Positions 1 to 64,000 of a DNA stretch of 64,000 nt are shown piece after piece. A program made the translations under genes and the position numbers. This DNA comes from Azonexus hydrophilus (GTDB lineage Bacteria > Pseudomonadota > Gammaproteobacteria > Burkholderiales > Rhodocyclaceae), in the NCBI RefSeq assembly GCF_001956855.1, contig NZ_MTHD01000001.1:806001-870000 (forward strand), read 5' to 3'. Under the pieces are notes generated by a model. That model saw nothing but the letters and a program-made list of their open reading frames with translations. It was not told the DNA's origin and ran no database searches. Each line of letters starts with the position of its first letter. Positions within the stretch are counted from its first letter, which is position 1.

Positions 1-587
1 TGACCTTGTTTGTGGTTCTGTGGGGCGGGCTGCTTGAAATCGTGCCGCTCTTCTTCCAGAAATCCACCACAACGCCGGTCGAAGGCCTCAAGCCTTACAG
101 TGCGGTTCAGCTCGCAGGTCGCGAAGTTTATCTGCGTGAGGGTTGTTACAACTGCCATTCGCAGATGGTCCGTCCGTTCCGTGCAGAAACCGAGCGCTAT
201 GGTCACTATTCGGTTGCTGGTGAGTTCGTTTATGACCATCCGTTCCAGTGGGGCTCCAAGCGTACCGGCCCGGATCTGCATCGTGTTGGCGGCCGCTACT
301 CTGACGAGTGGCAGCGTGCCCACCTGACGAATCCACGTGACGTCGTGCCGGAATCCAACATGCCTGCCTATCCTTTCCTGGCAAATACCAAGGCCAAGGA
401 TTCGGTTGCTGCCGATATCGAAGCAAAGATGGGTGTGATGCGTGGCTACGCCAACCTTCGTGGCATCCCGACCTATTCCGACGAGGATATCAAGGGCGCC
501 AAGGCTGCGATTGGTGACATGAGCGAAATGGATGTTCTGATCGCCTACCTCCAGGGTATGGGGACGGCACTGAGCTCGATGAAGTAA
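1..587 (+). CDS. ccoO: cbb3-type cytochrome c oxidase subunit CcoO (5' partial)
   Basis: Membrane-anchored mono-haem c subunit of the cbb3 oxidase. It passes electrons from CcoP to the CcoN catalytic subunit in high-affinity respiration. The reading frame is open from base 3, so the gene enters from outside the window and about 20-30 N-terminal residues are missing. What remains has the end of the transmembrane anchor ([11 protein letters not shown]), a single haem motif CYNCH at bases 144-158, and the family hallmarks RTGPDL and a Met ligand region ([10 protein letters not shown]). It overlaps ccoQ at the stop (taATG). Family identity is clear; only the true start is unseen. Confidence 0.97.
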
Positions 588-769
588 TGGCCATGGACAT
601 CAACGATCTGCGCTCCCTGATCACTGTTGCCGGTTTGCTTTGCTTCTTGGCAATCGTGTGGTGGGCCTACGGCAAGAGCAGCAAGAAGGGGTTCGAAGAA
701 GCTGCCAACCTGCCGTTTGCAGAAGGTGATGATGATGGTGCGGCGTCCCGTACGTCGCACCCGCGCTGA
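587..769 (+). CDS. ccoQ: cbb3 oxidase small subunit CcoQ
   Basis: Small single-pass membrane protein of 60 aa that stabilises or assembles the cbb3 oxidase. One hydrophobic helix (about residues 11-28, ending WWAYG) is followed by a basic KSSKKGF stretch and an acidic tail, the usual CcoQ/FixQ layout. The ATG at 587 overlaps the ccoO stop; the ATG at 593 is an equally good start and would remove two residues. Its position between ccoO and ccoP is the canonical order and is the main support, since CcoQ sequences are poorly conserved. Confidence 0.9.
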   Translation: MAMDINDLRSLITVAGLLCFLAIVWWAYGKSSKKGFEEAANLPFAEGDDDGAASRTSHPR

Positions 770-784
770 AATAAAGGAAAGCAA

Positions 785-1678
785 ATGAGCGATTTCGTTA
801 GCGATTTTTGGAACCTGTACGTCATCGTGATCGTGCTTGCCAGTATTCTGGCTTGTGCGGTCCTCCTGATCGTCCAGGGCAAGGCAACCTTCACGCCGGG
901 CAAGACCATGGGTCACGTCTGGGATGAAACCCTCGAGGAATACAACAATCCGATGCCCAAGTGGTGGAGTTGGATGTTTGTGATCACCGTGGTTTTTGCC
1001 CTCGTGTATCTGGCACTTTATCCGGGTCTCGGTAACTTCAAGGGTGTCCTGGGGTGGACCTCTGTCGGACAGCACACCGCAGAAGTGGCCAAGGTCGATG
1101 CTGCAGTCAAGCCGTTGTACGACAAGTACATGGCAATGGACCTCAAGGCGGTTGCCGGCGACAAGCAGGCAATGGAAATGGGCAAGCGTCTGTATTTGAC
1201 CTACTGCATGCAGTGTCATGGTGCTGATGCGCGTGGTGCGAAGGGCTTCCCGAACCTGACCGATGCTGATTGGCAGTGGGGTGGTGAGTCGGAGCAGATT
1301 GTCGAGACGATTTCGGCTGGCCGCATGGGTGTCATGCCCCCGCATGCTCAGCTTGGCGACGAGACGATCAAGGATCTGGCCAGCTACGTTCGCTCGCTGT
1401 CCGGTCTGCCGCACGACTCCGTTCGTGCCGGCAAGGGTCAGACTGCGTTCAACGAAGCAGGCTGTGTTGGTTGCCACGGTGTCGACGGTACCGGCATGCA
1501 GGCGCTTGGTGCTCCGAACCTGACCGATAAGGTCTGGTTGTACGGTTCTTCCGAAGCGACCATTGTCGAAACCATCACCAACGGCCGTCAGAACAAGATG
1601 CCGGCGTGGAAGGAATTCCTTGGCGATGCCAAGGTCCATCTGCTGGCTGCTTATGTGACGAGCCTGGGTGGCAAGTAA
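785..1678 (+). CDS. ccoP: cbb3-type cytochrome c oxidase di-haem subunit CcoP
   Basis: Di-haem c-type subunit that receives electrons from soluble cytochrome c and hands them to CcoO. The 297-aa protein has two N-terminal transmembrane segments (about residues 12-32 and 60-80), as in two-helix CcoP proteins. Two cytochrome c domains follow, with motifs CMQCH (C141-H145) and CVGCH (C227-H231). Met ligand regions GVMPPH and NKMPAW are visible. The gene follows ccoQ by 15 bp with the leader ATAAAGGAAAGCAA and is closed by a terminator just after the stop, so it ends the structural operon. Confidence 0.98.
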   Translation: MSDFVSDFWNLYVIVIVLASILACAVLLIVQGKATFTPGKTMGHVWDETLEEYNNPMPKWWSWMFVITVVFALVYLALYPGLGNFKGVLGWTSVGQHTAEVAKVDAAVKPLYDKYMAMDLKAVAGDKQAMEMGKRLYLTYCMQCHGADARGAKGFPNLTDADWQWGGESEQIVETISAGRMGVMPPHAQLGDETIKDLASYVRSLSGLPHDSVRAGKGQTAFNEAGCVGCHGVDGTGMQALGAPNLTDKVWLYGSSEATIVETITNGRQNKMPAWKEFLGDAKVHLLAAYVTSLGGK

Positions 1679-1693
1679 GTAGGTAATTGAACG

Positions 1694-1722
1694 AGGGGGG
1701 GCTTTGGCCTCCCCTTGTTTTT
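1694..1722 (+). terminator. Rho-independent terminator after ccoP
   Basis: A G-rich 9-bp stem (1694-1702 pairing with 1707-1715, one G-U pair, 4-nt loop) is followed by a run of Ts at 1718-1722. It starts 15 bp after the ccoP stop and separates the oxidase structural genes from ccoG-ccoH. Confidence 0.8.
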
Positions 1723-1735
1723 CAGCGCATGCTGA

Positions 1736-1795
1736 TTTATCAAAATTGTGTTGTTTCCATGAAACAAAGCGTGGCATCAGCGCAATTTTGATAAA
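1736..1795. promoter_or_regulatory. Nested inverted repeats in the ccoG leader
   Basis: Two arms of 13 bp, TTTATCAAAATTG (1736-1748) and CAATTTTGATAAA (1783-1795), are perfect reverse complements separated by 34 bp. Nested inside is a second perfect inverted repeat, TTGTTTC-CAT-GAAACAA (1751-1767). The ccoG start codon lies 11 bp downstream. The arms contain FNR-like half-sites (ATCAA and TTGAT), but in everted order rather than the standard TTGAT-N4-ATCAA arrangement. It could be a regulator-binding site or an RNA structure controlling ccoG. The repeats are seen directly; the function is inference. Confidence 0.6.
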
Positions 1796-1805
1796 GAGAT
1801 ACCCC

Positions 1806-3218
1806 ATGAAATCCAACGAAGATCAAAGACAGGAAACACAGGGCGCCCAGGCGGCTGCAGTTTCTTTCTACGAAAAGCACAAGAAAATCTACGTTCGTGA
1901 CATTCAGGGGCGCTGGACTGCTTGGCGCTGGGCTTTCGTCTGGCTCACCCAGATTCTCTTCTATGGGGCGCCGTGGCTGGTATGGAACGATCGTCAAGCC
2001 ATCCTGTTCCATCTCGTAGAGCGCAAGTTCTATCTGTTCGGGTTGGTGTTGTGGCCGCAGGATGTTTTCTATCTGGCGGTTCTTCTGATTGTTTCGGCAT
2101 ATGGCTTGTTCCTGTTCACGGCCATTGCTGGGCGCTTGTTCTGCGGCTATGCCTGTCCGCAGACGGTCTATTCCGAAATATTCATGTGGGTCGAGAACCG
2201 CATCGAAGGTGATCGCTCGGCTCGCATGAAGCTCGACAAGGGGCCGCTGACGGCGCGAAAGCTTCGACTGAAGCTGACCAAGCACGCGCTGTGGATAGCT
2301 ATTTCATTATGGACCGGTTTCACGCTGGTCGCTTATTTCACCCCGGTTGAGGAGCTTTTGGCTGCTTTGCCGTTCGGCCTGTCCGGCTGGGAGATTTTCT
2401 GGACCTTTTTCTATGCGGGGTTCTGCTACATGCAGGCCGGCTTCCTGCGGGAACAGGTGTGCAAGTACATGTGTCCGTATGCGCGTTTCCAGGGGGTGAT
2501 GTTTGATCCTGATACGCTGGTGATCACCTATGATCCCGAGCGTGGCGAACCCCGGGGGGCACGTAGGAAGGATGCTGATCTGTCGGCGCTTGGTGATTGT
2601 GTCGATTGCGGGCTGTGCGTTGTCGTCTGCCCGACCGGGATCGATATCCGCAAGGGTATTCAGTATGAGTGCATTGGATGTGGTGCCTGCATCGATGCTT
2701 GTGATCCGGTCATGGAGAAAATCGGCAAGCCACGCGGGTTGATTCGCTATACCACCGAGAATGCGCTGGAGAAGCATTTTGGTGCCGCCGAGGTTGTCGG
2801 GCACATAATGCGACCGCGCATCATCCTGTACACAATCATCCTGATACTGATCTGTGCTGCAACGGCGTGGTCGCTGGCGACCCGCGTCCCCTTGATGGTC
2901 GACGTCATTCGGGACCGCTCGACGTTGTCGCGTGAGGCGGATGACGGATCGATCGAAAACGTTTATAACCTGAAATTTATGAACACCACGGAAAAGTTGC
3001 AACGTTACCGGGTTGCAGTAGATGGCCTGGAAGGCGTGAAACTGGCCGAAGATGTTCCCGTGGAAGTGGCGAGCGCCGAGAATCGTGAAGTTACCGTAGT
3101 CGTTCGTGTTCCTCCTGAGGCTGGCGCAAAGGGAGCACACACGATCTATTTCAATATCAAGGCCGAGGGTGACGAAAAAATCGCCATCCGCGAAAAGGCC
3201 TCTTTCCTGATGCCCTGA
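1806..3218 (+). CDS. ccoG: cbb3 oxidase assembly ferredoxin-like protein CcoG (RdxA/FixG family)
   Basis: Polyferredoxin membrane protein of 470 aa needed for copper delivery and maturation of cbb3 oxidase. It shows several transmembrane helices, the conserved CGYACPQTVYSEIF and CMCPYARFQG motifs, two 4Fe-4S cluster motifs (CVDCGLCVVVCP and CIGCGACIDACD) and an Ig-like C-terminal domain. The frame is open upstream to 1704, but the ATG at 1806 gives the normal family length and lies beyond the inverted-repeat leader, so I chose it. ccoH follows after 1 bp, indicating a ccoGH operon separate from ccoNOQP. Confidence 0.96.
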   Translation: MKSNEDQRQETQGAQAAAVSFYEKHKKIYVRDIQGRWTAWRWAFVWLTQILFYGAPWLVWNDRQAILFHLVERKFYLFGLVLWPQDVFYLAVLLIVSAYGLFLFTAIAGRLFCGYACPQTVYSEIFMWVENRIEGDRSARMKLDKGPLTARKLRLKLTKHALWIAISLWTGFTLVAYFTPVEELLAALPFGLSGWEIFWTFFYAGFCYMQAGFLREQVCKYMCPYARFQGVMFDPDTLVITYDPERGEPRGARRKDADLSALGDCVDCGLCVVVCPTGIDIRKGIQYECIGCGACIDACDPVMEKIGKPRGLIRYTTENALEKHFGAAEVVGHIMRPRIILYTIILILICAATAWSLATRVPLMVDVIRDRSTLSREADDGSIENVYNLKFMNTTEKLQRYRVAVDGLEGVKLAEDVPVEVASAENREVTVVVRVPPEAGAKGAHTIYFNIKAEGDEKIAIREKASFLMP

Positions 3219-3219
3219 G

Positions 3220-3738
3220 ATGAATGCAAGCATGACACTGAAAACAGGTAGCAAGCCTTGGTACAAGGAACCCTGGCCGTGGATATTGATGGCTGGTCCT
3301 GGTCTGGTTATCGTCGCCGGAATCATCACCACATGGATTGCGGTTGTGAGTGCCGATGGCTTGGTGAGCGATGACTACTACAAGCAGGGGCTGACGGTTA
3401 ATCAGCGTTTGCAGCGCGACCATCAGGCTACGCAGTTGGGTTTGCATGCGGACGTGATGCGCGCCGGCCTGAACCTTCGTTTGTTGATTACGGCCAAGGA
3501 TAGCGCTGTGTTACCCGACGCCATTACCCTGCGTCTCGCGCATCCGACGATTGACGGCAGGGATCAGTTGGTTGAAATGAAATCCGAAGGTGCGGGTTTC
3601 TATGGGGGCGTGCTGTCCGCTAATGTGGATGGGCGCTGGCATGTCACGCTGGAAGATCCTGCAGGTCAATGGCGATTGCAGGGGGTTTGGCATGCCGATC
3701 TTGAGGAGCCGTTTCGCCTTGATGCGAAGGCGGATTGA
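3220..3738 (+). CDS. ccoH: cbb3 oxidase accessory protein CcoH (FixH family)
   Basis: FixH/CcoH-type single-pass membrane protein of 172 aa required for stable assembly of cbb3 oxidase. It has an N-terminal WYKEPWPW segment, one transmembrane helix (about residues 22-44), the family motif DDYYKQGL just after it, and a periplasmic beta-rich domain. It starts 1 bp after the ccoG stop; an in-frame ATG at 3232 is an alternative. No ccoS or ccoI follows, so copper-ATPase functions must be encoded elsewhere. Confidence 0.93.
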   Translation: MNASMTLKTGSKPWYKEPWPWILMAGPGLVIVAGIITTWIAVVSADGLVSDDYYKQGLTVNQRLQRDHQATQLGLHADVMRAGLNLRLLITAKDSAVLPDAITLRLAHPTIDGRDQLVEMKSEGAGFYGGVLSANVDGRWHVTLEDPAGQWRLQGVWHADLEEPFRLDAKAD

Positions 3739-3763
3739 TTTTTTTGTTACTGGGAGGTGACTT

Positions 3764-3904
3764 ATGGCTTGGGAATTGTTGTTTACGAGTGATATCGGCT
3801 TGATGAGCCTGGTGGTAATCGTCGGTGTTCTGGTTATCGGGGCCTATATGGGGAAACTTTACTCGAACAAGATGGATGAGGAATTGCGCGCCAAGGGCAA
3901 GTAA
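3764..3904 (+). CDS. Small membrane protein, DUF3149-like
   Basis: A 46-aa ORF too short for most gene finders. It begins MAWELLFTSDIGLMS, contains one hydrophobic helix (about residues 12-30) and ends in a charged tail. The opening resembles the DUF3149 family as I remember it; function unknown. A strong Shine-Dalgarno (GGGAGGTGA, 3752-3760) sits 3 bp before the ATG. It follows ccoH by 25 bp and precedes a hairpin, so it is probably the last gene of the ccoGH operon. By analogy with CcoQ/CcoS it could be an oxidase accessory peptide, but that is inference. Confidence 0.7.
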   Translation: MAWELLFTSDIGLMSLVVIVGVLVIGAYMGKLYSNKMDEELRAKGK

Positions 3905-3922
3905 TTTCCTGGCGTTCTGCAC

Positions 3923-4594
3923 ATGGATAATCCCCGCTGTCTCCCTGCGAGCTGCGGGGATTGTCTTTTCTGCTTGCGCAACACGCTTTGTATTTCGCTG
4001 GTCCTGCATGTGCTGCTGTTCGTGCTGCCCATACATGATTGGGCTCCGCATTCCGGGGCAGGAAGTATCAAGAATCGCCTGCCCGTTTTGCTGGTTCGGG
4101 AAGATATTCCCGAAATGCCGGGCGTTTTTTCGGCAGCGGGTAGCCCTGTCAGAGAGAGTCTGCCCCGCCATGAAAAGCTGAGGCGTGGGGCGTCAAATTT
4201 GCGGTCAACCCCGCAAAAGTTGGAAAAAAGAAAAAGCGCCAACCGGCATGAGGTTTCTCGCGTCGATGAATCCACGGTGTTTCCGGATGGGGTTGATGCC
4301 GCTGCCTATCGTCTGGCAGTAGGGCGTTCCGCCAGTCGTCTTATTGCTGCTGCCAACCTGTCGAGCCTGTCGCCCGGTGAGATCGTGTTTGTTTTGCATC
4401 GTCAGCCTGGCCAGGTCCATCCCACGCTGCTCCTGTCCTCGCAGTCCGCGGCGATGATTTCTGCAGAAAGGCTGCTGGAAATCATGCGCGTTGCCGTAGA
4501 GCAGACGCCGCTGCCGCCGGCCTGGGGCGGAAGATTTCGTTTTTCCCTGCGTCTGCAGGTGCTGCCAAATCAAAGTGCCCCTGGGTCAGGATGA
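3923..4594 (+). CDS. TonB-like energy transducer / hypothetical protein
   Basis: Up to 223 aa. A hydrophobic segment near the N-terminus (SLVLHVLLFVLP) resembles the TonB anchor. A charged, Lys/Arg-rich linker follows, and the C-terminus (PLPPAWGGRFRFSLRLQVLP) looks like a TonB-type beta-strand ending. It would be an inner-membrane protein spanning toward the outer membrane. The start is uncertain: the ATG at 3923 lies within a terminator-like hairpin, and the in-frame TTG at 3974 would begin just before the anchor. The 3' end overlaps the convergent NUDIX gene by 25 bp. No ExbB/ExbD partner is present. TonB assignment is tentative. Confidence 0.5.
   Translation: MDNPRCLPASCGDCLFCLRNTLCISLVLHVLLFVLPIHDWAPHSGAGSIKNRLPVLLVREDIPEMPGVFSAAGSPVRESLPRHEKLRRGASNLRSTPQKLEKRKSANRHEVSRVDESTVFPDGVDAAAYRLAVGRSASRLIAAANLSSLSPGEIVFVLHRQPGQVHPTLLLSSQSAAMISAERLLEIMRVAVEQTPLPPAWGGRFRFSLRLQVLPNQSAPGSG
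3929..3970 (+). terminator. Possible terminator after the ccoGH-DUF3149 operon
   Basis: AATCCCCGC (3929-3937) and GCGGGGATT (3954-3962) form a perfect 9-bp stem with a 16-nt loop, followed by GTCTTTTC. The T-tract is modest, so efficiency is uncertain. It overlaps the first codons of the longest frame of the next gene, which argues for a later start of that gene. Confidence 0.5.
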
Positions 4595-5115
4595 AGTTCG
4601 TGCTCATGAAAGCCGAAGTTGCCGCAGCGACGGTCTGCCAGATAGGCTTCGAGACAGAGTTTGACGCTGCGGAACGACAGGTCATGCCAGGGGATGTCGT
4701 CCGGCAAAAATAATCCTACCTCCAGGCTTTCTTCCCCTGCCTGATAAGCAGGAGTCCGCATCTGTCCACGGTAGAAAAGATGAATCTGGTTGATGTGGGC
4801 GATACTGACGATGGCGAAGGCAGCATCGATATCGACCTGTGCGCCAGCTTCCTCGATGGTTTCACGCCGAGCGGCATCAGCTGTGGTTTCGCCATTTTCC
4901 ATGAAGCCTGCAGGTAGCGTCCAGTAACCCAGGCGCGGTTCAATGGCGCGTCGACAGAGGAGGATGCGGCCTTGCCACTCGGCGATGCAGCCGACGATCA
5001 GCCGCGGATTTTCATAGTGGATGTGGCCGCAGTGGCTACACACCTGCCGTGGCAGATTGTCGCCGGGAGGAATTCGCAGAAGTGTGCCGGCACCGCAAAG
5101 AGAGCAAAACGACAT
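4570..5115 (-). CDS. NUDIX hydrolase with N-terminal zinc ribbon
   Basis: 181-aa protein. An N-terminal zinc ribbon (CSLCG about residue 4, CSHCG about residue 29) is joined to a NUDIX domain with the full box GFMENGETTADAARRETIEE (G-x5-E-x7-R-E-x2-E-E). NUDIX enzymes cleave nucleoside diphosphates linked to another moiety; the zinc-ribbon type includes NudC-like and ADP-ribose or NADH pyrophosphatase members, so the substrate cannot be named. It is divergent from motA and convergent with, and overlapping, the TonB-like gene. It is unlikely to be part of the flagellar programme. Confidence 0.88.
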   Translation of the reverse strand: MSFCSLCGAGTLLRIPPGDNLPRQVCSHCGHIHYENPRLIVGCIAEWQGRILLCRRAIEPRLGYWTLPAGFMENGETTADAARRETIEEAGAQVDIDAAFAIVSIAHINQIHLFYRGQMRTPAYQAGEESLEVGLFLPDDIPWHDLSFRSVKLCLEAYLADRRCGNFGFHEHELHPDPGAL

Positions 5116-5201
5116 TGGAAGTTATCGGTAACTGTGGTGAAGGTGCAGTCTATCACTGCGTAATCCCGCACAATAAAGGCGGATTTGTTTGCCAACTTCC
5201 T

Positions 5202-5231
5202 TTGCGCTTCCCGGAAGCCTGTGGATACAAT
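5202..5231 (+). promoter_or_regulatory. Candidate sigma-70 promoter for the motA-che operon
   Basis: TTGCGC (5202-5207) and TACAAT (5226-5231) are spaced by 18 bp and lie 60 bp upstream of motA in the 176-bp gap between the divergent NUDIX gene and motA. No well-spaced sigma-28 or sigma-54 element was found in this gap. Confidence 0.45.
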
Positions 5232-5291
5232 AGCGGCAACCAATAAAACGGTATATCCGTACGCCGCTATCGGCGCTAAAAGGGGCTCCAC

Positions 5292-6149
5292 ATGTTTTTG
5301 ATCGTCGGCTACGTCATCATCCTGGCTTCATCGCTCGGCACCTATGCCGTGCATGGCAGCTTGCTGGCGCTGTGGGTCCCGCTCGAATACGTGGCCATCA
5401 TCGGCCTGACCATTGGCGGCTTTGTTGCCGGCAACAGCATCAAGGTGATAAAGGCAACAGTGGCTGCCTTGCCCGGCGTACTCAAGGGGTCGCCATACAA
5501 CAAGGCGTATTACGTCGACGCGCTAGCCTTGCTGTTCGAGATTCTCTCCAAGGTCCGCAAGGAAGGCCTGATGTCGATTGAAGGCGATGTCGAGAATCCG
5601 GAAGCCAGCCCGATCTTCACCAAGTACCCCAATATCGTTTCCGATCACCATGTGCTCGAATTCATGACCGACTATTTGCGCATGATGGTTGGCGGCAACC
5701 TGAATACCGTCGAGATCGAAAGCCTGATGGATGTCGAACTGGAAACACACCATCACGAAGCGGCTGAGCCTGCTCATGTGGTGGCGAAGGTGGGCGATGC
5801 GACCCCGGCTTTCGGTATCGTCGTGGCCGTAATGGGCGTGGTGAACGTGATGGGTTCCGTTGGTGAGCCGCCAGCGGTGCTTGGCAAGATGATCGGGGGG
5901 GCGCTGGTCGGTACGTTCCTTGGTATTCTGGTTTCCTACGGCTTTGTTTCGCCGGTAGCAGGTTTGCTGGACCAGAAAGCCCAGGAGTCGGGAACCATTT
6001 TCAAGACCATCAAGATGGTCCTGCTCGCATCAATGTCGGGTTACGCTCCCCAGGTTGCCATCGAATTCGGGCGCAAGACGCTCGGTTCCCATGATCGTCC
6101 GAGTTTCCGTGAGCTTGAGGAAGAGCTCAAGGCGCGCAAGGGTAAATAA
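5292..6149 (+). CDS. motA: Flagellar stator protein MotA
   Basis: Proton-channel stator subunit of 285 aa in the E. coli-like long MotA class. It begins MFLIVGYVIILASSLGTY and has four transmembrane helices: two N-terminal and two after the large cytoplasmic loop. The second pair carries the TPAFGIVVAVMGVV and GTFLGILVSYGFVSP segments, with conserved prolines of the torque-generating channel. The basic C-terminus follows ELEEELKARKGK. motB follows after 30 bp. This pair and the separate MotCD pair downstream provide two stator types. Confidence 0.97.
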   Translation: MFLIVGYVIILASSLGTYAVHGSLLALWVPLEYVAIIGLTIGGFVAGNSIKVIKATVAALPGVLKGSPYNKAYYVDALALLFEILSKVRKEGLMSIEGDVENPEASPIFTKYPNIVSDHHVLEFMTDYLRMMVGGNLNTVEIESLMDVELETHHHEAAEPAHVVAKVGDATPAFGIVVAVMGVVNVMGSVGEPPAVLGKMIGGALVGTFLGILVSYGFVSPVAGLLDQKAQESGTIFKTIKMVLLASMSGYAPQVAIEFGRKTLGSHDRPSFRELEEELKARKGK

Positions 6150-6179
6150 GCGTGCTCATCTCGAACGGACTGAACCACG

Positions 6180-7124
6180 ATGAGTGACGACTCGACACGC
6201 CCCATCGTCATCAAACGCAAGAAAGTTGTTGCGGGCGGTTCGCATGGTGGAGCGTGGAAAATTGCTTATGCCGATTTCGTGACGGCGATGATGGCTTTTT
6301 TCCTGCTGATGTGGCTCCTCGGGTCGACAGCCAAGGGAGATTTGCAGGGGATTGCCGACTATTTCCAGAATCCGATGAAGGTTTCGATGTCCGGTGGGGC
6401 CGGTTCTGGCGATGCAACCAGTATCCTCAAGGGCGGTGGGCAGGATTTGACGCGTCAGTCCGGACAAGTCAAGAAGGGCGATGTCGAGGCCAAGAAAACC
6501 ACCTTCTCCAAAGCAGCGCAACAGGAATTCCGGCGCAAGGAGCAGGAGCGTCTGGAGTTACTGAAAGCAGATATCGAAAAAATGATCGAGCAGAGTCCCC
6601 AGTTGGCTCAGTTCAAGAAACAGTTGCTTCTCGACATCACCTCCGAAGGTCTACGCATACAGATTGTCGATGAACAGAATCGGCCGATGTTCGATTCCGG
6701 TGGTGCCGAAGTAAAGCCCTACACCCGGGATCTTTTGCGTCAGATCGGCAAGGCACTGAATGGCGTTTCGAACCGGATCAGTCTGGGAGGCCACACTGAT
6801 GCGGCCCCGTTTGTCGGTGGCGTTCAGGGCTTCTCCAACTGGGAGCTTTCCGCCAACCGTGCCAATGCGTCGCGGCGCGAACTGGTTGCCGGTGGTATGG
6901 AAGCGCACAAGATCATGCGGGTTGTCGGTTTGGGTTCGACGCTGCTGTTCGACAAGAATGACCCGCTCAATCCCGTCAATCGACGGATCAGCATCGTTGT
7001 TTTGAATCAGCGTACCGAACAGGCGATCCTCAACGAGGAGGGCAACAGTGCTGATGTCGAGAACGGCGACGAAGTGCCTGCGGTACTTGATTTGCCAACG
7101 ACACCCAACGGCCGCTCGGGTTAG
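6180..7124 (+). CDS. motB: Flagellar stator protein MotB
   Basis: Peptidoglycan-anchoring stator subunit of 314 aa. A short basic N-terminus leads to the single transmembrane helix YADFVTAMMAFFLLMWLLGS, with the proton-binding Asp at D32. A periplasmic plug/linker follows, then an OmpA-like peptidoglycan-binding domain (about residues 145-275) with motifs GHTDAAPF and NRRISIVV. It partners the adjacent MotA. The presence of FLLMW rather than a polar channel helix fits proton rather than sodium coupling, though this is only an inference. Confidence 0.97.
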   Translation: MSDDSTRPIVIKRKKVVAGGSHGGAWKIAYADFVTAMMAFFLLMWLLGSTAKGDLQGIADYFQNPMKVSMSGGAGSGDATSILKGGGQDLTRQSGQVKKGDVEAKKTTFSKAAQQEFRRKEQERLELLKADIEKMIEQSPQLAQFKKQLLLDITSEGLRIQIVDEQNRPMFDSGGAEVKPYTRDLLRQIGKALNGVSNRISLGGHTDAAPFVGGVQGFSNWELSANRANASRRELVAGGMEAHKIMRVVGLGSTLLFDKNDPLNPVNRRISIVVLNQRTEQAILNEEGNSADVENGDEVPAVLDLPTTPNGRSG

Positions 7125-7221
7125 TTGTTTTCTACCTGGATGTGAACTCGTTACGCTTGCATCGTCGCAGGTTTGTGCCGGTGATGAAATTGAATTGTTC
7201 TGATTGAGAAATGAGGGAAAA

Positions 7222-7587
7222 ATGGCCAAAACCATTCTTGCAGTTGATGACTCCGCGTCCATTCGCCAAATGGTCTCCTTTACGCTGAAAAGCGCTGGCT
7301 ACGAGGTGGTCGAAGCTGTTGACGGACAGGATGGTCTGGATAAGGCCAAATCGCGGAGCGTGAATCTTGTGCTGACGGACCAGAACATGCCGCGCATGGA
7401 TGGATTGACCTTGATCAAGAGTCTGCGAGGCCTCCCGCAGTACGCCACGACCCCAATTCTGATGTTGACCACCGAGTCGTCTGATGCAATGAAATCTCAG
7501 GGGCGCGCGGCTGGTGCTACTGGCTGGCTGGTGAAGCCGTTTGATCCGCAAAAGCTTATCGAGGTCGTACGCAAGGTTATCGGCTGA
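7222..7587 (+). CDS. cheY: Chemotaxis response regulator CheY (first copy)
   Basis: Single-domain receiver of 121 aa. Acidic pocket residues lie in LAVDDS, phosphoacceptor D53 in LTDQNMPRMDG, and the conserved Thr/Lys switch residues in LMLTTES and VKPFD. The ATG at 7222 after AATGAGGGAAAA matches the family N-terminus (MAKTILAVDDS); the frame is open upstream but lacks a good start. It differs from the E. coli-like second CheY at 20866, so it may be the dedicated phosphate acceptor or sink of the first CheA. It sits between motB and cheA. Confidence 0.95.
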   Translation: MAKTILAVDDSASIRQMVSFTLKSAGYEVVEAVDGQDGLDKAKSRSVNLVLTDQNMPRMDGLTLIKSLRGLPQYATTPILMLTTESSDAMKSQGRAAGATGWLVKPFDPQKLIEVVRKVIG

Positions 7588-7630
7588 TTTCCCCCCGTTC
7601 GGCCGGCCTGTGTCTGGTCGTATCTGTTTC

Positions 7631-7655
7631 CGGTCACACGTTGGCATCGTGACCG
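7631..7655. promoter_or_regulatory. Inverted repeat ahead of the first cheA
   Basis: CGGTCAC (7631-7637) and GTGACCG (7649-7655) form a perfect 7-bp inverted repeat with an 11-nt spacer, 15 bp before the cheA start and just before its GGAGGA ribosome-binding site. No T-tract follows, so it is not a standard terminator. It could be an operator or mRNA hairpin. Confidence 0.4.
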
Positions 7656-7669
7656 TCTGAGGAGGAAGC

Positions 7670-10003
7670 ATGTCAATCGACATGAGTCAGTTTTATCAGG
7701 TGTTCTTCGAGGAGTCGGAGGAGCACCTGGCGGCTATGGAATCGTTGTTGCTTGAACTGGATGTCGGTGATCCGGACCTTGAACAATTGAACGCTATTTT
7801 CCGGGCCGCCCATTCGATCAAGGGAAGCGCCGGCACCTTCGGTTTTACTGACCTCGCTGAAACCACGCACATCCTGGAGAATCTTCTCGACCGGATTCGC
7901 AAGATGGAACTGCCGCTGCGGGCAGATATGGTTGATGCCTTTCTGCAGGCGGGCGATGTGTTGCGCAGCATGCTGGATGCCCATCAAGGTCGGGGGGCGG
8001 TCGACCAGATGGCCGTAATCGCCATTTGCGACCGCTTGCGCCAGCTTTCCAGTGGCAATGCCGCACCGTCGTTGCCCGTGCCTGCACAGGCCGCAGAGGA
8101 TGAAGTGGCCGTGCGGATTCCGGAAGATACTGGACGCCGTCTTTTTGATATCCAGTTCGTGCCGACCGACATCGCAGCCAATGGCGTCGGGATAGAGAAT
8201 CTGCTCGATGAACTGCGCTCCTTGGGGGATCTGGAGATTGTCAGCCGCCCAGCGCCAGGAGAAACCGGCCCCGCCTACTGGGACCTGCGTTTGCTGACCG
8301 ATCAGTCGCGAGAGGTGTTTGCCGATCAGATCGATTTCATCGCCGAGAATGGTGCGTGGCGGATTGTCGAAGACAAGGCGGTTGCTGCCGATGGAACAAC
8401 GGCATTCGGGTTTTTTCCGGATTGCCCGGGCGTCCCTGACGAGCTGCGCGGCTATGGTTTCTTCCGTGGCAGTGGGCAGCGAAATGAAGCGGCGAAAGAG
8501 GAGGACGATGCCTACGGGTTTTTCGAGCCGCTGCCTGCCGTTGCTGCTGCACCGGTTGAGGACGACAGTTTCGGATTTTTCGAGCCGTTGCCTGCTTCTC
8601 CGGTAGCCAGTGAAACCAAGGACGACGGATACGGCTTTTTTGAACCCCTGCCGTCAGCGCCTGCCGTTATCGAGGAGGGGGAAGGTTTCGGATTCTTCGT
8701 GCCGATTCCGCCGCCGCCTGTACCCGCTGAAGTGCCCGTGGCCAGTGTGGTGGCCGAGCCGGCGCAGGTGGCGCTCGGCAAGCCGACAGAGCGTCAGGCT
8801 AAAACCGCTGTTGCTGCTTCTGGCGACTCATCGATCCGGGTCAGCATCGAGAAGGTCGACCAGTTGATCAATCTGGTCGGCGAACTCGTTATCACCCAGG
8901 CCATGCTGTTGCAAACCTCTGCCCAGATGCAGGAAACGGCACCGGAAAGGTTGCTTAACGGACTTGCCCAGCTGGAGCGCAATACGAGGGATTTGCAGGA
9001 GTCCGTGATGTCGATCCGGATGATGCCGATTTCCTTTGTCTTCTCGCGTTTTCCGCGCGTTGTTCGCGATCTGTCGGCAAAGCTCGGCAAACAGGTCGAA
9101 CTGAAAACTCTCGGCGAGACCACGGAACTCGACAAGAGCCTGATCGAGCGCATCACCGATCCGTTGACCCATTTGATCCGCAACAGTCTCGACCATGGTA
9201 TCGAGTCGCCGGAGAAACGTGTGGCGGCAGGCAAGAGCCCGACCGGTACGATTACCCTGAAAGCCTATCATCAGGGGGGCAATATCGTCATTGAAGTGGG
9301 TGACGATGGTGCCGGTCTGCCGCGCGAGAAAATCCTGCAGAAGGCGCGCGAGCGCGGCTTGCCGGTTTCCGAGCAAATGACCGACCAGGAAGTGTTCCAC
9401 CTGATTTTCGAGGCCGGTTTCTCGACAGCCGATCAGGTGACCGATGTGTCCGGGAGAGGGGTGGGCATGGACGTCGTCCGCCGCAATATCCAATCGATGG
9501 GGGGGCGCGTCGAAATCGATTCGATGTTCGGCATTGGTACGCGCATGACGGTACGTCTGCCGCTGACGCTGGCAATTCTTGACGGCATGTCGGTAGCGGT
9601 TGGCGATCAGATTTATATTCTGCCGCTTTCTTATGTGCTCGAGTCACTGCAGCCGATGCCCGGTGACATCAAGACCTTGTCCAACCAGGCACGGGTGGTC
9701 CAGGTTCGCGGAGAATACCTGCCTGTTGTCGTGCTGCATGAAATGTTCCGTCTCAAGTCGGCATGGAATGACTTCACGCAGGGCATCATGGTCGTTCTTG
9801 ACGCCGACGGCGCGCGGGTCGCATTGTTCGTGGACGCGCTGCTCGGACAGCACCAGGTGGTCATCAAGAGTCTGGAGGCGAATTACCGCAAGGTGCCGGG
9901 GATTTCAGGTGCGACCATCATGGGCGATGGTCATGTGGCGCTGATCCTGGATGTCTCGGCGATTGCCGGGATGGCCAGAACAAATATGCAGAAAGCCGGA
10001 TAA
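7670..10003 (+). CDS. cheA: Chemotaxis histidine kinase CheA (first copy, with GFF-repeat linker)
   Basis: Large 777-aa kinase. The P1 Hpt domain (about residues 1-110) carries phosphorylatable H48 in AAHSIKGSAG. A P2-like domain lies at about residues 145-240. An unusual linker (245-350) bears six GFF motifs. A P3 dimerisation segment starts near residue 388 (VDQLINLVGELVITQ), followed by the P4 HATPase (N box HLIRNSLDHG, G boxes DDGAGLP and GRGVGMDVV) and a C-terminal CheW-like P5. Strong GAGGAGGAAG ribosome-binding site. In one run with cheY, cheW, two receptors and cheRDB, so this is the kinase of that module. Confidence 0.97.
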   Translation: MSIDMSQFYQVFFEESEEHLAAMESLLLELDVGDPDLEQLNAIFRAAHSIKGSAGTFGFTDLAETTHILENLLDRIRKMELPLRADMVDAFLQAGDVLRSMLDAHQGRGAVDQMAVIAICDRLRQLSSGNAAPSLPVPAQAAEDEVAVRIPEDTGRRLFDIQFVPTDIAANGVGIENLLDELRSLGDLEIVSRPAPGETGPAYWDLRLLTDQSREVFADQIDFIAENGAWRIVEDKAVAADGTTAFGFFPDCPGVPDELRGYGFFRGSGQRNEAAKEEDDAYGFFEPLPAVAAAPVEDDSFGFFEPLPASPVASETKDDGYGFFEPLPSAPAVIEEGEGFGFFVPIPPPPVPAEVPVASVVAEPAQVALGKPTERQAKTAVAASGDSSIRVSIEKVDQLINLVGELVITQAMLLQTSAQMQETAPERLLNGLAQLERNTRDLQESVMSIRMMPISFVFSRFPRVVRDLSAKLGKQVELKTLGETTELDKSLIERITDPLTHLIRNSLDHGIESPEKRVAAGKSPTGTITLKAYHQGGNIVIEVGDDGAGLPREKILQKARERGLPVSEQMTDQEVFHLIFEAGFSTADQVTDVSGRGVGMDVVRRNIQSMGGRVEIDSMFGIGTRMTVRLPLTLAILDGMSVAVGDQIYILPLSYVLESLQPMPGDIKTLSNQARVVQVRGEYLPVVVLHEMFRLKSAWNDFTQGIMVVLDADGARVALFVDALLGQHQVVIKSLEANYRKVPGISGATIMGDGHVALILDVSAIAGMARTNMQKAG
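8405..8719 (+). repeat. Six-fold GFF motif array inside CheA
   Basis: In-frame peptide repeat with the core [YF]GFF at CheA residues 246, 262, 282, 301, 321 and 340. Spacings are 16, 20, 19, 20 and 19 residues. Units 3-5 read GFFEPLP, unit 6 GFFVPIP, and units 1-2 are degenerate. Units are separated by Ala/Pro- and Glu/Asp-rich spacers. The regular spacing and conserved aromatics suggest short linear docking motifs in a disordered linker; no function is established by the sequence. Confidence 0.9.
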
Positions 10004-10021
10004 ACGGCAGATGAGGAGCGA

Positions 10022-10522
10022 ATGATGGAAGTCATGATGCAGGGGGCGGCGGCCGGCGAGGATGATCTGGTGGCCAGTGAATTCCTGACCTTCACGCTGG
10101 GCAGCGAGGAGTATGCAATCGATATCCTGAAAGTTCAGGAGATCCGCGGCTACGAGACGCCAACGCTGATCGCCAATGCGCCACCCTTCATCAAGGGGGT
10201 GATCAACCTGCGCGGCATCATCGTCCCCATCGTTGATCTGCGTATCAAGTTCAATCTTGGCAAGGTCGAATACACGCCCTTCACCGTGGTCATCATTCTC
10301 AATATCGCAGGGCGGGTGATCGGGGCCGTCGTAGACAGCGTTTCCGACGTGTTGTCCTTGACCTCGGCGCAGGTCCGTCAGGCGCCGGATTTCTCCGGTT
10401 CATTCGACACCAAGTACATTCTGGGGCTGGCCAGCATCGATCAGCGCATGTTGATCGTCACCGATATCGAGCGTCTGATGACCAGTGCCGATATGGAACT
10501 GATCGAGGCCGCTGCCGAGTGA
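10022..10522 (+). CDS. cheW: Chemotaxis coupling protein CheW
   Basis: CheW scaffold of 166 aa that links receptor tips to CheA P5. The two-subdomain SH3-like fold is recognisable from [21 protein letters not shown], the [19 protein letters not shown] core and a VDSVSDVL segment. The start at 10022 follows GATGAGGAGCGA; several in-frame ATGs (10025, 10034, 10037) follow closely. It sits between cheA and the receptors and is the only stand-alone CheW in the window, so it may serve both CheA proteins. Confidence 0.97.
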
Positions 10523-10544
10523 GCGGATACCTGAGGGAGGCAAA

Positions 10545-12935
10545 ATGTTGAATGTGCGCAATTTCAGGATAGGCAGCCGGCTGATCGCAACGACGGTGGG
10601 CGCGCTTGGCTTGATGATCGCCTTTGTACTTGTCGCTTTGATCAGCCTAGGGTTGATTGGTGACAAAGTGCAGACGATTGCGGTCGACAACAACCAGGGC
10701 ATGGAATTGGCTCGCGAAATGCAGGGCCATATTGACAGTCTTGGCCTGCATGCGCGCAATGCGCTGCTCTACGAGGAAATTGTCCGTCAGCGGGAAGAGG
10801 AGCAGGGGGTGGCGAGTGCCTTGCTGCGCTATCGGGAAAGTGCCGGGCAATTGGCTGGGATGCAGTTGGCCCCGCAGGCCCGGGAGATCCTGGTCCGCTT
10901 GCCGGCCTTCGCTGCTACTGCCGAAGATGCCCTGAAGCGATTGTTCGTGCTGGTCGGGGAGGGAAATCAGCCAGCAACGCAAGCACATTTCGCCGAGGTA
11001 CTTGGTCCGAACCTGCAGGCCTGGGAAGCAGGTGTGACCGAATTGGTCGCCGCACAGAAGGCGGCGAACCTCGCGGCACTTGATGAAATCGGTGCGATTC
11101 GCGGCAACGTGCAAATGATCCTGATCGGCCTGATCGTGCTTGCCGTGGTTGTGATGATTCCGTCTGGTCTGTGGGTGACCCGGGGGATCACCAACCCCCT
11201 GTCGGCCGCGGTTGATGTTGCTGAGTCGGTTGCGGCAGGGAATTTCGACAATCAGGTCGACTCGGACGGCAAGGATGAACCGGCCCATCTGCTGCAGACG
11301 CTGGCGCGCATGCAGGCCGATCTCAAGGTTCGCAGTACCAGCGAACGCCGGATAGCGGCCGAGGCCATGCGAATCAAGGTGGCACTGGATGTCGGTTCGA
11401 ACTGCGTGATGGTTGCCGATAACGATGGCATCATCATTTATTGCAATCGCGCAGTCCTGGAAATGATGCGCAGAGCTGAGTCGGATATCCGGCGGGAGCT
11501 GCCGGATTTCAGTGCTGATACCATTCTCGGTGCCAATTTCGACATTTATCACCGGAATGCTGCGCATCAGCGAAACCTGCTGGCGGGGCTGAGCGAGCCC
11601 ACCAGAAGCCAGATCAATGTGGGAGGTAGAACCTTTCTCCTGGTTGCCACGCCGGTTCTTGGCGAGCAGGGCGATCGTCTCGGAACGGTGGTCGAATGGC
11701 TGGATCGTACTGGTGAGGTGGCAATCGAACAGGAGGTGAGCGACATCATCGAGGCCGCGGCTGCGGGCGATTTTTCGCGGCGTATCGCACTTGGCGACAA
11801 GCAGGAGTTCTTTTTGAAGCTGTCGACCGGGATAAACCGCCTGCTCGAAGTGAATAGCCAGGCGCTGGAAGAGGTCGGTCGCATGTTGTCGCGTCTGGCT
11901 AGCGGGGATCTGACCGAGAAGATCGAAACGCCTTATCAGGGTTTGCTGGGTCGGGTTCGTGATGATGCGAACGGTACCGTCGACAATCTTCAGGAAATCG
12001 TGCTTTCGATCAAGCTCGCAACGGATGCGATCAATACCGCGGCGATGGAAATTGCCCAGGGCAATCAGGATCTTTCGGGGCGTACCGAGCAGCAGGCCTC
12101 CAGCCTCGAAGAAACAGCATCGAGCATGGAGGAACTGACCGGTACGGTGCACCAGAACGCCGAGAATGCGCGTCGTGCCAACGAACTGGCCGGCAATGCC
12201 CAGCGTGTTGCCGAACAGGGCGGGGAAGTCGTTGGTCAGGTGGTGACGACGATGAGCGCAATTCAACAATCAAGCAGCCGGATTGCCGACATCATCGGGG
12301 TCATCGACGGCATTGCCTTTCAGACCAATATCCTTGCATTGAACGCAGCAGTCGAGGCTGCGCGGGCCGGTGAGCAGGGGCGCGGTTTTGCGGTGGTTGC
12401 CACCGAGGTGCGCAACCTGGCCCAGCGCAGCGCGGCGGCGGCCAAGGAAATCAAGGGTTTGATTGCCGATTCCGTCAGCAAGGTCGCAGTCGGCAACAAA
12501 CTGGTTGATCAGGCCGGTTCAACGATGAATGAGGTGGTCGCGAGCATTCAAAGCGTGGCGAGGCTGATGGGCGATATTTCCGGGGCGACCCGGGAGCAGA
12601 GTTCGGGGATCGAGCAGGTTGGCCTCGCCATCAATCAGATGGATGAGGTGACGCAGCAGAATGCGGCCCTGGTCGAGCAGGCCGCGGCAGCTGCAGAAAG
12701 CTTGCAGGAGCAGGCGCAAAGCCTGGCGCAGGCGGTTTCAGCGTTCCGTCTGTCGGCGGTGGCGAAGCCGGCACTGCCGCTGGTCCCGGCAGCCTTGAAA
12801 CGGGAGCGGGATGTCCGTCAGGTTCTCGGGAAAAAGCTTGCTCCAGCGATGTTGACCGCAAAAAAACCACAGAAATTGACGTCGGGGCGTATCCCCGTCG
12901 TGTCCGCCCGTGAAGACGGCTGGACAGAGTTCTAA
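10545..12935 (+). CDS. Methyl-accepting chemotaxis protein (HAMP-PAS-HAMP type)
   Basis: 796-aa transmembrane receptor. TM1 (about residues 12-35) and TM2 (about 190-212) flank a roughly 150-residue helical periplasmic sensor. After TM2 come a HAMP domain, a PAS-like domain (about 280-395), further HAMP-like helices and the MA signalling domain with its hairpin tip ([20 protein letters not shown]). The C-terminus is GWTEF, matching the xWxxF pentapeptide that tethers CheR/CheB. The ligand cannot be predicted. It lies 22 bp after cheW. Confidence 0.95.
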
Positions 12936-12955
12936 TTCAGAAGAAGGGCAGATCC

Positions 12956-15769
12956 ATGCGTAATAACCAGCCTGTTAGCCAGAACGAAATCTTGTTGACT
13001 GCCACCAGCCTGATCGTCTCCAAGACTGATCTGAAAGGCCAGATAACCTATCTCAACAAGGATTTCATCGAGATCAGCGGTTTTTCGGAAGCGGAACTGA
13101 TCGGGCAACCGCACAATATCGTTCGCCATCCGGACATGCCGGCGGAAGCTTTTGCCGACATGTGGCGCGATCTCAAGGATGAGCGCCCATGGACCGGGCT
13201 GGTGAAAAACCGCTGCAAGAACGGTGACTTCTATTGGGTTCTCGCGACTGCCACGCCGATTCGGGAAAACGGCCAGGTAATCGGTTACATGTCCGTGCGT
13301 CGTCAGCCGACCCGGCAGCAGGTCGAGGCTGCTGAAAGCGCCTATCGTCTGTTCCGCGAAAAGCGTGCCGGCGGTCTGCGCATCCGCCATGGCGCGGTTG
13401 TCAACGGCGGGGCCGGGCTGTTTGCCGGTTGGTCGCTGCGACAGAAACTGTTTGCCGGTTTTGCGACCATGCTGCTGGCGATGGTGCTGGTTGCCGGTCT
13501 GGGTGTCTGGGGTATCGGACAGACCCATCAAAGCTCGGTGAATCTGAATGATGACGGTATCAAGCCGACCCAGGCGCTTGCCGTGATCGGTCGTCTGATG
13601 GCGGAAAACCGCAGCCAGGTACTGTTGACCCTGCAGCACGATCCCGAAGGTCGTTACGCCAGTCTGCATGATCACAATGTCGAATTCCATACCCGGCAGA
13701 TCGATGCCAACATTGCCGAAATATCCCGGCAGTGGGCGTTGTTTACGCAGCAGATATCCTCGGAAAGCCAGCAGAAGCTGGCGGATGAGTTCCAGGAAGC
13801 ACGCATGCGCTATGTCAAGGAAGGCCTGTTGGCCGCCAAGGAGGCTTTACTCGCCGGGCGTTTTGATGAAGCAAACATGATCACGCTGGGCAAGATCAAT
13901 CCGACCTATACAGCCGCGGCGGCCAAGGCTGAGCTGCTCTTTCAGAAACAGGCAGAGGATGCGCAACAACTGGTGGCGGATGGCGAGGCCTTGTATCGCA
14001 CCGAACTGACCTGGATCGTTGCCATCCTGTTGCTGGCGCTGATCGCCGGTGTCTGGATCGCAACGGCGATCACCCGCTCGATCACGCGGCCGATCAACGA
14101 CATCATTGCCACCTTCCAGTCGCTGGCAAACGGCGATTTCACCCGAAACGTCGATATCTCGCGCAACGATGAAATGGGCAAGATATTGCAGGGTCTGCAG
14201 TCCATGCAGATCCAGCAGGGCTTCAATGTGGCGGAAGCACAGCGTGTCGCCAACGACAATCTGCGGATTCGTATCGCGCTGGATTGTGTCAGTTCGAACC
14301 TGCGTATTGCCGATGATGATGGTGTCGTGCTTTATGCCAACAAGGGTTTGCAGAGTACCCTGCGCCGGATCGAGCCGGCGATGCGCGAGCGCCAGCCCGG
14401 TTTCTCGGTCGACCGCTTTGTCGGCAGCAATATCGGTGATTTCTACGCTGATCCAAAGGCTGCGCTACGCAGCTTGCGTGAATTGCAGGGGACGCGGAAC
14501 ACGGAAATGGAAATCGGCGGACGAATTTTCAATGTCGTCACTAATCCGATCGTTAACGATCGGGGCGAACGTCTCGGTACCGTGGGTGAATGGCTGGACC
14601 GGACGGCGGAGCTCAATGCGCAGCGACTGGTGGCTGACCTGATTCACCAGGCATCGGCGGGGAATCTGGAGGCTCGTCTTGATGCCGAGTCGCTGGAAGG
14701 GTTCTACAAGGAGCTCGGCAGCGGGATCAACAGCTTGCTGGGAACGACGGCATCGGCGGTCAATGAAATTGCCGATCTGTTGTCGCGTATCGCTGCCGGC
14801 GATCTGATGCATACGGTCGACACCGATTATCAGGGAACTTTCGGACGCCTGAAAACCGATGCCAACCAGACAGTCCTGCGTTTGCGTGAACTGGTCGGCG
14901 GCATTCAGGGGTCGGCCGAAATGATCAATGTTGCCGCCAAGGAAATTGCTTCCGGCAACCAGGATCTGTCAAGCCGTACCGAAGAGCAGGCAAGCAGCCT
15001 CGAAGAGACTGCTTCCAGCATGGAAGAGCTGACGGCCACCGTCAAACAGAACGCCGAAAATGCCCGTCAGGCCAACGAGCTGGCTGGTGGTGCCCAGCGT
15101 GTTGCCGAGCAGGGTGGCGAGGTGGTTGGTAAGGTGGTCGATACCATGGGTTCGATCCATCAGGCCAGCGCCAAGATTGCCGACATCATCGGGGTCATTG
15201 ACGGAATCGCTTTCCAGACCAACATCCTCGCACTGAATGCCGCGGTGGAAGCGGCACGGGCCGGTGAGCAGGGACGTGGCTTCGCGGTGGTGGCGACCGA
15301 AGTGCGCAATCTGGCGCAACGCAGTGCTGCTGCAGCCAAGGAAATCAAGGGGTTGATCTCCGATTCTGTCGGGCGCGTCGAGGCTGGCAGCAAGCTGGTC
15401 AACCAGGCCGGGGCGACGATGACCGAGATCATGAGCAGCATCAAGCGGGTTGCCCGGATCGTTACGGATATTGCCGAGGCCAGCCGTGAGCAGAGTGCAG
15501 GTATCGAACAGGTCAGCCTGGCAGTCAGTCAGATGGACGAAGTGACACAACAGAATGCCGCGCTTGTCGAGCAGGCTGCCGCCGCTGCGGAGAGCCTGGA
15601 AGAGCAGGCCGAGTCGATGGCGCGAGCCGTATCGGTCTTCAAACTTTCCGCCGAACGTGCCCCAGCTTTGTCTGCGCCTGCGGTTGCTACCATCGAGCAC
15701 CGCACTCCTCCGCGTGAAAAAATGCGCAGCCTGCCAGCCAGTCTTGACGATGAATGGGAAGAGTTCTGA
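12956..15769 (+). CDS. Aer-like methyl-accepting chemotaxis protein with N-terminal PAS
   Basis: 937-aa receptor. An N-terminal cytoplasmic PAS domain (about residues 20-115) has Aer-like features ([29 protein letters not shown]), suggesting redox or energy sensing through a flavin. TM1 (about 160-187), a helical extracytoplasmic sensor, TM2 (about 350-375), HAMP, a second PAS-like domain and an MA signalling domain follow. The C-terminus EWEEF fits the xWxxF CheR tether. Its cytoplasmic half is closely similar to the preceding receptor, indicating a tandem duplication with a swapped sensor. FAD binding is inferred from Aer. Confidence 0.95.
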
Positions 15770-15770
15770 G

Positions 15771-16676
15771 ATGACCATCGATCCGAAACGACCGCTCCCG
15801 CCGATTGGTGGCCTGCGCAGTGAGTTGAGCAAGGCCTTGCCGCCCCGGGAAAGCGCCACGCGCGAGTTTGCGTTTTCCGATGCGGATTTCGAGCGCGTAC
15901 GCAAGCTGATCTATCAGCATGCTGGGATTTCCCTGTCGCCGGTCAAGAAGGACATGGTCTATTCGCGTCTGGCGCGACGCCTGCGGGCCTTGAACAAGGC
16001 CAGTTTCGGCGACTATCTGGATGGACTTGAACGCAACGGTGGCGATGAATGGGAGCGTTTCGTCAATTCGCTGACCACCAATCTCACCTCGTTTTTTCGC
16101 GAGCCACATCATTTCCCGATCTTTGCCGAACATCTGCGCAAACTGGGAACCCGCCGTCCGATCAAAATCTGGTGTTCTGCAGCGTCGACCGGGGAAGAGC
16201 CTTACTCGATCGCGATGACAGTTGCGGAAACCTTTGGTACCGAGGCTTCACACGTCAGCATTATTGCCTCAGACCTCGATACCAACGTGCTGGCGACGGC
16301 ACAAAAAGGTGTCTATGCCATGGATCGTCTGGACAAGATGTCACCGGAGCGACTGCGGCGTTTTTTCCTGCGTGGTACCGGCAACCAGGATGGCTTTGCC
16401 GCTGTGCGCCCGGAATTGAAGCGCCTGATCGAGTTTCGCCGGATCAATCTGCTGGACTCAAGCTACCAGGTGAAAGGTCCGCTCGATGTCCTGTTCTGTC
16501 GCAATGTCATGATCTATTTCGACAAGCCGACGCAGTACAAGATACTGTCCCGTTTTGCCCCGATGATGCAGCCGGATGGTCTGATGTTTGCGGGGCATTC
16601 GGAAAGCTTCCTGCATGCGGCTGACTTGTTCAAGTCGCTGGGCAAGACAGTTTACGCGCTGGCCGGGGCTCGCTGA
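15771..16676 (+). CDS. cheR: Chemotaxis protein methyltransferase CheR
   Basis: SAM-dependent methyltransferase of 301 aa that methylates receptor glutamates. It has the N-terminal helical CheR domain (FERVRKLIYQHAGISL) and a catalytic domain with SAM motif CSAASTGEEPYS and the FCRNVMIYFD motif. The frame is open far upstream inside the receptor gene; the ATG at 15771, 1 bp after the receptor stop, gives the normal family length. The upstream receptors carry the xWxxF tether that its beta-subdomain would bind. Confidence 0.96.
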   Translation: MTIDPKRPLPPIGGLRSELSKALPPRESATREFAFSDADFERVRKLIYQHAGISLSPVKKDMVYSRLARRLRALNKASFGDYLDGLERNGGDEWERFVNSLTTNLTSFFREPHHFPIFAEHLRKLGTRRPIKIWCSAASTGEEPYSIAMTVAETFGTEASHVSIIASDLDTNVLATAQKGVYAMDRLDKMSPERLRRFFLRGTGNQDGFAAVRPELKRLIEFRRINLLDSSYQVKGPLDVLFCRNVMIYFDKPTQYKILSRFAPMMQPDGLMFAGHSESFLHAADLFKSLGKTVYALAGAR

Positions 16677-16688
16677 AAAAGGACACGC

Positions 16689-17297
16689 GTGCAGCACGCT
16701 TACGACGAACATCTGGCGACCAACCGCTACTTTGACCGGCATTTCGAAGCAGATGCAGCCAAAATATTGCCTGGGGAATATTACGTTTCCGACCAGGGCA
16801 TGCTGTTGGTGACCGTCCTTGGCTCCTGTGTGGCGGCGTGTATCCGTGATGTCGAGGCCGGCATCGGCGGCATGAATCACTTCATGCTGCCGGACGACGG
16901 CGGCCGCAGCGAAACCGTGGGTACCTCGGCGCGCTATGGTTCCTACGCCATGGAAGTCTTGATCAACCATCTGCTGAAGATGGGAGCCCGGCGCAATCGC
17001 CTGGAAGCCAAGGTTTTTGGTGGCGGCGCAGTAATGGCCAGTCTGGCGAGCAGCAACGTCGGTGTGCGTAATGCGGAATTCGTCCTCAATTACCTGAAGA
17101 CGGAAAAAATTCCCATCGTCGCCAAGGATCTGCTCGACTCGTACCCGCGCAAGGTTTATTACTTTCCCCAAAACGGGAGGGTGCTGGTCAAGAAACTTCA
17201 CCGCGTGCATAACGAAACCTTGTTCAGTCGCGAGCGCGATTACAAGGCGCGTCTCTCCGGTTCTTCACTGGAAGGCGATGTGGAGTTGTTTATCTGA
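16689..17297 (+). CDS. cheD: Chemoreceptor glutamine deamidase CheD
   Basis: 202-aa CheD, which deamidates receptor glutamines and may bind CheY-P or CheC in other species. Catalytic residues are visible: C47 in LGSCVAAC and H64 in GGMNHFMLP; a Thr/Ser-rich region ([10 protein letters not shown]) follows in the expected place. The start is GTG at 16689, 12 bp after the cheR stop. No cheC is present in the window, so CheZ is the only phosphatase seen. Confidence 0.95.
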
Positions 17298-17322
17298 TGT
17301 TTGGAATTTGTTTCGGTGCCGG

Positions 17323-18402
17323 ATGATGACGAAAACCCGTGTCCTGATTGTGGATGATTCTGCCTTGATGCGCGGCTTGCTGAGCGCGATGATCAATGGC
17401 GTTGCCGACCTGGAAGTGGTTGGTGCGGCACCGGATGCACAGACCGCGCGCGAGTTGATCAAGACGCTCAATCCGGATGTCCTGACGCTCGACGTGCACA
17501 TGCCGGGTATGGATGGGCTCGAATTCCTCGACCGCCTGATGCGCCTGCGACCCATGCCGGTTGTCATGGTCTCGTCGTATACCAACGCAACATCTGAAAC
17601 CACGCTCAAGGCGCTGGAACTGGGGGCGGTGGATTTTATTGGCAAACCGCGCACCGACGCAGCCCAAACGATGGAGCTCTATGCAGAAGAACTGGCTGAA
17701 AAAATTCGGGCGGCGCGTACGGCGCGTGTCCGGGGACGTTCCTTTCCCCATTCAACTTCTTCCGTGCCACCGGCGCAGCGCACCGTGCCAGTAAGTACGT
17801 CGAGCCACGCCCCTGCCGGTATGGCGTCCGGATCCGGGAAAATCATCTTTCTGGGGGCGTCGACCGGAGGAACCGAGGCTATCAAGGAATTTCTCCTGGG
17901 GATACCGGCCAATTGCCCTCCGATCCTGATCGTTCAGCACATGCCGGAAACTTTCACTTCATCGTTCGCCCGTCGTCTTGATGGACTGTGTGCTCCCCGG
18001 GTGATTGAAGCACAGGGCAACGAGCGTGTTGAAGCCGGGACCGTATATATTGCACCCGGGCACTCGCACATGCTGATTCGCAGGACTGGTGCTGGTCTGG
18101 TGACGGAGTTGTCTGCTGCTGAACCGGTCAATCGTCATCGGCCATCAGTCGATGTCCTGTTCGATTCGGCGGCTCAGGTCGTTGGCCGGCAGGCCATCGG
18201 TGTCATCCTCACCGGCATGGGGAAGGATGGTGCTCAGGGCATGCTGCGGATGCGTCAGGCGGGAGCCAAGACCTTCGGCCAGGACGAGGCCAGCTGCGTT
18301 GTTTACGGGATGCCGCGCGAGGCATTTTTGATTGGCGCCGTCGAAGAGCAATGTGCCCTCGACGACATGGCGCGCCGGGTGATTGCAGCGGTTCCCCGCT
18401 GA
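17323..18402 (+). CDS. cheB: Chemotaxis-specific methylesterase/deamidase CheB
   Basis: 359-aa two-domain response regulator. The receiver domain has phosphoacceptor D57 ([12 protein letters not shown]), a linker spans about residues 135-170, and the methylesterase domain carries the S180/H206/D302 triad ([24 protein letters not shown]). It removes receptor methyl groups when phosphorylated by CheA. ATG 17323 or 17326 is preferred over the upstream ATG at 17278, which lies inside cheD. It closes the first chemotaxis run; a gap of 76 bp follows. Confidence 0.96.
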
Positions 18403-18418
18403 TATTTGAAGACGGGGC

Positions 18419-18446
18419 TTGCTGGAATCGACGAAAGTATTAAACT
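18419..18446 (+). promoter_or_regulatory. Candidate promoter ahead of the STAS-cheV-cheZ-cheA run
   Basis: TTGCTG (18419-18424) and TAAACT (18441-18446) with a 16-bp spacer lie in the 76-bp gap between cheB and the STAS gene. It is a moderate sigma-70-like match and may mark the start of the second chemotaxis transcription unit. Confidence 0.35.
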
Positions 18447-18478
18447 AGGTCGGGATTTGGTATTTTTTAGGAATTGCA

Positions 18479-18784
18479 ATGCAGACAAACGTCAAGCAGG
18501 AATCGGGGATGGCCACAATTTCCCTGGTCGGTCGGTTCGATTTCAATACCCACAGGGATTTTCGTGCCGCCTATGAGCCGCTGGTTACCGACGAGGCTTG
18601 TCGGGCGATCACGGTGGACTTCGCGGGCGTCGATTATCTGGACAGTTCTGCGCTTGGCATGTTGCTGATGTTACGGGACAAGATGGGTGGTTGTGGCAAG
18701 GATGTCGTGCTCAGTGGTGTTCAGGGGAATGTCAAGCAGGTCCTGGAAATTGCGAATTTCAGCAAGTTGTTCCGCATCGCCTGA
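18479..18784 (+). CDS. STAS-domain anti-sigma-factor antagonist-like protein
   Basis: 101-aa single STAS domain of the SpoIIAA/RsbV type. The phosphorylatable serine motif DSSALGML (about residues 60-67) is intact and preceded by the usual hydrophobic beta-strand (ITVDFAGVDYL). Such proteins bind an anti-sigma kinase and are switched by serine phosphorylation. No matching RsbW-like kinase or PP2C phosphatase lies in the window. It sits alone between cheB and cheV, so its partner and any role in motility are unknown. Confidence 0.9.
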   Translation: MQTNVKQESGMATISLVGRFDFNTHRDFRAAYEPLVTDEACRAITVDFAGVDYLDSSALGMLLMLRDKMGGCGKDVVLSGVQGNVKQVLEIANFSKLFRIA

Positions 18785-18913
18785 ATGCTTTTCGGTGCGG
18801 TGGAACAGGAGTAGCGGGCAGTGTGCAGGATGGCGTGTTTGGCCTAACGGCCGGTTGCGTGTTAGCTTTACTCGATGCGAACGTCGGGCAGCGTGTCAGG
18901 CGAGGGGATAATA

Positions 18914-19885
18914 ATGTCGGAATTGTTGAAAAATATTGATGCGCGGACCAAGCTTGCGGGGACCAACAAGCTTGAAATATTGCTGTTTTTCCTCGGCGTT
19001 GACCAGCGGACGGGGCGCCGTGAAACCTACGGCATCAACGTGTTCAAGGTACGTGAGGTCATGCGCACGCCAGCGATTACTGCCGCTCCCGACATGCCCT
19101 CCTCAGTCGAGGGAATGGTCAGCTTGCGCGGCGCTCTGGTGCCGGTGATCGATCTGGCGAAATATTCGGGAATTTCTGCCGAAACGCCCCGCGAGATCAT
19201 GATTGTCACCGAGTACAACGGACATACTCAGGGCTTCCTGGTTGAAGGCGTAGACACGATCCTGCGTCTGGACTGGAGCAAGATGCGTGTGCCGCCGGAA
19301 ATGCTGACAGCCCAGACCGGTGGTCTGGTAACCGCGGTCACCGAGCTTGAAGACAATCGCCTGGTGATGATGATGGACGTGGAAAAGGTACTCGCCGAGA
19401 CGACCAGCATCGAAAATGAAATCATGTTCCGCAGTGTGGTTACGGTCGACCGTCCTGATGTCACGGTTTTCTATTGCGATGACTCCAGTGTTGCCCGCAA
19501 GCAGATCGAGCGTACGCTTGATGCCATGGGACTGAAGGGTTTGAGCGCGGTTAACGGGCGGCAGATGTGGGATGAGATGGAAAAAGTCGCAGCTTATGCG
19601 AAGTCAGTGGGCAAGCCGGTTTCCTCGATCATCAATCTGGTGCTGACCGATATCGAGATGCCAGAGATGGACGGTTATATCCTGACCAAGCGGATCAAGT
19701 CCGATCCACGCTTTGCCAACATCCCGGTGATCATGCACTCTTCACTGTCCGGGATGTCCAACCAGAAACTCGGGCAGTCGGTCGGTGTTGACGAGTACGT
19801 GCCAAAATTCGAGCCGCAGCGGCTTTCGGAAACACTTGCCCGGCGGTTGGGGGTCGGTGGTGACGAATTGGTCGCCAGGACTTGA
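18914..19885 (+). CDS. cheV: Chemotaxis coupling/response-regulator protein CheV (first copy)
   Basis: 323-aa fusion of an N-terminal CheW-like domain ([35 protein letters not shown]) and a C-terminal receiver with phosphoacceptor D246 (LVLTDIEMPEMDG) and conserved Lys near YVPKF. CheV links receptors to CheA and tunes signalling by phosphorylation. The ATG at 18914 follows GAGGGGATAATA; the frame is open to 18875, but that start lacks a ribosome-binding site. It is a tandem paralogue of the next gene. Confidence 0.95.
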   Translation: MSELLKNIDARTKLAGTNKLEILLFFLGVDQRTGRRETYGINVFKVREVMRTPAITAAPDMPSSVEGMVSLRGALVPVIDLAKYSGISAETPREIMIVTEYNGHTQGFLVEGVDTILRLDWSKMRVPPEMLTAQTGGLVTAVTELEDNRLVMMMDVEKVLAETTSIENEIMFRSVVTVDRPDVTVFYCDDSSVARKQIERTLDAMGLKGLSAVNGRQMWDEMEKVAAYAKSVGKPVSSIINLVLTDIEMPEMDGYILTKRIKSDPRFANIPVIMHSSLSGMSNQKLGQSVGVDEYVPKFEPQRLSETLARRLGVGGDELVART

Positions 19886-19903
19886 GCTTCGGGGAGACAA
19901 AAA

Positions 19904-20842
19904 ATGAATCTGGTCGAAAACAAGAATCTGCTCGATAGTGTTGATGCGCGGACCCGCCTCGCTGGTTCCAACAAGATGGAGATCTTGTTGTTTTCCCTCG
20001 GGACCCGTGAGATTTTTGGCATCAACGTCTTCAAGGTGCGTGAAGTCGGACGGACGCCGCACATCACCAAGACGCCAAACATGCCGCGTGGTGTTGAAGG
20101 CTTGATTTCCCTTCGCGGCAACGTGATCCCGGTGCTTTCCCTGGCGCCGTTCATGCAGCTGGATGGTGTTCCTCCCGGTCTGGGAAAGACCATGATGGTT
20201 GCCGAGTACTCGAAGCGTACCCTGGGCTTTCTCGTTCACGAAGTTGACCGGATCATCCGGGTAGATTGGGAACGCGTGAAGGCACCGGAAAGTGTCTTGA
20301 CGGCAAATCATGGTTTGATCACCGCGGTGATCGAATTGGAGGGGGGCGGTCTGGTCTCCATTCTCGATGTCGAGCAGATTCTTGCCAATGCGTTCGGCGA
20401 AGCAATGATCGTGGATATCACGCCGGCTCGCGTCGATCCGGATACCAGCATATTCTTTGTCGACGACTCGGTCGTTGCCCGGCGCAAGATTTCCGAAGTA
20501 CTCGACAAGCTCGGTGTGCGGCACAAGCATGCCACCAACGGCATGGAGGCGTGGACGCGCTTGCAGGGTATCGCTGCACATGCCTTGCAGATCGGCACCA
20601 ATATCCGTGATGAAATCAGATTGATTCTGGTGGATGCCGAAATGCCGGAAATGGACGGTTACGTGCTGACCAAGAACATCAAGTCCGATCCCCGCTTCGA
20701 GGGCGTTCCGGTTGTCATGCACTCCTCGCTTTCTTCCGAAGCGAACCGGGCGATGGGCAAATCGGTCGGCGTGGATGCCTACGTAGCAAAATTTGACGCC
20801 GAGGCGCTGGCGGATACCTTGCGTCCGCTGATTGAGCGATAA
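19904..20842 (+). CDS. cheV: Chemotaxis coupling/response-regulator protein CheV (second copy)
   Basis: 312-aa CheW-receiver fusion. It shares the layout of its upstream neighbour and begins with the similar [20 protein letters not shown] segment. The receiver has D244 ([13 protein letters not shown]) and the YVAKFD lysine. Both copies keep full acidic pockets, so both should accept phosphate. The 18-bp spacing and matching order suggest tandem duplication; the two differ most in the CheW half, compatible with serving different receptors. Confidence 0.95.
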
Positions 20843-20865
20843 CAGAAAACATATTGGAGTGTTGC

Positions 20866-21261
20866 ATGGCTGCTGATCCCAAAACGAGGTTCCTGGTGGT
20901 GGACGATTTTTCGACCATGCGCCGTATCGTTCGCAACCTGTTGAAGGAGCTTGGTTTTACCAATGTCGACGAAGCCGAGGACGGAGCAATTGCGCTGCAG
21001 AAGCTGCAGGGTGGTGGTTTCGAATTTGTCGTTACCGACTGGAACATGCCGAACATGGATGGTCTGACCTTGTTGCAGACCATCCGCGCGACGCCTAATC
21101 TGAAGCATTTGCCGGTTCTGATGATCACGGCGGAAGCCAAGAAGGAAAATATCATTGCGGCAGCTCAGGCCGGTGCCAGCGGCTATATCGTCAAGCCTTT
21201 TACGGCCGGAACCTTGTCCGAGAAGCTGAACAAGATTTTCGAAAAATACGGTCAGGCGTAA
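20866..21261 (+). CDS. cheY: Chemotaxis response regulator CheY (second copy, E. coli-like)
   Basis: 131-aa receiver very like E. coli Che[21 protein letters not shown] at the start, phosphoacceptor D58 in [20 protein letters not shown] and the VKPFTAGTL end. These surfaces bind FliM and CheZ in E. coli, so this copy is the likely motor-binding CheY. The ATG at 20866 follows TTGGAGTG and fits the family N-terminus; upstream residues in the open frame are not conserved. cheZ follows after 9 bp, supporting the pairing. Confidence 0.97.
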
Positions 21262-21270
21262 GGAGGTAGC

Positions 21271-22119
21271 ATGTCAGCAAGTAATGATTCCTCCGATCTC
21301 GAAGCGCTCTTTGACTCGATTGCTACGGATTATCAGCCGGTTGCGCCGACACCACCAGCGCCCGCACCGGTTGCGACACCTGCCAAATCGGTTGATGGTG
21401 ACAACGATGACCTGCAGGCCCTGTTCGACAGTGTTGCAGCCGAAAGCGCCGTCCCGGTTGCCAAAGGTGTGTTAGCCGCAGCGGCGCAGGCCCAGGGCGA
21501 GAACTGGTCACAGCAGGAAGTCGTGTTCAACCGCATCGGTCACATGGCCCGTGCGCTGCATGACACACTGGGGCAACTCGGCTACGACAAATTGATCGAG
21601 AAAACGGTATCGGCATTGCCGGACGCAAAGGATCGTCTGGCCTATGTGGCGAACCTGACCGAACAGGCGGCGTGCCGGGTGCTCAATGCAACAGATATCG
21701 CCGGGCCGCTGGTCGATGACATGGCGGCGCGCTCGAAGACTCTGGGCGCATCATGGGACAAGGTCTTTGCCAATCAGATGACGCCCGAGCAGTTCAAGCA
21801 GCTGGCTGTGGAGACGCGGCAGTTTCTTAACCAGCAGATGCCGGAAAAGACCCAGGGAACGCATGCTCAGTTGACTGAAATCATGATGGCTCAGGATTTT
21901 CAGGATCTGACTGGCCAAGTGATCAAGAAGATCGTTGCCTTGGCTCAGGATCTTGAAAGTGGTCTCATGGGGTTGCTCATCGAAGTGTTGCCCGATGCCA
22001 AGCGGACCGAGGAAGTAACCAGTTTGATGAACGGGCCTGTCGTCAATGCGGAAGGTCGCACCGATGTCGTGGTGAATCAGGAGCAGGTGGATGACCTGCT
22101 CGATAGCCTCGGGTTCTGA
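21271..22119 (+). CDS. cheZ: CheY-P phosphatase CheZ with extra N-terminal docking-like motifs
   Basis: 282-aa CheZ that dephosphorylates CheY-P. The central four-helix core contains the catalytic region (IMMAQDFQDLTGQVI), where the Gln of DFQDLTGQ is the family catalytic residue. The C-terminal CheY-docking peptide DDLLDSLGF (274-282) is intact. Unusually, the extended N-terminus carries two similar motifs, DLEALFDSIA (9-18) and DLQALFDSVA (47-56), separated by a Pro/Ala-rich linker. The protein is longer than E. coli CheZ (about 214 aa) because of this extension. Strong AAGGAGGTAG ribosome-binding site. Confidence 0.96.
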   Translation: MSASNDSSDLEALFDSIATDYQPVAPTPPAPAPVATPAKSVDGDNDDLQALFDSVAAESAVPVAKGVLAAAAQAQGENWSQQEVVFNRIGHMARALHDTLGQLGYDKLIEKTVSALPDAKDRLAYVANLTEQAACRVLNATDIAGPLVDDMAARSKTLGASWDKVFANQMTPEQFKQLAVETRQFLNQQMPEKTQGTHAQLTEIMMAQDFQDLTGQVIKKIVALAQDLESGLMGLLIEVLPDAKRTEEVTSLMNGPVVNAEGRTDVVVNQEQVDDLLDSLGF

Positions 22120-22131
22120 GGAGGATCGAAA

Positions 22132-24027
22132 ATGAGTGATTTTTCGGGAATGGAAGATCTTCTGCAGGATTTCCTGCAGGAAGCCCACGATCTCTTGTCC
22201 GATGTCGACAACAAGTTGGTCGACCTGGAGAAGACGCCTGATGACAAAGGTCTGCTGAATGATATTTTTCGCGGCTTTCATACAGTCAAAGGGGGGGCCG
22301 GATTTCTCAATGCGAGCGAACTGGTTACGTTGTGTCATCTGACGGAAAACCTGTTCGACCGCTTGCGTAATGGCGAACTCGAGCTGACTGCCGAATTGAT
22401 GGATGTCATCATGGACGCCACCAAGGGCGTTCGCGAGATGTTCGGTGAGTTGGGGCAGGGCGTTCAGCCGCAACCGGCCGAGGCGAGGGTGATTGCTGCG
22501 CTGCAAGGTGCGCTGAGTGGTGAAGCGCCGGTACCGGTAGCGCCAGCAGTTGCCGAACCGGAGAGACCGGCCGCAGTGGCCGCAGCTTCTGGCGAACCGG
22601 ACTGGGCTCAGTTGCAGGCTGCGGTTACTGGCGAATCTGTGCAGGCGGCGGCTCAGGGGGAATTGATTACCCGGGCCGAAGCTGCGCCTGCTACGCCGGT
22701 CGTGGCGCCTGCTGGTTCTGTCAAGGACGCCCAGGCGCCTTCTCCTTTCGGGCGCCGGGTCAGCGATCGGCCCTCAGGACAGGCCGGAGCTTCTCGGCGC
22801 GCTGAGGAGCGGGGCCGGGAGAACACGATTCGAGTGGATACCTCGCGTCTTGATCAGGTGCTGAATCTGTCCGGTGAAATTGGCTTGACGAAGAATCGTC
22901 TGACCAGCTTGCGAGCAGATATTCTCGCCGGCAAGAGTGACTCGGAAACACTGCACGCGCTCGATCAGGCGGTTAGCCAGCTTGATTTGCTGGTGTCGGA
23001 TTTGCAGAACTCCGTGATGAAGACACGGATGCAGCCAATCGGGCGCCTGTTCCAGAAATATCCGCGGATTGCCCGTGATCTTGCGCGCCAGCTTGGCAAG
23101 GATGTCGAACTGGTGCTGGCTGGTGAGGAAACGGAAGTCGACAAGACGATGATCGAGGATCTCGCCGATCCCCTGATTCACCTGATTCGCAATGCCGTCG
23201 ATCATGGCGTGGAAATGCCGGAAGAGCGTGCAGCGGCTGGCAAGCCGGCAAAGAGCCTGGTGCGTCTCGAAGCCCGTCAGGAGGGCGATCATATCGTTCT
23301 GATCATTGCCGATGACGGCAAGGGGATGAGCGCCGAACGGATTCGTGCCAAGGCTGTGGACAAGGGTCTGATTTCCGAGGAAGAAGCCAATACTCTGGAT
23401 GAGCGTCAGAGCCTGAACCTGATTTTCCTGCCCGGTTTCTCGACCAAGACACAGATTTCCGATGTCTCGGGTCGAGGTGTCGGGATGGATGTGGTCAAGA
23501 CCAACATCCAGAAACTCAACGGCTCTGTAGAAATTCGTTCGGAACCGGGTAAGGGTTCGGTTTTCCTCATTTCACTGCCGTTGACCCTAGCAATCTTGCC
23601 GGTTCTTCTCGTGCTTCTTGGCGATCAGCCCTTTGCGCTGCCTTTGTCCTTGGTCCGCGAAATCCTGCCGATCGATCAGCAGCGGATTCAGGAAGTCGGC
23701 GGTAAGGAAACCCTGGTGGTTCGCGGCGAAGTGCTGCCTGTCATTTCTCTGGCCAGGATGCTCGGCTGGCCGCTGGATCGTTCCCCTGAGTACGGGGTGT
23801 TCATGCAGACGGCAGAGCGCAGTTTCATTCTCGGCGTTGACAGCTTTGCTGGTCGCGATGATGCAGTTATCAAGTCGCTTGAAGATTTTCGTCCCAAGGG
23901 CGTTGCTGGCGTAACCACATTGTCGAATGGCCAGATTGTCCTGATTCTGGATATGAAGGAGTTGTTAACCGATCTGGGGCAGCACACCGATGCGGGTACA
24001 GCCATCCGGAATTTTGAATTTTCCTGA
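22132..24027 (+). CDS. cheA: Chemotaxis histidine kinase CheA (second copy, lacking P2)
   Basis: 631-aa kinase. P1 Hpt carries H50 in RGFHTVKGGAG. A Pro/Ala-rich linker (about residues 120-235) shows no recognisable P2 domain. P3 starts near VDTSRLDQVLNLSGEIGL, then the P4 HATPase (HLIRNAVDHGV, DDGKGM, GRGVGMDVV) and CheW-like P5. It lacks the GFF array of the first CheA. It follows cheY-cheZ, so it probably phosphorylates the E. coli-like CheY. The gene ends at a strong terminator. Confidence 0.96.
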   Translation: MSDFSGMEDLLQDFLQEAHDLLSDVDNKLVDLEKTPDDKGLLNDIFRGFHTVKGGAGFLNASELVTLCHLTENLFDRLRNGELELTAELMDVIMDATKGVREMFGELGQGVQPQPAEARVIAALQGALSGEAPVPVAPAVAEPERPAAVAAASGEPDWAQLQAAVTGESVQAAAQGELITRAEAAPATPVVAPAGSVKDAQAPSPFGRRVSDRPSGQAGASRRAEERGRENTIRVDTSRLDQVLNLSGEIGLTKNRLTSLRADILAGKSDSETLHALDQAVSQLDLLVSDLQNSVMKTRMQPIGRLFQKYPRIARDLARQLGKDVELVLAGEETEVDKTMIEDLADPLIHLIRNAVDHGVEMPEERAAAGKPAKSLVRLEARQEGDHIVLIIADDGKGMSAERIRAKAVDKGLISEEEANTLDERQSLNLIFLPGFSTKTQISDVSGRGVGMDVVKTNIQKLNGSVEIRSEPGKGSVFLISLPLTLAILPVLLVLLGDQPFALPLSLVREILPIDQQRIQEVGGKETLVVRGEVLPVISLARMLGWPLDRSPEYGVFMQTAERSFILGVDSFAGRDDAVIKSLEDFRPKGVAGVTTLSNGQIVLILDMKELLTDLGQHTDAGTAIRNFEFS

Positions 24028-24058
24028 CGATACTTAATTCCTTGCAGGTCAACGAGTT

Positions 24059-24090
24059 AAAGAGGGGGCTTTGCCCCCTCTTTCTTTTTT
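24059..24090 (+). terminator. Strong Rho-independent terminator after the second cheA
   Basis: AAAGAGGGGGC (24059-24069) and GCCCCCTCTTT (24073-24083) form a perfect 11-bp stem with a TTT loop, followed by CTTTTTT. It ends the chemotaxis run and isolates it from flhB. Confidence 0.92.
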
Positions 24091-24181
24091 GGTGTTTACC
24101 TGTCTGTCATTGGCTTGCAGGGTTTACCTCGAAACGGAATAAAAAAACAGCGCTACCTATTTAATTTTCTTGGTTTTTTTC

Positions 24182-24187
24182 TATAAT
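24182..24187 (+). promoter_or_regulatory. Candidate -10 element for the flhB operon
   Basis: A perfect TATAAT lies 27 bp before the flhB ATG, in the 186-bp gap after the terminator. The -35 region (around 24159-24165, AT-rich) is weak. No GG-N10-GC sigma-54 site was found in the gap. An upstream activator would fit this strong -10 and weak -35 pattern. Confidence 0.45.
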
Positions 24188-24213
24188 AGCCACAACTTTG
24201 TTAGATAACGGTC

Positions 24214-25347
24214 ATGGCTGAAGATAGCGATCTCGAGAAAACTGAAGAGCCTACCGGCAGGCGGATCGAGCAAGCTCGGGAAAAGGGGCAGATTCCCCAG
24301 TCCCGCGAGCTCGGTACGTTTCTGGTGCTTATCGTCGCTGCTTCGACGTTGTGGATGATGGGTGGGTGGTTCATGGAGCGAGCCATCGAGATCACCCGCA
24401 AGGCCTTTTCTTTCGAGCCGCGCTACATGCATGAACCGGCAATGATGGTGCCGCGCCTGGCCGAAGTTTCCGGGGATGCCTTTTTCCTGTTTGCACCCCT
24501 GTTCGGTCTGCTGGTTCTGGCCTCGGTCTTGCCTCCCTTCTTTTTGAATGCCTGGGTTTTTTCACCTACTGCTCTTGTTCCTGATATCAAGCGAATGAAT
24601 CCGCTCGCTGGTCTGGGTCGGATGTTTTCCTGGAACAGTCTGATGGAACTCGGCAAGGCTATTCTCAAGGCGCTTCTGGTCGGCGGTGTTGCCGTCTTGC
24701 TGATATCAAGTCAGCGTGACGAAATTTTCGGCCTGCTGGCCGAGCCGCTGGAGACGGCTCTGGCGCATGCAGGCAGGATGGTTTTGTTCGCATTTCTGAT
24801 GTTGGTTCTGACGCTGTTTCTTGTCGTGGCGGCGGATGTGCCCTTCCAGTTATGGCATTACTACCACAAGCTGAAAATGACCAAAGATGAGGTCAAGCAG
24901 GAAATGAAGGAAATGATGGGCGATCCGCATGTGAAGGGGCGGATTCGCAGTCTGCAGATGCAGGCGGCAAGACGGCGCATGATGCAATCTGTGCCTCAGG
25001 CAGATGTGATCGTGACCAACCCAACGCACTTTTCCGTAGCTCTGTCATACAAGGCCGGAATGGCAGCGCCCAAGGTGGTGGCCAAAGGGACGGGGGCGGT
25101 TGCCATGAAAATCAGGGAAGTCGCTGCCGAGCACGCCGTCCCGACACTTGAGGCCCCGCCGTTGGCGCGGGCGCTGTACAAACATGCCGACCTCGACAAG
25201 GAGATTCCTGCTGCGCTTTACAACGCGGTTGCCGAGGTGCTCGCCTATATCTATCAGCTGGCTCAGTGGCGACAGGCGGGTGGTGCTTATCCGGTGCCTC
25301 CCCGGCAGTTGCCGGTGCCCCCTGAACTTGTTCCGGAGGCTGCATAA
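24214..25347 (+). CDS. flhB: Flagellar export gate protein FlhB
   Basis: 377-aa FlhB, the export-gate switch protein. Four transmembrane helices (about residues 30-55, 85-110, 145-165 and 185-210) precede the cytoplasmic domain with the autocleavage site NPTH (about residue 269) in IVTNPTHFSVAL. The C-terminus extends past the usual end with Pro-rich residues. Self-cleavage at N-P changes export from hook to filament substrates together with FliK. flhA starts immediately after the stop. Confidence 0.97.
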   Translation: MAEDSDLEKTEEPTGRRIEQAREKGQIPQSRELGTFLVLIVAASTLWMMGGWFMERAIEITRKAFSFEPRYMHEPAMMVPRLAEVSGDAFFLFAPLFGLLVLASVLPPFFLNAWVFSPTALVPDIKRMNPLAGLGRMFSWNSLMELGKAILKALLVGGVAVLLISSQRDEIFGLLAEPLETALAHAGRMVLFAFLMLVLTLFLVVAADVPFQLWHYYHKLKMTKDEVKQEMKEMMGDPHVKGRIRSLQMQAARRRMMQSVPQADVIVTNPTHFSVALSYKAGMAAPKVVAKGTGAVAMKIREVAAEHAVPTLEAPPLARALYKHADLDKEIPAALYNAVAEVLAYIYQLAQWRQAGGAYPVPPRQLPVPPELVPEAA

Positions 25348-27432
25348 ATGGCTGCAGGTTCCATGGGTATTCAAAGTCTGTTCGGCCGTTTGAACGTCAT
25401 CCAGATGGCGTCGCCGATTCTCATCCTCATGGTCTTGTCCATGATGGTGCTGCCGCTGCCGCCTTTCATTCTCGACCTGCTGTTCACTTTCAATATCGCA
25501 GTTTCAGTGCTGATCCTGATGGTTGCGGTCAATACCCGGAAAACGCTGGATTTCTCGGTTTTTCCGACCGTTCTTCTGGTGACCACCCTGTTGCGTCTGT
25601 CGCTGAATGTGGCGTCGACGCGCATCGTTCTGCTCGAGGGGCATGGCGGGACCGATGCTGCGGGCAAGGTTATCGAGGCTTTCGGGCATTTTCTGGTTGG
25701 TGGTAATTTTGCTGTCGGGATCATCGTATTCCTGATTCTCGTGGTCATCAATTTCATGGTGATCACCAAAGGTGCTGGTCGTGTCGCGGAAGTTTCGGCG
25801 CGGTTTACGCTGGACGCGATGCCTGGCAAACAGATGGCGATCGACGCTGACCTGAATGCCGGTTTGATCGGTGAGGATGAGGCACGGCAGCGGCGGTCGG
25901 ATATTTCCCGCGAGTCGGAGTTCTACGGCTCCATGGACGGTGCGTCGAAATTCGTACGGGGTGATGCGATTGCCGGCATCATCATCACGCTGCTCAATAT
26001 CGTCGGGGGGTTGATCGTTGGCATGGCTCAGCATGACATGCCGATCGGTGAGGCTGCCAGGGTCTATACCCTGCTGGCGATTGGTGATGGTTTGGTTGCA
26101 CAAATTCCCGGGTTGGTGATTTCTATTGCTGCCGGCCTGGTGGTTACGCGGGTATCCGATGAGCGCGACATGGGGCAACAGTTTGTTGCTCAGATATTCA
26201 GCAATGCCAAAGTGTTGGGCATTACGGCAGCAATCATCGGGTTGATCGGCATCATTCCAGGAATGCCCAATCTTGTGTTCCTGCTGATTGGTGGTTCCCT
26301 CGCCTGGTTTACTTGGAAGTTAGCCAATACGCAGCAGCGCGTCGTCAATACGCCGGTCAAGGTTGCTCCTCCCTCGATGCCCGAAGCACTTGATGCCAGC
26401 TGGAATGATGTGGCGCCTCTGGATGTGCTTGGGTTGGAAGTCGGTTACCGCCTGATTCCGCTGGTCGACAAGTCGCAAGATGGTGAATTGCTGCGCCGTA
26501 TCCGCGGTATTCGCAAAAAGTTTGCCCAGGAGGTCGGTTTTCTCGTGTCGCCAGTACATATCCGCGACAACCTCGAATTGAAGCCGAATGCCTATCGCAT
26601 TCAGCTCAAGGGGGTGGAGATTGGCTCGGGCGAAGCGTTTTCCGGGCAGTTTCTGGCAATCAATCCTGGGCGCGTGGCTGGTACGCTGAATGGGACTGCA
26701 ACCAAAGACCCGGCTTTCGGCTTGCCAGCCATCTGGATTGATGCTTCACAACGCGATCAGGCACAAGCCTATGGCTACACCGTTGTAGATGCCTCGACGG
26801 TCGTTGCGACGCACCTCAATCACCTGATTCTGACGCATGCCGGTGAATTGCTGGGGCGACAGGAAGTGCAACAACTACTGGATCATCTGGCGAAAGAAAT
26901 GCCGAAGCTGGTCGAGGACCTCGTACCCAAGGCCCTGTCCTTGGGTGTCCTGCAAAAAATCCTGCAGGGCTTGCTGGAAGAAGGCGTCCATATCCGCGAC
27001 ATGCGGACGATCATCGAAGTCGTCGCAGACCACGCAACGCGTACCCAGAATGCGGACGAACTCATCACCCAGGTACGTATCGCGCTCGGCCGGGCAATCG
27101 TCCAGCAGATGTTCCCGGGTACCGGGGAAATGCAGGTCATGTCGCTCGATCCCACGCTGGAGCGACTGCTCGCCCAAGCAGTCGCCGGTGGTTCGGAGAA
27201 TACAAGTTTCGAACCCGGACTGGCCGATACGCTAGTGCGCGAAACTGCAGCATCGGCAGGGCGCCAGGAAAGTCTCGGCTTGCCGCCGGTGCTACTGGTT
27301 CCATCAAGCCTGCGCTTGCTTCTATCCAGATTCCTGCGTCGTACTGTTCCTCAATTGAAAGTGCTGTCGCACAACGAAGTTCCAGAAAATCGAATCATCA
27401 AGGTGACCTCGATCATCGGAGGTAAAACATGA
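25348..27432 (+). CDS. flhA: Flagellar export protein FlhA
   Basis: 694-aa FlhA/FHIPEP family export-gate component. Eight N-terminal transmembrane helices are followed by the conserved cytoplasmic FHIPEP region (GAGRVAEVSARFTLDAMPGK, then DADLNAG) and a large C-terminal ring domain that docks chaperone-substrate complexes. The ATG directly abuts the flhB stop, and the 3' end overlaps flhF by 4 bp, so translation is probably coupled. Confidence 0.97.
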   Translation: MAAGSMGIQSLFGRLNVIQMASPILILMVLSMMVLPLPPFILDLLFTFNIAVSVLILMVAVNTRKTLDFSVFPTVLLVTTLLRLSLNVASTRIVLLEGHGGTDAAGKVIEAFGHFLVGGNFAVGIIVFLILVVINFMVITKGAGRVAEVSARFTLDAMPGKQMAIDADLNAGLIGEDEARQRRSDISRESEFYGSMDGASKFVRGDAIAGIIITLLNIVGGLIVGMAQHDMPIGEAARVYTLLAIGDGLVAQIPGLVISIAAGLVVTRVSDERDMGQQFVAQIFSNAKVLGITAAIIGLIGIIPGMPNLVFLLIGGSLAWFTWKLANTQQRVVNTPVKVAPPSMPEALDASWNDVAPLDVLGLEVGYRLIPLVDKSQDGELLRRIRGIRKKFAQEVGFLVSPVHIRDNLELKPNAYRIQLKGVEIGSGEAFSGQFLAINPGRVAGTLNGTATKDPAFGLPAIWIDASQRDQAQAYGYTVVDASTVVATHLNHLILTHAGELLGRQEVQQLLDHLAKEMPKLVEDLVPKALSLGVLQKILQGLLEEGVHIRDMRTIIEVVADHATRTQNADELITQVRIALGRAIVQQMFPGTGEMQVMSLDPTLERLLAQAVAGGSENTSFEPGLADTLVRETAASAGRQESLGLPPVLLVPSSLRLLLSRFLRRTVPQLKVLSHNEVPENRIIKVTSIIGGKT

Positions 27433-28865
27433 ACGTCAGAAAATTCATCGCCGCCAACGCCAGGGATGCCTTGCGTAAAGTCAAGGAAACCCTGGGCAAT
27501 GATGCGATCATTCTGTCCAACCGTGGAATTCCGGGAGGCGTGGAAATCATGGCGGTCGCTGCGCGCGACATGGCAATGATCGTGCCGACGCAAACCGGAG
27601 AAATTGCCCCGCCACCGGTCGAGCGCAAACCTCAGATAGCCGATGACGAAGATTATCGGGTGCTGCTCAGTTCTGCGCGTGCCAGGGTTAGTGGTGCAGC
27701 GTCCGTGCCGTCCCCTTCTGCTTCCGCGTCAGTGGCACCACGTCCGGCAGCTCAGCCACAACGTCCTGTGGGTCAGGTGAACGCCGGCATACCTCGGACC
27801 GGAGCGCTTCGGAATGGCGAGATGCCTCGCCCGCAAATGTCTGGCGCGATACCGGCAAGGCCGGCGCCTGCATCCCAGACTCAGGCAACTGCCACACGAA
27901 AAGTGGAGGCGGAGGTCGTCCCGCAGGTGGTGATGGACGAAATACGCTCCCTGAGGAAAATTGTGGAGCAGCATCTTGCAGGGTTTGCCTGGGGGGAAGC
28001 CGCACGTACGGAGCCGGTCAAGACCGAGGTTCTGAGACAGATGCTGGATGCAGGTTTTTCGCCCCAACTGGCGCGTGATTTGCTTGCTGATCTGCCGCAG
28101 GAGATGGATAGCGTCCAAGCCATGGCCTGGGTCAAGGGGGCTGCTGATCGTTCGCTTTTGACGGTAGGCAGTGAAAGCGACATCGTTGATCGTGGTGGTG
28201 TCTATGCACTGGTAGGACCGACGGGGGTCGGTAAAACCACAACCACCGCCAAGCTGGCTGCCCGTTGTGTGTTGCGTCATGGTCCGAGCAAGGTGGCGCT
28301 GGTGACTACTGACGGCTACCGGATCGGCGCGCACGAGCAACTGCGTATTTACGGACGTATCCTTGGGGTTTCGGTTTATCTGGTCAAGGATGCGCTGGAG
28401 TTGCGCCAGACGTTGTCCGAACTGCAGCACAAGCACATGGTCCTGGTTGACACCATGGGGATGAGCCAGAAAGACAAGCTGGTGCCCGAGATGACCGACA
28501 TGCTGGCAGGTTGCGATGTGCAGCGCTTGCTGTTGCTTTCATCCACTTCGCGTGGCGATACTCTGGACGATGTGGTGCGTGCCTATTCGGGTGATAATCT
28601 TGCCGGCTGTATTCTGACCAAGATTGATGAGGCGGCCAGTCTTGCAACGCCTCTGGATGTCATTATGCGGCATGGACTGGCGCTGTACTACGTCTCGAAT
28701 GGTCAACGTGTTCCGGAAGACCTGCATCTGCCGAACCGTGGCTATTTGCTGCATCGCGCATTCAAGGATGTGCCGGAAACCTCGCCCCACAAATACAATG
28801 GCGTCGAACCCGGTCTGATGATGGCCAATGCTGGCATGCTTGCAGTGGGAGGCCGTCGTGGCTGA
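27429..28865 (+). CDS. flhF: Flagellar placement GTPase FlhF
   Basis: 478-aa SRP-type GTPase that sets the polar site and number of flagella. The N-terminal B domain (MNVRKFIAANARDALRKVKE) is followed by a long Ala/Pro-rich linker (about residues 75-165), an N domain and a G domain with P-loop GPTGVGKTTTTAKLAA and a switch-region VLVDTMGMSQ. FlhF works with FleN, encoded next. Presence of the pair implies polar flagellation. The GTG of fleN lies inside its 3' end. Confidence 0.96.
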   Translation: MNVRKFIAANARDALRKVKETLGNDAIILSNRGIPGGVEIMAVAARDMAMIVPTQTGEIAPPPVERKPQIADDEDYRVLLSSARARVSGAASVPSPSASASVAPRPAAQPQRPVGQVNAGIPRTGALRNGEMPRPQMSGAIPARPAPASQTQATATRKVEAEVVPQVVMDEIRSLRKIVEQHLAGFAWGEAARTEPVKTEVLRQMLDAGFSPQLARDLLADLPQEMDSVQAMAWVKGAADRSLLTVGSESDIVDRGGVYALVGPTGVGKTTTTAKLAARCVLRHGPSKVALVTTDGYRIGAHEQLRIYGRILGVSVYLVKDALELRQTLSELQHKHMVLVDTMGMSQKDKLVPEMTDMLAGCDVQRLLLLSSTSRGDTLDDVVRAYSGDNLAGCILTKIDEAASLATPLDVIMRHGLALYYVSNGQRVPEDLHLPNRGYLLHRAFKDVPETSPHKYNGVEPGLMMANAGMLAVGGRRG

Positions 28866-29745
28866 TTTTCGGGTTGATCAGGCGGCTGGTCTGCGTCGCT
28901 TGCTTGGAGGCTCGGGTTTGCAGGTCATCACTTTCGTTGCTGGCTGCGAGGGGGTCGGGCGAAGTGTGACTGTGGCCAATCTTGGCGTGGCACTGGCGCG
29001 CCTGGGCAAGGAAGTGCTGATCATCGACGAGCATGTTCCTGGTGACGATATCGCTGCATCGTTCGGTCTGCAATCGGCGCATGACCTGCTGAACGTGGTT
29101 CAACGTGAGTTGCTCCTGACGCAGGTGCTGTTGCGCCCGATGAACGGGCTTTCCATCTTGCCTGCGGCCAAAGCCGCCCGGAAACTCGGTCGCCTGTCAC
29201 TGCATCAACAACAGACGCTGGTTGATGCGATGTCTGGCCTGGAGCGTTCGATCGATGTCATCCTGGTTGATGCCAGCATGGCACACCCAAACGGGTTTTC
29301 ACCATTCGGCCTGGTGTCCCAGGAGACGGTAGTGGTCTTGTCCGGAAATAGTGCATCCATAACCGAAGCCTACGCACTGATTAAAAAAGTTAGTCACGCT
29401 TTTTCGCGCCGCCATTTCCGGATCCTGGTTAACAAGGTGCGCAGCCAGGCTGATGCGCGATCGATCTACGAAAATATCGCCCAAGTGGCGACCCAGCGTG
29501 GTGTAGCGACGCTCGATTATGCGGGGGCTATTCCTTTGGACGAATCATTGCGGCTATCCAGCCAGTTATGCCGCCCTGTCCTTTTTCAGGCGCCGGATTC
29601 ACCATCGGCGACAGCGTTCCGTGACCTTGCCGCCGATCTGCAGTACTGGCAGCAGAGTCAAGGCGAGCAAGGCGGGGTCGAACATTTCCTCCAGCAACTG
29701 CTACACTTGAGCCAACGTATAACACCGAACGTATTAAGAGCCTGA
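28858..29745 (+). CDS. fleN: Flagellar number regulator FleN/FlhG (MinD-like) with altered P-loop
   Basis: 295-aa MinD/ParA-type protein that limits flagellar number, acting with FlhF and on FleQ-type activators. Homology is visible in the order of strands: SVTVANLGVALARLGKEVLIIDE, then a Walker B-like IDVILVDAS. The deviant Walker A normally reads KGGxGKT, but here it is GCEGVGRS: both P-loop lysine positions are replaced. The GTG at 28858 (8-bp overlap with flhF) follows GGGAGGCCGTC; an upstream in-frame ATG at 28828 is less likely. It overlaps fliA (TGATG). Confidence 0.9.
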   Translation: MADFRVDQAAGLRRLLGGSGLQVITFVAGCEGVGRSVTVANLGVALARLGKEVLIIDEHVPGDDIAASFGLQSAHDLLNVVQRELLLTQVLLRPMNGLSILPAAKAARKLGRLSLHQQQTLVDAMSGLERSIDVILVDASMAHPNGFSPFGLVSQETVVVLSGNSASITEAYALIKKVSHAFSRRHFRILVNKVRSQADARSIYENIAQVATQRGVATLDYAGAIPLDESLRLSSQLCRPVLFQAPDSPSATAFRDLAADLQYWQQSQGEQGGVEHFLQQLLHLSQRITPNVLRA

Positions 29746-30500
29746 TGTACACTGCAGCGGGGCAGCCAGACCGGAATGAGTTGGTTCAGCGCTTCGTGCC
29801 GCTGGTGAAGCGTATCGCCTATCACCTGATGGCGCGGTTGCCAGCTAATGTCCAGTTTGATGATCTGGTTCAGAATGGCATGCTTGGCCTGCTCGATGCT
29901 ATAGACCGTTTCGAGGAAGGCTTTGGTGCGCAGTTTGAAACCTATGCGACGCAGCGCGTGCGTGGTGCGATGCTTGATGGTCTGCGGGCCAATGACTGGC
30001 TGCCACGCAACATGCGGCGAGAGTTACGGCGGATAGAGCAGGCCATCAATCAGCTGGAACATGCACACGGCCGTGCTCCTTCTGAACAGGAACTGGCCGA
30101 TGCTCTCGGGATGACTCTGACTGACTACCAGAAGGTGCTTCAGGACGCGCGAGGTCATCAACTGGTGTACTACGAAGATTTCGGCGGTGATGATGACGAG
30201 GACTTTCTTTCGCGTCATTTCACGGATTCTGAAGGCGATCCAGCGGGAATACTAGAAGACAAGGATATCCGCGAAAATCTGGTTCGTGCGATTTCCCGCT
30301 TGCCGGAGCGCGAGAAGCTGATGATGGCGCTTTATTACGAGCAGGATCTCAATTTGCGGGAAATCGGCGAGGTCATGGGGGTCACCGAGTCCCGTGTCTG
30401 CCAGTTGCACAGTCAGGCGATTGCCCGTCTGCGAGGGCAGCTGGTCGGCGATGTCCAGGTCGCCGTCAGCAAGCGCCGCAAGGAGAAGACGCTTGGATAA
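29745..30500 (+). CDS. fliA: Flagellar sigma factor FliA (sigma-28)
   Basis: 251-aa sigma-28 that transcribes late flagellar genes. Region 2 (LVKRIAYHLMARLPANVQFDD and QFETYATQRVRGAMLDGLR), region 3 (RELRRIEQAINQLE) and region 4 with a helix-turn-helix (LNLREIGEVMGVTESRVCQL) are all intact. The ATG overlaps the fleN stop. Its anti-sigma factor FlgM is encoded nearby on the opposite strand and is frameshifted as printed. Confidence 0.97.
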   Translation: MYTAAGQPDRNELVQRFVPLVKRIAYHLMARLPANVQFDDLVQNGMLGLLDAIDRFEEGFGAQFETYATQRVRGAMLDGLRANDWLPRNMRRELRRIEQAINQLEHAHGRAPSEQELADALGMTLTDYQKVLQDARGHQLVYYEDFGGDDDEDFLSRHFTDSEGDPAGILEDKDIRENLVRAISRLPEREKLMMALYYEQDLNLREIGEVMGVTESRVCQLHSQAIARLRGQLVGDVQVAVSKRRKEKTLG

Positions 30501-31233
30501 GATCAGCATAGCCGGCCTGCTTCTCGGGTTGGTTGCAATCATCGGCGGTCAGATACTGGAGGGGGGGCACGTGGGCTCGCTGGTTCAGCCAACCGCCTTG
30601 CTGATCGTCCTTGGCGGGACGCTGGGGGCGGTGCTGCTGCAAAGCCCGTTTCATGTTTTCAAGCGCGGTTTGAAAATGACCAAGTGGGTCTGGGTGCCAC
30701 CAGTCATCGAGCAGAAGCGGACAATCGACCAGATACTCAACTGGAGTCAGTTGTCGCGCCGCGAGGGGTTGCTGGCGCTGGAGAACTTCATTCCTGGCAT
30801 CAAGGACGAATTTACCCGGAAGGGGCTGCAACTTCTGGTGGATGGAGCCGATCCGGAGCGTATTCGGGAGCTTCTGGAAGTGGATATTGATACCTTTGAG
30901 GATGAATGGCGCCAGTCTGCGAAGATATGGGAATCTGCCGGCGGTTACTCGCCGACCATCGGAATTCTTGGCGCAGTCATGGGGCTGATTCACGTCATGG
31001 AGAACTTGTCCGATCCGACCAAACTGGGGCCAGGTATCGCGGTGGCCTTTGTCGCAACGATCTATGGGGTTGGTCTGGCCAACCTGATCTATCTTCCGAT
31101 TGCCGGCAAGCTGAAGTACTACATATCCAGGATGGTTGCATCACGTGAAATGATGATCGATGGTCTGGTTGGTATTGCGCTTGGTGACAACCCGCGCATC
31201 ATCGAAAGTCGCCTGAAGGGTTATTTGCGCTGA
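30493..31233 (+). CDS. motC: Second stator subunit MotC (MotA family)
   Basis: 246-aa MotA-type stator of the short, Pseudomonas MotC-like class. Four transmembrane helices are present, including the first with LLLGLVAIIGGQILEGGH and the later pair with YSPTIGILGAVMGLIHVM. No ATG fits; a TTG at 30493 after AAGGAGAAG matches the family N-terminus and overlaps fliA by 8 bp. motD follows with a TGATG overlap. Its placement after fliA matches the Pseudomonas order fleN-fliA-motC-motD as I recall it. Confidence 0.94.
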   Translation: MDKISIAGLLLGLVAIIGGQILEGGHVGSLVQPTALLIVLGGTLGAVLLQSPFHVFKRGLKMTKWVWVPPVIEQKRTIDQILNWSQLSRREGLLALENFIPGIKDEFTRKGLQLLVDGADPERIRELLEVDIDTFEDEWRQSAKIWESAGGYSPTIGILGAVMGLIHVMENLSDPTKLGPGIAVAFVATIYGVGLANLIYLPIAGKLKYYISRMVASREMMIDGLVGIALGDNPRIIESRLKGYLR

Positions 31234-32042
31234 TGGCCCGCCGGAAGCGACGGGAAGAAGAGCATGAAAACCACGAGCGCTGGCTGGTTTCCTATGCGGA
31301 TTTCATCACCCTGTTGTTTGCATTCTTTGTCGTGATGTATGCAATTTCTTCGGTCAACGAAGGAAAATACAAGGTTTTGTCCAACTCGCTGGTTAACGCC
31401 TTCAAGAATACAACCGGTGAAATTGGCGGGCAGCCGATGGCGATCCTGCAAGGGGCCCCAATTTTGCCGCCGAAACCAGTGACCAAGCCTGATCGTCTGA
31501 TGGAGCAGCAGAAGCTTGACGAAACAAAGGCGGTCAAGCGGGAAAAAATGCGCGATGTTGCCGGAGACATCATGCAGGCCTTGCAGCCACTAGTCGCCCA
31601 AGGCAAGGTTCGGCTGCTTGAAACCAGCCGCGGCGTCACGATTGAAATCAATGACAGTATCCTGTTTTCCCTGGGGCAGGCGCGTCTGCAGTCGGAGTCA
31701 ATCAATGCATTGCAGGCGGTGGCAATTGTGCTCGCCGATTCGGACTTTCCCATAACAATTGAAGGGCACACCGACAATGTGCCTATTGCGACGGCTCAGT
31801 TTCCTTCGAACTGGGAGTTGTCGGCAATGCGGGCCACAACCGTGTTGCGTTTATTCAATGACGCAGGCGTTGGTGCCGAGAGGTTGACTGCGATTGGTTA
31901 CGGCGAAACGCGACCGGTGGAAACCAATACCAGCATTGAAGGGCGTGCGCGGAATCGTCGGGTCAGCATCCTGATAGACTCCGAAAGACCGGAAGAGCCC
32001 ACCGAATTGACCAGTCAGGCCTTGGTGCAGCCTGCTCAGTAA
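31233..32042 (+). CDS. motD: Second stator subunit MotD (MotB family)
   Basis: 269-aa MotB-type stator. A basic, His-rich N-terminus leads to the helix YADFITLLFAFFVVMYA with proton-binding D23. The periplasmic OmpA-like domain (about residues 125-255) has GHTDNVPI, SNWELSAMRA and GYGETRPV. It pairs with MotC. It converges on flgN with only 13 bp between the two stops and no visible terminator. Confidence 0.96.
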   Translation: MARRKRREEEHENHERWLVSYADFITLLFAFFVVMYAISSVNEGKYKVLSNSLVNAFKNTTGEIGGQPMAILQGAPILPPKPVTKPDRLMEQQKLDETKAVKREKMRDVAGDIMQALQPLVAQGKVRLLETSRGVTIEINDSILFSLGQARLQSESINALQAVAIVLADSDFPITIEGHTDNVPIATAQFPSNWELSAMRATTVLRLFNDAGVGAERLTAIGYGETRPVETNTSIEGRARNRRVSILIDSERPEEPTELTSQALVQPAQ

Positions 32043-32055
32043 ATGACTGGCGGGG

Positions 32056-32520
32056 TCAGGCGGAGTCGACGATGCGGCTGCCCGTGCCGCTTGCCGCCTG
32101 CCCATTGCTGCCGTAGAGCGCGGCTTCCTTCTGGCGTTGAGTCAGGATGTCTATCGCTTCGGAGGTCTTGCTCAGATGCATCGCGATCAATTCGCCGTTC
32201 ATTTCGTGCAATTGCCGTGCTTCCCTGGCGAGATCAAGAATCTCTTCCCACAGCAAGCGAGCGGATTTTTCTGCAGGGTGGCGTAGCAACCAAGCTTTCA
32301 TTTCTGCCTTGCCGTTGCCGGTAGAGCTTGCCGCAATGAATGCGCCTCTTGCCGCTTCTGCGGTGTTGAGGGTGTCAATCAACTCAAGCTTGGTCTGGTT
32401 CAAGACGCTCAAGGTCTCGGCAAGACCCTCAACGAGAGCAGATTGCTCTTCGCGAAGGAGATCCAGAAAACGGGTTACCAAACCCTTTTCTGTCTCGAGT
32501 AACTGCTGCAGTTCCGACAT
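32056..32520 (-). CDS. flgN: Flagellar hook-filament junction chaperone FlgN
   Basis: 154-aa helical export chaperone for FlgK and FlgL. It is mostly charged amphipathic helix (MSELQQLLETEKGLVTRFLD and LLREEQSALVEG), typical of FlgN, with an Ala/Gly-rich tail. Its ATG overlaps the flgM stop (TGATG), so flgM and flgN are translationally coupled. Assignment depends on this flgA-flgM-flgN context together with length and helical character; sequence conservation in this family is low. Confidence 0.88.
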   Translation of the reverse strand: MSELQQLLETEKGLVTRFLDLLREEQSALVEGLAETLSVLNQTKLELIDTLNTAEAARGAFIAASSTGNGKAEMKAWLLRHPAEKSARLLWEEILDLAREARQLHEMNGELIAMHLSKTSEAIDILTQRQKEAALYGSNGQAASGTGSRIVDSA

Positions 32521-32797
32521 CAGGCCTTGCGCTGGCTGTTGACCAAATCTCGGGCAGTTTCGATCAGCCCGTCTGCGATCGATTCCGGATTGATCTTGAA
32601 GCGGCCCTGAGCAATCGCATCCTTGATTTCCTGGATTTTTGTAGCGTTGACCGGTGGTTTTTCGGTGCCTTGGGTCGGGGCGGCCGGCGCGCTCAGACTG
32701 ACTGCTTCAGCGGTGCGAGCAGCATTGTCGGCAGTTTTCTGGGGGGGGGGGTGGTACGCAGTGGCGGCGACTTGAAGGTCGAAGTGTCGATTTTCAT
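32520..32797 (-). pseudogene. flgM: Anti-sigma-28 factor FlgM, frameshifted at an 11-C tract
   Basis: The N-terminus MKIDTSTFK starts at ATG 32797. The conserved FliA-binding C-terminus (IKDAIAQGRFKINPESIADG) ends at TGA 32520-32522 but lies in another frame. The span is 278 nt, one short of a whole number of codons. The break falls at an 11-C run (32741-32751, read as C on this strand); with 12 Cs a single 92-aa FlgM would be read. As printed, translation from the ATG stops after 34 residues, and no start codon exists in the second frame before the conserved region. A sequencing or assembly error and true phase variation both remain possible. Confidence 0.9.
32741..32751. repeat. Homopolymer tract, 11 C on the minus strand, inside flgM
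   Basis: This is the longest homopolymer I noticed in the window. It encodes Thr-Pro-Pro-Pro about 16 codons into flgM. Tracts of this length are prone to slipped-strand mispairing and to sequencing error. One more C restores the reading frame. Confidence 0.95.
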
Positions 32798-32821
32798 GAT
32801 TGAACTCGCATTACTTTAAGT

Positions 32822-32848
32822 GTTGTTCGATATTACGGTCACTGCGGC
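32822..32848 (-). promoter_or_regulatory. Candidate sigma-28 (FliA) promoter for flgM-flgN
   Basis: Minus-strand TAAAGTTT (complement of 32841-32848) exactly matches the sigma-28 -35 consensus. After 11 bp comes ACCGTAAT (complement of 32822-32829), a partial match to GCCGATAA. The site ends 25 bp before the flgM start. FliA-driven flgM is the standard feedback design in other bacteria. Confidence 0.55.
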
Positions 32849-32860
32849 TGAAACTTTAGC

Positions 32861-33529
32861 TCAATTTGCCAAAAGAATGGAGCCATCCTGTTGTGCAATG
32901 CCACTCAAGGTTTTTCCTGAGAGCATGCGGGCACGAGCGAGTTCACCTTCCGCTGCATTGTTCATTGCCTTGCCATCAGCTTTGACGAGAAAGCCCGGGC
33001 CGCGGGAGACAACCTTGACATTTTGCCCTTGGCGAATAACCAGAGGGGCCTGCAGTTGATCAGCACGCAATGCTTGTCCGGCGCCAACTGAGTTGCGCAG
33101 GGTCTTGCCGATAGCGCGGTCGATACTGATAACTGTGCCTGTGGGTAGTGTGGACAGGTCGCCGGAGCTGATAACCAGGTCGCTTGCCCGCAACGTTTTG
33201 CCCGCCAGCAACGAGCGACTGGTGCGTACGTAGTCGCTGATGATCGAAATGCGTACGGGAACCAGGATATTCCAGTTGGCTGATTCTTGGCAGCGTACCC
33301 CGATGTGGGTGCGTCCAATAGTGCGGGTGTTGGGGGGGGTATAAGTTTCCAGGGTGGCGCATGGAATCAGACGGCTGGTATCGATCGGGTCTGCAGCAAT
33401 GCGGATTTCTCCCGGCTGTCCCTCGACCAGTTGCCGGGCGTGCCGTTCTGCGGCTTCGATGACCGGATTCGCTTCGCTCGCCCAAAGGGCTGGGGCTGCG
33501 AGAAGAAGGAGAATGGTGCGAACTATCAT
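32861..33529 (-). CDS. flgA: Flagellar P-ring assembly chaperone FlgA
   Basis: 222-aa periplasmic chaperone for P-ring formation. An N-terminal signal peptide (MIVRTILLLLAAPALWASEA) precedes SAF-type beta-clip domains; LAGKTLRASDLVIS and GQALRADQLQAPLVIRQGQNV are typical FlgA segments. The longer frame reaches 33580, but the ATG at 33529 places the signal peptide correctly. An 8-base homopolymer lies in the gene and the frame is intact. It is divergent from flgB and 63 bp upstream of flgM. Confidence 0.94.
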   Translation of the reverse strand: MIVRTILLLLAAPALWASEANPVIEAAERHARQLVEGQPGEIRIAADPIDTSRLIPCATLETYTPPNTRTIGRTHIGVRCQESANWNILVPVRISIISDYVRTSRSLLAGKTLRASDLVISSGDLSTLPTGTVISIDRAIGKTLRNSVGAGQALRADQLQAPLVIRQGQNVKVVSRGPGFLVKADGKAMNNAAEGELARARMLSGKTLSGIAQQDGSILLAN

Positions 33530-33574
33530 GGCGTGATTGTGCCCCAGCTTTGTTAATGCGCGAAACCAAAATCC

Positions 33575-33590
33575 TGGCATGAACCATGCT
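33575..33590 (+). promoter_or_regulatory. Sigma-54 promoter for the flgB operon
   Basis: TGGCATGAACCATGCT matches the sigma-54 pattern TGGCAC-N5-TTGCT, with exact GG-N10-GC spacing (GG 33576-33577, GC 33588-33589). It sits 35 bp before the flgB ATG. The FleR protein in this window carries the GAFTGA motif needed to activate sigma-54. The site also contains a small palindrome, GCATG-AAC-CATGC. Confidence 0.75.
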
Positions 33591-33625
33591 TTTATAACGT
33601 CAGATTTAGATCAGAAAGGCATGAG

Positions 33626-34036
33626 ATGGCAGATTACAGCAGTCACTTCGGGGTTTACAGCAAGGCGCTCGATTTGCGTGCTCAGCGCCATCAGGTGCTT
33701 GCCTCCAATATCGCCAATGCCGATACACCCCAGTACAAGGCTCGCGATTTTGAATTCTCTTCAGCCATGGCGAATGCAATGGCCGGGCGCGAAGCGGGTG
33801 GTGCTCTGACTATGGCAACCACGGCGCGTGCTCATATCGCTGGCAGCGGCAGCACCGGGGCAGCCCACTTGCAGTTTCGCAGTGAGACGCAATCGGCTGT
33901 CGATGGCAACACAGTCGACATGGATGTCGAAAGAGCCCAGATCGCCGAGAACGCCATTCAGTACCAGATACTTACCCAATTGATCGGTGACAAGTTCAAG
34001 GGGCTGCGCACGGCAATGAGCAGTACCCAAGGTTAA
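33626..34036 (+). CDS. flgB: Flagellar proximal rod protein FlgB
   Basis: 136-aa rod protein. It has the family N-terminus (FGVYSKALDLRAQRHQVLASN, followed by IANADTPQYKARDFEF) and a C-terminal helix (VDMDVERAQIAENAIQYQ). It forms the lower rod with FlgC, FlgF and FliE. First gene of a 12-gene plus-strand operon read from the sigma-54-type promoter. The ribosome-binding site is weak (AGAAAGGCATGAG). Confidence 0.96.
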   Translation: MADYSSHFGVYSKALDLRAQRHQVLASNIANADTPQYKARDFEFSSAMANAMAGREAGGALTMATTARAHIAGSGSTGAAHLQFRSETQSAVDGNTVDMDVERAQIAENAIQYQILTQLIGDKFKGLRTAMSSTQG

Positions 34037-34048
34037 CGGAGAAAAATC

Positions 34049-34465
34049 ATGAGTCTTTTCAACGTCTTTCAGGTTTCCTCCAGCGCGATGACCGCGCAGT
34101 CGATGCGCTTGAACACCGTCGCTTCGAATCTTGCAAATGCGGACAGCATCGTCTCTTCGGACGGGCAGCCGTATCGGGCCAAGCAGGTTGTCTTCGAGGC
34201 AACTCCGATGGGGGGCGCCGGGGAGATGTCGAAAGGAGTTCGCGTGCGAGGCGTGGTTGATAGCGCGGCGCCTCCCCGGATGGTCTATGACCCGAAAAAC
34301 CCGGCTGCAGACGAAAAGGGCTACGTGGCCTTTTCCAACGTCAATGTGGTTGAGGAAATGACCAACATGATTTCCGCGTCGCGTTCATATCAGACCAATG
34401 TTGAAGTCATGAATACTGCCAAAAGCCTGATGCTGCGGACCTTGCAGATTGGTCAGCAAGGCTAA
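34049..34465 (+). CDS. flgC: Flagellar proximal rod protein FlgC
   Basis: 138-aa rod protein with the classic N-terminus ([20 protein letters not shown], then NLANA) and C-terminal motif ([21 protein letters not shown]-terminal to a helix ending MLRTLQIGQ). It partners FlgB, which lies 12 bp upstream. RBS CGGAGAAAAATC. Confidence 0.97.
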
Positions 34466-34489
34466 ACAGATAAATTCTAGGAGTTGATC

Positions 34490-35170
34490 ATGTCCAGTGT
34501 TTCCAATACCACCTCAACTACGCCGGCAGATTTGTTTGCGTCCCTGGCGGGCAAATCCGAAACCAAGGCAAGCGGTGCGGCTGCCGATCTTGAAGGCCGC
34601 TTTCTGACCCTGTTGATGGCTCAGATCAAGAATCAGGATCCATTGAATCCGATGGATAACGCCCAGGTGACCAGCCAGATGGCTCAGTTGAATACGGTCA
34701 GCGGGATCGAGAAGCTGAATACCTCGATGACTCAACTGCTCAATGGATACAACGAGGCGCAGGGGATGCAGGCGGCAGCGATCATCGGCAAAAATGTCAT
34801 GATTGCCGGCAACAGCTTGCCGCTTGCCGATGGCAAGGCCTTCGGCGGCATAGCGCTCGTTGGAAATGCGGATTCGGTCAAGGTGACCATCAAAGACGCC
34901 AGCGGCAAGGAAATACAGACCGAAGAGCTCGGTGAGCACAAGGCCGGGACCTTCTACTTTGCCTGGGATGGCAAGGACGCTGACGGCAATGCCGTGCCTG
35001 ATGGCAACTATTCTTTTAGCGTTACTGCGACTTCGGGTGGAAAGGATATTGAGGCTGCCACTGCGCAGGTTGGCACGGTTTCTGCTGTTGTAAGAGGGAA
35101 GAATGAATTTCTCCTTGATCTTGGCGGCATGGGAATGGTGCCGATCAAGGACGTGCAGCAGATACTCTGA
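34490..35170 (+). CDS. flgD: Hook cap / scaffold protein FlgD
   Basis: 226-aa hook-assembly scaffold. The conserved core FLTLLMAQIKNQDPLNPMDN is followed by SQMAQLNTVSGIEKL. A C-terminal Ig/Fn-like region (AGTFYFAWDGKDADGNAVPD) then follows. The frame opens at TTG 34484, but the ATG at 34490 after TAGGAGTTGATC fits the family N-terminus. FlgD is removed when the hook is complete. Confidence 0.96.
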   Translation: MSSVSNTTSTTPADLFASLAGKSETKASGAAADLEGRFLTLLMAQIKNQDPLNPMDNAQVTSQMAQLNTVSGIEKLNTSMTQLLNGYNEAQGMQAAAIIGKNVMIAGNSLPLADGKAFGGIALVGNADSVKVTIKDASGKEIQTEELGEHKAGTFYFAWDGKDADGNAVPDGNYSFSVTATSGGKDIEAATAQVGTVSAVVRGKNEFLLDLGGMGMVPIKDVQQIL

Positions 35171-35183
35171 GCGAGGTTAGAAA

Positions 35184-36680
35184 ATGGCTTTCCAGCAAGC
35201 ACTCAGCGGCCTGAACGTGGCCGGCAAGGCGATTGATGTCACCAGCCACAATATTTCCAACGCAAGCACGGTTGGTTACAAGGCAGCGTCGGCGCATTTT
35301 TCGGACGTCTATGCAGCATCCCTCAGCGGTGCCGGCGCCAGCCAGGTTGGCATCGGGGTTAATCTGGCAGCAGTTCAGCAGCAGTTTACGCAGGGTAACA
35401 TCACTGCCACGAACAACCCGTTGGACATCTCGATCAACGGTTCCGGGTTTTTCCGGATGGATAGTAATGGTGCGACGACGTTTACACGCAATGGCCAGTT
35501 CCATCTCGACAAGAACGGCTACATCATCAACGACCAGTCAATGCGTTTGACCGGTTATGCCGCGCTGTCCGGGATCATCGTCCCGTCTACGCCAATGCCC
35601 TTGCAGATATCCTCTTCCGATCTGGCTCCTGTAGCTACCGGCACCAATGACAGCAGCACGTTTCGAGGCGTCAAGGCCGTTCTGCAGCTCGATTCTCGCA
35701 GCGTAGTGCCGGAAATTCCATGGGTGGACGCGGCGGTGCCGACTGGCGCAGATATCACTGCCGGTGTCACGGCTAGTGGTGGTACGGCAGGTCAGGCAAC
35801 TGCTGGTGCTACTGCTTATGATGCGGCGATTGCTGCCAGCAGTACCCAGGCGGAAGCTTCCCAGGCTGCCTACGACGCGGTAATCGGTGCTGGTGGCTCT
35901 GTGCTTGCAGCAACCGCTGCACGCACGGCGGGGATGAGAGGTGCCAATTATACGCCGGACCCGCAGTCCTACAACTATTCCACTGCTCTTTCGATTTTTG
36001 ACAGCCTAGGTAATGCCCATACCCTGACGATGTTTTTCGAAAAAACTGCAGCTTCTGGCGAGTGGAATGTCGCATTCAACGTGGACGGTACCAGTAATCA
36101 GTATGTTACGGTGACGCCGGCCAACGCACTGCAGTTCAATACCTTGGGGCAGATTGCCAGTGGCAACCCAATGAGCTTGCAGATCGATTTGAATAACGTG
36201 ATGGGAGCGCTGGGGACGACCAACGGAGCCGATCCGGTCATAAGCTTCGAAGTTGACTTCACCGGAACAACGCAGTTCGGTCGTCCATCCGGTACCAACC
36301 GCCTGGAACAGGATGGCTATACGGCAGGCAATCTGATTGGTCTTGCTGTTGGTAACGACGGTGTGATCCTCGGTCGCTACAGTAACGGACAAAGCTTCGC
36401 CCAGGGACAGGTTGTACTGGCCAACTTCACGAATCCAAATGGCCTGCAGTCCCTAGGTAATAATCAGTGGGCCGAAACTTCGACTTCGGGGCCGGCACTG
36501 GTTGGTGCTCCGAATACTTCAAGTCTCGGTGTACTTTCATCGTCCACGGTTGAAGAGTCGAATGTCGATCTGACATCGGAACTGGTGAATCTGATTACCA
36601 ATCAGCGTAACTACCAGGCCAATGCACAGTCGATCAAGACCCAGGACCAAGTGCTTCAGACGCTGGTCAACCTGCGTTAA
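35184..36680 (+). CDS. flgE: Flagellar hook protein FlgE
   Basis: 498-aa hook protein. The N-terminal D0 motif (MAFQQALSGLNVAGKAIDVT) and C-terminal motif (VDLTSELVNLITNQRNYQAN) are intact. It is longer than the enterobacterial protein (about 400 aa) because of an Ala/Gly-rich insertion at about residues 182-253 (ITAGVTASGGTAGQATAG and onward) within the surface-exposed middle domain. Two related segments (TAYDAAIAAS and AAYDAVIGAG) within the insertion suggest internal duplication. Good ribosome-binding site (CGAGGTTAGAAA). Confidence 0.96.
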   Translation: MAFQQALSGLNVAGKAIDVTSHNISNASTVGYKAASAHFSDVYAASLSGAGASQVGIGVNLAAVQQQFTQGNITATNNPLDISINGSGFFRMDSNGATTFTRNGQFHLDKNGYIINDQSMRLTGYAALSGIIVPSTPMPLQISSSDLAPVATGTNDSSTFRGVKAVLQLDSRSVVPEIPWVDAAVPTGADITAGVTASGGTAGQATAGATAYDAAIAASSTQAEASQAAYDAVIGAGGSVLAATAARTAGMRGANYTPDPQSYNYSTALSIFDSLGNAHTLTMFFEKTAASGEWNVAFNVDGTSNQYVTVTPANALQFNTLGQIASGNPMSLQIDLNNVMGALGTTNGADPVISFEVDFTGTTQFGRPSGTNRLEQDGYTAGNLIGLAVGNDGVILGRYSNGQSFAQGQVVLANFTNPNGLQSLGNNQWAETSTSGPALVGAPNTSSLGVLSSSTVEESNVDLTSELVNLITNQRNYQANAQSIKTQDQVLQTLVNLR

Positions 36681-36698
36681 GTGTGACGGGATACTGAC

Positions 36699-37442
36699 AT
36701 GGACCGCCTGATCTATACCGCGATGACCGGTGCCAAGCATGTATTCATGCAGCAGGCTGGTACCGCGAACAATCTGGCAAATGCCAGCACGATCGGGTTC
36801 AAGGCACAGGAACACCGGTTCCGGGCGGTAGAGGTGCAGGGAGAGGGAATGCCGACGCGGGCATTCGTGGTTGATGCCTCAGTCGCCGATGTATTCGAGG
36901 AGGGCCCGCTGATGTTTACCGGGCGCAATCTCGATGTGGCCGTCCAGGGGCGTGGCTGGCTGGCAGTACAACTGCCGGATGGAAGTGAAGCATATACGCG
37001 TGCTGGCAGCCTGGATGTCAATGTCAATGGTGAGTTGCAAACCAAGGGCGGTCAGACGGTTCTGGGGGATGGTGGGCCGATTGCCATTCCGCCCGATAAC
37101 AATGTGGAAATCGCGCCCGATGGAACGGTGTCGATCATTCCTACCTTCGGAACACCGAACAACGTCAACCCGGTTGGCCGCCTCAAGCTGGTGAATCCGC
37201 CGGAAGGTGATCTCGTCCGCGGGGCTGATGGGCTATTTCGCTTGCGTAGTGGCCAGCCGGCACCGGTTGATGAGAATGTACGCGTGGCCTCCGGGGCGCT
37301 GGAGGGCAGCAATGTCAATGTGACGGACGCCATGGTCAATCTGATCAGTCTTTCCCGTCAGTTCGAGTTGCAGATCAAGATGATGCAGACCGCAGATCAG
37401 AACGCCCAGCGCGCCGATCAGTTGCTGTCGCTTAATGGTTGA
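36699..37442 (+). CDS. flgF: Flagellar proximal rod protein FlgF
   Basis: 247-aa rod protein of the FlgE/F/G family. N-terminal MDRLIYTAMTGAKHVFMQQ, the central motif for hook-basal body proteins (GRNLDVAVQGRGWLAVQLPD), and the C-terminal VNVTDAMVNLISLSRQFELQ identify it. It lies between flgE and flgG in the canonical order. Confidence 0.96.
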   Translation: MDRLIYTAMTGAKHVFMQQAGTANNLANASTIGFKAQEHRFRAVEVQGEGMPTRAFVVDASVADVFEEGPLMFTGRNLDVAVQGRGWLAVQLPDGSEAYTRAGSLDVNVNGELQTKGGQTVLGDGGPIAIPPDNNVEIAPDGTVSIIPTFGTPNNVNPVGRLKLVNPPEGDLVRGADGLFRLRSGQPAPVDENVRVASGALEGSNVNVTDAMVNLISLSRQFELQIKMMQTADQNAQRADQLLSLNG

Positions 37443-37454
37443 TAGGAAAGAAAA

Positions 37455-38237
37455 ATGATACGTTCCCTGTGGATTGCCCGTACCGGTCTTGATGCCCAAC
37501 AGACGCAGCTGGATGTTATTTCAAACAATCTGGCAAACGTCAGTACCAATGGCTTCAAGCGTGCCCGCGCAGTGTTCGAGGATCTGCTCTATCAGAACAT
37601 GCGCCAACCAGGGGCACAGACATCGCAACAGACTCAGGTGCCTACTGGCTTGCAATTGGGTACAGGGGCACGGCCGGTGGCGACGGCGCGGATATTTACC
37701 CAGGGCAATCTGCAAAAAACCGATAACCCGCTGGATGTCGCCATCAACGGCAATGGTTTTTTCCAGGTGTTGCTGCCTGATGGGACCACCGGCTATACGC
37801 GCGATGGCTCCTTCCACAAGGATAATCAAGGGCAGATCGTTACTTCCGAGGGCTACCCTTTGCAGCCCAACATCACGATTCCGGCCGACGCGCTTACGGT
37901 GTCGATCGGCAATGATGGCACGGTGACAGTAACGCAGCCGGGAAGTGCTGCGGCAACTGAAATTGGCGCCTTCCAGCTGGCCAGTTTTGTCAACAATGGT
38001 GGCCTGCTGAGTATCGGCCAGAATTTGTATCTGGAAACGGCGGCCAGTGGTGCTCCGACGCCGAATGCGCCGGGAGCCAACGGTGCCGGCATTGTCAATC
38101 AGGGCTATGTTGAGACATCGAATGTCAATGTGGCCGAGGAACTGGTAACGATGATCCAGACCCAGCGTGCCTACGAGCTGAATTCGAAGGTGATTTCGAC
38201 TTCCGATGCAATGCTTGGCCGCCTGACTCAGATGTGA
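37455..38237 (+). CDS. flgG: Flagellar distal rod protein FlgG
   Basis: 260-aa distal rod protein. [20 protein letters not shown], then [37 protein letters not shown] and C-terminal [20 protein letters not shown] are textbook FlgG. Length equals that of E. coli FlgG (260 aa). RBS TAGGAAAGAAAA. Confidence 0.98.
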
Positions 38238-38246
38238 GGTGAAGTC

Positions 38247-38903
38247 ATGAAAGTCTTTTGCCTGCTCGCCTGTTTTCTGCTCGCGGCGTGTACGAGTGTA
38301 CCGCCAACCAATGTTCATCAGCCGATGACTGCCCGTCCCGAAGTGAGGCAAGTCGCACCGCTGGCCAACGGCGCAATTTTTCAGGCGGCAAACAGTCGCC
38401 CCTTGTTCGAAGATCGTCGGGCGCGCTTCGTCGGCGATACCATTACCATCAAGATTACCGAAAATACCTCTGCCTCCAAAAAGGCCAGCAACAAACTTGA
38501 TCGTTCCGGTAGCCAGTCTGCATCGATCAGTGCCCTTACTGGTTTGCCGGTTAGCGGCCTGAGTGGTTTGCAAATGGCAGGCGAGAGTACTACCAACTTC
38601 AGCGGCAAAGGTGAGGCGGCAAACAATGCCGTTTTCAGCGGCAATTTGACGGTGACGGTGATCGACGTCTTGCCGAACGGCAATTTGCTGGTTTCCGGCG
38701 AGAAGCAGATCGCGATTGGCGAAGAGCAGGAATTCATCCGCATCTCCGGCGTCGTCAACCCGGCCTTTGTCGATTTCTCCAATACGGTTGATTCAGCGAA
38801 GATTGCCGATGCCCGCATCGAATACAAGTCTTCAGGTCAGGTGGCTGAAGGGCAGGTCATGGGCTGGCTGGCACGTTTCTTTCTTAGTGTCTTGCCATTC
38901 TAG
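38247..38903 (+). CDS. flgH: Flagellar L-ring lipoprotein FlgH
   Basis: 218-aa outer-membrane L-ring lipoprotein. Signal peptide with lipobox LLAAC (Cys about residue 15), the FEDRRARFVGDTITIKITEN motif and LPNGNLLVSGEKQIAI are the FlgH hallmarks. It ends in the usual hydrophobic WLARFFLSVLPF. Follows flgG by 9 bp. Confidence 0.97.
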   Translation: MKVFCLLACFLLAACTSVPPTNVHQPMTARPEVRQVAPLANGAIFQAANSRPLFEDRRARFVGDTITIKITENTSASKKASNKLDRSGSQSASISALTGLPVSGLSGLQMAGESTTNFSGKGEAANNAVFSGNLTVTVIDVLPNGNLLVSGEKQIAIGEEQEFIRISGVVNPAFVDFSNTVDSAKIADARIEYKSSGQVAEGQVMGWLARFFLSVLPF

Positions 38904-38927
38904 TCACTGTTTCAGGATGGTCCAGTC

Positions 38928-40022
38928 ATGAACGCCTTCTCTGCCACCAAGAAAATGATGTACGTGGCGCTGCTGGTCGGCTGCCTCGGGCCCCTCTTTG
39001 CTACCCCGGTCCACGCTGAGCGCATCAAGGATCTGGCCTCTCTCCAAGGGGTGCGTAACAATCAGTTGATCGGTTACGGGATTGTGGTCGGTCTCGATGG
39101 TACGGGTGACCAAACTACCCAGACGCCGTTCACGACCCAGGCAATGGGGAATATGTTGTCCCAGATGGGAATCAACCTGACGGCCGACCAGGCGACCAAG
39201 TTGCAGTTGAAGAATGTGGCGGCAGTCATGGTCACCGCAAATCTCGCACCGTTTGCCAAACCGGGTCAGGCTATTGATGTGACGGTTTCGTCCATCGGCA
39301 ATGCCAAGAGCCTGCGTGGTGGAACCTTGCTGCTGACCCAGTTGAAGGGGGCGGATGGACAGGTTTACGGCATGGCGCAAGGTAACGTGATGGTTGGCGG
39401 CGCAGGTGGTGGTGCGGGCGGAGCCAGTGTTACGGTCAACCATCTTTCTGCCGGCAGAATTCCTGGTGGTGCGACAGTTGAACGCAGTGTCGCAACCGCA
39501 TTGGGCCAAGGCGGGTTTGTCTATTACGAGTTGTCCGAGTCGGATTTCGGAACAGCGATGAATATGGTCGAGGCGATCAACAAGACGATGGGCGAAGGTA
39601 CGGCTCAGGCCATAGATGGTCGTCGCATTGCCTTGCGGGCTCCGGACTCAGCTGATGCGCGGGTCAGTTTCCTTGGCCGGGTCGAGAATATCCAGGTGCG
39701 TGCAGCTGCTTCGCAGGCAAGGGTTGTTGTCAATCCGCGCACAGGTTCGGTGGTGATGAATCAGCGTGTTTCGTTGCAGCCATGTGCTGTGGCTCACGGC
39801 AATTTGTCGGTGGTGGTCGATGCTGGTCAGGCAGGTGGCATGGGGCCGGATGTTCAGGTCAACCAGGATAATGGGAGTCTGGTCAGTGTAAAGGCCGGGG
39901 CCAGTCTGGCCGATGTGGTCAAGGCGCTGAATTCCCTGGGGGCCAATCCAATGGATCTTCTGGCCATCCTGCAGGCCATGAAGGCGGCAGGGGCGCTGCG
40001 CGCCGAACTCGAAGTGATCTGA
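38928..40022 (+). CDS. flgI: Flagellar P-ring protein FlgI
   Basis: 364-aa periplasmic P-ring protein with a cleavable signal peptide (about residues 1-31, ending VHAE). The mature start ERIKDLASLQGVRNNQLIGY is highly conserved. The C-terminal LADVVKALNSLGANPMDLLA is also typical. FlgA, encoded on the opposite strand, is its assembly chaperone. Confidence 0.98.
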   Translation: MNAFSATKKMMYVALLVGCLGPLFATPVHAERIKDLASLQGVRNNQLIGYGIVVGLDGTGDQTTQTPFTTQAMGNMLSQMGINLTADQATKLQLKNVAAVMVTANLAPFAKPGQAIDVTVSSIGNAKSLRGGTLLLTQLKGADGQVYGMAQGNVMVGGAGGGAGGASVTVNHLSAGRIPGGATVERSVATALGQGGFVYYELSESDFGTAMNMVEAINKTMGEGTAQAIDGRRIALRAPDSADARVSFLGRVENIQVRAAASQARVVVNPRTGSVVMNQRVSLQPCAVAHGNLSVVVDAGQAGGMGPDVQVNQDNGSLVSVKAGASLADVVKALNSLGANPMDLLAILQAMKAAGALRAELEVI

Positions 40023-40032
40023 GGTTTTGGCG

Positions 40033-40998
40033 ATGTCGGTCAAAATTCAGAACTCGCCTAATCGTGCGGCCTTTGATGTCCAGGCATCGCAGGATTTGCG
40101 CAGCCAGTTTCAGAAAGATCCACAGGCTGGTTTGAAGGCTGCTGCGCAGCAATTCGAGACACTCTTTCTGCAGATGGTCCTCAAGAGCATGCGTGACACG
40201 GTGCCGGCCGACGGCTTGCTCCAAAGCGACCAGACCCGTTTCTACAACAGCCTGCTTGATCAGCAGATGGCTCAGAACATGGCAAGTTCCGGTAACGGCA
40301 TCGGCTTCGCCAGACTGATTGAACAACAGTTGGGGCAGCATCTTGCTGGAGAGGCTTCCGGGGAGACTGGTGGCGACATTTCGGCAATCCTTGCCGGCAA
40401 GGGCTTGCCGCTGGATCTGCCGGTAGCCAGGAATCTGCAGTATCGCGAGGTGCTGAGCAGTCTGCCGACCTCTGCTGCGTATGCTGCACAGACAGTAACC
40501 GGTCCGCAAGGAAGTACTGAGGCGCCGGCTTCGGCGCGTGATTTCGTGAATCAGGTCTGGCCGCATGCCGTCGAAGCCTCTCGGTCCACTGGTATTCCAC
40601 CGCAGTTCCTGGTCGCACACTCAGCGTTGGAGAGCGGTTGGGGCAAGAGCGAAATTCGCAATCCGGACGGCTCCAGTGCCCACAATCTCTTTGGTATCAA
40701 GGCAGGCAAGAGCTGGACGGGGGCAACGGTAGATACAGTGACCACCGAGTACGTGGATGGTAAGCCTCAGCAGGTCGTCGAAAAATTTCGGGCTTATGGT
40801 TCCTACGCTGAGGCGTTCCGCGATTACGCCGGGCTTTTGCGCAATAGTCCGCGCTACAGCGGAGTCATCGGGTCGCAGGATGGCACGGAGTTTGCACGTC
40901 GACTGCAACAGGCAGGGTATGCCACCGATCCGATGTATGCCGACAAGTTGGCACGCATTATCAACGGGCCAACGCTGCGTCAGGCACTGATCGGTTGA
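40033..40998 (+). CDS. flgJ: Flagellar rod cap and muramidase FlgJ
   Basis: 321-aa bifunctional FlgJ. The N-terminal rod-capping domain (AAQQFETLFLQMVLKSMRDT, DQQMAQNMA) is joined to a C-terminal glucosaminidase/muramidase domain (PPQFLVAHSALESGWGKSEI, HNLFGIKAG, FRAYGSYAEAFRDYAGLL) that opens peptidoglycan for the rod. The glutamate in ALESGWGKS is the expected catalytic residue. ATG at 40033 preferred over the TTG at 40027. The dual-domain form is typical of beta- and gammaproteobacteria. Confidence 0.97.
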   Translation: MSVKIQNSPNRAAFDVQASQDLRSQFQKDPQAGLKAAAQQFETLFLQMVLKSMRDTVPADGLLQSDQTRFYNSLLDQQMAQNMASSGNGIGFARLIEQQLGQHLAGEASGETGGDISAILAGKGLPLDLPVARNLQYREVLSSLPTSAAYAAQTVTGPQGSTEAPASARDFVNQVWPHAVEASRSTGIPPQFLVAHSALESGWGKSEIRNPDGSSAHNLFGIKAGKSWTGATVDTVTTEYVDGKPQQVVEKFRAYGSYAEAFRDYAGLLRNSPRYSGVIGSQDGTEFARRLQQAGYATDPMYADKLARIINGPTLRQALIG

Positions 40999-41050
40999 TT
41001 CGGGCCTAAACATTTCGGCTTTTCTGCCGTAAACCTCAATGAGGTGAATC

Positions 41051-43087
41051 ATGAGTTCTGGATTAATAGGCATCGGTATTAGCGGTATCAAGGCTGCGCA
41101 GTTGGGGCTGCTTGCGACCGAGCACAATATCGTCAATGCGCACACGCCCGGCTATTCCCGCCAGAGTACGGTGCAGGCGACAAATATCTCCGTCAACACC
41201 GGTTCCGGGGCGATTGGTCAAGGCGTCAATGTCGTGACCATCAAGCGCCAATACGACAGCTATCTGACCGGACAGGTCAATACCGCACAAACCCAGGTGA
41301 GCAGTCTGTCGGCGCAGTACGCGCAGTTATCCCAGATCGACATCATGCTTGCCGACCCGGATGCAGGGCTGTCGCCTGCATTGCAGGATTTCTTCGCCGG
41401 CGTGCAGCAGGTTTCGGCAAACCCGTCTTCGCTGCCCGCCCGCCAATCGATGCTGACGGCTGCGCAGACACTGGTGACTCGTTTCGAGAACCTGGATATG
41501 CGTTTGAGCGAAATCGGCTCGCAACTTAATGGGCGAATTGTCAGCGCGGTTTCGGATATCAATGCCTATGCGAGTCAGATTGCCGATCTGAATCAGCGGA
41601 TCGTGGTGGCTCAGTCCGGTTATTCCCAGCCGCCCAACGATCTGCTTGATCAGCGGGATCAGTTGGTCAACGAACTGAACAAGCTGATCAAGGTAGAGAC
41701 CAGCACCAATAGCGATGGCAGTTTCAATGTCTTCATCGGAACCGGACAGCAACTGGTTGTTGGTGGAAGAACCATGGAAATTACGGCCCAGGCTTCCAAT
41801 GCTGATCAGACCCGGATTGCGATCGGCATGCAGACTGCCGGTGGAAACCAGGAATTGCCTGAGTCACTGATTGTCGGTGGTGAATTGGGGGGCTTGGTCA
41901 GTTTCAGGAGCAACTCCCTTGATCCTTCGATTAATGAACTTGGTCGGGTTGCCGCTTCGCTGGCAATGACGTTCAATGCCCAATACGGGCTTGGCATGGA
42001 TTTGGGTGGTCGGGTGGCCGGTGACACTGGTTTTGTCGGTGAACTGTTTTCGGTGCCTGATCCGAAAGTCTTGCCTGGTGCGATGAATGCCGGAACGGGT
42101 AGCCTTACAGCCTCCTTTCTTCCACCGACAGCGCCATCAGCACCGAAATACGAAGGTAATTTCTATACCGACTTGACCACCAGCGATTATCTGGTCACTT
42201 TTGGCGCGGCAGGGGCCTATACGGTTACACGCTTGAGCGACAAGCAGATTGTCGGGGGCGGGAGTGGTCCTAGTGCGGTAAATATTGACGGTATCTCGAT
42301 CAATATTACCGCGGTTGGGGTAAGTGGTGACAGTTTCACCATCAAGCCGGTTTCCGAGGCCGCAAGAAATATTGAACTTGATACGCGTATCGTTTCCGAT
42401 CCTCGTCTTGTCAACGCTGGGGCTCCGGTGCGGACAATGCCAAATATCGCCAATGGCGGTTCGATGGTGTTGTCCCAAGGGGTGGTCGGGGTTGGCTACT
42501 CGATCGCTAATATGCCGCAGACACTGACAGCCACGGCAACTCAGCTGACTGGTCTGACAACTCCGTGGCGCGCCGTTTACTCGGACGGTTCAACAATCCC
42601 GGCCGGCCCAGCCGATCCTCTGACTGCGGCGCCTCTATCTGCTGGGCCTATAGACCTAGTTAACGGCACAGCAACTTTGGCGGGGATCTGGACAGAGGGA
42701 ATGACCTTCTCGGTGAATGGTCGACCTGCGGCTGGTGACGCATTCACGATAGAAAAGAATACAGGTGGTGTCCAGGACGGGCGCAATTCACTCCTTTTCG
42801 CCAAGCTTCAGACATCGAACACGATTTCAGGCGGAACGGCCACCTATCAGTCATCCTATGCCAGGCTGGTGGCTGAAAATGGTATCCGCACGCGTGAGGC
42901 CAAGGTACGGATGGAGGCACAGGATGCCGTGCTAGCCCAAGCACAGAATGCAAGGGATTCGTTGTCTGCAGTCAATATCGATGAAGAGGCAGCCAATCTG
43001 ATGCGCTTCCAGCAGGCATACCAAGCCGCTGCTAAGGTACTGCAGGTCGGTAATACGTTGTTTGACACCATCCTGTCGATCAGGTGA
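41051..43087 (+). CDS. flgK: Hook-filament junction protein 1, FlgK
   Basis: 678-aa hook-associated protein. The N-terminus (LIGIGISGIKAAQLGLLATE, HNIVNAHTPGYSRQ) and C-terminus (SAVNIDEEAANLMRFQQAYQ) are conserved. The middle (about residues 330-600) is longer than in enterobacteria and contains two similar beta segments ending GDSFTIKP and GDAFTIEK. Exported with the help of FlgN. Codon and base use is somewhat AT-richer in the variable middle, as expected for surface-exposed domains. Confidence 0.96.
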   Translation: MSSGLIGIGISGIKAAQLGLLATEHNIVNAHTPGYSRQSTVQATNISVNTGSGAIGQGVNVVTIKRQYDSYLTGQVNTAQTQVSSLSAQYAQLSQIDIMLADPDAGLSPALQDFFAGVQQVSANPSSLPARQSMLTAAQTLVTRFENLDMRLSEIGSQLNGRIVSAVSDINAYASQIADLNQRIVVAQSGYSQPPNDLLDQRDQLVNELNKLIKVETSTNSDGSFNVFIGTGQQLVVGGRTMEITAQASNADQTRIAIGMQTAGGNQELPESLIVGGELGGLVSFRSNSLDPSINELGRVAASLAMTFNAQYGLGMDLGGRVAGDTGFVGELFSVPDPKVLPGAMNAGTGSLTASFLPPTAPSAPKYEGNFYTDLTTSDYLVTFGAAGAYTVTRLSDKQIVGGGSGPSAVNIDGISINITAVGVSGDSFTIKPVSEAARNIELDTRIVSDPRLVNAGAPVRTMPNIANGGSMVLSQGVVGVGYSIANMPQTLTATATQLTGLTTPWRAVYSDGSTIPAGPADPLTAAPLSAGPIDLVNGTATLAGIWTEGMTFSVNGRPAAGDAFTIEKNTGGVQDGRNSLLFAKLQTSNTISGGTATYQSSYARLVAENGIRTREAKVRMEAQDAVLAQAQNARDSLSAVNIDEEAANLMRFQQAYQAAAKVLQVGNTLFDTILSIR

Positions 43088-43097
43088 GGAGATAGTT

Positions 43098-44078
43098 ATG
43101 CGCGTCAGCACATCAATGATGTTTAACTCGGGCCTGAGGGGCATTACCAGTCTGCAGTCCGAGTTGTTCAAAACCCAGAACCAGCTTTCGACGGGGCGTC
43201 GGATCATGACGCCTGCCGATGACCCGATTGGGGCCTCTGAGGCGTTGGAGGTGTCGCAGTCGAAAGGCGTTAACGAACAGTTTCTCAACAATCAGGCGAA
43301 TGCTAACGTCAAATTGACTTTGGCCGAAGGGATAGTAGGTAGTGTTGGGAATTCATTGATCCGTATTTCGGAACTTGCTGGTCAAGCAGCAAATCCGACG
43401 TATTCCCCCGAGCAAAGGGGGCTGATCGCTAAAGAAATAAAAATGCAATTGGACACAATTGTAGGCTTGGCAAACACCCAGGACGGAACTGGTTCGTACA
43501 TTTTTTCTGGTCACAAGTCGACCACGGAGCCATTTTCGATAAATACTGCCGCTGTACCGCCAGCCGCTGGTGCTACTGTGCCTAGCTACAATTTGACGAA
43601 TACTCATGTTGTTTATGCCGGAGATGCTGGTAGCCATGTCTTGCAGGTGTCTGCCTCAAAAACCATAGCGGTTTCCGAGAGTGGTATTGACGCATTTATG
43701 CAGGTCAAGGATGCCCAGGGGAATGTTACTGGTCAGAGCATGTTTGATACCATTCAGAACCTGATCAATGTCATTGATCCGTCCAGCGGAATGAGTTTTT
43801 CTGCTACTGAACTTCAGCAGGTTCGCGATCATGTGAGCAATGCCGTTGATCATGTTGCCAATGTCCGGGCGACACTCGGTGCAAGATTGAATTCAGTGGA
43901 CGGTCTGACGACCACGGCAACGGACATCGACTATCTTTACGATGTCCGGCTATCCGAATTGCAGGATCTTGACTATACAGAGGCGATCTCACGCTTCATG
44001 CGCTACCAGACCCAGCTTGAGGCAACACAACTGACCTTCAAGCAGACTAGTCAACTCAGCCTCTTCAATATCCTGTGA
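43098..44078 (+). CDS. flgL: Hook-filament junction protein 3, FlgL
   Basis: 326-aa junction protein with flagellin-like ends: N-terminal MRVSTSMMFNSGLRGITSLQ, STGRRIMTPADDP, and C-terminal DYTEAISRFMRYQTQLEATQ. The ATG at 43098 after GAGGAGATAGTT is used; the frame opens at 43062 inside flgK. It overlaps the next lipoprotein gene by 4 bp (GTGA). Confidence 0.96.
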   Translation: MRVSTSMMFNSGLRGITSLQSELFKTQNQLSTGRRIMTPADDPIGASEALEVSQSKGVNEQFLNNQANANVKLTLAEGIVGSVGNSLIRISELAGQAANPTYSPEQRGLIAKEIKMQLDTIVGLANTQDGTGSYIFSGHKSTTEPFSINTAAVPPAAGATVPSYNLTNTHVVYAGDAGSHVLQVSASKTIAVSESGIDAFMQVKDAQGNVTGQSMFDTIQNLINVIDPSSGMSFSATELQQVRDHVSNAVDHVANVRATLGARLNSVDGLTTTATDIDYLYDVRLSELQDLDYTEAISRFMRYQTQLEATQLTFKQTSQLSLFNIL

Positions 44079-44512
44079 AACGCTATCTAGCCATCGGTAT
44101 TGCTGCGCTGAGTCTGGGAACGGGGGGGTGTTCCACTACAGGGGCCAATGCCTTTACCCTGGCCACCAACACCACGCTAACCTGGAATGTTGCGCTGGGG
44201 GCGGCAGCCGCCATCTATCTGATTTACGATCCCCTGGCGCCCAATTGGGAAATCGAAGAGGCGAAACTCTCCGGCGAAACTTATCGGTTGTCGATGAAAA
44301 TGAAGCGTTTTCATACCGGTGGCTCTGGCGAGGCATTGCAGGTTTTGAAGCGCCGAGCCAGCCAGTTACAACAGGAAAACGGTCACGCGGGTTATCAGAT
44401 CGCCGAGTACACCGAAGGGATAGATTCGCAGACACTTGGTGCGCGCCGTGTGGCGGGAGGTACGATACGCTTCATCAAGCATGAAGTTGCAGATTCGTTC
44501 GCACTAAACTGA
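44075..44512 (+). CDS. Small lipoprotein of unknown function at the end of the flg operon
   Basis: 145-aa protein starting at GTG 44075, overlapping flgL by 4 bp, so it is probably co-translated with the junction proteins. A lipoprotein signal is clear (KRYLAIGIAALSLGTGGC, Cys about residue 19). A second hydrophobic segment (about residues 37-52, NVALGAAAAIYLIYDPL) follows, then a mixed alpha/beta domain with basic residues. I do not recognise the family; YecR-type flagellar lipoproteins are only a loose analogy. It ends 2 bp from the convergent fliR stop. Confidence 0.8.
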   Translation: MKRYLAIGIAALSLGTGGCSTTGANAFTLATNTTLTWNVALGAAAAIYLIYDPLAPNWEIEEAKLSGETYRLSMKMKRFHTGGSGEALQVLKRRASQLQQENGHAGYQIAEYTEGIDSQTLGARRVAGGTIRFIKHEVADSFALN

Positions 44513-44514
44513 TC

Positions 44515-45300
44515 CTATTGACCGGCGGGTAGCGCAAATCCCAGCATCGCCCGCAGTGCATAGTCATAGAGTGCCTGCAGGGGAACAGCAAGATAGTTCA
44601 GGCTGAGTGCGACGCCAGCAAATCCTCCCATCAGAGTCAATGGAAAGCCAAGGGCGAAGAGGTTTAGTTGGGGTGCGGCCTTGGTCAGGACCCCCAGTGC
44701 CACATTGGTGATCATCAGTGCAATTAGCACCGGTAGGGCCAAGAGCAATCCTGCCGAAAATATCTTGCTGCCGAGTTCGGTCAAGTTGCGCCAGCTATTG
44801 GGTGACAAGGCTTCAGGTCCGACTGGAATGGCGTGAAAGCTCTGGGCAAGGGTCGAGACATAGAGCAGGTGCCCGTCAAGTGACAGAAACAGCAGCAACG
44901 CCAGCAAGCCGATGAATTCGGCGAGGACGGGTGTCTGAGCGCCTTCCAAAGGGTCGTAGAAGGTGGCAAAACCAAGACCCATCTGGAATCCGATGAACGT
45001 GCCGGCCATGTCGATGGCAGCAAATACGACGCGTGCGGCAAATCCCATGGCGATCCCGATCAGGATCTGTTGGCCGAGTATCCAGAGGCCGGCCAGTGAT
45101 GCGGGTTGAACCGCAGGCATTGGGGGAAGCGCCGGTGCGATGGCGATGGTGATTCCCAGTCCGAGTATCAGTCGTGTCTGCCTGGGTATGCCGGCGGTAC
45201 TCCAGAGCGGTGCGGTCGCAATAAGCCCGAGTATCCTTGCCAGCGGATAGGCGTAGAAAGCAATCCAGGCGTCGATTTGCGTCGTGCTGATATTCAGCAT
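44515..45300 (-). CDS. fliR: Flagellar export gate protein FliR
   Basis: 261-aa integral membrane export-gate protein. Several long hydrophobic helices and the family segments DMAGTFIGFQMGLGFATFYD and VLIALMITNVALGVLTKAAP are visible. Last gene of the fliF-fliR operon. Its stop lies 2 bp from the stop of the convergent flg-operon lipoprotein, with no terminator between them. Confidence 0.96.
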   Translation of the reverse strand: MLNISTTQIDAWIAFYAYPLARILGLIATAPLWSTAGIPRQTRLILGLGITIAIAPALPPMPAVQPASLAGLWILGQQILIGIAMGFAARVVFAAIDMAGTFIGFQMGLGFATFYDPLEGAQTPVLAEFIGLLALLLFLSLDGHLLYVSTLAQSFHAIPVGPEALSPNSWRNLTELGSKIFSAGLLLALPVLIALMITNVALGVLTKAAPQLNLFALGFPLTLMGGFAGVALSLNYLAVPLQALYDYALRAMLGFALPAGQ

Positions 45301-45301
45301 C

Positions 45302-45571
45302 TTAGCCGATCAATTGTGGAATGCTGCCAAAAAGTCGCTGGATATAGTCCATCATGTATTGCAGCATCCATGGGCCAAAAAGTATCAGGACCAGGAATAT
45401 CCCCACCAGCTTGGGTACAAACTGCAGCGTTGCTTCGTTGAGCTGGGTAGCGGCTTGGAAAATGCTGACGATCAGGCCTACTACCAAAGCTGTCAGTAGC
45501 ATGGGTGCCGCCAACATCAGGGTTGTTTCGATGGCTTGGCGGCCGATTTCCATGACAGTGCCTGGGGTCAT
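45302..45571 (-). CDS. fliQ: Flagellar export gate protein FliQ
   Basis: 89-aa two-helix membrane protein of the export gate. MEIGRQAIETTLMLAAPMLL and VGLIVSIFQAATQLNEATLQ are diagnostic for FliQ. It overlaps fliP by 4 bp and fliR starts 1 bp after it, in the canonical fliPQR order. Confidence 0.97.
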   Translation of the reverse strand: MTPGTVMEIGRQAIETTLMLAAPMLLTALVVGLIVSIFQAATQLNEATLQFVPKLVGIFLVLILFGPWMLQYMMDYIQRLFGSIPQLIG

Positions 45572-46314
45572 ATGTTGAAACTCTGAACAAGTGAACCAAT
45601 GATCAGATGCCAGCCGTCGACCAGGACAAAAAGCATCAGCTTGAATGGCAAGGCAACCATGATTGGCGACATCATCATCATGCCCATCGACATCAGGATG
45701 CTGGCTACCACCATATCGATGATCAGGAAGGGGATGAACAGGACGAAACCGATCTGGAATGCTGTTTTGAGTTCACTGATGACGAAGGAGGGAATCAGGA
45801 TGCGCAGGGGAACATCCTCCGGTTTCTCGATATTGGTGATCCGGGCGACCCCGGCGAACATCGCGATATCGGCTTCTCGTGTGTGCTTGAGCATGAACGC
45901 GCGCAGTGGCTCGATGGTTCGCTCGCCTGCCTGCATGACATTGATCCGGTTTTCCGATAGCGGAACGTAGGCTTCCGTATAAATGCGGTCGAGTGTCGGC
46001 GACATGATGAAAAAAGTCAGAAACAGCGACAAGCCGACAATGATCTGGTTGGGTGGCGCAGTTTGGGTGCCCATGGCATGACGGAGCAGCGAGAGCACGA
46101 TGATGATCCGGGTGAAGCTGGTCATCATCAGCACTGCTGCCGGGATGAAAGTCATCGCCGTCAGCAGCAGCAGTGTCTGAATGGTCAGGCTGTAAGTCGT
46201 GCCACCGGCGCCGGCGGGTGTGCTGGTAAAGGCCGGCAGTGCGGCTTGGGCCAAAACCTGGGTGCTGAAGAACAGCAGTCCCGGGAGCAGTGCCTTTACT
46301 ACTTTATTCCGCAT
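45568..46314 (-). CDS. fliP: Flagellar export gate protein FliP
   Basis: 248-aa export-gate protein with a cleavable signal peptide (ending VLAQA), followed by TLLLLTAMTFIPAAVLMMTS and FTRIIIVLSLLRHAMGTQ, and a conserved PSFVISELKTAFQIGFVLFI segment. It overlaps fliO upstream by 11 bp and fliQ downstream by 4 bp. Confidence 0.98.
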   Translation of the reverse strand: MRNKVVKALLPGLLFFSTQVLAQAALPAFTSTPAGAGGTTYSLTIQTLLLLTAMTFIPAAVLMMTSFTRIIIVLSLLRHAMGTQTAPPNQIIVGLSLFLTFFIMSPTLDRIYTEAYVPLSENRINVMQAGERTIEPLRAFMLKHTREADIAMFAGVARITNIEKPEDVPLRILIPSFVISELKTAFQIGFVLFIPFLIIDMVVASILMSMGMMMMSPIMVALPFKLMLFVLVDGWHLIIGSLVQSFNI

Positions 46315-46723
46315 TGCTGCGCCGCTCCCGGATTGTCTTGAGCCATTCGGAAAATGGCGGAGGTGTGTGGCTATCGTCTGCCTGCGTCTGATTTATATCC
46401 AGCCCCTTGGGCAGTGTGTGTAGAGTGCGGATTTGTCCGGGTACGATGCCAATGACCAGCCAGTTATCCTCGACTTCGACCAGCACGATACGCTCCTTGG
46501 GGCCGAGCGCGATGCCACTGATGACGCGCATGTTGCCCTGGCCGAACATCTTTCCACCGGAAACCTTGCGCGCTGCCCAGGTTGCACCTAACAGCAGTCC
46601 GACAATCAGCAGTAGCGCCAGTGTCGCCTGTAGATAAGTGCCGGCAGGAATCCCCGGGGCAGGGTTGTCGGCGGCCTGTAGGGAGAGTGGCAAAAGGAAG
46701 AGGAGAAGGGCGGTGCGCGGCAA
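46304..46723 (-). CDS. fliO: Flagellar export accessory protein FliO
   Basis: 139-aa membrane protein assisting FliP assembly. A signal-like N-terminus, one transmembrane helix (LQATLALLLIVGLLLGATWA) and a cytoplasmic SH3-like domain (GPKERIVLVEVEDNWLVIGI) match FliO. No ATG fits; TTG at 46723 gives the usual N-terminus. A 98-bp gap to fliN is the largest inside the cluster and holds no clear promoter. Confidence 0.9.
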   Translation of the reverse strand: MPRTALLLFLLPLSLQAADNPAPGIPAGTYLQATLALLLIVGLLLGATWAARKVSGGKMFGQGNMRVISGIALGPKERIVLVEVEDNWLVIGIVPGQIRTLHTLPKGLDINQTQADDSHTPPPFSEWLKTIRERRSNAE

Positions 46724-46821
46724 GTTGATTGGCTGGAGTGTTGGCTAGGAGCGCTATCTTAAACCCAAAAGCCCTGCCTCAGCGTTCTTGCGGTCGACGC
46801 CGCCCACGAGCCATTTTTCTA

Positions 46822-47259
46822 TCAGCGATTGATTTTCCGCATGCGCTCGGATGGCGTGATGATATCCGTCAGGCGGATACCAAACTTGTCGTTGACGACG
46901 ACAACTTCGCCCTGCGCAATAAGCGTGCCGTTGACCAGCACATCCATTGGCTCGCCGGCCATGGCATCAAGCTCGACGACCGAGCCATGGGCCAGTTGCA
47001 GGAGGTTTTTGATGGTGATCTTGGTCCGGCCGAGTTCGACGGTAATCTGGACCGGGATGTCCAGAATCATGTCGAGTTCGTTCATCACGCCGCCTGCAGC
47101 CATCGCGCCGCCGAAGGAGGGGAAAATGTCGGCAGGCTGGGCCGCTGCGGCGGCCGGGGCTGCGTCGATGGGTACCTGTTCAGCCATGGCAGCAGCCCAG
47201 TCGTCTTCGCTGATCTGTTCTTCCGCTGCGTTTTCGATGTTTTCCATTTCGTCAGACAT
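46822..47259 (-). CDS. fliN: Flagellar motor switch protein FliN
   Basis: 145-aa C-ring protein. The acidic/Ala-rich N-terminus is variable; the C-terminal SpoA domain (MILDIPVQITVELGRTKITI, LLQLAHGSVVELD) is conserved. The ATG at 47259 overlaps fliM by 8 bp; an upstream extension of the frame lies within fliM and is not conserved. Confidence 0.97.
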   Translation of the reverse strand: MSDEMENIENAAEEQISEDDWAAAMAEQVPIDAAPAAAAAQPADIFPSFGGAMAAGGVMNELDMILDIPVQITVELGRTKITIKNLLQLAHGSVVELDAMAGEPMDVLVNGTLIAQGEVVVVNDKFGIRLTDIITPSERMRKINR

Positions 47260-48268
47260 TCTTTTCTCCCATCGCGGGCTCACCGGCATTGATTTCAGGT
47301 GGCGTGGCAATGAATTTTTCCACACGCAGTGCGTACTGGCCACTTTGCTGGCCGTAGGTGCATTCCATCAGGGGGACATTATCCACCAGTGCTTCGATGC
47401 GCTGCGGGATGTTGATCGGGATGACGTCGCCTGGCTTGAGTTTCAGTATCTCACGTAGCGAAACCTTGCCTGATCCGAGTTGGGCAACGATTTCGACTTC
47501 AGCGCCCTGCAACTGCTTGCGCAGGGTTCCAATCCAGCGCTTGTCGGTGGATAACTGATCGCTTTGCATCGTGCTGTAGAGCAGGTCGCGAATCGGCTCA
47601 AGCATCGAATAGGGGAAGCAGATGTGCATGTCTGCTGTCGCACCACCGAATTCCAGGGTAAACGACGTTGAAACAACGATTTCCGAAGGCGTGGCGATGT
47701 TGGCGAACTGCGAATTCATTTCCGAGCGAATGTACTCGAAATGAATGTCGTAAACGGGTTTCCAGGATTTTGAATACTCGCCGAAAACGACGCCCAGCAA
47801 CCCCTGAATGATGCGTTGTTCAGTAGCTGTGAAATCCCGACCTTCAACCCGGGTGTGGAAGCGTCCATCACCACCAAACATGTTGTCGACCACCAGGAAG
47901 ACCAGGTTCGGGTCGAAGACGAACAGTGCAGTACCGCGCAGTGGCTTGGCGGCAACCAGATTCAGATTGGTCGGAACGACCAGGTTGCGGATGAATTCGC
48001 TGTATTTCTGCACGCGGATCGGGCCGACCGAAATTTCCGCGTTGCGGTGCATGTAGTTGAACAGGCCAATGCGCAGATAGCGGGCAAACCGCTCGTTGAC
48101 CAGCTCGAGCGTCGGCATGCGGCCGCGGACGATGCGTTCCTGGGTGCCCAGATTGTAGGCACGAATCCCCGCATCGTCGCCGCCACCTTCCTCTGGCTCG
48201 TCAGTCTCCCCGGTGACGCCCTTGAGCAGGGCATCAACCTCGTCCTGGGAGAGAAAATCGCCGGCCAT
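47252..48268 (-). CDS. fliM: Flagellar motor switch protein FliM
   Basis: 338-aa C-ring protein. The N-terminal CheY-P-binding peptide LSQDEVDALL is intact, followed by the middle domain (RYLRIGLFNYMHRNAEIS) and a C-terminal SpoA domain. It is the motor target of CheY-P produced by the two CheA modules in this window. fliL lies 6 bp upstream, fliN overlaps downstream. Confidence 0.98.
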   Translation of the reverse strand: MAGDFLSQDEVDALLKGVTGETDEPEEGGGDDAGIRAYNLGTQERIVRGRMPTLELVNERFARYLRIGLFNYMHRNAEISVGPIRVQKYSEFIRNLVVPTNLNLVAAKPLRGTALFVFDPNLVFLVVDNMFGGDGRFHTRVEGRDFTATEQRIIQGLLGVVFGEYSKSWKPVYDIHFEYIRSEMNSQFANIATPSEIVVSTSFTLEFGGATADMHICFPYSMLEPIRDLLYSTMQSDQLSTDKRWIGTLRKQLQGAEVEIVAQLGSGKVSLREILKLKPGDVIPINIPQRIEALVDNVPLMECTYGQQSGQYALRVEKFIATPPEINAGEPAMGEKNV

Positions 48269-48274
48269 GGCTCC

Positions 48275-48838
48275 TTACTGGATGATGAAGGAGGTGAACA
48301 ATACGGATACGACGGGACCTTCCGAGGGAACGAGTTCTCCTCGCTTGTTCTTGGTCGGCGGATTGATGCCGCCATTGATCTCGTCCATGATTTCAGTCGC
48401 CAGCTTTTCCTTGCCTTCCTTCGGCTGCAGTTCCGAGGCTTTCTTGCTCGATAGCAGCAAGGTCACGTTGTTCCGGATACGCGGCATCAGCAAGGCCAGC
48501 TGAGCCTGTGATTCGGGGGTGTCCAGTTCGAGGGAAAGTGCTACCTGCAGGTACTGATCGCCAACCTCCGGAACAAGATTCACGGTAAACGGGTCAAGAT
48601 TCACAAATGTTGGCGGAAGCGCGTTGTCCTTTTTCTTGGCAGGTTTCTTGACGGTTTCCTCTGCAACTTCATCTTCGTCTAGTTCTTCATCATGGTTGCT
48701 ACCCATCAACAGGAAGGCAGCGGCACCGCCTCCAACAAGCAGCAGGAGGACGAGTACGATGATGATAATCAACAGTTTCTTGCTTTTCTTCGGGGGGGCG
48801 TCTGCCCCGTCGTCGGCTGGCTTTGCATCCTTGGCCAT
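48275..48838 (-). CDS. fliL: Flagellar basal body-associated protein FliL
   Basis: 187-aa single-pass membrane protein that supports stator function. A Lys-rich N-terminus, one helix (LLIIIIVLVLLLLVGGGAAA), an acidic linker and the periplasmic domain (TFVNLDPFTVNLVPEVGDQY) are typical. It is at the start of the switch/export half of the fli operon, 24 bp after fliK. Confidence 0.96.
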   Translation of the reverse strand: MAKDAKPADDGADAPPKKSKKLLIIIIVLVLLLLVGGGAAAFLLMGSNHDEELDEDEVAEETVKKPAKKKDNALPPTFVNLDPFTVNLVPEVGDQYLQVALSLELDTPESQAQLALLMPRIRNNVTLLLSSKKASELQPKEGKEKLATEIMDEINGGINPPTKNKRGELVPSEGPVVSVLFTSFIIQ

Positions 48839-48862
48839 GCTTCTCCCTTTCTAGGTTCGAGT

Positions 48863-49888
48863 TCAGGCAAACAGATCAACTAGACCCCTGCCCCGCTGGA
48901 CAGGAAGGCCCGCAATGCCGGAATCTGCGTGCTTATCCGGTGAAAGTATAGCGTCTTCACTGGAGGAGCGGGGGGTATCGCCGAATTGCGACGATGCGGC
49001 CTGCTGCTGTTGCTGCTGAGCTTGCGAACCAACATTGGCCTGTCCAAGATTGATGCCGGCACCAGACAGCATTTCACGCAGGCGCGGCATTGCATCTTCA
49101 AGCGCCTGGCGGACTTCCTGATGGGCGGTAACAAAATGGGCCGACATCTGGTCGCCATTCAAGCTGATATTGATCTGGATTGGGCCGAGTTGCGCTGGGC
49201 TGATGTTGATCTGGGCATTTTGAACGTCTCCACGTGCCAGCCAGACGACGCGCTCACCGAGTTGTTGTGCCCAGCGCGGATCGTGCAGCGGGGTGGCGAT
49301 GCTTTGCTGGTTGTCGCTACGCATCGTGTTGTTGGTACGCTCCTGCGCCGCCAGGGTATTGGCGAAGTTTGTCGGGGTCGTGGGTTGGTTCTCGCCGGCA
49401 ACTTTTGCCGCTTCGCCGCTACCGAGCAGTGCTTCTGCAGCTTGGGCGCGTGGTGACAGCAGGGCAGCAATGGATACGCCCGGGTTCTGAGGCTGTTTGT
49501 CCGTTGCGCCGAGTTGTGCGCCGATTGGTGCATCGAAGCTGCGCTTGTTGTTGACGTCGGATTGTTCGGCTTTGCCAGTGGGACGGGTGGCCAGGGTGTC
49601 GAATAGTGCAATGGCACTCAGCGGCGTAGTGTCAGTTTCTTCGTCCCGTGTCTTACCAAGCAGCTCCTCTTGTGCATCTTCTACGTCTGTGCCGGGAAGA
49701 GGGAGCGGCTGTTCTCCCGAGATGCCGGGGATAGGCTGGCTGAGATCAATGAGTTGTCCGGCCAGCAATGCCGCAAAATCGCCTGCCGCCAGTTCCGATG
49801 TCGGGCCGCCCCAAGAGGTGCTGCCGGATGCTGCCGTGGTTTTGCTGCCGCCAGACAGGGGTACGGTGGGGGTGACAGTGATAGCCAT
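48863..49888 (-). CDS. fliK: Flagellar hook-length control protein FliK
   Basis: 341-aa molecular ruler. A variable N-terminal half is followed by the conserved C-terminal switch domain, with ARGDVQNAQINISPAQLGPI and VTAHQEVRQALEDAMPRLRE. It acts on FlhB to change export specificity. Located between fliJ and fliL in the normal order. A second FliK-like gene is encoded at 59788-60888. Confidence 0.94.
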   Translation of the reverse strand: MAITVTPTVPLSGGSKTTAASGSTSWGGPTSELAAGDFAALLAGQLIDLSQPIPGISGEQPLPLPGTDVEDAQEELLGKTRDEETDTTPLSAIALFDTLATRPTGKAEQSDVNNKRSFDAPIGAQLGATDKQPQNPGVSIAALLSPRAQAAEALLGSGEAAKVAGENQPTTPTNFANTLAAQERTNNTMRSDNQQSIATPLHDPRWAQQLGERVVWLARGDVQNAQINISPAQLGPIQINISLNGDQMSAHFVTAHQEVRQALEDAMPRLREMLSGAGINLGQANVGSQAQQQQQQAASSQFGDTPRSSSEDAILSPDKHADSGIAGLPVQRGRGLVDLFA

Positions 49889-49947
49889 CTTGTTTCCTGG
49901 GTCGAGGTTGCTTGCTTGTTGAAAAGCAAGCAGCGTGCCCGGATTTT

Positions 49948-50403
49948 TCAGTTGTTTCGACCCTCCGGGTCGGTAGCGTATTTTCTTGCAGAAAACTCAT
50001 CGAGCAGTTTTTGCTCGCGTTTTTCCTCGCGCTGCTTTTCCTTGGCATCGTGTCGAAGTGATAGCGTATCAATGGCCTTGAGGCGAGTGTTTTGCTCTTT
50101 CCAGTGCTGTTGACCGTGCAGGGTGTTGTTTTCGGTTTGTTGAACCACCCTTGTTTGCTGCTGGATGGCTTCGTCAATACGGCCAAGAAAATCCTGATAG
50201 TTGGCCAGAACCTGGCGGGTCATGCCCTGGGCGATCGCGTCGCGTAGTTTGTCGGCGTATTCGGCGCGATATTGTTCAAGCATCTGCAGGCGGCTCTTTG
50301 CATTTTGTTCCGCGGCGATCAGTTGGCCGAGTTTGCGTGTTGCCTCGTCCGTACGGTTCTGCATCAATTCGAGCAGGGGTTGAAGCGTGAATGGCTGGCT
50401 CAT
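49948..50403 (-). CDS. fliJ: Flagellar export protein FliJ
   Basis: 151-aa coiled-coil protein that connects the FliI ATPase ring to FlhA. It is almost entirely charged helix (LELMQNRTDEATRKLGQLIA, YADKLRDAIAQGMTRQVLAN). Follows fliI by 7 bp. Identity rests on length, coiled-coil character and its place after fliI. Confidence 0.93.
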   Translation of the reverse strand: MSQPFTLQPLLELMQNRTDEATRKLGQLIAAEQNAKSRLQMLEQYRAEYADKLRDAIAQGMTRQVLANYQDFLGRIDEAIQQQTRVVQQTENNTLHGQQHWKEQNTRLKAIDTLSLRHDAKEKQREEKREQKLLDEFSARKYATDPEGRNN

Positions 50404-50410
50404 GGCTTAG

Positions 50411-51829
50411 TTAGTTGAATAGTCCAGCGAGATGGGCGACGCTCGATGGAAAGTCGGATTTTTCATTCAGTTTTTGCTGCAGGAAGGCTTCCATGCGTGG
50501 ATACATGGCGATCGATTGATCGAGTACCGGATCGGAACCCGGGGCGTAGGCACCCACAGCGATCAGATCGCGCGAGCGCTGGTAGCGGGAAAAGAGTACT
50601 TTGAAACGCCGGATGTGCTCGAGTTGCGAGTTTTCGATCAGGTTGACCATGGCCCGGCTGATCGATTGCTCAATGTCGATTGCTGGATAGTGGCCGGCAT
50701 CAGCCAGCGTCCGGGTCAGCACGATGTGACCGTCCAGGATTGCGCGTGCCGAGTCGGCAATCGGGTCTTGCTGGTCGTCGCCCTCGGCAAGGACGGTATA
50801 AAAGGCGGTAATCGAGCCACCGCCATCCTGGCCGTTGCCGGCTCGCTCGACCAGTTGTGGCAGGCGGGCGAATACCGATGGTGGGTAGCCGCGGGTTGCG
50901 GGTGGTTCGCCGATGGCCAGCGCAATTTCCCGTTGTGCCATGGCGTAGCGCGTCAGCGAGTCCATGATCAGGAGTACGTGGCGTCCCTGATCGCGGAAGT
51001 GCTCGGCAATCGTCGTTGCATAGGCGGCACCCTGCAGGCGCATCAGTGGGCCTGTATCGGCCGGGGCGGCGACGACGACGGCTCGTCGCATGCCCTCTTC
51101 GCCGAGAATGTGCTCGATGAACTCTTTGACTTCGCGGCCACGCTCGCCGATCAGTCCGACAACGATGACTTCGGCTTCGGTATAGCGGGCCATCATGCCA
51201 AGCAGCACGGATTTGCCGACGCCGGAGCCGGCGAACAGTCCCATGCGTTGTCCGCGTCCTACCGTCAGCAATGAATTGATGGCGCGAATTCCGACGTCCA
51301 GTGGCTGTTCGATGGCTGCCCGGCTCATCGGGTTGATCGGACGGCTTTGCAGTGGCCGTGCCTGGCTCGCACGCAACGGTCCTTTGGCGTCGAGTGGCCG
51401 GCCAACGCCATCCAGCACACGACCCAGCACCTCGTCGCCGACGGGGACTTGCTTTGCTCGATCAATGGCGCGCCGCTTCATGTGGCCAGGCTGGTCAACC
51501 TGAGGTGGCGGGTTGGGGGCGTCGAAGGGCACCACTCGCGCGCCGGGGGCGAGTCCGAAGACTTCGTCTGAGGGCATTAGGTAGAGTTTTTCACCTGCAA
51601 AACCAACAACTTCAGCCTCGACGGGGGCGCCGCTGGTCGGGTAGATGCGGCACGTGCTGCCCAATGGCAATTTCAGACCAGATGCTTCCATGACCAGCCC
51701 GTTGATGCGGGTGAGCCGGCCACTGGGCCAGATCGCCTGGGCATTGCCGGCGGCATGCTGGCAATTTTCAAGGAATCTGTTCCAGCGTGCCTGGTGGCTG
51801 TCGTGTGTATCGTTCAGCGAATCAGCCAT
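50411..51829 (-). CDS. fliI: Flagellum-specific export ATPase FliI
   Basis: 472-aa hexameric ATPase of the flagellar export apparatus. P-loop [11 protein letters not shown], Walker B-type [11 protein letters not shown], and [19 protein letters not shown] are intact and closely match the family. Its start overlaps the end of fliH by 16 bp, and FliH regulates it directly. Confidence 0.98.
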
Positions 51830-52518
51830 TGCTCTGGATCAACGCCAATGGCTTCGAGAACCCTTTTCCAGCGGGTTTCCAGACTGGCGTCTACCTCGCT
51901 GTGACCTGCTTTCAGGATACAGCCACCGGGACTGACTGTACTGTCCGGAGCCAGATGAATGCTGCCTTGCGTGCTCATTTCGGCGATCCCTTCGCGGAGG
52001 CTCTCGATATCCTCGGGGTTGGCATGCAGGGTGATGTTGCCATGGTGCAGGGGCAATGCTTGCAGGGCTTCGCGAATCACCGGCAGTAGCATTTCGCGGC
52101 GAGCCTTCAAGGTGCTGCCGATAACCAGCGAGGCAACTTCCAGTGCGAGATCGAGCGTCTGTTCGGCGACGACCTGGTCGATTTCAGCCAGAGCATCCCT
52201 GAAATTTGCGGTCAACTCTGCCATGCGGGCAATTCCCAAGTCGCGGTCTGCCTGCATCGCTGCTTCGGCAGCCTTTCGTCCTTCCTCCAGCCCGGCCTGG
52301 AATCCTTCGTTGCGTGCCTGCTCATGAATTTGCTCGATGTCTTCCGCTGTTGGCAGATTGAGCGGGCCACTGACCGGCTCGCCCTCCTGCTGCGGCTCGG
52401 CCTCTTCTGGTTCTGGTGGCTGCGGTGCTGGTTCGGGCGCCGCCGGCGCCGCATCGAACGCATTGGCCTGCCAGCGTTGGTAAGCTGCCAGTTGTTCCTT
52501 GGGGATGACACTGGACAT
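51814..52518 (-). CDS. fliH: Flagellar assembly protein FliH
   Basis: 234-aa regulator of FliI. A Pro/Glu-rich N-terminus is followed by a helical region with small-residue repeats ([15 protein letters not shown]) and a C-terminal domain similar to V-ATPase subunit E ([20 protein letters not shown]). Sits between fliG (4-bp gap) and fliI (overlap). Confidence 0.95.
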
Positions 52519-52522
52519 GGCG

Positions 52523-53521
52523 TCAGATCATCTGCTCGCCACCGGCACCACCGAGGACGATCTGGCCTTCGTCGGCCAGGCGCCGGACGATCTTGAGGAT
52601 TTCCTTCTGCTCGGCTTCGACTTCCGAGAGGCGAACGGGGCCTTTCGACTCCAGGTCTTCGCGCAACATTTCGGCGGCACGCTGCGACATGTTCTTGAAA
52701 ATCTTCTCGCGCAATTCCGGCGAAGCCCCCTTCAAGGCCAGGACCAGCGAATCGGACTGCACTTCGCGCATGATCATCTGGATCGAGCGATCGTCGATTT
52801 CCATCAGGTTCTCGAAAACGAACATCTCGTCGAGAATCTTCTGGGCAAGATCGGGGTCGTATTCGCGGATGGCATCAACTACTGAGGTTTCGTTGGCCGT
52901 GCCGATGAAGTTCAGGATTTCGGCGACCGTCCGTACGCCACCCATGGCGGTGCGCTTGACACTGGTTGATCCGGACAGGATGCGCAACATGGCCTCATTC
53001 AGTTCGCGCAAGGCTGCCGGCTGGATACCCTCCAGGGTAGCGATGCGAAGTACGACGTCGTTGCGCAAACGCTCGGTGAAATGGTTGAGGATTTCGCTGG
53101 CGTGGTCGTGTTCAAGGTGCACCAGGATTGTTGCGATGATTTGTGGGTGCTCATTCTTGATAAGATCGGCGACGGTTTGCGCATCCATCCATTTGAGGCC
53201 TTCAATGCCTGAGGTCTCGCCACCTTGCAGGATGCGGGAAATCAGATTGGAGGCCTTGTCATCACCCAGTGCCTTGGTCAGCACCGAACGGATGTAATTG
53301 TCCGTGTCCACGTGAACGGCCGCGTGCTCTTCGGCGTCTTTGTGGAATTCGTCGAGGACGGCTTCAACTGCGGCACGTGGCACAGTTTTCAGTGCTGCCA
53401 TCGCATGGCCGAGCTTCTGGACTTCGCGCGGACCGAGATGCTTTAGCACCTCGGCAGCGTGATCCTCACCCAGCGCGATCAGTAGCGTCGCGCTTTTTTC
53501 CAGTCCGTCGTCAGCCGGCAT
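52523..53521 (-). CDS. fliG: Flagellar motor switch protein FliG
   Basis: 332-aa rotor protein that contacts the stators. N-terminal FliF-binding domain (KSATLLIALGEDHAAEVLKH), middle domain with the EHPQ motif (NEHPQIIATILVHLEHDHAS) and C-terminal torque helix with charged residues (DDRSIQMIMREVQSDSLVLA) are all intact. It overlaps fliF by 11 bp. Confidence 0.98.
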   Translation of the reverse strand: MPADDGLEKSATLLIALGEDHAAEVLKHLGPREVQKLGHAMAALKTVPRAAVEAVLDEFHKDAEEHAAVHVDTDNYIRSVLTKALGDDKASNLISRILQGGETSGIEGLKWMDAQTVADLIKNEHPQIIATILVHLEHDHASEILNHFTERLRNDVVLRIATLEGIQPAALRELNEAMLRILSGSTSVKRTAMGGVRTVAEILNFIGTANETSVVDAIREYDPDLAQKILDEMFVFENLMEIDDRSIQMIMREVQSDSLVLALKGASPELREKIFKNMSQRAAEMLREDLESKGPVRLSEVEAEQKEILKIVRRLADEGQIVLGGAGGEQMI

Positions 53522-55262
53522 TGGCGCCCATCCAGTCCCTGATGATGTTGGCTACCGCCTTCGAGTCGGCCTGCGCGATATCGCGCGCCTTCTGCACCTT
53601 GGCAGCGTAATGATCAATCTTCACATGGTCCTCGCCTTCTTCGCCATCATCGCCGATTACTGCAACGTGTCCTGCAGCGCCGGCGACACCTGCCGCAGTG
53701 GCCAGCTCCTCATCCGTAGGCGGTGCCGGGAACATGGTCTTGAGCGAAGGCTGGATGACCTTGAAATACAGGAACGCGATGATGGCAGCGATCAGCAGGT
53801 ATTTCACCAGTTCCTTGGCGTAGGAAATTGTTTCCGGGTCCTTCCAGACCGGTAGGCTGCTATCGGTTTTTTCGGTTCCGGCAAATGGGGCGTTCGCTAC
53901 GGAAATCGAGTCACCTCGCTCCTGACTGAAGCCCATCGCCTCACGCACCAGATCGTTGATCTGCTTCATCTCAGCATCGGCCAGCGGCTTGTTGACCTCG
54001 TTGCCACTCTTGGCATCGATTTCCTTGCGGTGATTGACGACAACGGCAGCGGTCAGGCGGCGGATGGCACCCATGCCCTGCTTGGTGTGGCGAATCGTGC
54101 GGTCAACTTCGTAATTGATGGTCGAATTCTTGGCTGTGTTGATCGGTTGCCCTGCAGCATTCAACGGAGCAGTGATGCCAGCTGCGTCAATGCGTCCCTG
54201 GATGTCGCCGGGACGTGCTGGCTGGCCGGGTACGTTGCCGACGGCCGGATCGGTCAGGGGGGCCGTTGCCGGTACTGGGGGCTGATTGGTGAGCGCACCA
54301 GGTACTCCGCCGGCCGCTTGGTTGACGCTTGCTGTCTCGTTGTTTTGCTGGCTGCGAATGGTGCTCGCATCCGGGGTCGCATTCGGACGAAAAGTCTCAG
54401 CTGTCTGTTCGCTTTGCGAAAAATCGATGTCGGCAGCTATCTGGACCTTGAAATTGTCTGTGCCCAGTACAGGTTTCAGGATTTCTTCAATGCGCACGAC
54501 AATGCTGTTTTCAATCTCGCGAACGTACTTTATCTGGGTTGCGTCGAGTCCCGCTTCAGTCAGCTTGTTCTTGAGCGTGGACAGCAGGGCACCGTTCTGA
54601 TCGAGGATGCTTACGTTAGCCGACTGCAGTTGCGGGACGCTGGATGAAATCAGGTGGGTGATGCCGGCAACCTGGGCGCTGTCGAGGGCGCGTCCGGGAT
54701 AGAGATTGAGCATCACGGATGCGGTCGGCTTCTGCTCTTCGCGTACAAACACGGAAGGTTTCGGGATAGCCAAGTGAACCCTGGCCGATTGCACCGAGCC
54801 GATCGACATGATGGTGCGCGCCAGTTCTCCTTCCAGTCCGCGCTGGTAGTTGACCTGCTCGGCAAACTGGCTGATGCCGAATTTCTGGGTTTCCATCAAC
54901 TCGAAGCCGACCATGCCGCCGCGTGGCAAACCTTCAGAGGCGAGTTTCAGACGGATTTCGTGAACCCGTTCGCTCGGCACCATGATCGCTCCGCTGTCGG
55001 ACATGCGATGGGGGATGTTCTGCTGTTCGAGGCTGGCAATGATATTGCCGCCATCCCGTTCGTTCAGGTTGGAGAAAAGGACCTTGAAGTCAGGTTGCTG
55101 ATTCCACAGAATGGAACCAACGATGACCGCGATGATGGCAGCTATGGCAACGGCCAGTCCGATCTTTTGCTGCACGTTCAGACGATTGAAAGCCTCGCGC
55201 AGGCGTTCCACCGGGTTTTCCGGTGGTGCGGTTCCTGCTGTGGTTTCGGTTGTTGCTGCCAT
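53511..55262 (-). CDS. fliF: Flagellar MS-ring protein FliF
   Basis: 583-aa MS-ring protein. Two transmembrane segments (about residues 30-50 and 450-470) flank the periplasmic ring-building domains (YQRGLEGELARTIMSIGSVQ, SARVHLAIPKPSVFVREEQ). The C-terminal tail that binds FliG is present. ATG 55262 preferred over the TTG at 55265. It is the first gene of the fliF-fliR operon; a weak TTGATT-N17-TAAACG pair lies upstream on this strand, but no convincing promoter was found. Confidence 0.97.
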   Translation of the reverse strand: MAATTETTAGTAPPENPVERLREAFNRLNVQQKIGLAVAIAAIIAVIVGSILWNQQPDFKVLFSNLNERDGGNIIASLEQQNIPHRMSDSGAIMVPSERVHEIRLKLASEGLPRGGMVGFELMETQKFGISQFAEQVNYQRGLEGELARTIMSIGSVQSARVHLAIPKPSVFVREEQKPTASVMLNLYPGRALDSAQVAGITHLISSSVPQLQSANVSILDQNGALLSTLKNKLTEAGLDATQIKYVREIENSIVVRIEEILKPVLGTDNFKVQIAADIDFSQSEQTAETFRPNATPDASTIRSQQNNETASVNQAAGGVPGALTNQPPVPATAPLTDPAVGNVPGQPARPGDIQGRIDAAGITAPLNAAGQPINTAKNSTINYEVDRTIRHTKQGMGAIRRLTAAVVVNHRKEIDAKSGNEVNKPLADAEMKQINDLVREAMGFSQERGDSISVANAPFAGTEKTDSSLPVWKDPETISYAKELVKYLLIAAIIAFLYFKVIQPSLKTMFPAPPTDEELATAAGVAGAAGHVAVIGDDGEEGEDHVKIDHYAAKVQKARDIAQADSKAVANIIRDWMGANAG

Positions 55263-55351
55263 CAAATGCCAAGTCGTTTAGGGTGAAACAGAAGAAGAAT
55301 CAAACAGGAAGCCAAATTTTCCTAGAAATATTCTACTATTACCGGCGCCGA

Positions 55352-56542
55352 ATGCACCCTAACTTTTTAATGACAAATCCTGAGCCTATCGCTGTTGACA
55401 TCGCTGCTACCGACAAGACTGCCGAGTTGCAACGCGCATTTGCGATGTTCAATCAGGTTTCGGCTGAGTTGACCCAGGCCTACGAAGCGTTGCAGGGGCG
55501 CGTTGCCTCGCTGACCGAAGAGCTGGCTGTGGCGAATGGCGAGTTGCGGCGACAGTACCGCGAGAAGGAGGCGCTTTCCGAGCGTTTGTCTTCGCTGCTT
55601 GATGCCTTGCCGGCTGGTGTGGTGCTGCTTGACTCGTCGGCCCGTGTGACGGCGGTCAATCCGGTGGCCATCGCGATGTTCGGTGAACGTGTCATCGGGG
55701 AGCATTGGGGGGACGTGGTCAGCAGGACGCTTGAACCTGCAATGACCGTTGGTGAATGGCGACAGGGAGAAGCGTGGTTGTCGATGGCCGAAAGTGTCCT
55801 GCCCTCCGGTGATGGCAAGATATTGCTTATCCACGACATTTCCTCGGCGCAGCGCATGAAGGAAGAGTTGGAGCGCAGCCACCGGCTGGCAGCCATGGGC
55901 GAGATGGCGGCTTCCCTGGCCCACCAGTTGCGTACGCCGCTGGCCGCCGCTTTGCTCTATGCAGTTAATCTCGGTCAGGCGGGGATGAGTGACGAGTCGC
56001 GGGCGAAGTTTTCCGACAAGGCAACTGCCCAGTTACGCCGCCTTGAACGCCTCATCCAGGATGTGTTGCTGTTTGCCCGGGGTGAAAGCATGGGGCGCGA
56101 CATCATTCCAGCTGGCGAGTTGTTCGGTGAGGTTGTCCAGACCATGGAACCGCTGATGCGCGAACACGGGATCGAATTTGTTGCGGTCGACGGCTGTGCA
56201 GAGGCAATAATCGTCGGCAGTCGCAAGGCGCTGTTCGGTGCGCTGGTGAATCTTCTGGAAAACGCGCTGCAGGCAACGCCGGCGGGCGGCAAAATTTGCC
56301 TCTCCGGCAATTTTTCCGGCGAATTCCTTAGTCTGTCGGTGCGCGATAGTGGTCCCGGGATTGCGCCGGAGAAGCGGGATCGAATCTTCGAGCCCTTCTA
56401 CACGACCAAGGGTCAGGGGACTGGTCTTGGTCTGGCGATCGCGCTCGGGGTGGCGCGTGCGCATGGCGGAACAATTGAAATTTCGACGGCAACGATTGCG
56501 GGTGCCGAGTTTGTCATGACGCTGCCGGTTGGCGAGGCGTAA
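55352..56542 (+). CDS. fleS: Flagellar sensor histidine kinase FleS
   Basis: About 396 aa, soluble. A coiled coil (about residues 30-90) and a PAS-like domain (LLDALPAGVVLLDSSARVTA) precede the H-box (MGEMAASLAHQLRTPLAAAL) and an HATPase domain with N box (LLENALQATPAGG), GPGIAPEKRD and GTGLGLAIA. This matches FleS, which phosphorylates FleR. The start is uncertain: ATG 55352 or 55370, neither with a strong ribosome-binding site. fleR follows 16 bp downstream. Divergent from fliF. Confidence 0.9.
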   Translation: MHPNFLMTNPEPIAVDIAATDKTAELQRAFAMFNQVSAELTQAYEALQGRVASLTEELAVANGELRRQYREKEALSERLSSLLDALPAGVVLLDSSARVTAVNPVAIAMFGERVIGEHWGDVVSRTLEPAMTVGEWRQGEAWLSMAESVLPSGDGKILLIHDISSAQRMKEELERSHRLAAMGEMAASLAHQLRTPLAAALLYAVNLGQAGMSDESRAKFSDKATAQLRRLERLIQDVLLFARGESMGRDIIPAGELFGEVVQTMEPLMREHGIEFVAVDGCAEAIIVGSRKALFGALVNLLENALQATPAGGKICLSGNFSGEFLSLSVRDSGPGIAPEKRDRIFEPFYTTKGQGTGLGLAIALGVARAHGGTIEISTATIAGAEFVMTLPVGEA

Positions 56543-56558
56543 AGCGAAAGTTGAAACA

Positions 56559-57905
56559 ATGAGCGAACACAGTTTGCCAGTTCTGGTGGTCGAGGATGAT
56601 CCCAGTCTGCGCGAGGCAATCGGGGATACCCTGGAACTGGCCGGTCGCGCCTACGTGTCGGTGGACGGGGGAGAAGCGGCGTTGCAGGCGCTGGAGCGCC
56701 AGGCGTTTTCCATCGTTGTCAGCGACGTGCGCATGATGCCGATGGACGGGATTGCCCTGCTCAAGGAAATCCGTGCCCGCCTGCCGCATCTGCCGGTGGT
56801 GCTGATGACAGCCTACGCCGAGGTGGAGAAAGCTGTGGATGCGATGCGCTCAGGGGCCTGCGATTTCCTGCTCAAGCCTTTCGAACCAAAGGCCTTGCTC
56901 GGTCACATCAACAAATATGAACTGGCGGCCAGCCGTGATGATGGTGGCGTGGTGGCCGAGGATGCCGCCAGCCGGGATCTGTTCGCCATGGCGCAGCGGG
57001 TTGCGCAGACGGATGCAACCGTGTTGCTGACTGGAGAATCTGGGGTTGGGAAGGAAGTGGTCGCTCGCTTCATTCATCGAAATTCGTTGCGCCGTGCCGG
57101 TCCGTTCGTCGCCATAAATTGTGCAGCGATTCCGGACAGTCTGCTTGAGGCAACCCTGTTCGGTTACGAAAAGGGCGCATTTACCGGCGCCCAGCAGGCG
57201 CAGGCCGGCAAGTTCGAGCAGGCGCAGGAAGGTACCTTGCTGCTTGATGAAGTGACGGAAATGCCGATGGGGCTTCAGGCCAAGCTGCTGCGCGTTTTGC
57301 AGGAGCGGGAAGTGGAGCGGGTTGGTGGCAAGAAGCCGGTTGCCCTGAACATCCGCATAGTCGCCACCTCCAATCGCGACATGGCTGAAGCGGTTGCCAG
57401 CGGGGGGTTTCGTGAGGATCTGTACTACCGGCTGAACGTTTTCCCGGTGGCGATACCCGCGCTGCGCCAGCGACCGCTCGATATCGTGCCGATCGCCCGG
57501 CATTTCCTTGCCGAGCATGGCGGGCGTTTCGGGCGAACTGGCATACGCCTGTCACCAGCGGCAGAGCGGGCACTTGCTTCGCACGCATGGCCCGGCAATG
57601 TGCGCGAGCTGGAGAATGTCATGCAGCGAGCCTTGATCATGGCGCCGGGTAGCAGTATCGAGCCTGAGCATCTGCACCTGGGCGGGCAGGCGGCTGTCAG
57701 ACCGGTGGCGCCGCCGGCTTTCACGGTTAACGATAAAAAAGGAGATAATATGAACATGAAAGATCTGGAGCGCGAGCACATCCTGCAGACGCTTTCAGAG
57801 GTCGGTGGCTCGCGGAAGTTGGCGATCGAACGACTGGGTATTTCGGAGCGGACCTTGCGCTACAAGTTGCAGCAATACCGCGAGGAAGGGCACTATCAGG
57901 ATTGA
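56559..57905 (+). CDS. fleR: Sigma-54-dependent flagellar response regulator FleR
   Basis: 448-aa NtrC-type activator. An N-terminal receiver (VLVVEDDPSLREA, phosphoacceptor in VVSDVRMMPMDG) is followed by an AAA+ domain (GESGVGKEVVARFIH, GAFTGA in EKGAFTGAQQAQAG, LLLDEVTEMP) and a C-terminal Fis-type HTH (LAIERLGISERTLRYKL). The GAFTGA motif is the sigma-54 contact. It should activate the sigma-54-type promoters seen before flgB and fliE. ATG 56559 chosen; the frame opens at 56529 inside fleS. Confidence 0.96.
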   Translation: MSEHSLPVLVVEDDPSLREAIGDTLELAGRAYVSVDGGEAALQALERQAFSIVVSDVRMMPMDGIALLKEIRARLPHLPVVLMTAYAEVEKAVDAMRSGACDFLLKPFEPKALLGHINKYELAASRDDGGVVAEDAASRDLFAMAQRVAQTDATVLLTGESGVGKEVVARFIHRNSLRRAGPFVAINCAAIPDSLLEATLFGYEKGAFTGAQQAQAGKFEQAQEGTLLLDEVTEMPMGLQAKLLRVLQEREVERVGGKKPVALNIRIVATSNRDMAEAVASGGFREDLYYRLNVFPVAIPALRQRPLDIVPIARHFLAEHGGRFGRTGIRLSPAAERALASHAWPGNVRELENVMQRALIMAPGSSIEPEHLHLGGQAAVRPVAPPAFTVNDKKGDNMNMKDLEREHILQTLSEVGGSRKLAIERLGISERTLRYKLQQYREEGHYQD

Positions 57906-57921
57906 TTCTGGCCCGATTGTT
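57906..57921 (+). promoter_or_regulatory. Sigma-54 promoter for fliE
   Basis: TGGCCCGATTGTTGCT matches TGGCACG-N4-TTGCT at nearly every conserved base, with GG (57907-57908) and GC (57919-57920) exactly 10 bp apart. It starts at the fleR stop and lies 31 bp before the fliE ATG. FleR, encoded directly upstream, is the likely activator. Confidence 0.8.
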
Positions 57922-57952
57922 GCTCTGATAGGCTTGGTTGAAGGAGTGGAAA

Positions 57953-58276
57953 ATGGACACCAACGGTATTGAACAAATGTTGAGCGTACTGCGGTCGACC
58001 GCAGCACAGGCATCCGGCAAATCGGCAGAGCCTTCTGCGGGTTCGGCTGGCGTTACCGACTTTTCGGAAGTCCTGAAGAATTCCATCGACAAGGTCAATG
58101 AGACCCAGCAATCGGCCAATCAGATGGCGGAAAAACTTGCCGCCGGCGATACCAGCCAGAACCTCCATGAAGTAATGATCGCCCTGCAGACGGCCAGCGT
58201 TTCCTTCCAGGAAATGGTTCAGGTACGCAACAAGCTGGTTACCGCCTATCAGGACATGATGAACATGCAGGTCTGA
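57953..58276 (+). CDS. fliE: Flagellar MS-ring/rod junction protein FliE
   Basis: 107-aa protein joining the MS-ring to the rod. The C-terminal region (LHEVMIALQTASVSFQEMVQ, VRNKLVTAYQDMMNMQV) is characteristic of FliE. The ATG at 57953 follows GAAGGAGTGGAAA. It is separated from the fliF operon, standing alone after fleSR with its own promoter, and ends 20 bp from a convergent small membrane gene. Confidence 0.96.
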   Translation: MDTNGIEQMLSVLRSTAAQASGKSAEPSAGSAGVTDFSEVLKNSIDKVNETQQSANQMAEKLAAGDTSQNLHEVMIALQTASVSFQEMVQVRNKLVTAYQDMMNMQV

Positions 58277-58296
58277 CGGCCGAGGGATGGTTGCCC

Positions 58297-58593
58297 TCAG
58301 TCCAGATATTTCAGTGCGGCTTCCCGCTGTGCTTGGCGTAGCGCCTCTTGCTTGAGGCGGCGCTCCTCTTCCCTTCGCGCGATTTCTGCTTGCTGTGCCC
58401 GTCGTTGCTGTGCCCGTTTGGCCGAGACCACCCGGCCACGGTGAATGGTGCGGCTGGCCATTATCGCCAGTCCGAGAATCAATGTGCTGACCAGACCTTT
58501 TTCGAGCGGGTTGGTGGCAATGACGATGATCATCACAACGCCGAGGATAAGTTCAATCCAGAAATGCTGGTATTGAATGCTGCTAGCTTGCAT
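58297..58593 (-). CDS. Small membrane protein with basic coiled-coil tail
   Basis: 98-aa protein of unknown family. Two adjacent hydrophobic helices (about residues 11-30, IELILGVVMIIVIATNP, and 32-48) are followed by a long Arg/Gln/Ala-rich helix (RRAQQAEIARREEERRLKQE). The layout, a membrane anchor with a cytoplasmic basic rod, could suit a polar or stator-associated scaffold, but no function can be assigned. It lies 100 bp downstream of ycgR on the same strand. Confidence 0.7.
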   Translation of the reverse strand: MQASSIQYQHFWIELILGVVMIIVIATNPLEKGLVSTLILGLAIMASRTIHRGRVVSAKRAQQRRAQQAEIARREEERRLKQEALRQAQREAALKYLD

Positions 58594-58693
58594 GGTGGTG
58601 AAAAGGCTTCCGTCGAATGGCGCGGATTTTAAAGTCAGATCTCGCTCTTGCCAAGCGAGAAGGCACTTTCTCTGGCGATGCCGTTGCTTGCGC

Positions 58694-59485
58694 TCAGCTC
58701 AGGCCGTTTTCCTTGGCCTTGCGTTCACGCTCGAGTCGGGTGATGTACCGTTCGATCAGTGTCAGCCGTGTCCCGGGAAGATTGACAAATTCGCAACCCA
58801 GCCTGAGTTGCTGCTCCCCGCTGACCGTTTCGACCCGGGAGATTTCGCGGACCCGCAGATTGACCGACAAAATGCTCTCTCCGGGAATCTCCAGGCGGCA
58901 GTCGGCAAACAGTTCTCCGAGCGAAAATTTTTCGGCATGACCGATCGGTCCGGTCAGGCAAAGCCCGCCTCCGCTGATGTCGTAGAGCGGAAACTCGAAG
59001 GCTTCGGCCCGGCCATCAGCATGCTGGCGGGCCAGTTTGCAGCGCAATGGCGGAAGGCGCGGGGTCTCGATGCGGAAAAACTCCCGTCGTTGCAGGCGCA
59101 ACATGCGCTCCGGCAAGCTGCCGGCAAGTACCGGACGGCCATCCAGCGGGAGTGATTGCAAGACTCCCAGTCGCAACTGGATCTTTACCCGGTCGACCAT
59201 CGTGGAGAGTGTTGTTTGCTGCGCACTCAGTGCCTGCTGGAATTGCTCCGGTCGCCCCGGCACGTCGAGGAAAATCTGCTGGTGCGCTTCGTCGATTGCA
59301 AGCACTGTACTCAGGAAAAAATCCCGTCCGGCGTCAAGGTAGAGTGTCACAAAATTGCGCTGTTCCTGGAGTGTGCGCAGATGCCGCAGTATTTCCAGTG
59401 GATTGCTCAAGATGTACTGGCCGTAATTTTCCGGCTGATCAATTTCGAAGACCGGAACGGATGTTTCTTCAGAAGCGGTTGTCAT
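58694..59485 (-). CDS. ycgR: Flagellar brake protein YcgR (PilZ domain, c-di-GMP receptor)
   Basis: 263-aa protein with an N-terminal YcgR domain (about residues 20-120) and a PilZ domain carrying both c-di-GMP motifs: RREFFR (RxxxR) and YDISGGGL (D/NxSxxG). When bound to c-di-GMP, YcgR slows the motor by contacting FliG/MotA in E. coli. The presence of the motif pair supports ligand binding. Located at the 3' end of the fliC-fliD-fliS gene run. Confidence 0.93.
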   Translation of the reverse strand: MTTASEETSVPVFEIDQPENYGQYILSNPLEILRHLRTLQEQRNFVTLYLDAGRDFFLSTVLAIDEAHQQIFLDVPGRPEQFQQALSAQQTTLSTMVDRVKIQLRLGVLQSLPLDGRPVLAGSLPERMLRLQRREFFRIETPRLPPLRCKLARQHADGRAEAFEFPLYDISGGGLCLTGPIGHAEKFSLGELFADCRLEIPGESILSVNLRVREISRVETVSGEQQLRLGCEFVNLPGTRLTLIERYITRLERERKAKENGLS

Positions 59486-59513
59486 GTGCCGTAGCTATCG
59501 CGAGCATGTTGAT

Positions 59514-59810
59514 TCATAAGGGAGGTGGTTCCGGGGTTTCGCCCTGTTCGATCCGGTACAGCCAGGCCAAGAGTTCTGCCACTGCCATGTATAACTGTGG
59601 GGGGATGTGTTCGTCAATGTCCACCTGGGTCAGCAGCGCGACAAGCTCGGGTGATTCGTGAACGTAAACCCCGTGCTCCTTCGCCTTGGCGATGATTTGC
59701 TCAGCAACGAGTCCCTTGCCCTTGGCGACGACGCGTGGTGCAGCATCCGTCTGGCGGTAAGCAAGTGCAATAGCTTCGCGAGCCGGATCAGCTTTCGGTG
59801 CCGGGGTCAT
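59514..59810 (-). CDS. FlhB C-terminal-domain homologue (FhlB/EscU C-terminal type)
   Basis: 98-aa protein related to the cytoplasmic C-domain of FlhB: REAIALAYRQTDAAPRVVAK, then AEQIIAKAKEHGVYVHESPE and YMAVAELLAWLY. It lacks the membrane domain. The cleavage motif NPTH is absent; the conserved segment begins after it. Paralogues of this kind may replace or modulate the cleaved FlhB fragment. ATG 59810 preferred over TTG 59816. It overlaps the upstream FliK-like gene by 23 bp, suggesting a functional pair. Confidence 0.88.
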   Translation of the reverse strand: MTPAPKADPAREAIALAYRQTDAAPRVVAKGKGLVAEQIIAKAKEHGVYVHESPELVALLTQVDIDEHIPPQLYMAVAELLAWLYRIEQGETPEPPPL

Positions 59811-60888
59811 GATCAATCAGGATTTGTCGAACATTCAGTCCCGCTGCTGCCAATTGATTCTGCAGCGCCGTCACACCCTCACGCAGACGACCTTCTCCTT
59901 CGCTTGTGTTGGAGAGAATGCGGATTCCCAGTTCGCCGCCTGGCTGCAAGTGCAAACGGGCATCAATGCCGCCAAGTTGCGGGAGTGTCAGTTTCAGGCG
60001 TGTGTGCCAGCGGGCTGTAGCCTCTTCACCGACGAGATTGCGATCTTCAGGATTTTCGCCGATTTCCCACCACATTTTCTGTCCCGGCCAGATCTGGCCT
60101 TGCCAGGCAAAGTTCTGGCTGGCCAGTCCGTCAAGTTGCTGCTGGACAATGGGGGCAATGTCACGCGGAATGCCACCCTGCGGCTGGAATTGTTGCGGTG
60201 AGGCAGCCTCGCGGCTGACGACCTGCTGGTTGACGCCGCTCTTGTCGGTTTGTCCTGGACTTCCCAGGCCAGATGCTTCGGCTACCAAGCGCCCCTGGGG
60301 CTCCTGGCGCAATTGTTCGGTGGGTAGTTGTCCGGCGACCCAGCGTGCCTGATGCGCTTCGTAAAACATGCCGCTCTGTGTCAATGCCTGTTTGAGCATT
60401 GGCGCCAGCTGGGCCCCATCTCGAGGCATTGTCGCTACCAGAGCCTGATTGCCGTTCAGCGGCGCTGCCGGTGCGCGCTTGCCCTCTCCGTCAATGCCTT
60501 GCATCAGGTCGCCGATCAGCTTTCCGGCCGAACTCAGGGAGGTTGGTACTGACGGATCGCCGGACTTTGCCGGCGTATCTGCGCGGTTGGCGACAAACGC
60601 CAAGGTCAGCTTGCCGTCGGACTCGGCAACTTCCAGTTCCAGGCTGTCACCCGGTTTGGCAGAAAAAGGCAGTGCAAGGGTGACATCCCGCTGGCCAACC
60701 GTTGCGCGATAACTGCCATTCGGCAGCATGGCCTGAATTTCTGCAAAAATTCGCTGGCCAGGAACAAGATTGCTGAGTATGTCAGCAATGCGTTGTGCTG
60801 GTGCTACTGGTTGGGTCTGCTGAGCCTGGGCGCTGGATGAATCGACAAGGGTTGTGCGCAGCGTACTGGCAACATCCGGCGGAATCAT
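59788..60888 (-). CDS. FliK-like protein (hook-length control C-terminal-like domain)
   Basis: 366-aa protein. The N-terminal half contains a beta-rich segment (LPNGSYRATVGQRDVTLALP) and the C-terminal half has FliK-like sequence (KLTLPQLGGIDARLHLQPGG, then EGRLREGVTALQNQLAAAGL). It overlaps the FlhB C-domain homologue downstream and the FliT-like gene upstream (ATGA). A bona fide FliK is already encoded in the fli operon, so this is a second ruler-like or switch-like protein. Function not established. Confidence 0.75.
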   Translation of the reverse strand: MIPPDVASTLRTTLVDSSSAQAQQTQPVAPAQRIADILSNLVPGQRIFAEIQAMLPNGSYRATVGQRDVTLALPFSAKPGDSLELEVAESDGKLTLAFVANRADTPAKSGDPSVPTSLSSAGKLIGDLMQGIDGEGKRAPAAPLNGNQALVATMPRDGAQLAPMLKQALTQSGMFYEAHQARWVAGQLPTEQLRQEPQGRLVAEASGLGSPGQTDKSGVNQQVVSREAASPQQFQPQGGIPRDIAPIVQQQLDGLASQNFAWQGQIWPGQKMWWEIGENPEDRNLVGEEATARWHTRLKLTLPQLGGIDARLHLQPGGELGIRILSNTSEGEGRLREGVTALQNQLAAAGLNVRQILIDHDPGTES

Positions 60889-61223
60889 GTCAAGCGGTGG
60901 TCGTCTGGCGAAGGAGCTGGCTTCTTCGCAAAGGCGTCGATCAACGGCTTGATTTGCTCAAGCCGGGCCAAGCAGGATTTGGCGTTGAGTTCCAGTTGGC
61001 GCTGTATCTCACCCAGTTGTTTGATGCGCAATGGGGTATTCATGGAGCCTTTATCGATGGTTTTCAGCCATTCCAGTCTTTCGACAAGCTCGAACCCGAT
61101 ATCGGGTATCGTCTCCCAGTTTCCCTTCTTGACGACATCCGTAAGTTGCGACAACAAGCGCTCAACTTGAAGCAGTCTGTCAAGCACGTCCGGTTCTTGC
61201 GGGGGGGGGCGATCTCCGCTCAT
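60885..61223 (-). CDS. fliT: FliT-like flagellar chaperone
   Basis: 112-aa helical protein. It follows fliS with a 4-bp ATGA overlap in the flaG-fliD-fliS order, the usual place for FliT, the FliD chaperone. Helices with WETIPDIGFELVERLEWLKT and IQRQLELNAKSCLARLEQIK fit such a role. A run of nine Cs encodes Arg-Pro-Pro-Pro near the N-terminus (plus-strand G run 61201-61209), and the frame is intact. Assignment is mainly by context. Confidence 0.65.
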   Translation of the reverse strand: MSGDRPPPQEPDVLDRLLQVERLLSQLTDVVKKGNWETIPDIGFELVERLEWLKTIDKGSMNTPLRIKQLGEIQRQLELNAKSCLARLEQIKPLIDAFAKKPAPSPDDHRLT

Positions 61224-61618
61224 TTGGAATTATTAGGCGCTTGGCGGATTTGTTTCCAAGCTTCGGATATTTCGCCAAGCAATTTTTGCACTTCCGCAAC
61301 CGCTTCCGAGTCGAGGTGAATGTTGGCATGAATGAGCCGCGAGGCCATGTATCCGTAAAGCGCCCGCAGGTTTTGCGCCAACTCCCCGCCTTGCTCCACA
61401 TCCAGGCTGGATGAGAGGCCGTCGAGAATAATCTCGATGGCTTTGTTCAGTGAATGGGATTTGCCTTCGTAATCTTTCTCGAGGATTTGGGCTTGTGCTT
61501 TGACTAAGGCACTCTCCGCGCCGTCAAACAGAAGAGTGATCAGGCGATGAGGGTCTGCTCCTCTAACATCTGATTCGATTCCGATTTGCTGATAGCTGGC
61601 GATAGGATTTGAAAACAT
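61220..61618 (-). CDS. fliS: Flagellin export chaperone FliS
   Basis: 132-aa chaperone that keeps flagellin unpolymerised in the cytoplasm. The N-terminal YQQ motif (IASYQQIGIESDVRGADPHR) and LITLLFDGAESAL are signature FliS segments; LDGLSSSLDVEQGGELAQNL follows. It lies between fliD and the FliT-like gene, 25 bp after fliD. Confidence 0.97.
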   Translation of the reverse strand: MFSNPIASYQQIGIESDVRGADPHRLITLLFDGAESALVKAQAQILEKDYEGKSHSLNKAIEIILDGLSSSLDVEQGGELAQNLRALYGYMASRLIHANIHLDSEAVAEVQKLLGEISEAWKQIRQAPNNSK

Positions 61619-61643
61619 AGATCGTTTCAGAGGAATGAAATTA

Positions 61644-63002
61644 CTACGACAAGGTGCTTAGCTGCTGTGTGAGATAACTGCTGGTCGTCTGCATTGAACT
61701 GATCAGGGTATCCAGAGCAGTGAACTGTTTGCGATAACGTTGTTCAATCAACGCAACCCGCGTTTCAAGAGCTGCCTGATTATCCTTGAAGCGACTGACC
61801 GAGTTGTTCAAACCTTCGACACGGCTGGTCAGCGCGCCATTCTGGCTCATAAGGTCGTTTATTGCACTATTGAATGAAGCGCCATACTTGCTAAGCGTTT
61901 GCATGACATCATCAGCAGATCGCTCAAGCGATTGATTCAGCATGGTATCGTCGATAGATAGCTGACCGTCTTGCTGAATTGTTACGCCGAGGTCGGCAAG
62001 CGCCTGAAACTGATTTCCAGACAAGCCGTTGGGAACAGTATTGCGAACGCTGTTCAGGGTGTCCCGAATCGAACGTGCGGCGGAGTCCCCGTTGAATCCC
62101 TTGGCCGTTTTTGTCTCCAGGTCGTATGAGCTGTTGTTCTTGATATGCGTGACAATACTGTTATACGCCTCGACAAATTTTTTGACGGCATCCTTGATCT
62201 TGCTGCTGTCGTTTTCTACCGAGACGGTTACGCTGCCTTCCTTCTGTGCTGTGAAGCTGAGGCCGGGGACTGCATCTGAAAAAGTATTGGTAGCCGAGCT
62301 GACGCTGATGCCATCAATGCTGATGAGAGCGTTCCGGGCGGGCGTGGAGGCAAGGTCTGTCGATGGATCAAAAGCGGACAGCAGATTTTGCGTGCTGCCA
62401 GGGGGGACTGAGTCCGGGGCGGCGATGTCAGTAGTGAACGAAAAACTGTTGCTTGCTCCGGATTTTTCTCCGGTAAGTACCAAACGGTCTCCATCCACAC
62501 CAGCGATCACCGTTGCCGTAATTCCCATCTTGGCGTTATTGATTCGCGCGCTGACTTCCGTCAGCGTGTAACTAGCTTGATCATTGAGTTCAATTGCGGG
62601 TTGAGGTACGCCATCAACGGAAAAATTCAGTGTGCCTTGACCAAAACTGGTGCCACTGTCGTAAGCATATGAAAAGCTTTTTTGTGCGCTAGCGAGTTGT
62701 TGAACCTCGACGGCATAACTGCCAGGCGTTGCGTAAGAGGCTGCGCTGGAACTCAGAATTGTCGAATCGCTGGATTTTGCAGTGATCGCGCCCAGCATGC
62801 TTGGCAGTTCCAAGGTAAGGCTTGCACTCTTCAGTGCGTCGAGTTTCGATTTCAGTTCCCCGTAAAGTGAAATCTTTGTATTCGTAGAAGATATCTTGGC
62901 CTCAAGTGTCCTGATCGGGGATCTCTCCGCCGAGATGATCGACGACAGCATGGACTGCAGGTCAACGCCCGCGCCAATGCCTAATGAACTCACTGTTGCC
63001 AT
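61644..63002 (-). CDS. fliD: Flagellar filament cap protein FliD
   Basis: 452-aa filament cap. It starts MATVSSLGIGAGVDLQSMLS and has the FliD N-domain (ERSPIRTLEAKISSTNTKIS) and C-domain (TSRVEGLNNSVSRFKDNQAA, ending LTQQLSTLS). The ATG at 63002 follows AGGAGTAGATATC; the frame runs upstream to 63047 but is unconserved there. Follows flaG by 25 bp. Confidence 0.97.
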   Translation of the reverse strand: MATVSSLGIGAGVDLQSMLSSIISAERSPIRTLEAKISSTNTKISLYGELKSKLDALKSASLTLELPSMLGAITAKSSDSTILSSSAASYATPGSYAVEVQQLASAQKSFSYAYDSGTSFGQGTLNFSVDGVPQPAIELNDQASYTLTEVSARINNAKMGITATVIAGVDGDRLVLTGEKSGASNSFSFTTDIAAPDSVPPGSTQNLLSAFDPSTDLASTPARNALISIDGISVSSATNTFSDAVPGLSFTAQKEGSVTVSVENDSSKIKDAVKKFVEAYNSIVTHIKNNSSYDLETKTAKGFNGDSAARSIRDTLNSVRNTVPNGLSGNQFQALADLGVTIQQDGQLSIDDTMLNQSLERSADDVMQTLSKYGASFNSAINDLMSQNGALTSRVEGLNNSVSRFKDNQAALETRVALIEQRYRKQFTALDTLISSMQTTSSYLTQQLSTLS

Positions 63003-63027
63003 GATATCTACTCCTAAAAAACTTGAA

Positions 63028-63408
63028 TCAGGCCTTGTCCTTGACAAGTAATCCTTGCAGCTTGTCCAGCGCCTGAGCCAGTTGAATGGCTTCCTCTGAT
63101 GGGAACTGACGTATTACATCTTTTGTTTGACTGTCGAGGACCTTGACGACTTGTATACCAGATTCCTGGTCAATCGAGAAGCTGATTTCGGCTTTCGTGT
63201 TTGCGACAAACTTGCTTAGTCGTTCGACCGCATTTTCAACACTGAGATCCTGTTTTTTCTGCGTTTCCTGCTTGCTCGGCTGGATGCTCTCTGATTGGTT
63301 GTTGACGCTGGCACCGTTTTTGACGGCAGTTTGTCGGGAAACTGTCTGCCCGCTTGCTTCCTGAGGGCGTTGCGATGCACCGGCGGTGTTGATCGATTCG
63401 ATGTTCAT
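63028..63408 (-). CDS. flaG: FlaG-family flagellar protein
   Basis: 126-aa protein. A Gln/Ser-rich N-terminus is followed by the conserved FlaG domain (EISFSIDQESGIQVVKVLDS, TKDVIRQFPSEEAIQLAQAL). FlaG affects filament length in other bacteria. ATG 63408 or 63411; GGAG lies just upstream. It is between fliC and fliD, right after the fliC terminator, with no room for its own promoter beyond that hairpin. Confidence 0.93.
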   Translation of the reverse strand: MNIESINTAGASQRPQEASGQTVSRQTAVKNGASVNNQSESIQPSKQETQKKQDLSVENAVERLSKFVANTKAEISFSIDQESGIQVVKVLDSQTKDVIRQFPSEEAIQLAQALDKLQGLLVKDKA

Positions 63409-63428
63409 CATTTGCTCCAAAACAAAAT

Positions 63429-63458
63429 GGTGCGGTGGCAATTTTTTGCCACCGCACC
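63429..63458. terminator. Strong hairpin terminator after fliC
   Basis: GGTGCGGTGGCAA (63429-63441) and TTGCCACCGCACC (63446-63458) form a perfect 13-bp stem with a 4-nt loop. On the minus strand it is followed by ATTTTGTTTT. It lies 26 bp after the fliC stop and 20 bp before flaG, so it should limit read-through from flagellin into flaG-fliD-fliS. Confidence 0.88.
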
Positions 63459-63484
63459 GATGTGCTCGTCAGAAAGCGCGATTA

Positions 63485-64000
63485 TTAGCGGAGCAGTGAC
63501 AGTACGTTCTGCGGAACAGCGTTAGCCTGAGCGACCATCGCCGTACCAGCCTGCTGGAGAATCTGGAAGCGGGCCAAGCGTGAGGTTTCTTCAGCGAAGT
63601 CAGCATCCATGATGCGGCTTTTTGCAGCCATGGTGTTTTCGTAACTGACCCGGTAGGACTGGATCTTGAATTCCTCAGTGTTCATCGTGGCGCCTTCTGT
63701 GGCGCGCGCGCTTGCGATCGAGCTGAGTTGGGTGCTCATGTCCGCGGCACAGGAGATAGTGACCTTGGTGAAAGCAACCGTACCGTTGAACTTTGCGTTG
63801 TCCTGAATTGTATTGGCTTCGCTTACCAGTTTGGTGATTTCCGATCCGATGTAACCCTTCTGGGCGGTGGTCAGATTGGCGTTGGTTTGTTGTTTGACCA
63901 GTTCGGCGATACGCTGGGTCATGTCGCCCACCACCGACAGGGCACCGTCGGCAACCTGGGCTTTGGAGATGACGTCGGAGGAGGCCCGGATATCGGCAGC
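63485..64000 (-). CDS. fliC: Flagellin FliC (partial, C-terminal part)
   Basis: The 171 C-terminal residues of flagellin; the gene continues beyond the window. The conserved D1/D0 end is clear (ADFAEETSRLARFQILQQAG, then TAMVAQANAVPQNVLSLLR), and the frame stays open to base 64000. A cysteine occurs in KVTISCAADMS, uncommon in flagellins. FliS and FliD, encoded just downstream, serve this filament protein. Confidence 0.97.
   Translation of the reverse strand, partial: AADIRASSDVISKAQVADGALSVVGDMTQRIAELVKQQTNANLTTAQKGYIGSEITKLVSEANTIQDNAKFNGTVAFTKVTISCAADMSTQLSSIASARATEGATMNTEEFKIQSYRVSYENTMAAKSRIMDADFAEETSRLARFQILQQAGTAMVAQANAVPQNVLSLLR

Follow-up and report, generated by a model that had tools for sequence, protein, structure and literature searches.

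Slippage at homopolymers makes genes phase-variable in several bacteria, and flagellar control supplies precedents: flgR, flgS, flhA and fliP in the relevant passage of PMC3930126, and swrA in a passage of PMC2831843. In Campylobacter jejuni the genes concerned, flgR and flgS, are flagellar regulators whose frame is shifted at homopolymers (for flgR, PMC3930126), while in Helicobacter pylori the length of a short homopolymer sets the frame of the flagellar gene fliP (same passage). The swarming gene swrA of Bacillus subtilis is given as an example of homopolymer frame shifts in the passage of PMC2831843. The flgM gene described here likewise changes frame at a homopolymer, a run of 11 C. An earlier reading of the locus, made from its letters alone (hereafter the sequence-only reading), stated that homopolymer slippage makes genes phase-variable elsewhere, and proposed the same as a possibility for flgM.

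The window analysed, 64,000 nucleotides of Azonexus hydrophilus DNA, is part of contig C9 of a 3.6-Mb genome, which consists of 17 contigs and is given as 100% complete. Judging by gene names assigned from general knowledge, the window presumably holds a large cluster of flagellar and chemotaxis genes. The flgM gene is read from the minus strand and sits between flgA and flgN, with a putative FliA-type promoter (Table 1).

Table 1. Features of the flgM locus, in window coordinates.
Feature	Position	Strand	Basis or remark
11-C homopolymer, site of the frame change in flgM	32741..32751	-	Window letters
flgM N-terminal frame, 34 aa, ATG to early stop	32693..32797	-	Residues beyond the C run are out of frame
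flgM C-terminal half, 72 aa and stop, FliA-binding PF04316 region	32520..32738	-	Pfam match
flgN, open, 154 aa, ATG overlapping the flgM stop	32056..32520	-	ORF; presumed name, from position and general knowledge
flgA, open, 239 aa, with in-frame 8-C run	32861..33580	-	ORF; Pfam ChapFlgA_N
fliA (sigma-28), open, 251 aa, predicted FlgM target	29745..30500	+	Family presumed from the sequence by general knowledge
Putative FliA (sigma-28) promoter TAAAGTTT-N11-ACCGTAAT, upstream of flgM	32832..32858	-	Pattern match

The run appears as 11 G on the plus strand and as 11 C in the coding strand of flgM. From the ATG (at 32797) to the TGA (32520-32522) the gene spans 278 nt, i.e. 3 x 92 + 2, so the start and stop codons lie in different frames. 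The frame opened by the ATG, whose first residues agree with the FlgM of relatives, ends at an early stop (32693-32695) after 34 aa, and this N-terminal piece matched no Pfam family. The 72-aa piece in the other frame (32523-32738) matches PF04316 at 2e-11 (44.3 bits, cut-off 25). The FliA-binding C-terminal region of FlgM is present and a single open frame from start to stop is absent, the break lying at the C run; that the frame change falls there is not chance. The anatomy drawn in the sequence-only reading is borne out by these results: flgM is split between two frames, they part at the 11-base homopolymer, and the full length it expected is right, 92 aa being more frequent among relatives (21/61) than any other size.

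An internal start of the ATG, GTG or TTG kind is ruled out for the C-terminal half, as the first such codon in its frame stands only 8 codons before the end. Likewise, no second flgM was found: a PF04316 search of the whole genome (E up to 10) pointed to one place only.

Apart from the break, the gene looks well preserved. Over 72 aa its C-terminal half is 97% identical to P0001, an intact 92-aa FlgM known here from its 2,112-base contig alone, with letters that differ from those of the window (of the 197 proteins found, 120 of them listed, 17 were inspected). P0001 agrees with flgM as far as the linker, where the two differ. The promoter is assigned by the sigma-28 consensus. The window carries the strict pattern, TAAAGTTT-N11-ACCGTAAT, as do 55 of 79 upstream 90-mers of relatives, against 98 of 20,000 random 90-mers; a loose pattern is found in 77 of 79 against 251 of 20,000. 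The 79 are the 90 bases ahead of distinct genes of relatives that begin with ATGAA, other genera included, and the random 90-mers were drawn from the fetched loci, which contain those promoters too. An intact FliA-type promoter, flgN and flgA, together with the identity of the C-terminal half, argue that the lesion is recent, and 97% identity to an intact FlgM suggests that decay has barely begun. This identity and the kept promoter pattern indicate that selection very probably acted on flgM until recently.

Two further runs in the window can be mentioned. A run of 8 C in flgA (33332-33339) is in frame and spanned by the ChapFlgA_N domain; a search of the genome contigs with FlgA returned 13 loci, at identities of at most 44%. 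A 9-base run (61201-61209) lies close to the beginning of a 114-aa ORF (60888-61229), which has no Pfam match and stands beside a fliS-like ORF; from its position and look we take it to be fliT-like.

Among the other genomes of the genus, PF04316 is present in 61 of 75 (28/35 and 33/40), and all 61 FlgM matches start with MK and reach the PF04316 region in one frame. Sixty of the 61 are 90-96 aa long. The exception, locus L033 (G007:C176, a 4.2-kb contig), encodes a 221-aa fusion of FlgM and FlgN that lacks the end of FlgM.

The sequence-only reading had proposed comparing the tract length in relatives. The longest C/G run in their flgM genes is 7 (2 genomes), 6 (5), 5 (24), 4 (18) or less than 4 (12), and the 11-base tract occurs in none of the 61. 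The combination of the FlgM start ATGAARATYGAY, a gap of 10-40 bases and 8 C is found in one of the 76 genus genomes, namely the genome under study, and in 0/75 others, by a scan that misses flgM genes with another start or with a run further downstream. A switch conserved across the genus is ruled out by these two results. As the comparison included no same-species strain (among 72 of the 75 other genomes, the nearest loci share 71-72% DNA identity across a query of 2.5 kb), the relatives' lack of the run excludes only such a switch. By the standard that the sequence-only reading had set for itself, relatives without the homopolymer point to a sequencing or assembly error.

We are evenly poised between acceptance and doubt of the explanation that we prefer, namely that flgM has suffered a recent one-base (modulo 3) slippage indel in its 11-C run, which is slippage-prone and unselected. 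Its main rival is an error of sequencing or assembly: the consensus would give a wrong length for the run, and the organism would carry an unbroken flgM. We regard this error as a tentative but serious possibility. The genome holds 16 G/C runs of at least 8 bases (13 of 8 and one each of 9, 10 and 11); that of flgM is the longest, and therefore the most open to miscalling. The frameshift is also a singleton among the 62 same-genus flgM genes (own plus 61) in a gene whose remainder looks functional by its C-terminal identity, PF04316 match and promoter pattern, and singleton frameshifts validated by BLASTP are expected, according to the part of PMC3711429 that deals with them, to be sequencing errors and not genuine indels. 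On the other hand, no gene was seen to be broken at any of the 15 other G/C runs of 8-10 bases: 14 of them are contained in open frames, and the one at L093 has no ORF of at least 90 aa within 60 bases. Seven of the 15 are spanned by an in-frame Pfam domain (in genes for a glutamate dehydrogenase type, a TonB receptor, an exo/endonuclease, an M15 peptidase, a WecG transferase, a NuoG-like protein with 10 G, and FlgA), and seven fall in open frames of 114-740 aa with no Pfam domain across the run, among which L083 and L094 match nothing in Pfam and L077 and L088 were left out of the Pfam search. Nor was another frame break left after inspection when the non-overlapping ORFs of two relatives were compared with 162 kb of the contig, about 102 kb of it being covered. 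In that comparison 171 of 202 ORFs had hits, 31 were dropped for a better hit on the other strand, 132 were unbroken and 8 were flagged; these 8 frame changes among the 140 ORFs kept were judged by eye from the DNA to be gene boundaries or antisense. The flgM gene itself was left unflagged, so the ORF comparison overlooks frame breaks close to where short genes begin or end. A cruder stop-to-stop comparison (1,432 segments, 1,050 with hits) gave 50 apparent breaks, many of them from antisense shadow frames, and the five break places re-read individually, all outside the window, turned out to be gene boundaries (e.g. a sucC-sucD-like junction). With the other long runs open and the ORF comparison free of breaks, general homopolymer miscalling is unsupported and gross miscalling of this assembly unlikely; the longest run may have been miscounted. 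Of the two, we somewhat favour a real slippage indel over a miscall.

Slippage could also serve the cell as an evolved phase switch, in which slipped-strand mispairing at the C run would turn flgM on and off and give two states of the late flagellar regulon. The anatomy would fit, since a regulatory gene carries the long run in its 5' portion and the frame is off, the precedents named at the outset are of this kind, and 67 of the 76 genus genomes, own included, contain a run of at least 10 G/C. However, of the features that mark slipped-strand loci, the repeat tract in the coding region is present and its retention across relatives is not, a single tract state (one consensus) was seen, and no test spoke for selection. 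Synonymous-codon shuffling of 128 ORFs (149,766 nt of this contig, 200 shuffles) produced on average 0.045 runs of 11 (9 in 200), which scales to about 1 per 3.6 Mb; the 11-base run itself is mildly unusual, about one per genome being expected from synonymous codon choice. Runs of at least 8 are not in excess either: the genome has 16 where scaling of the shuffle predicts about 60, and the sample has 2 against a shuffled mean of 2.8, so that no lack of them is visible there. Moreover, of 20 loci with runs of at least 11 from 12 other genus genomes, chosen among those listed, 13 have the run within an open frame encoding a protein that Pfam recognises, though not necessarily by a domain reaching across the run, which argues that such runs are usually in frame; the remaining 7 were judged from their ORFs, plus a Pfam search of one neighbour (L166), and may include split genes. 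Thus the tract and the off-frame anatomy of the phase-variable flgM envisaged by the sequence-only reading hold, whereas the switch itself gained no positive support, the relatives' runs ending at 7. We consider an evolved switch improbable, and find it equally hard to believe that flgM is a young contingency locus, in which 11-C slippage would yield FlgM-on and FlgM-off cells in a clonal population and so switch the strength and timing of the whole FliA regulon. Among the open-licence papers listed, no title or abstract start reported homopolymer switching of flgM, and the passages on flgM in PMC12754014 and PMC12492005 contain no flgM frameshift. Finally, some full-length FlgM might be made by recoding on the C run, through transcriptional slippage or -1 ribosomal frameshifting, and the C-terminal half is indeed in the -1 frame. 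In favour, too, polymerase or ribosome can slip on a homopolymer, as the relevant part of PMC3711429 describes for A/T runs. Against recoding, the known bacterial examples are mostly on A/T runs. No marked RNA structure accompanies the site (MFE z = -0.41 for 138 nt, with 58 of 200 shuffles folding at least equally well and pseudoknots outside the test), and the frame transition is not conserved, since 61/61 relatives encode FlgM in one frame. Recoding is, in our judgement, very improbable.

Other long runs of the genus deserve a brief description. Runs of 13 C in L161 (G017; 1501-1513) and of 12 G in L162 (G087; 1499-1510) both fall in the N-terminal part of S49-peptidase ORFs, possibly a recurrent slippage site. 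Very long G/C runs were seen in G030:C2:438299-438368, as two blocks of 39 and at least 30 bases, and a 27-base G/C run in L153 (G088; 1506-1532). A 10-G pattern matched genome G032 at 147 overlapping positions, more than in any other of the 76 genus genomes, perhaps owing to a few very long runs or to a sequencing artefact.

If the slippage indel that we favour is correct, ordinary codon drift together with slippage would have produced the 11-C run, in the Pro/Thr-rich linker that joins the N-terminal end of FlgM to its FliA-binding domain, and the change in length would be real in the sequenced DNA. FlgM holds FliA until FlgM is exported. Cells with the frameshift would have no working FlgM, FliA would be unrestrained, and the late flagellar genes would be expressed earlier and more strongly. 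The C run would remain slippery, so its length could change again, yet it would be unselected as a switch. In Salmonella, loss of FlgM brings earlier and higher class 3 expression in simulations that cite experiments (part of PMC5809477), and in P. syringae the heat repression of fliC requires flgM, while complementing the deletion lowers fliC (passage of PMC3602303). In addition, the early stop leaves about 170 untranslated bases ahead of flgN, so FlgN translation might be reduced.

Were the run both real and unstable, a single slip would alter when, and how much of, every late flagellar product is made, an effect broader than that of slips in single structural genes. Were it an error, an annotation without FlgM would be a reason to check the reads.

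Set beside the described systems, this locus shares the homopolymer and differs in what is documented about it. The runs of C. jejuni flgR are of A/T and reversible switching has been shown there, whereas flgM has a C run and a single consensus; furthermore, loss of flgR or flgS turns flagella off, while loss of FlgM should raise late gene expression. For H. pylori fliP, a basal body gene, reversible length variation is shown, and swrA of B. subtilis is called phase variable (passage of PMC2831843); for flgM there is again one consensus. Singleton frameshifts of the GeneTack survey, as treated in part of PMC3711429, likewise consist of a break in one genome whose relatives are in frame. Unlike these, the flgM break sits at a long C run, which makes its recurrence more plausible than that of a random indel.
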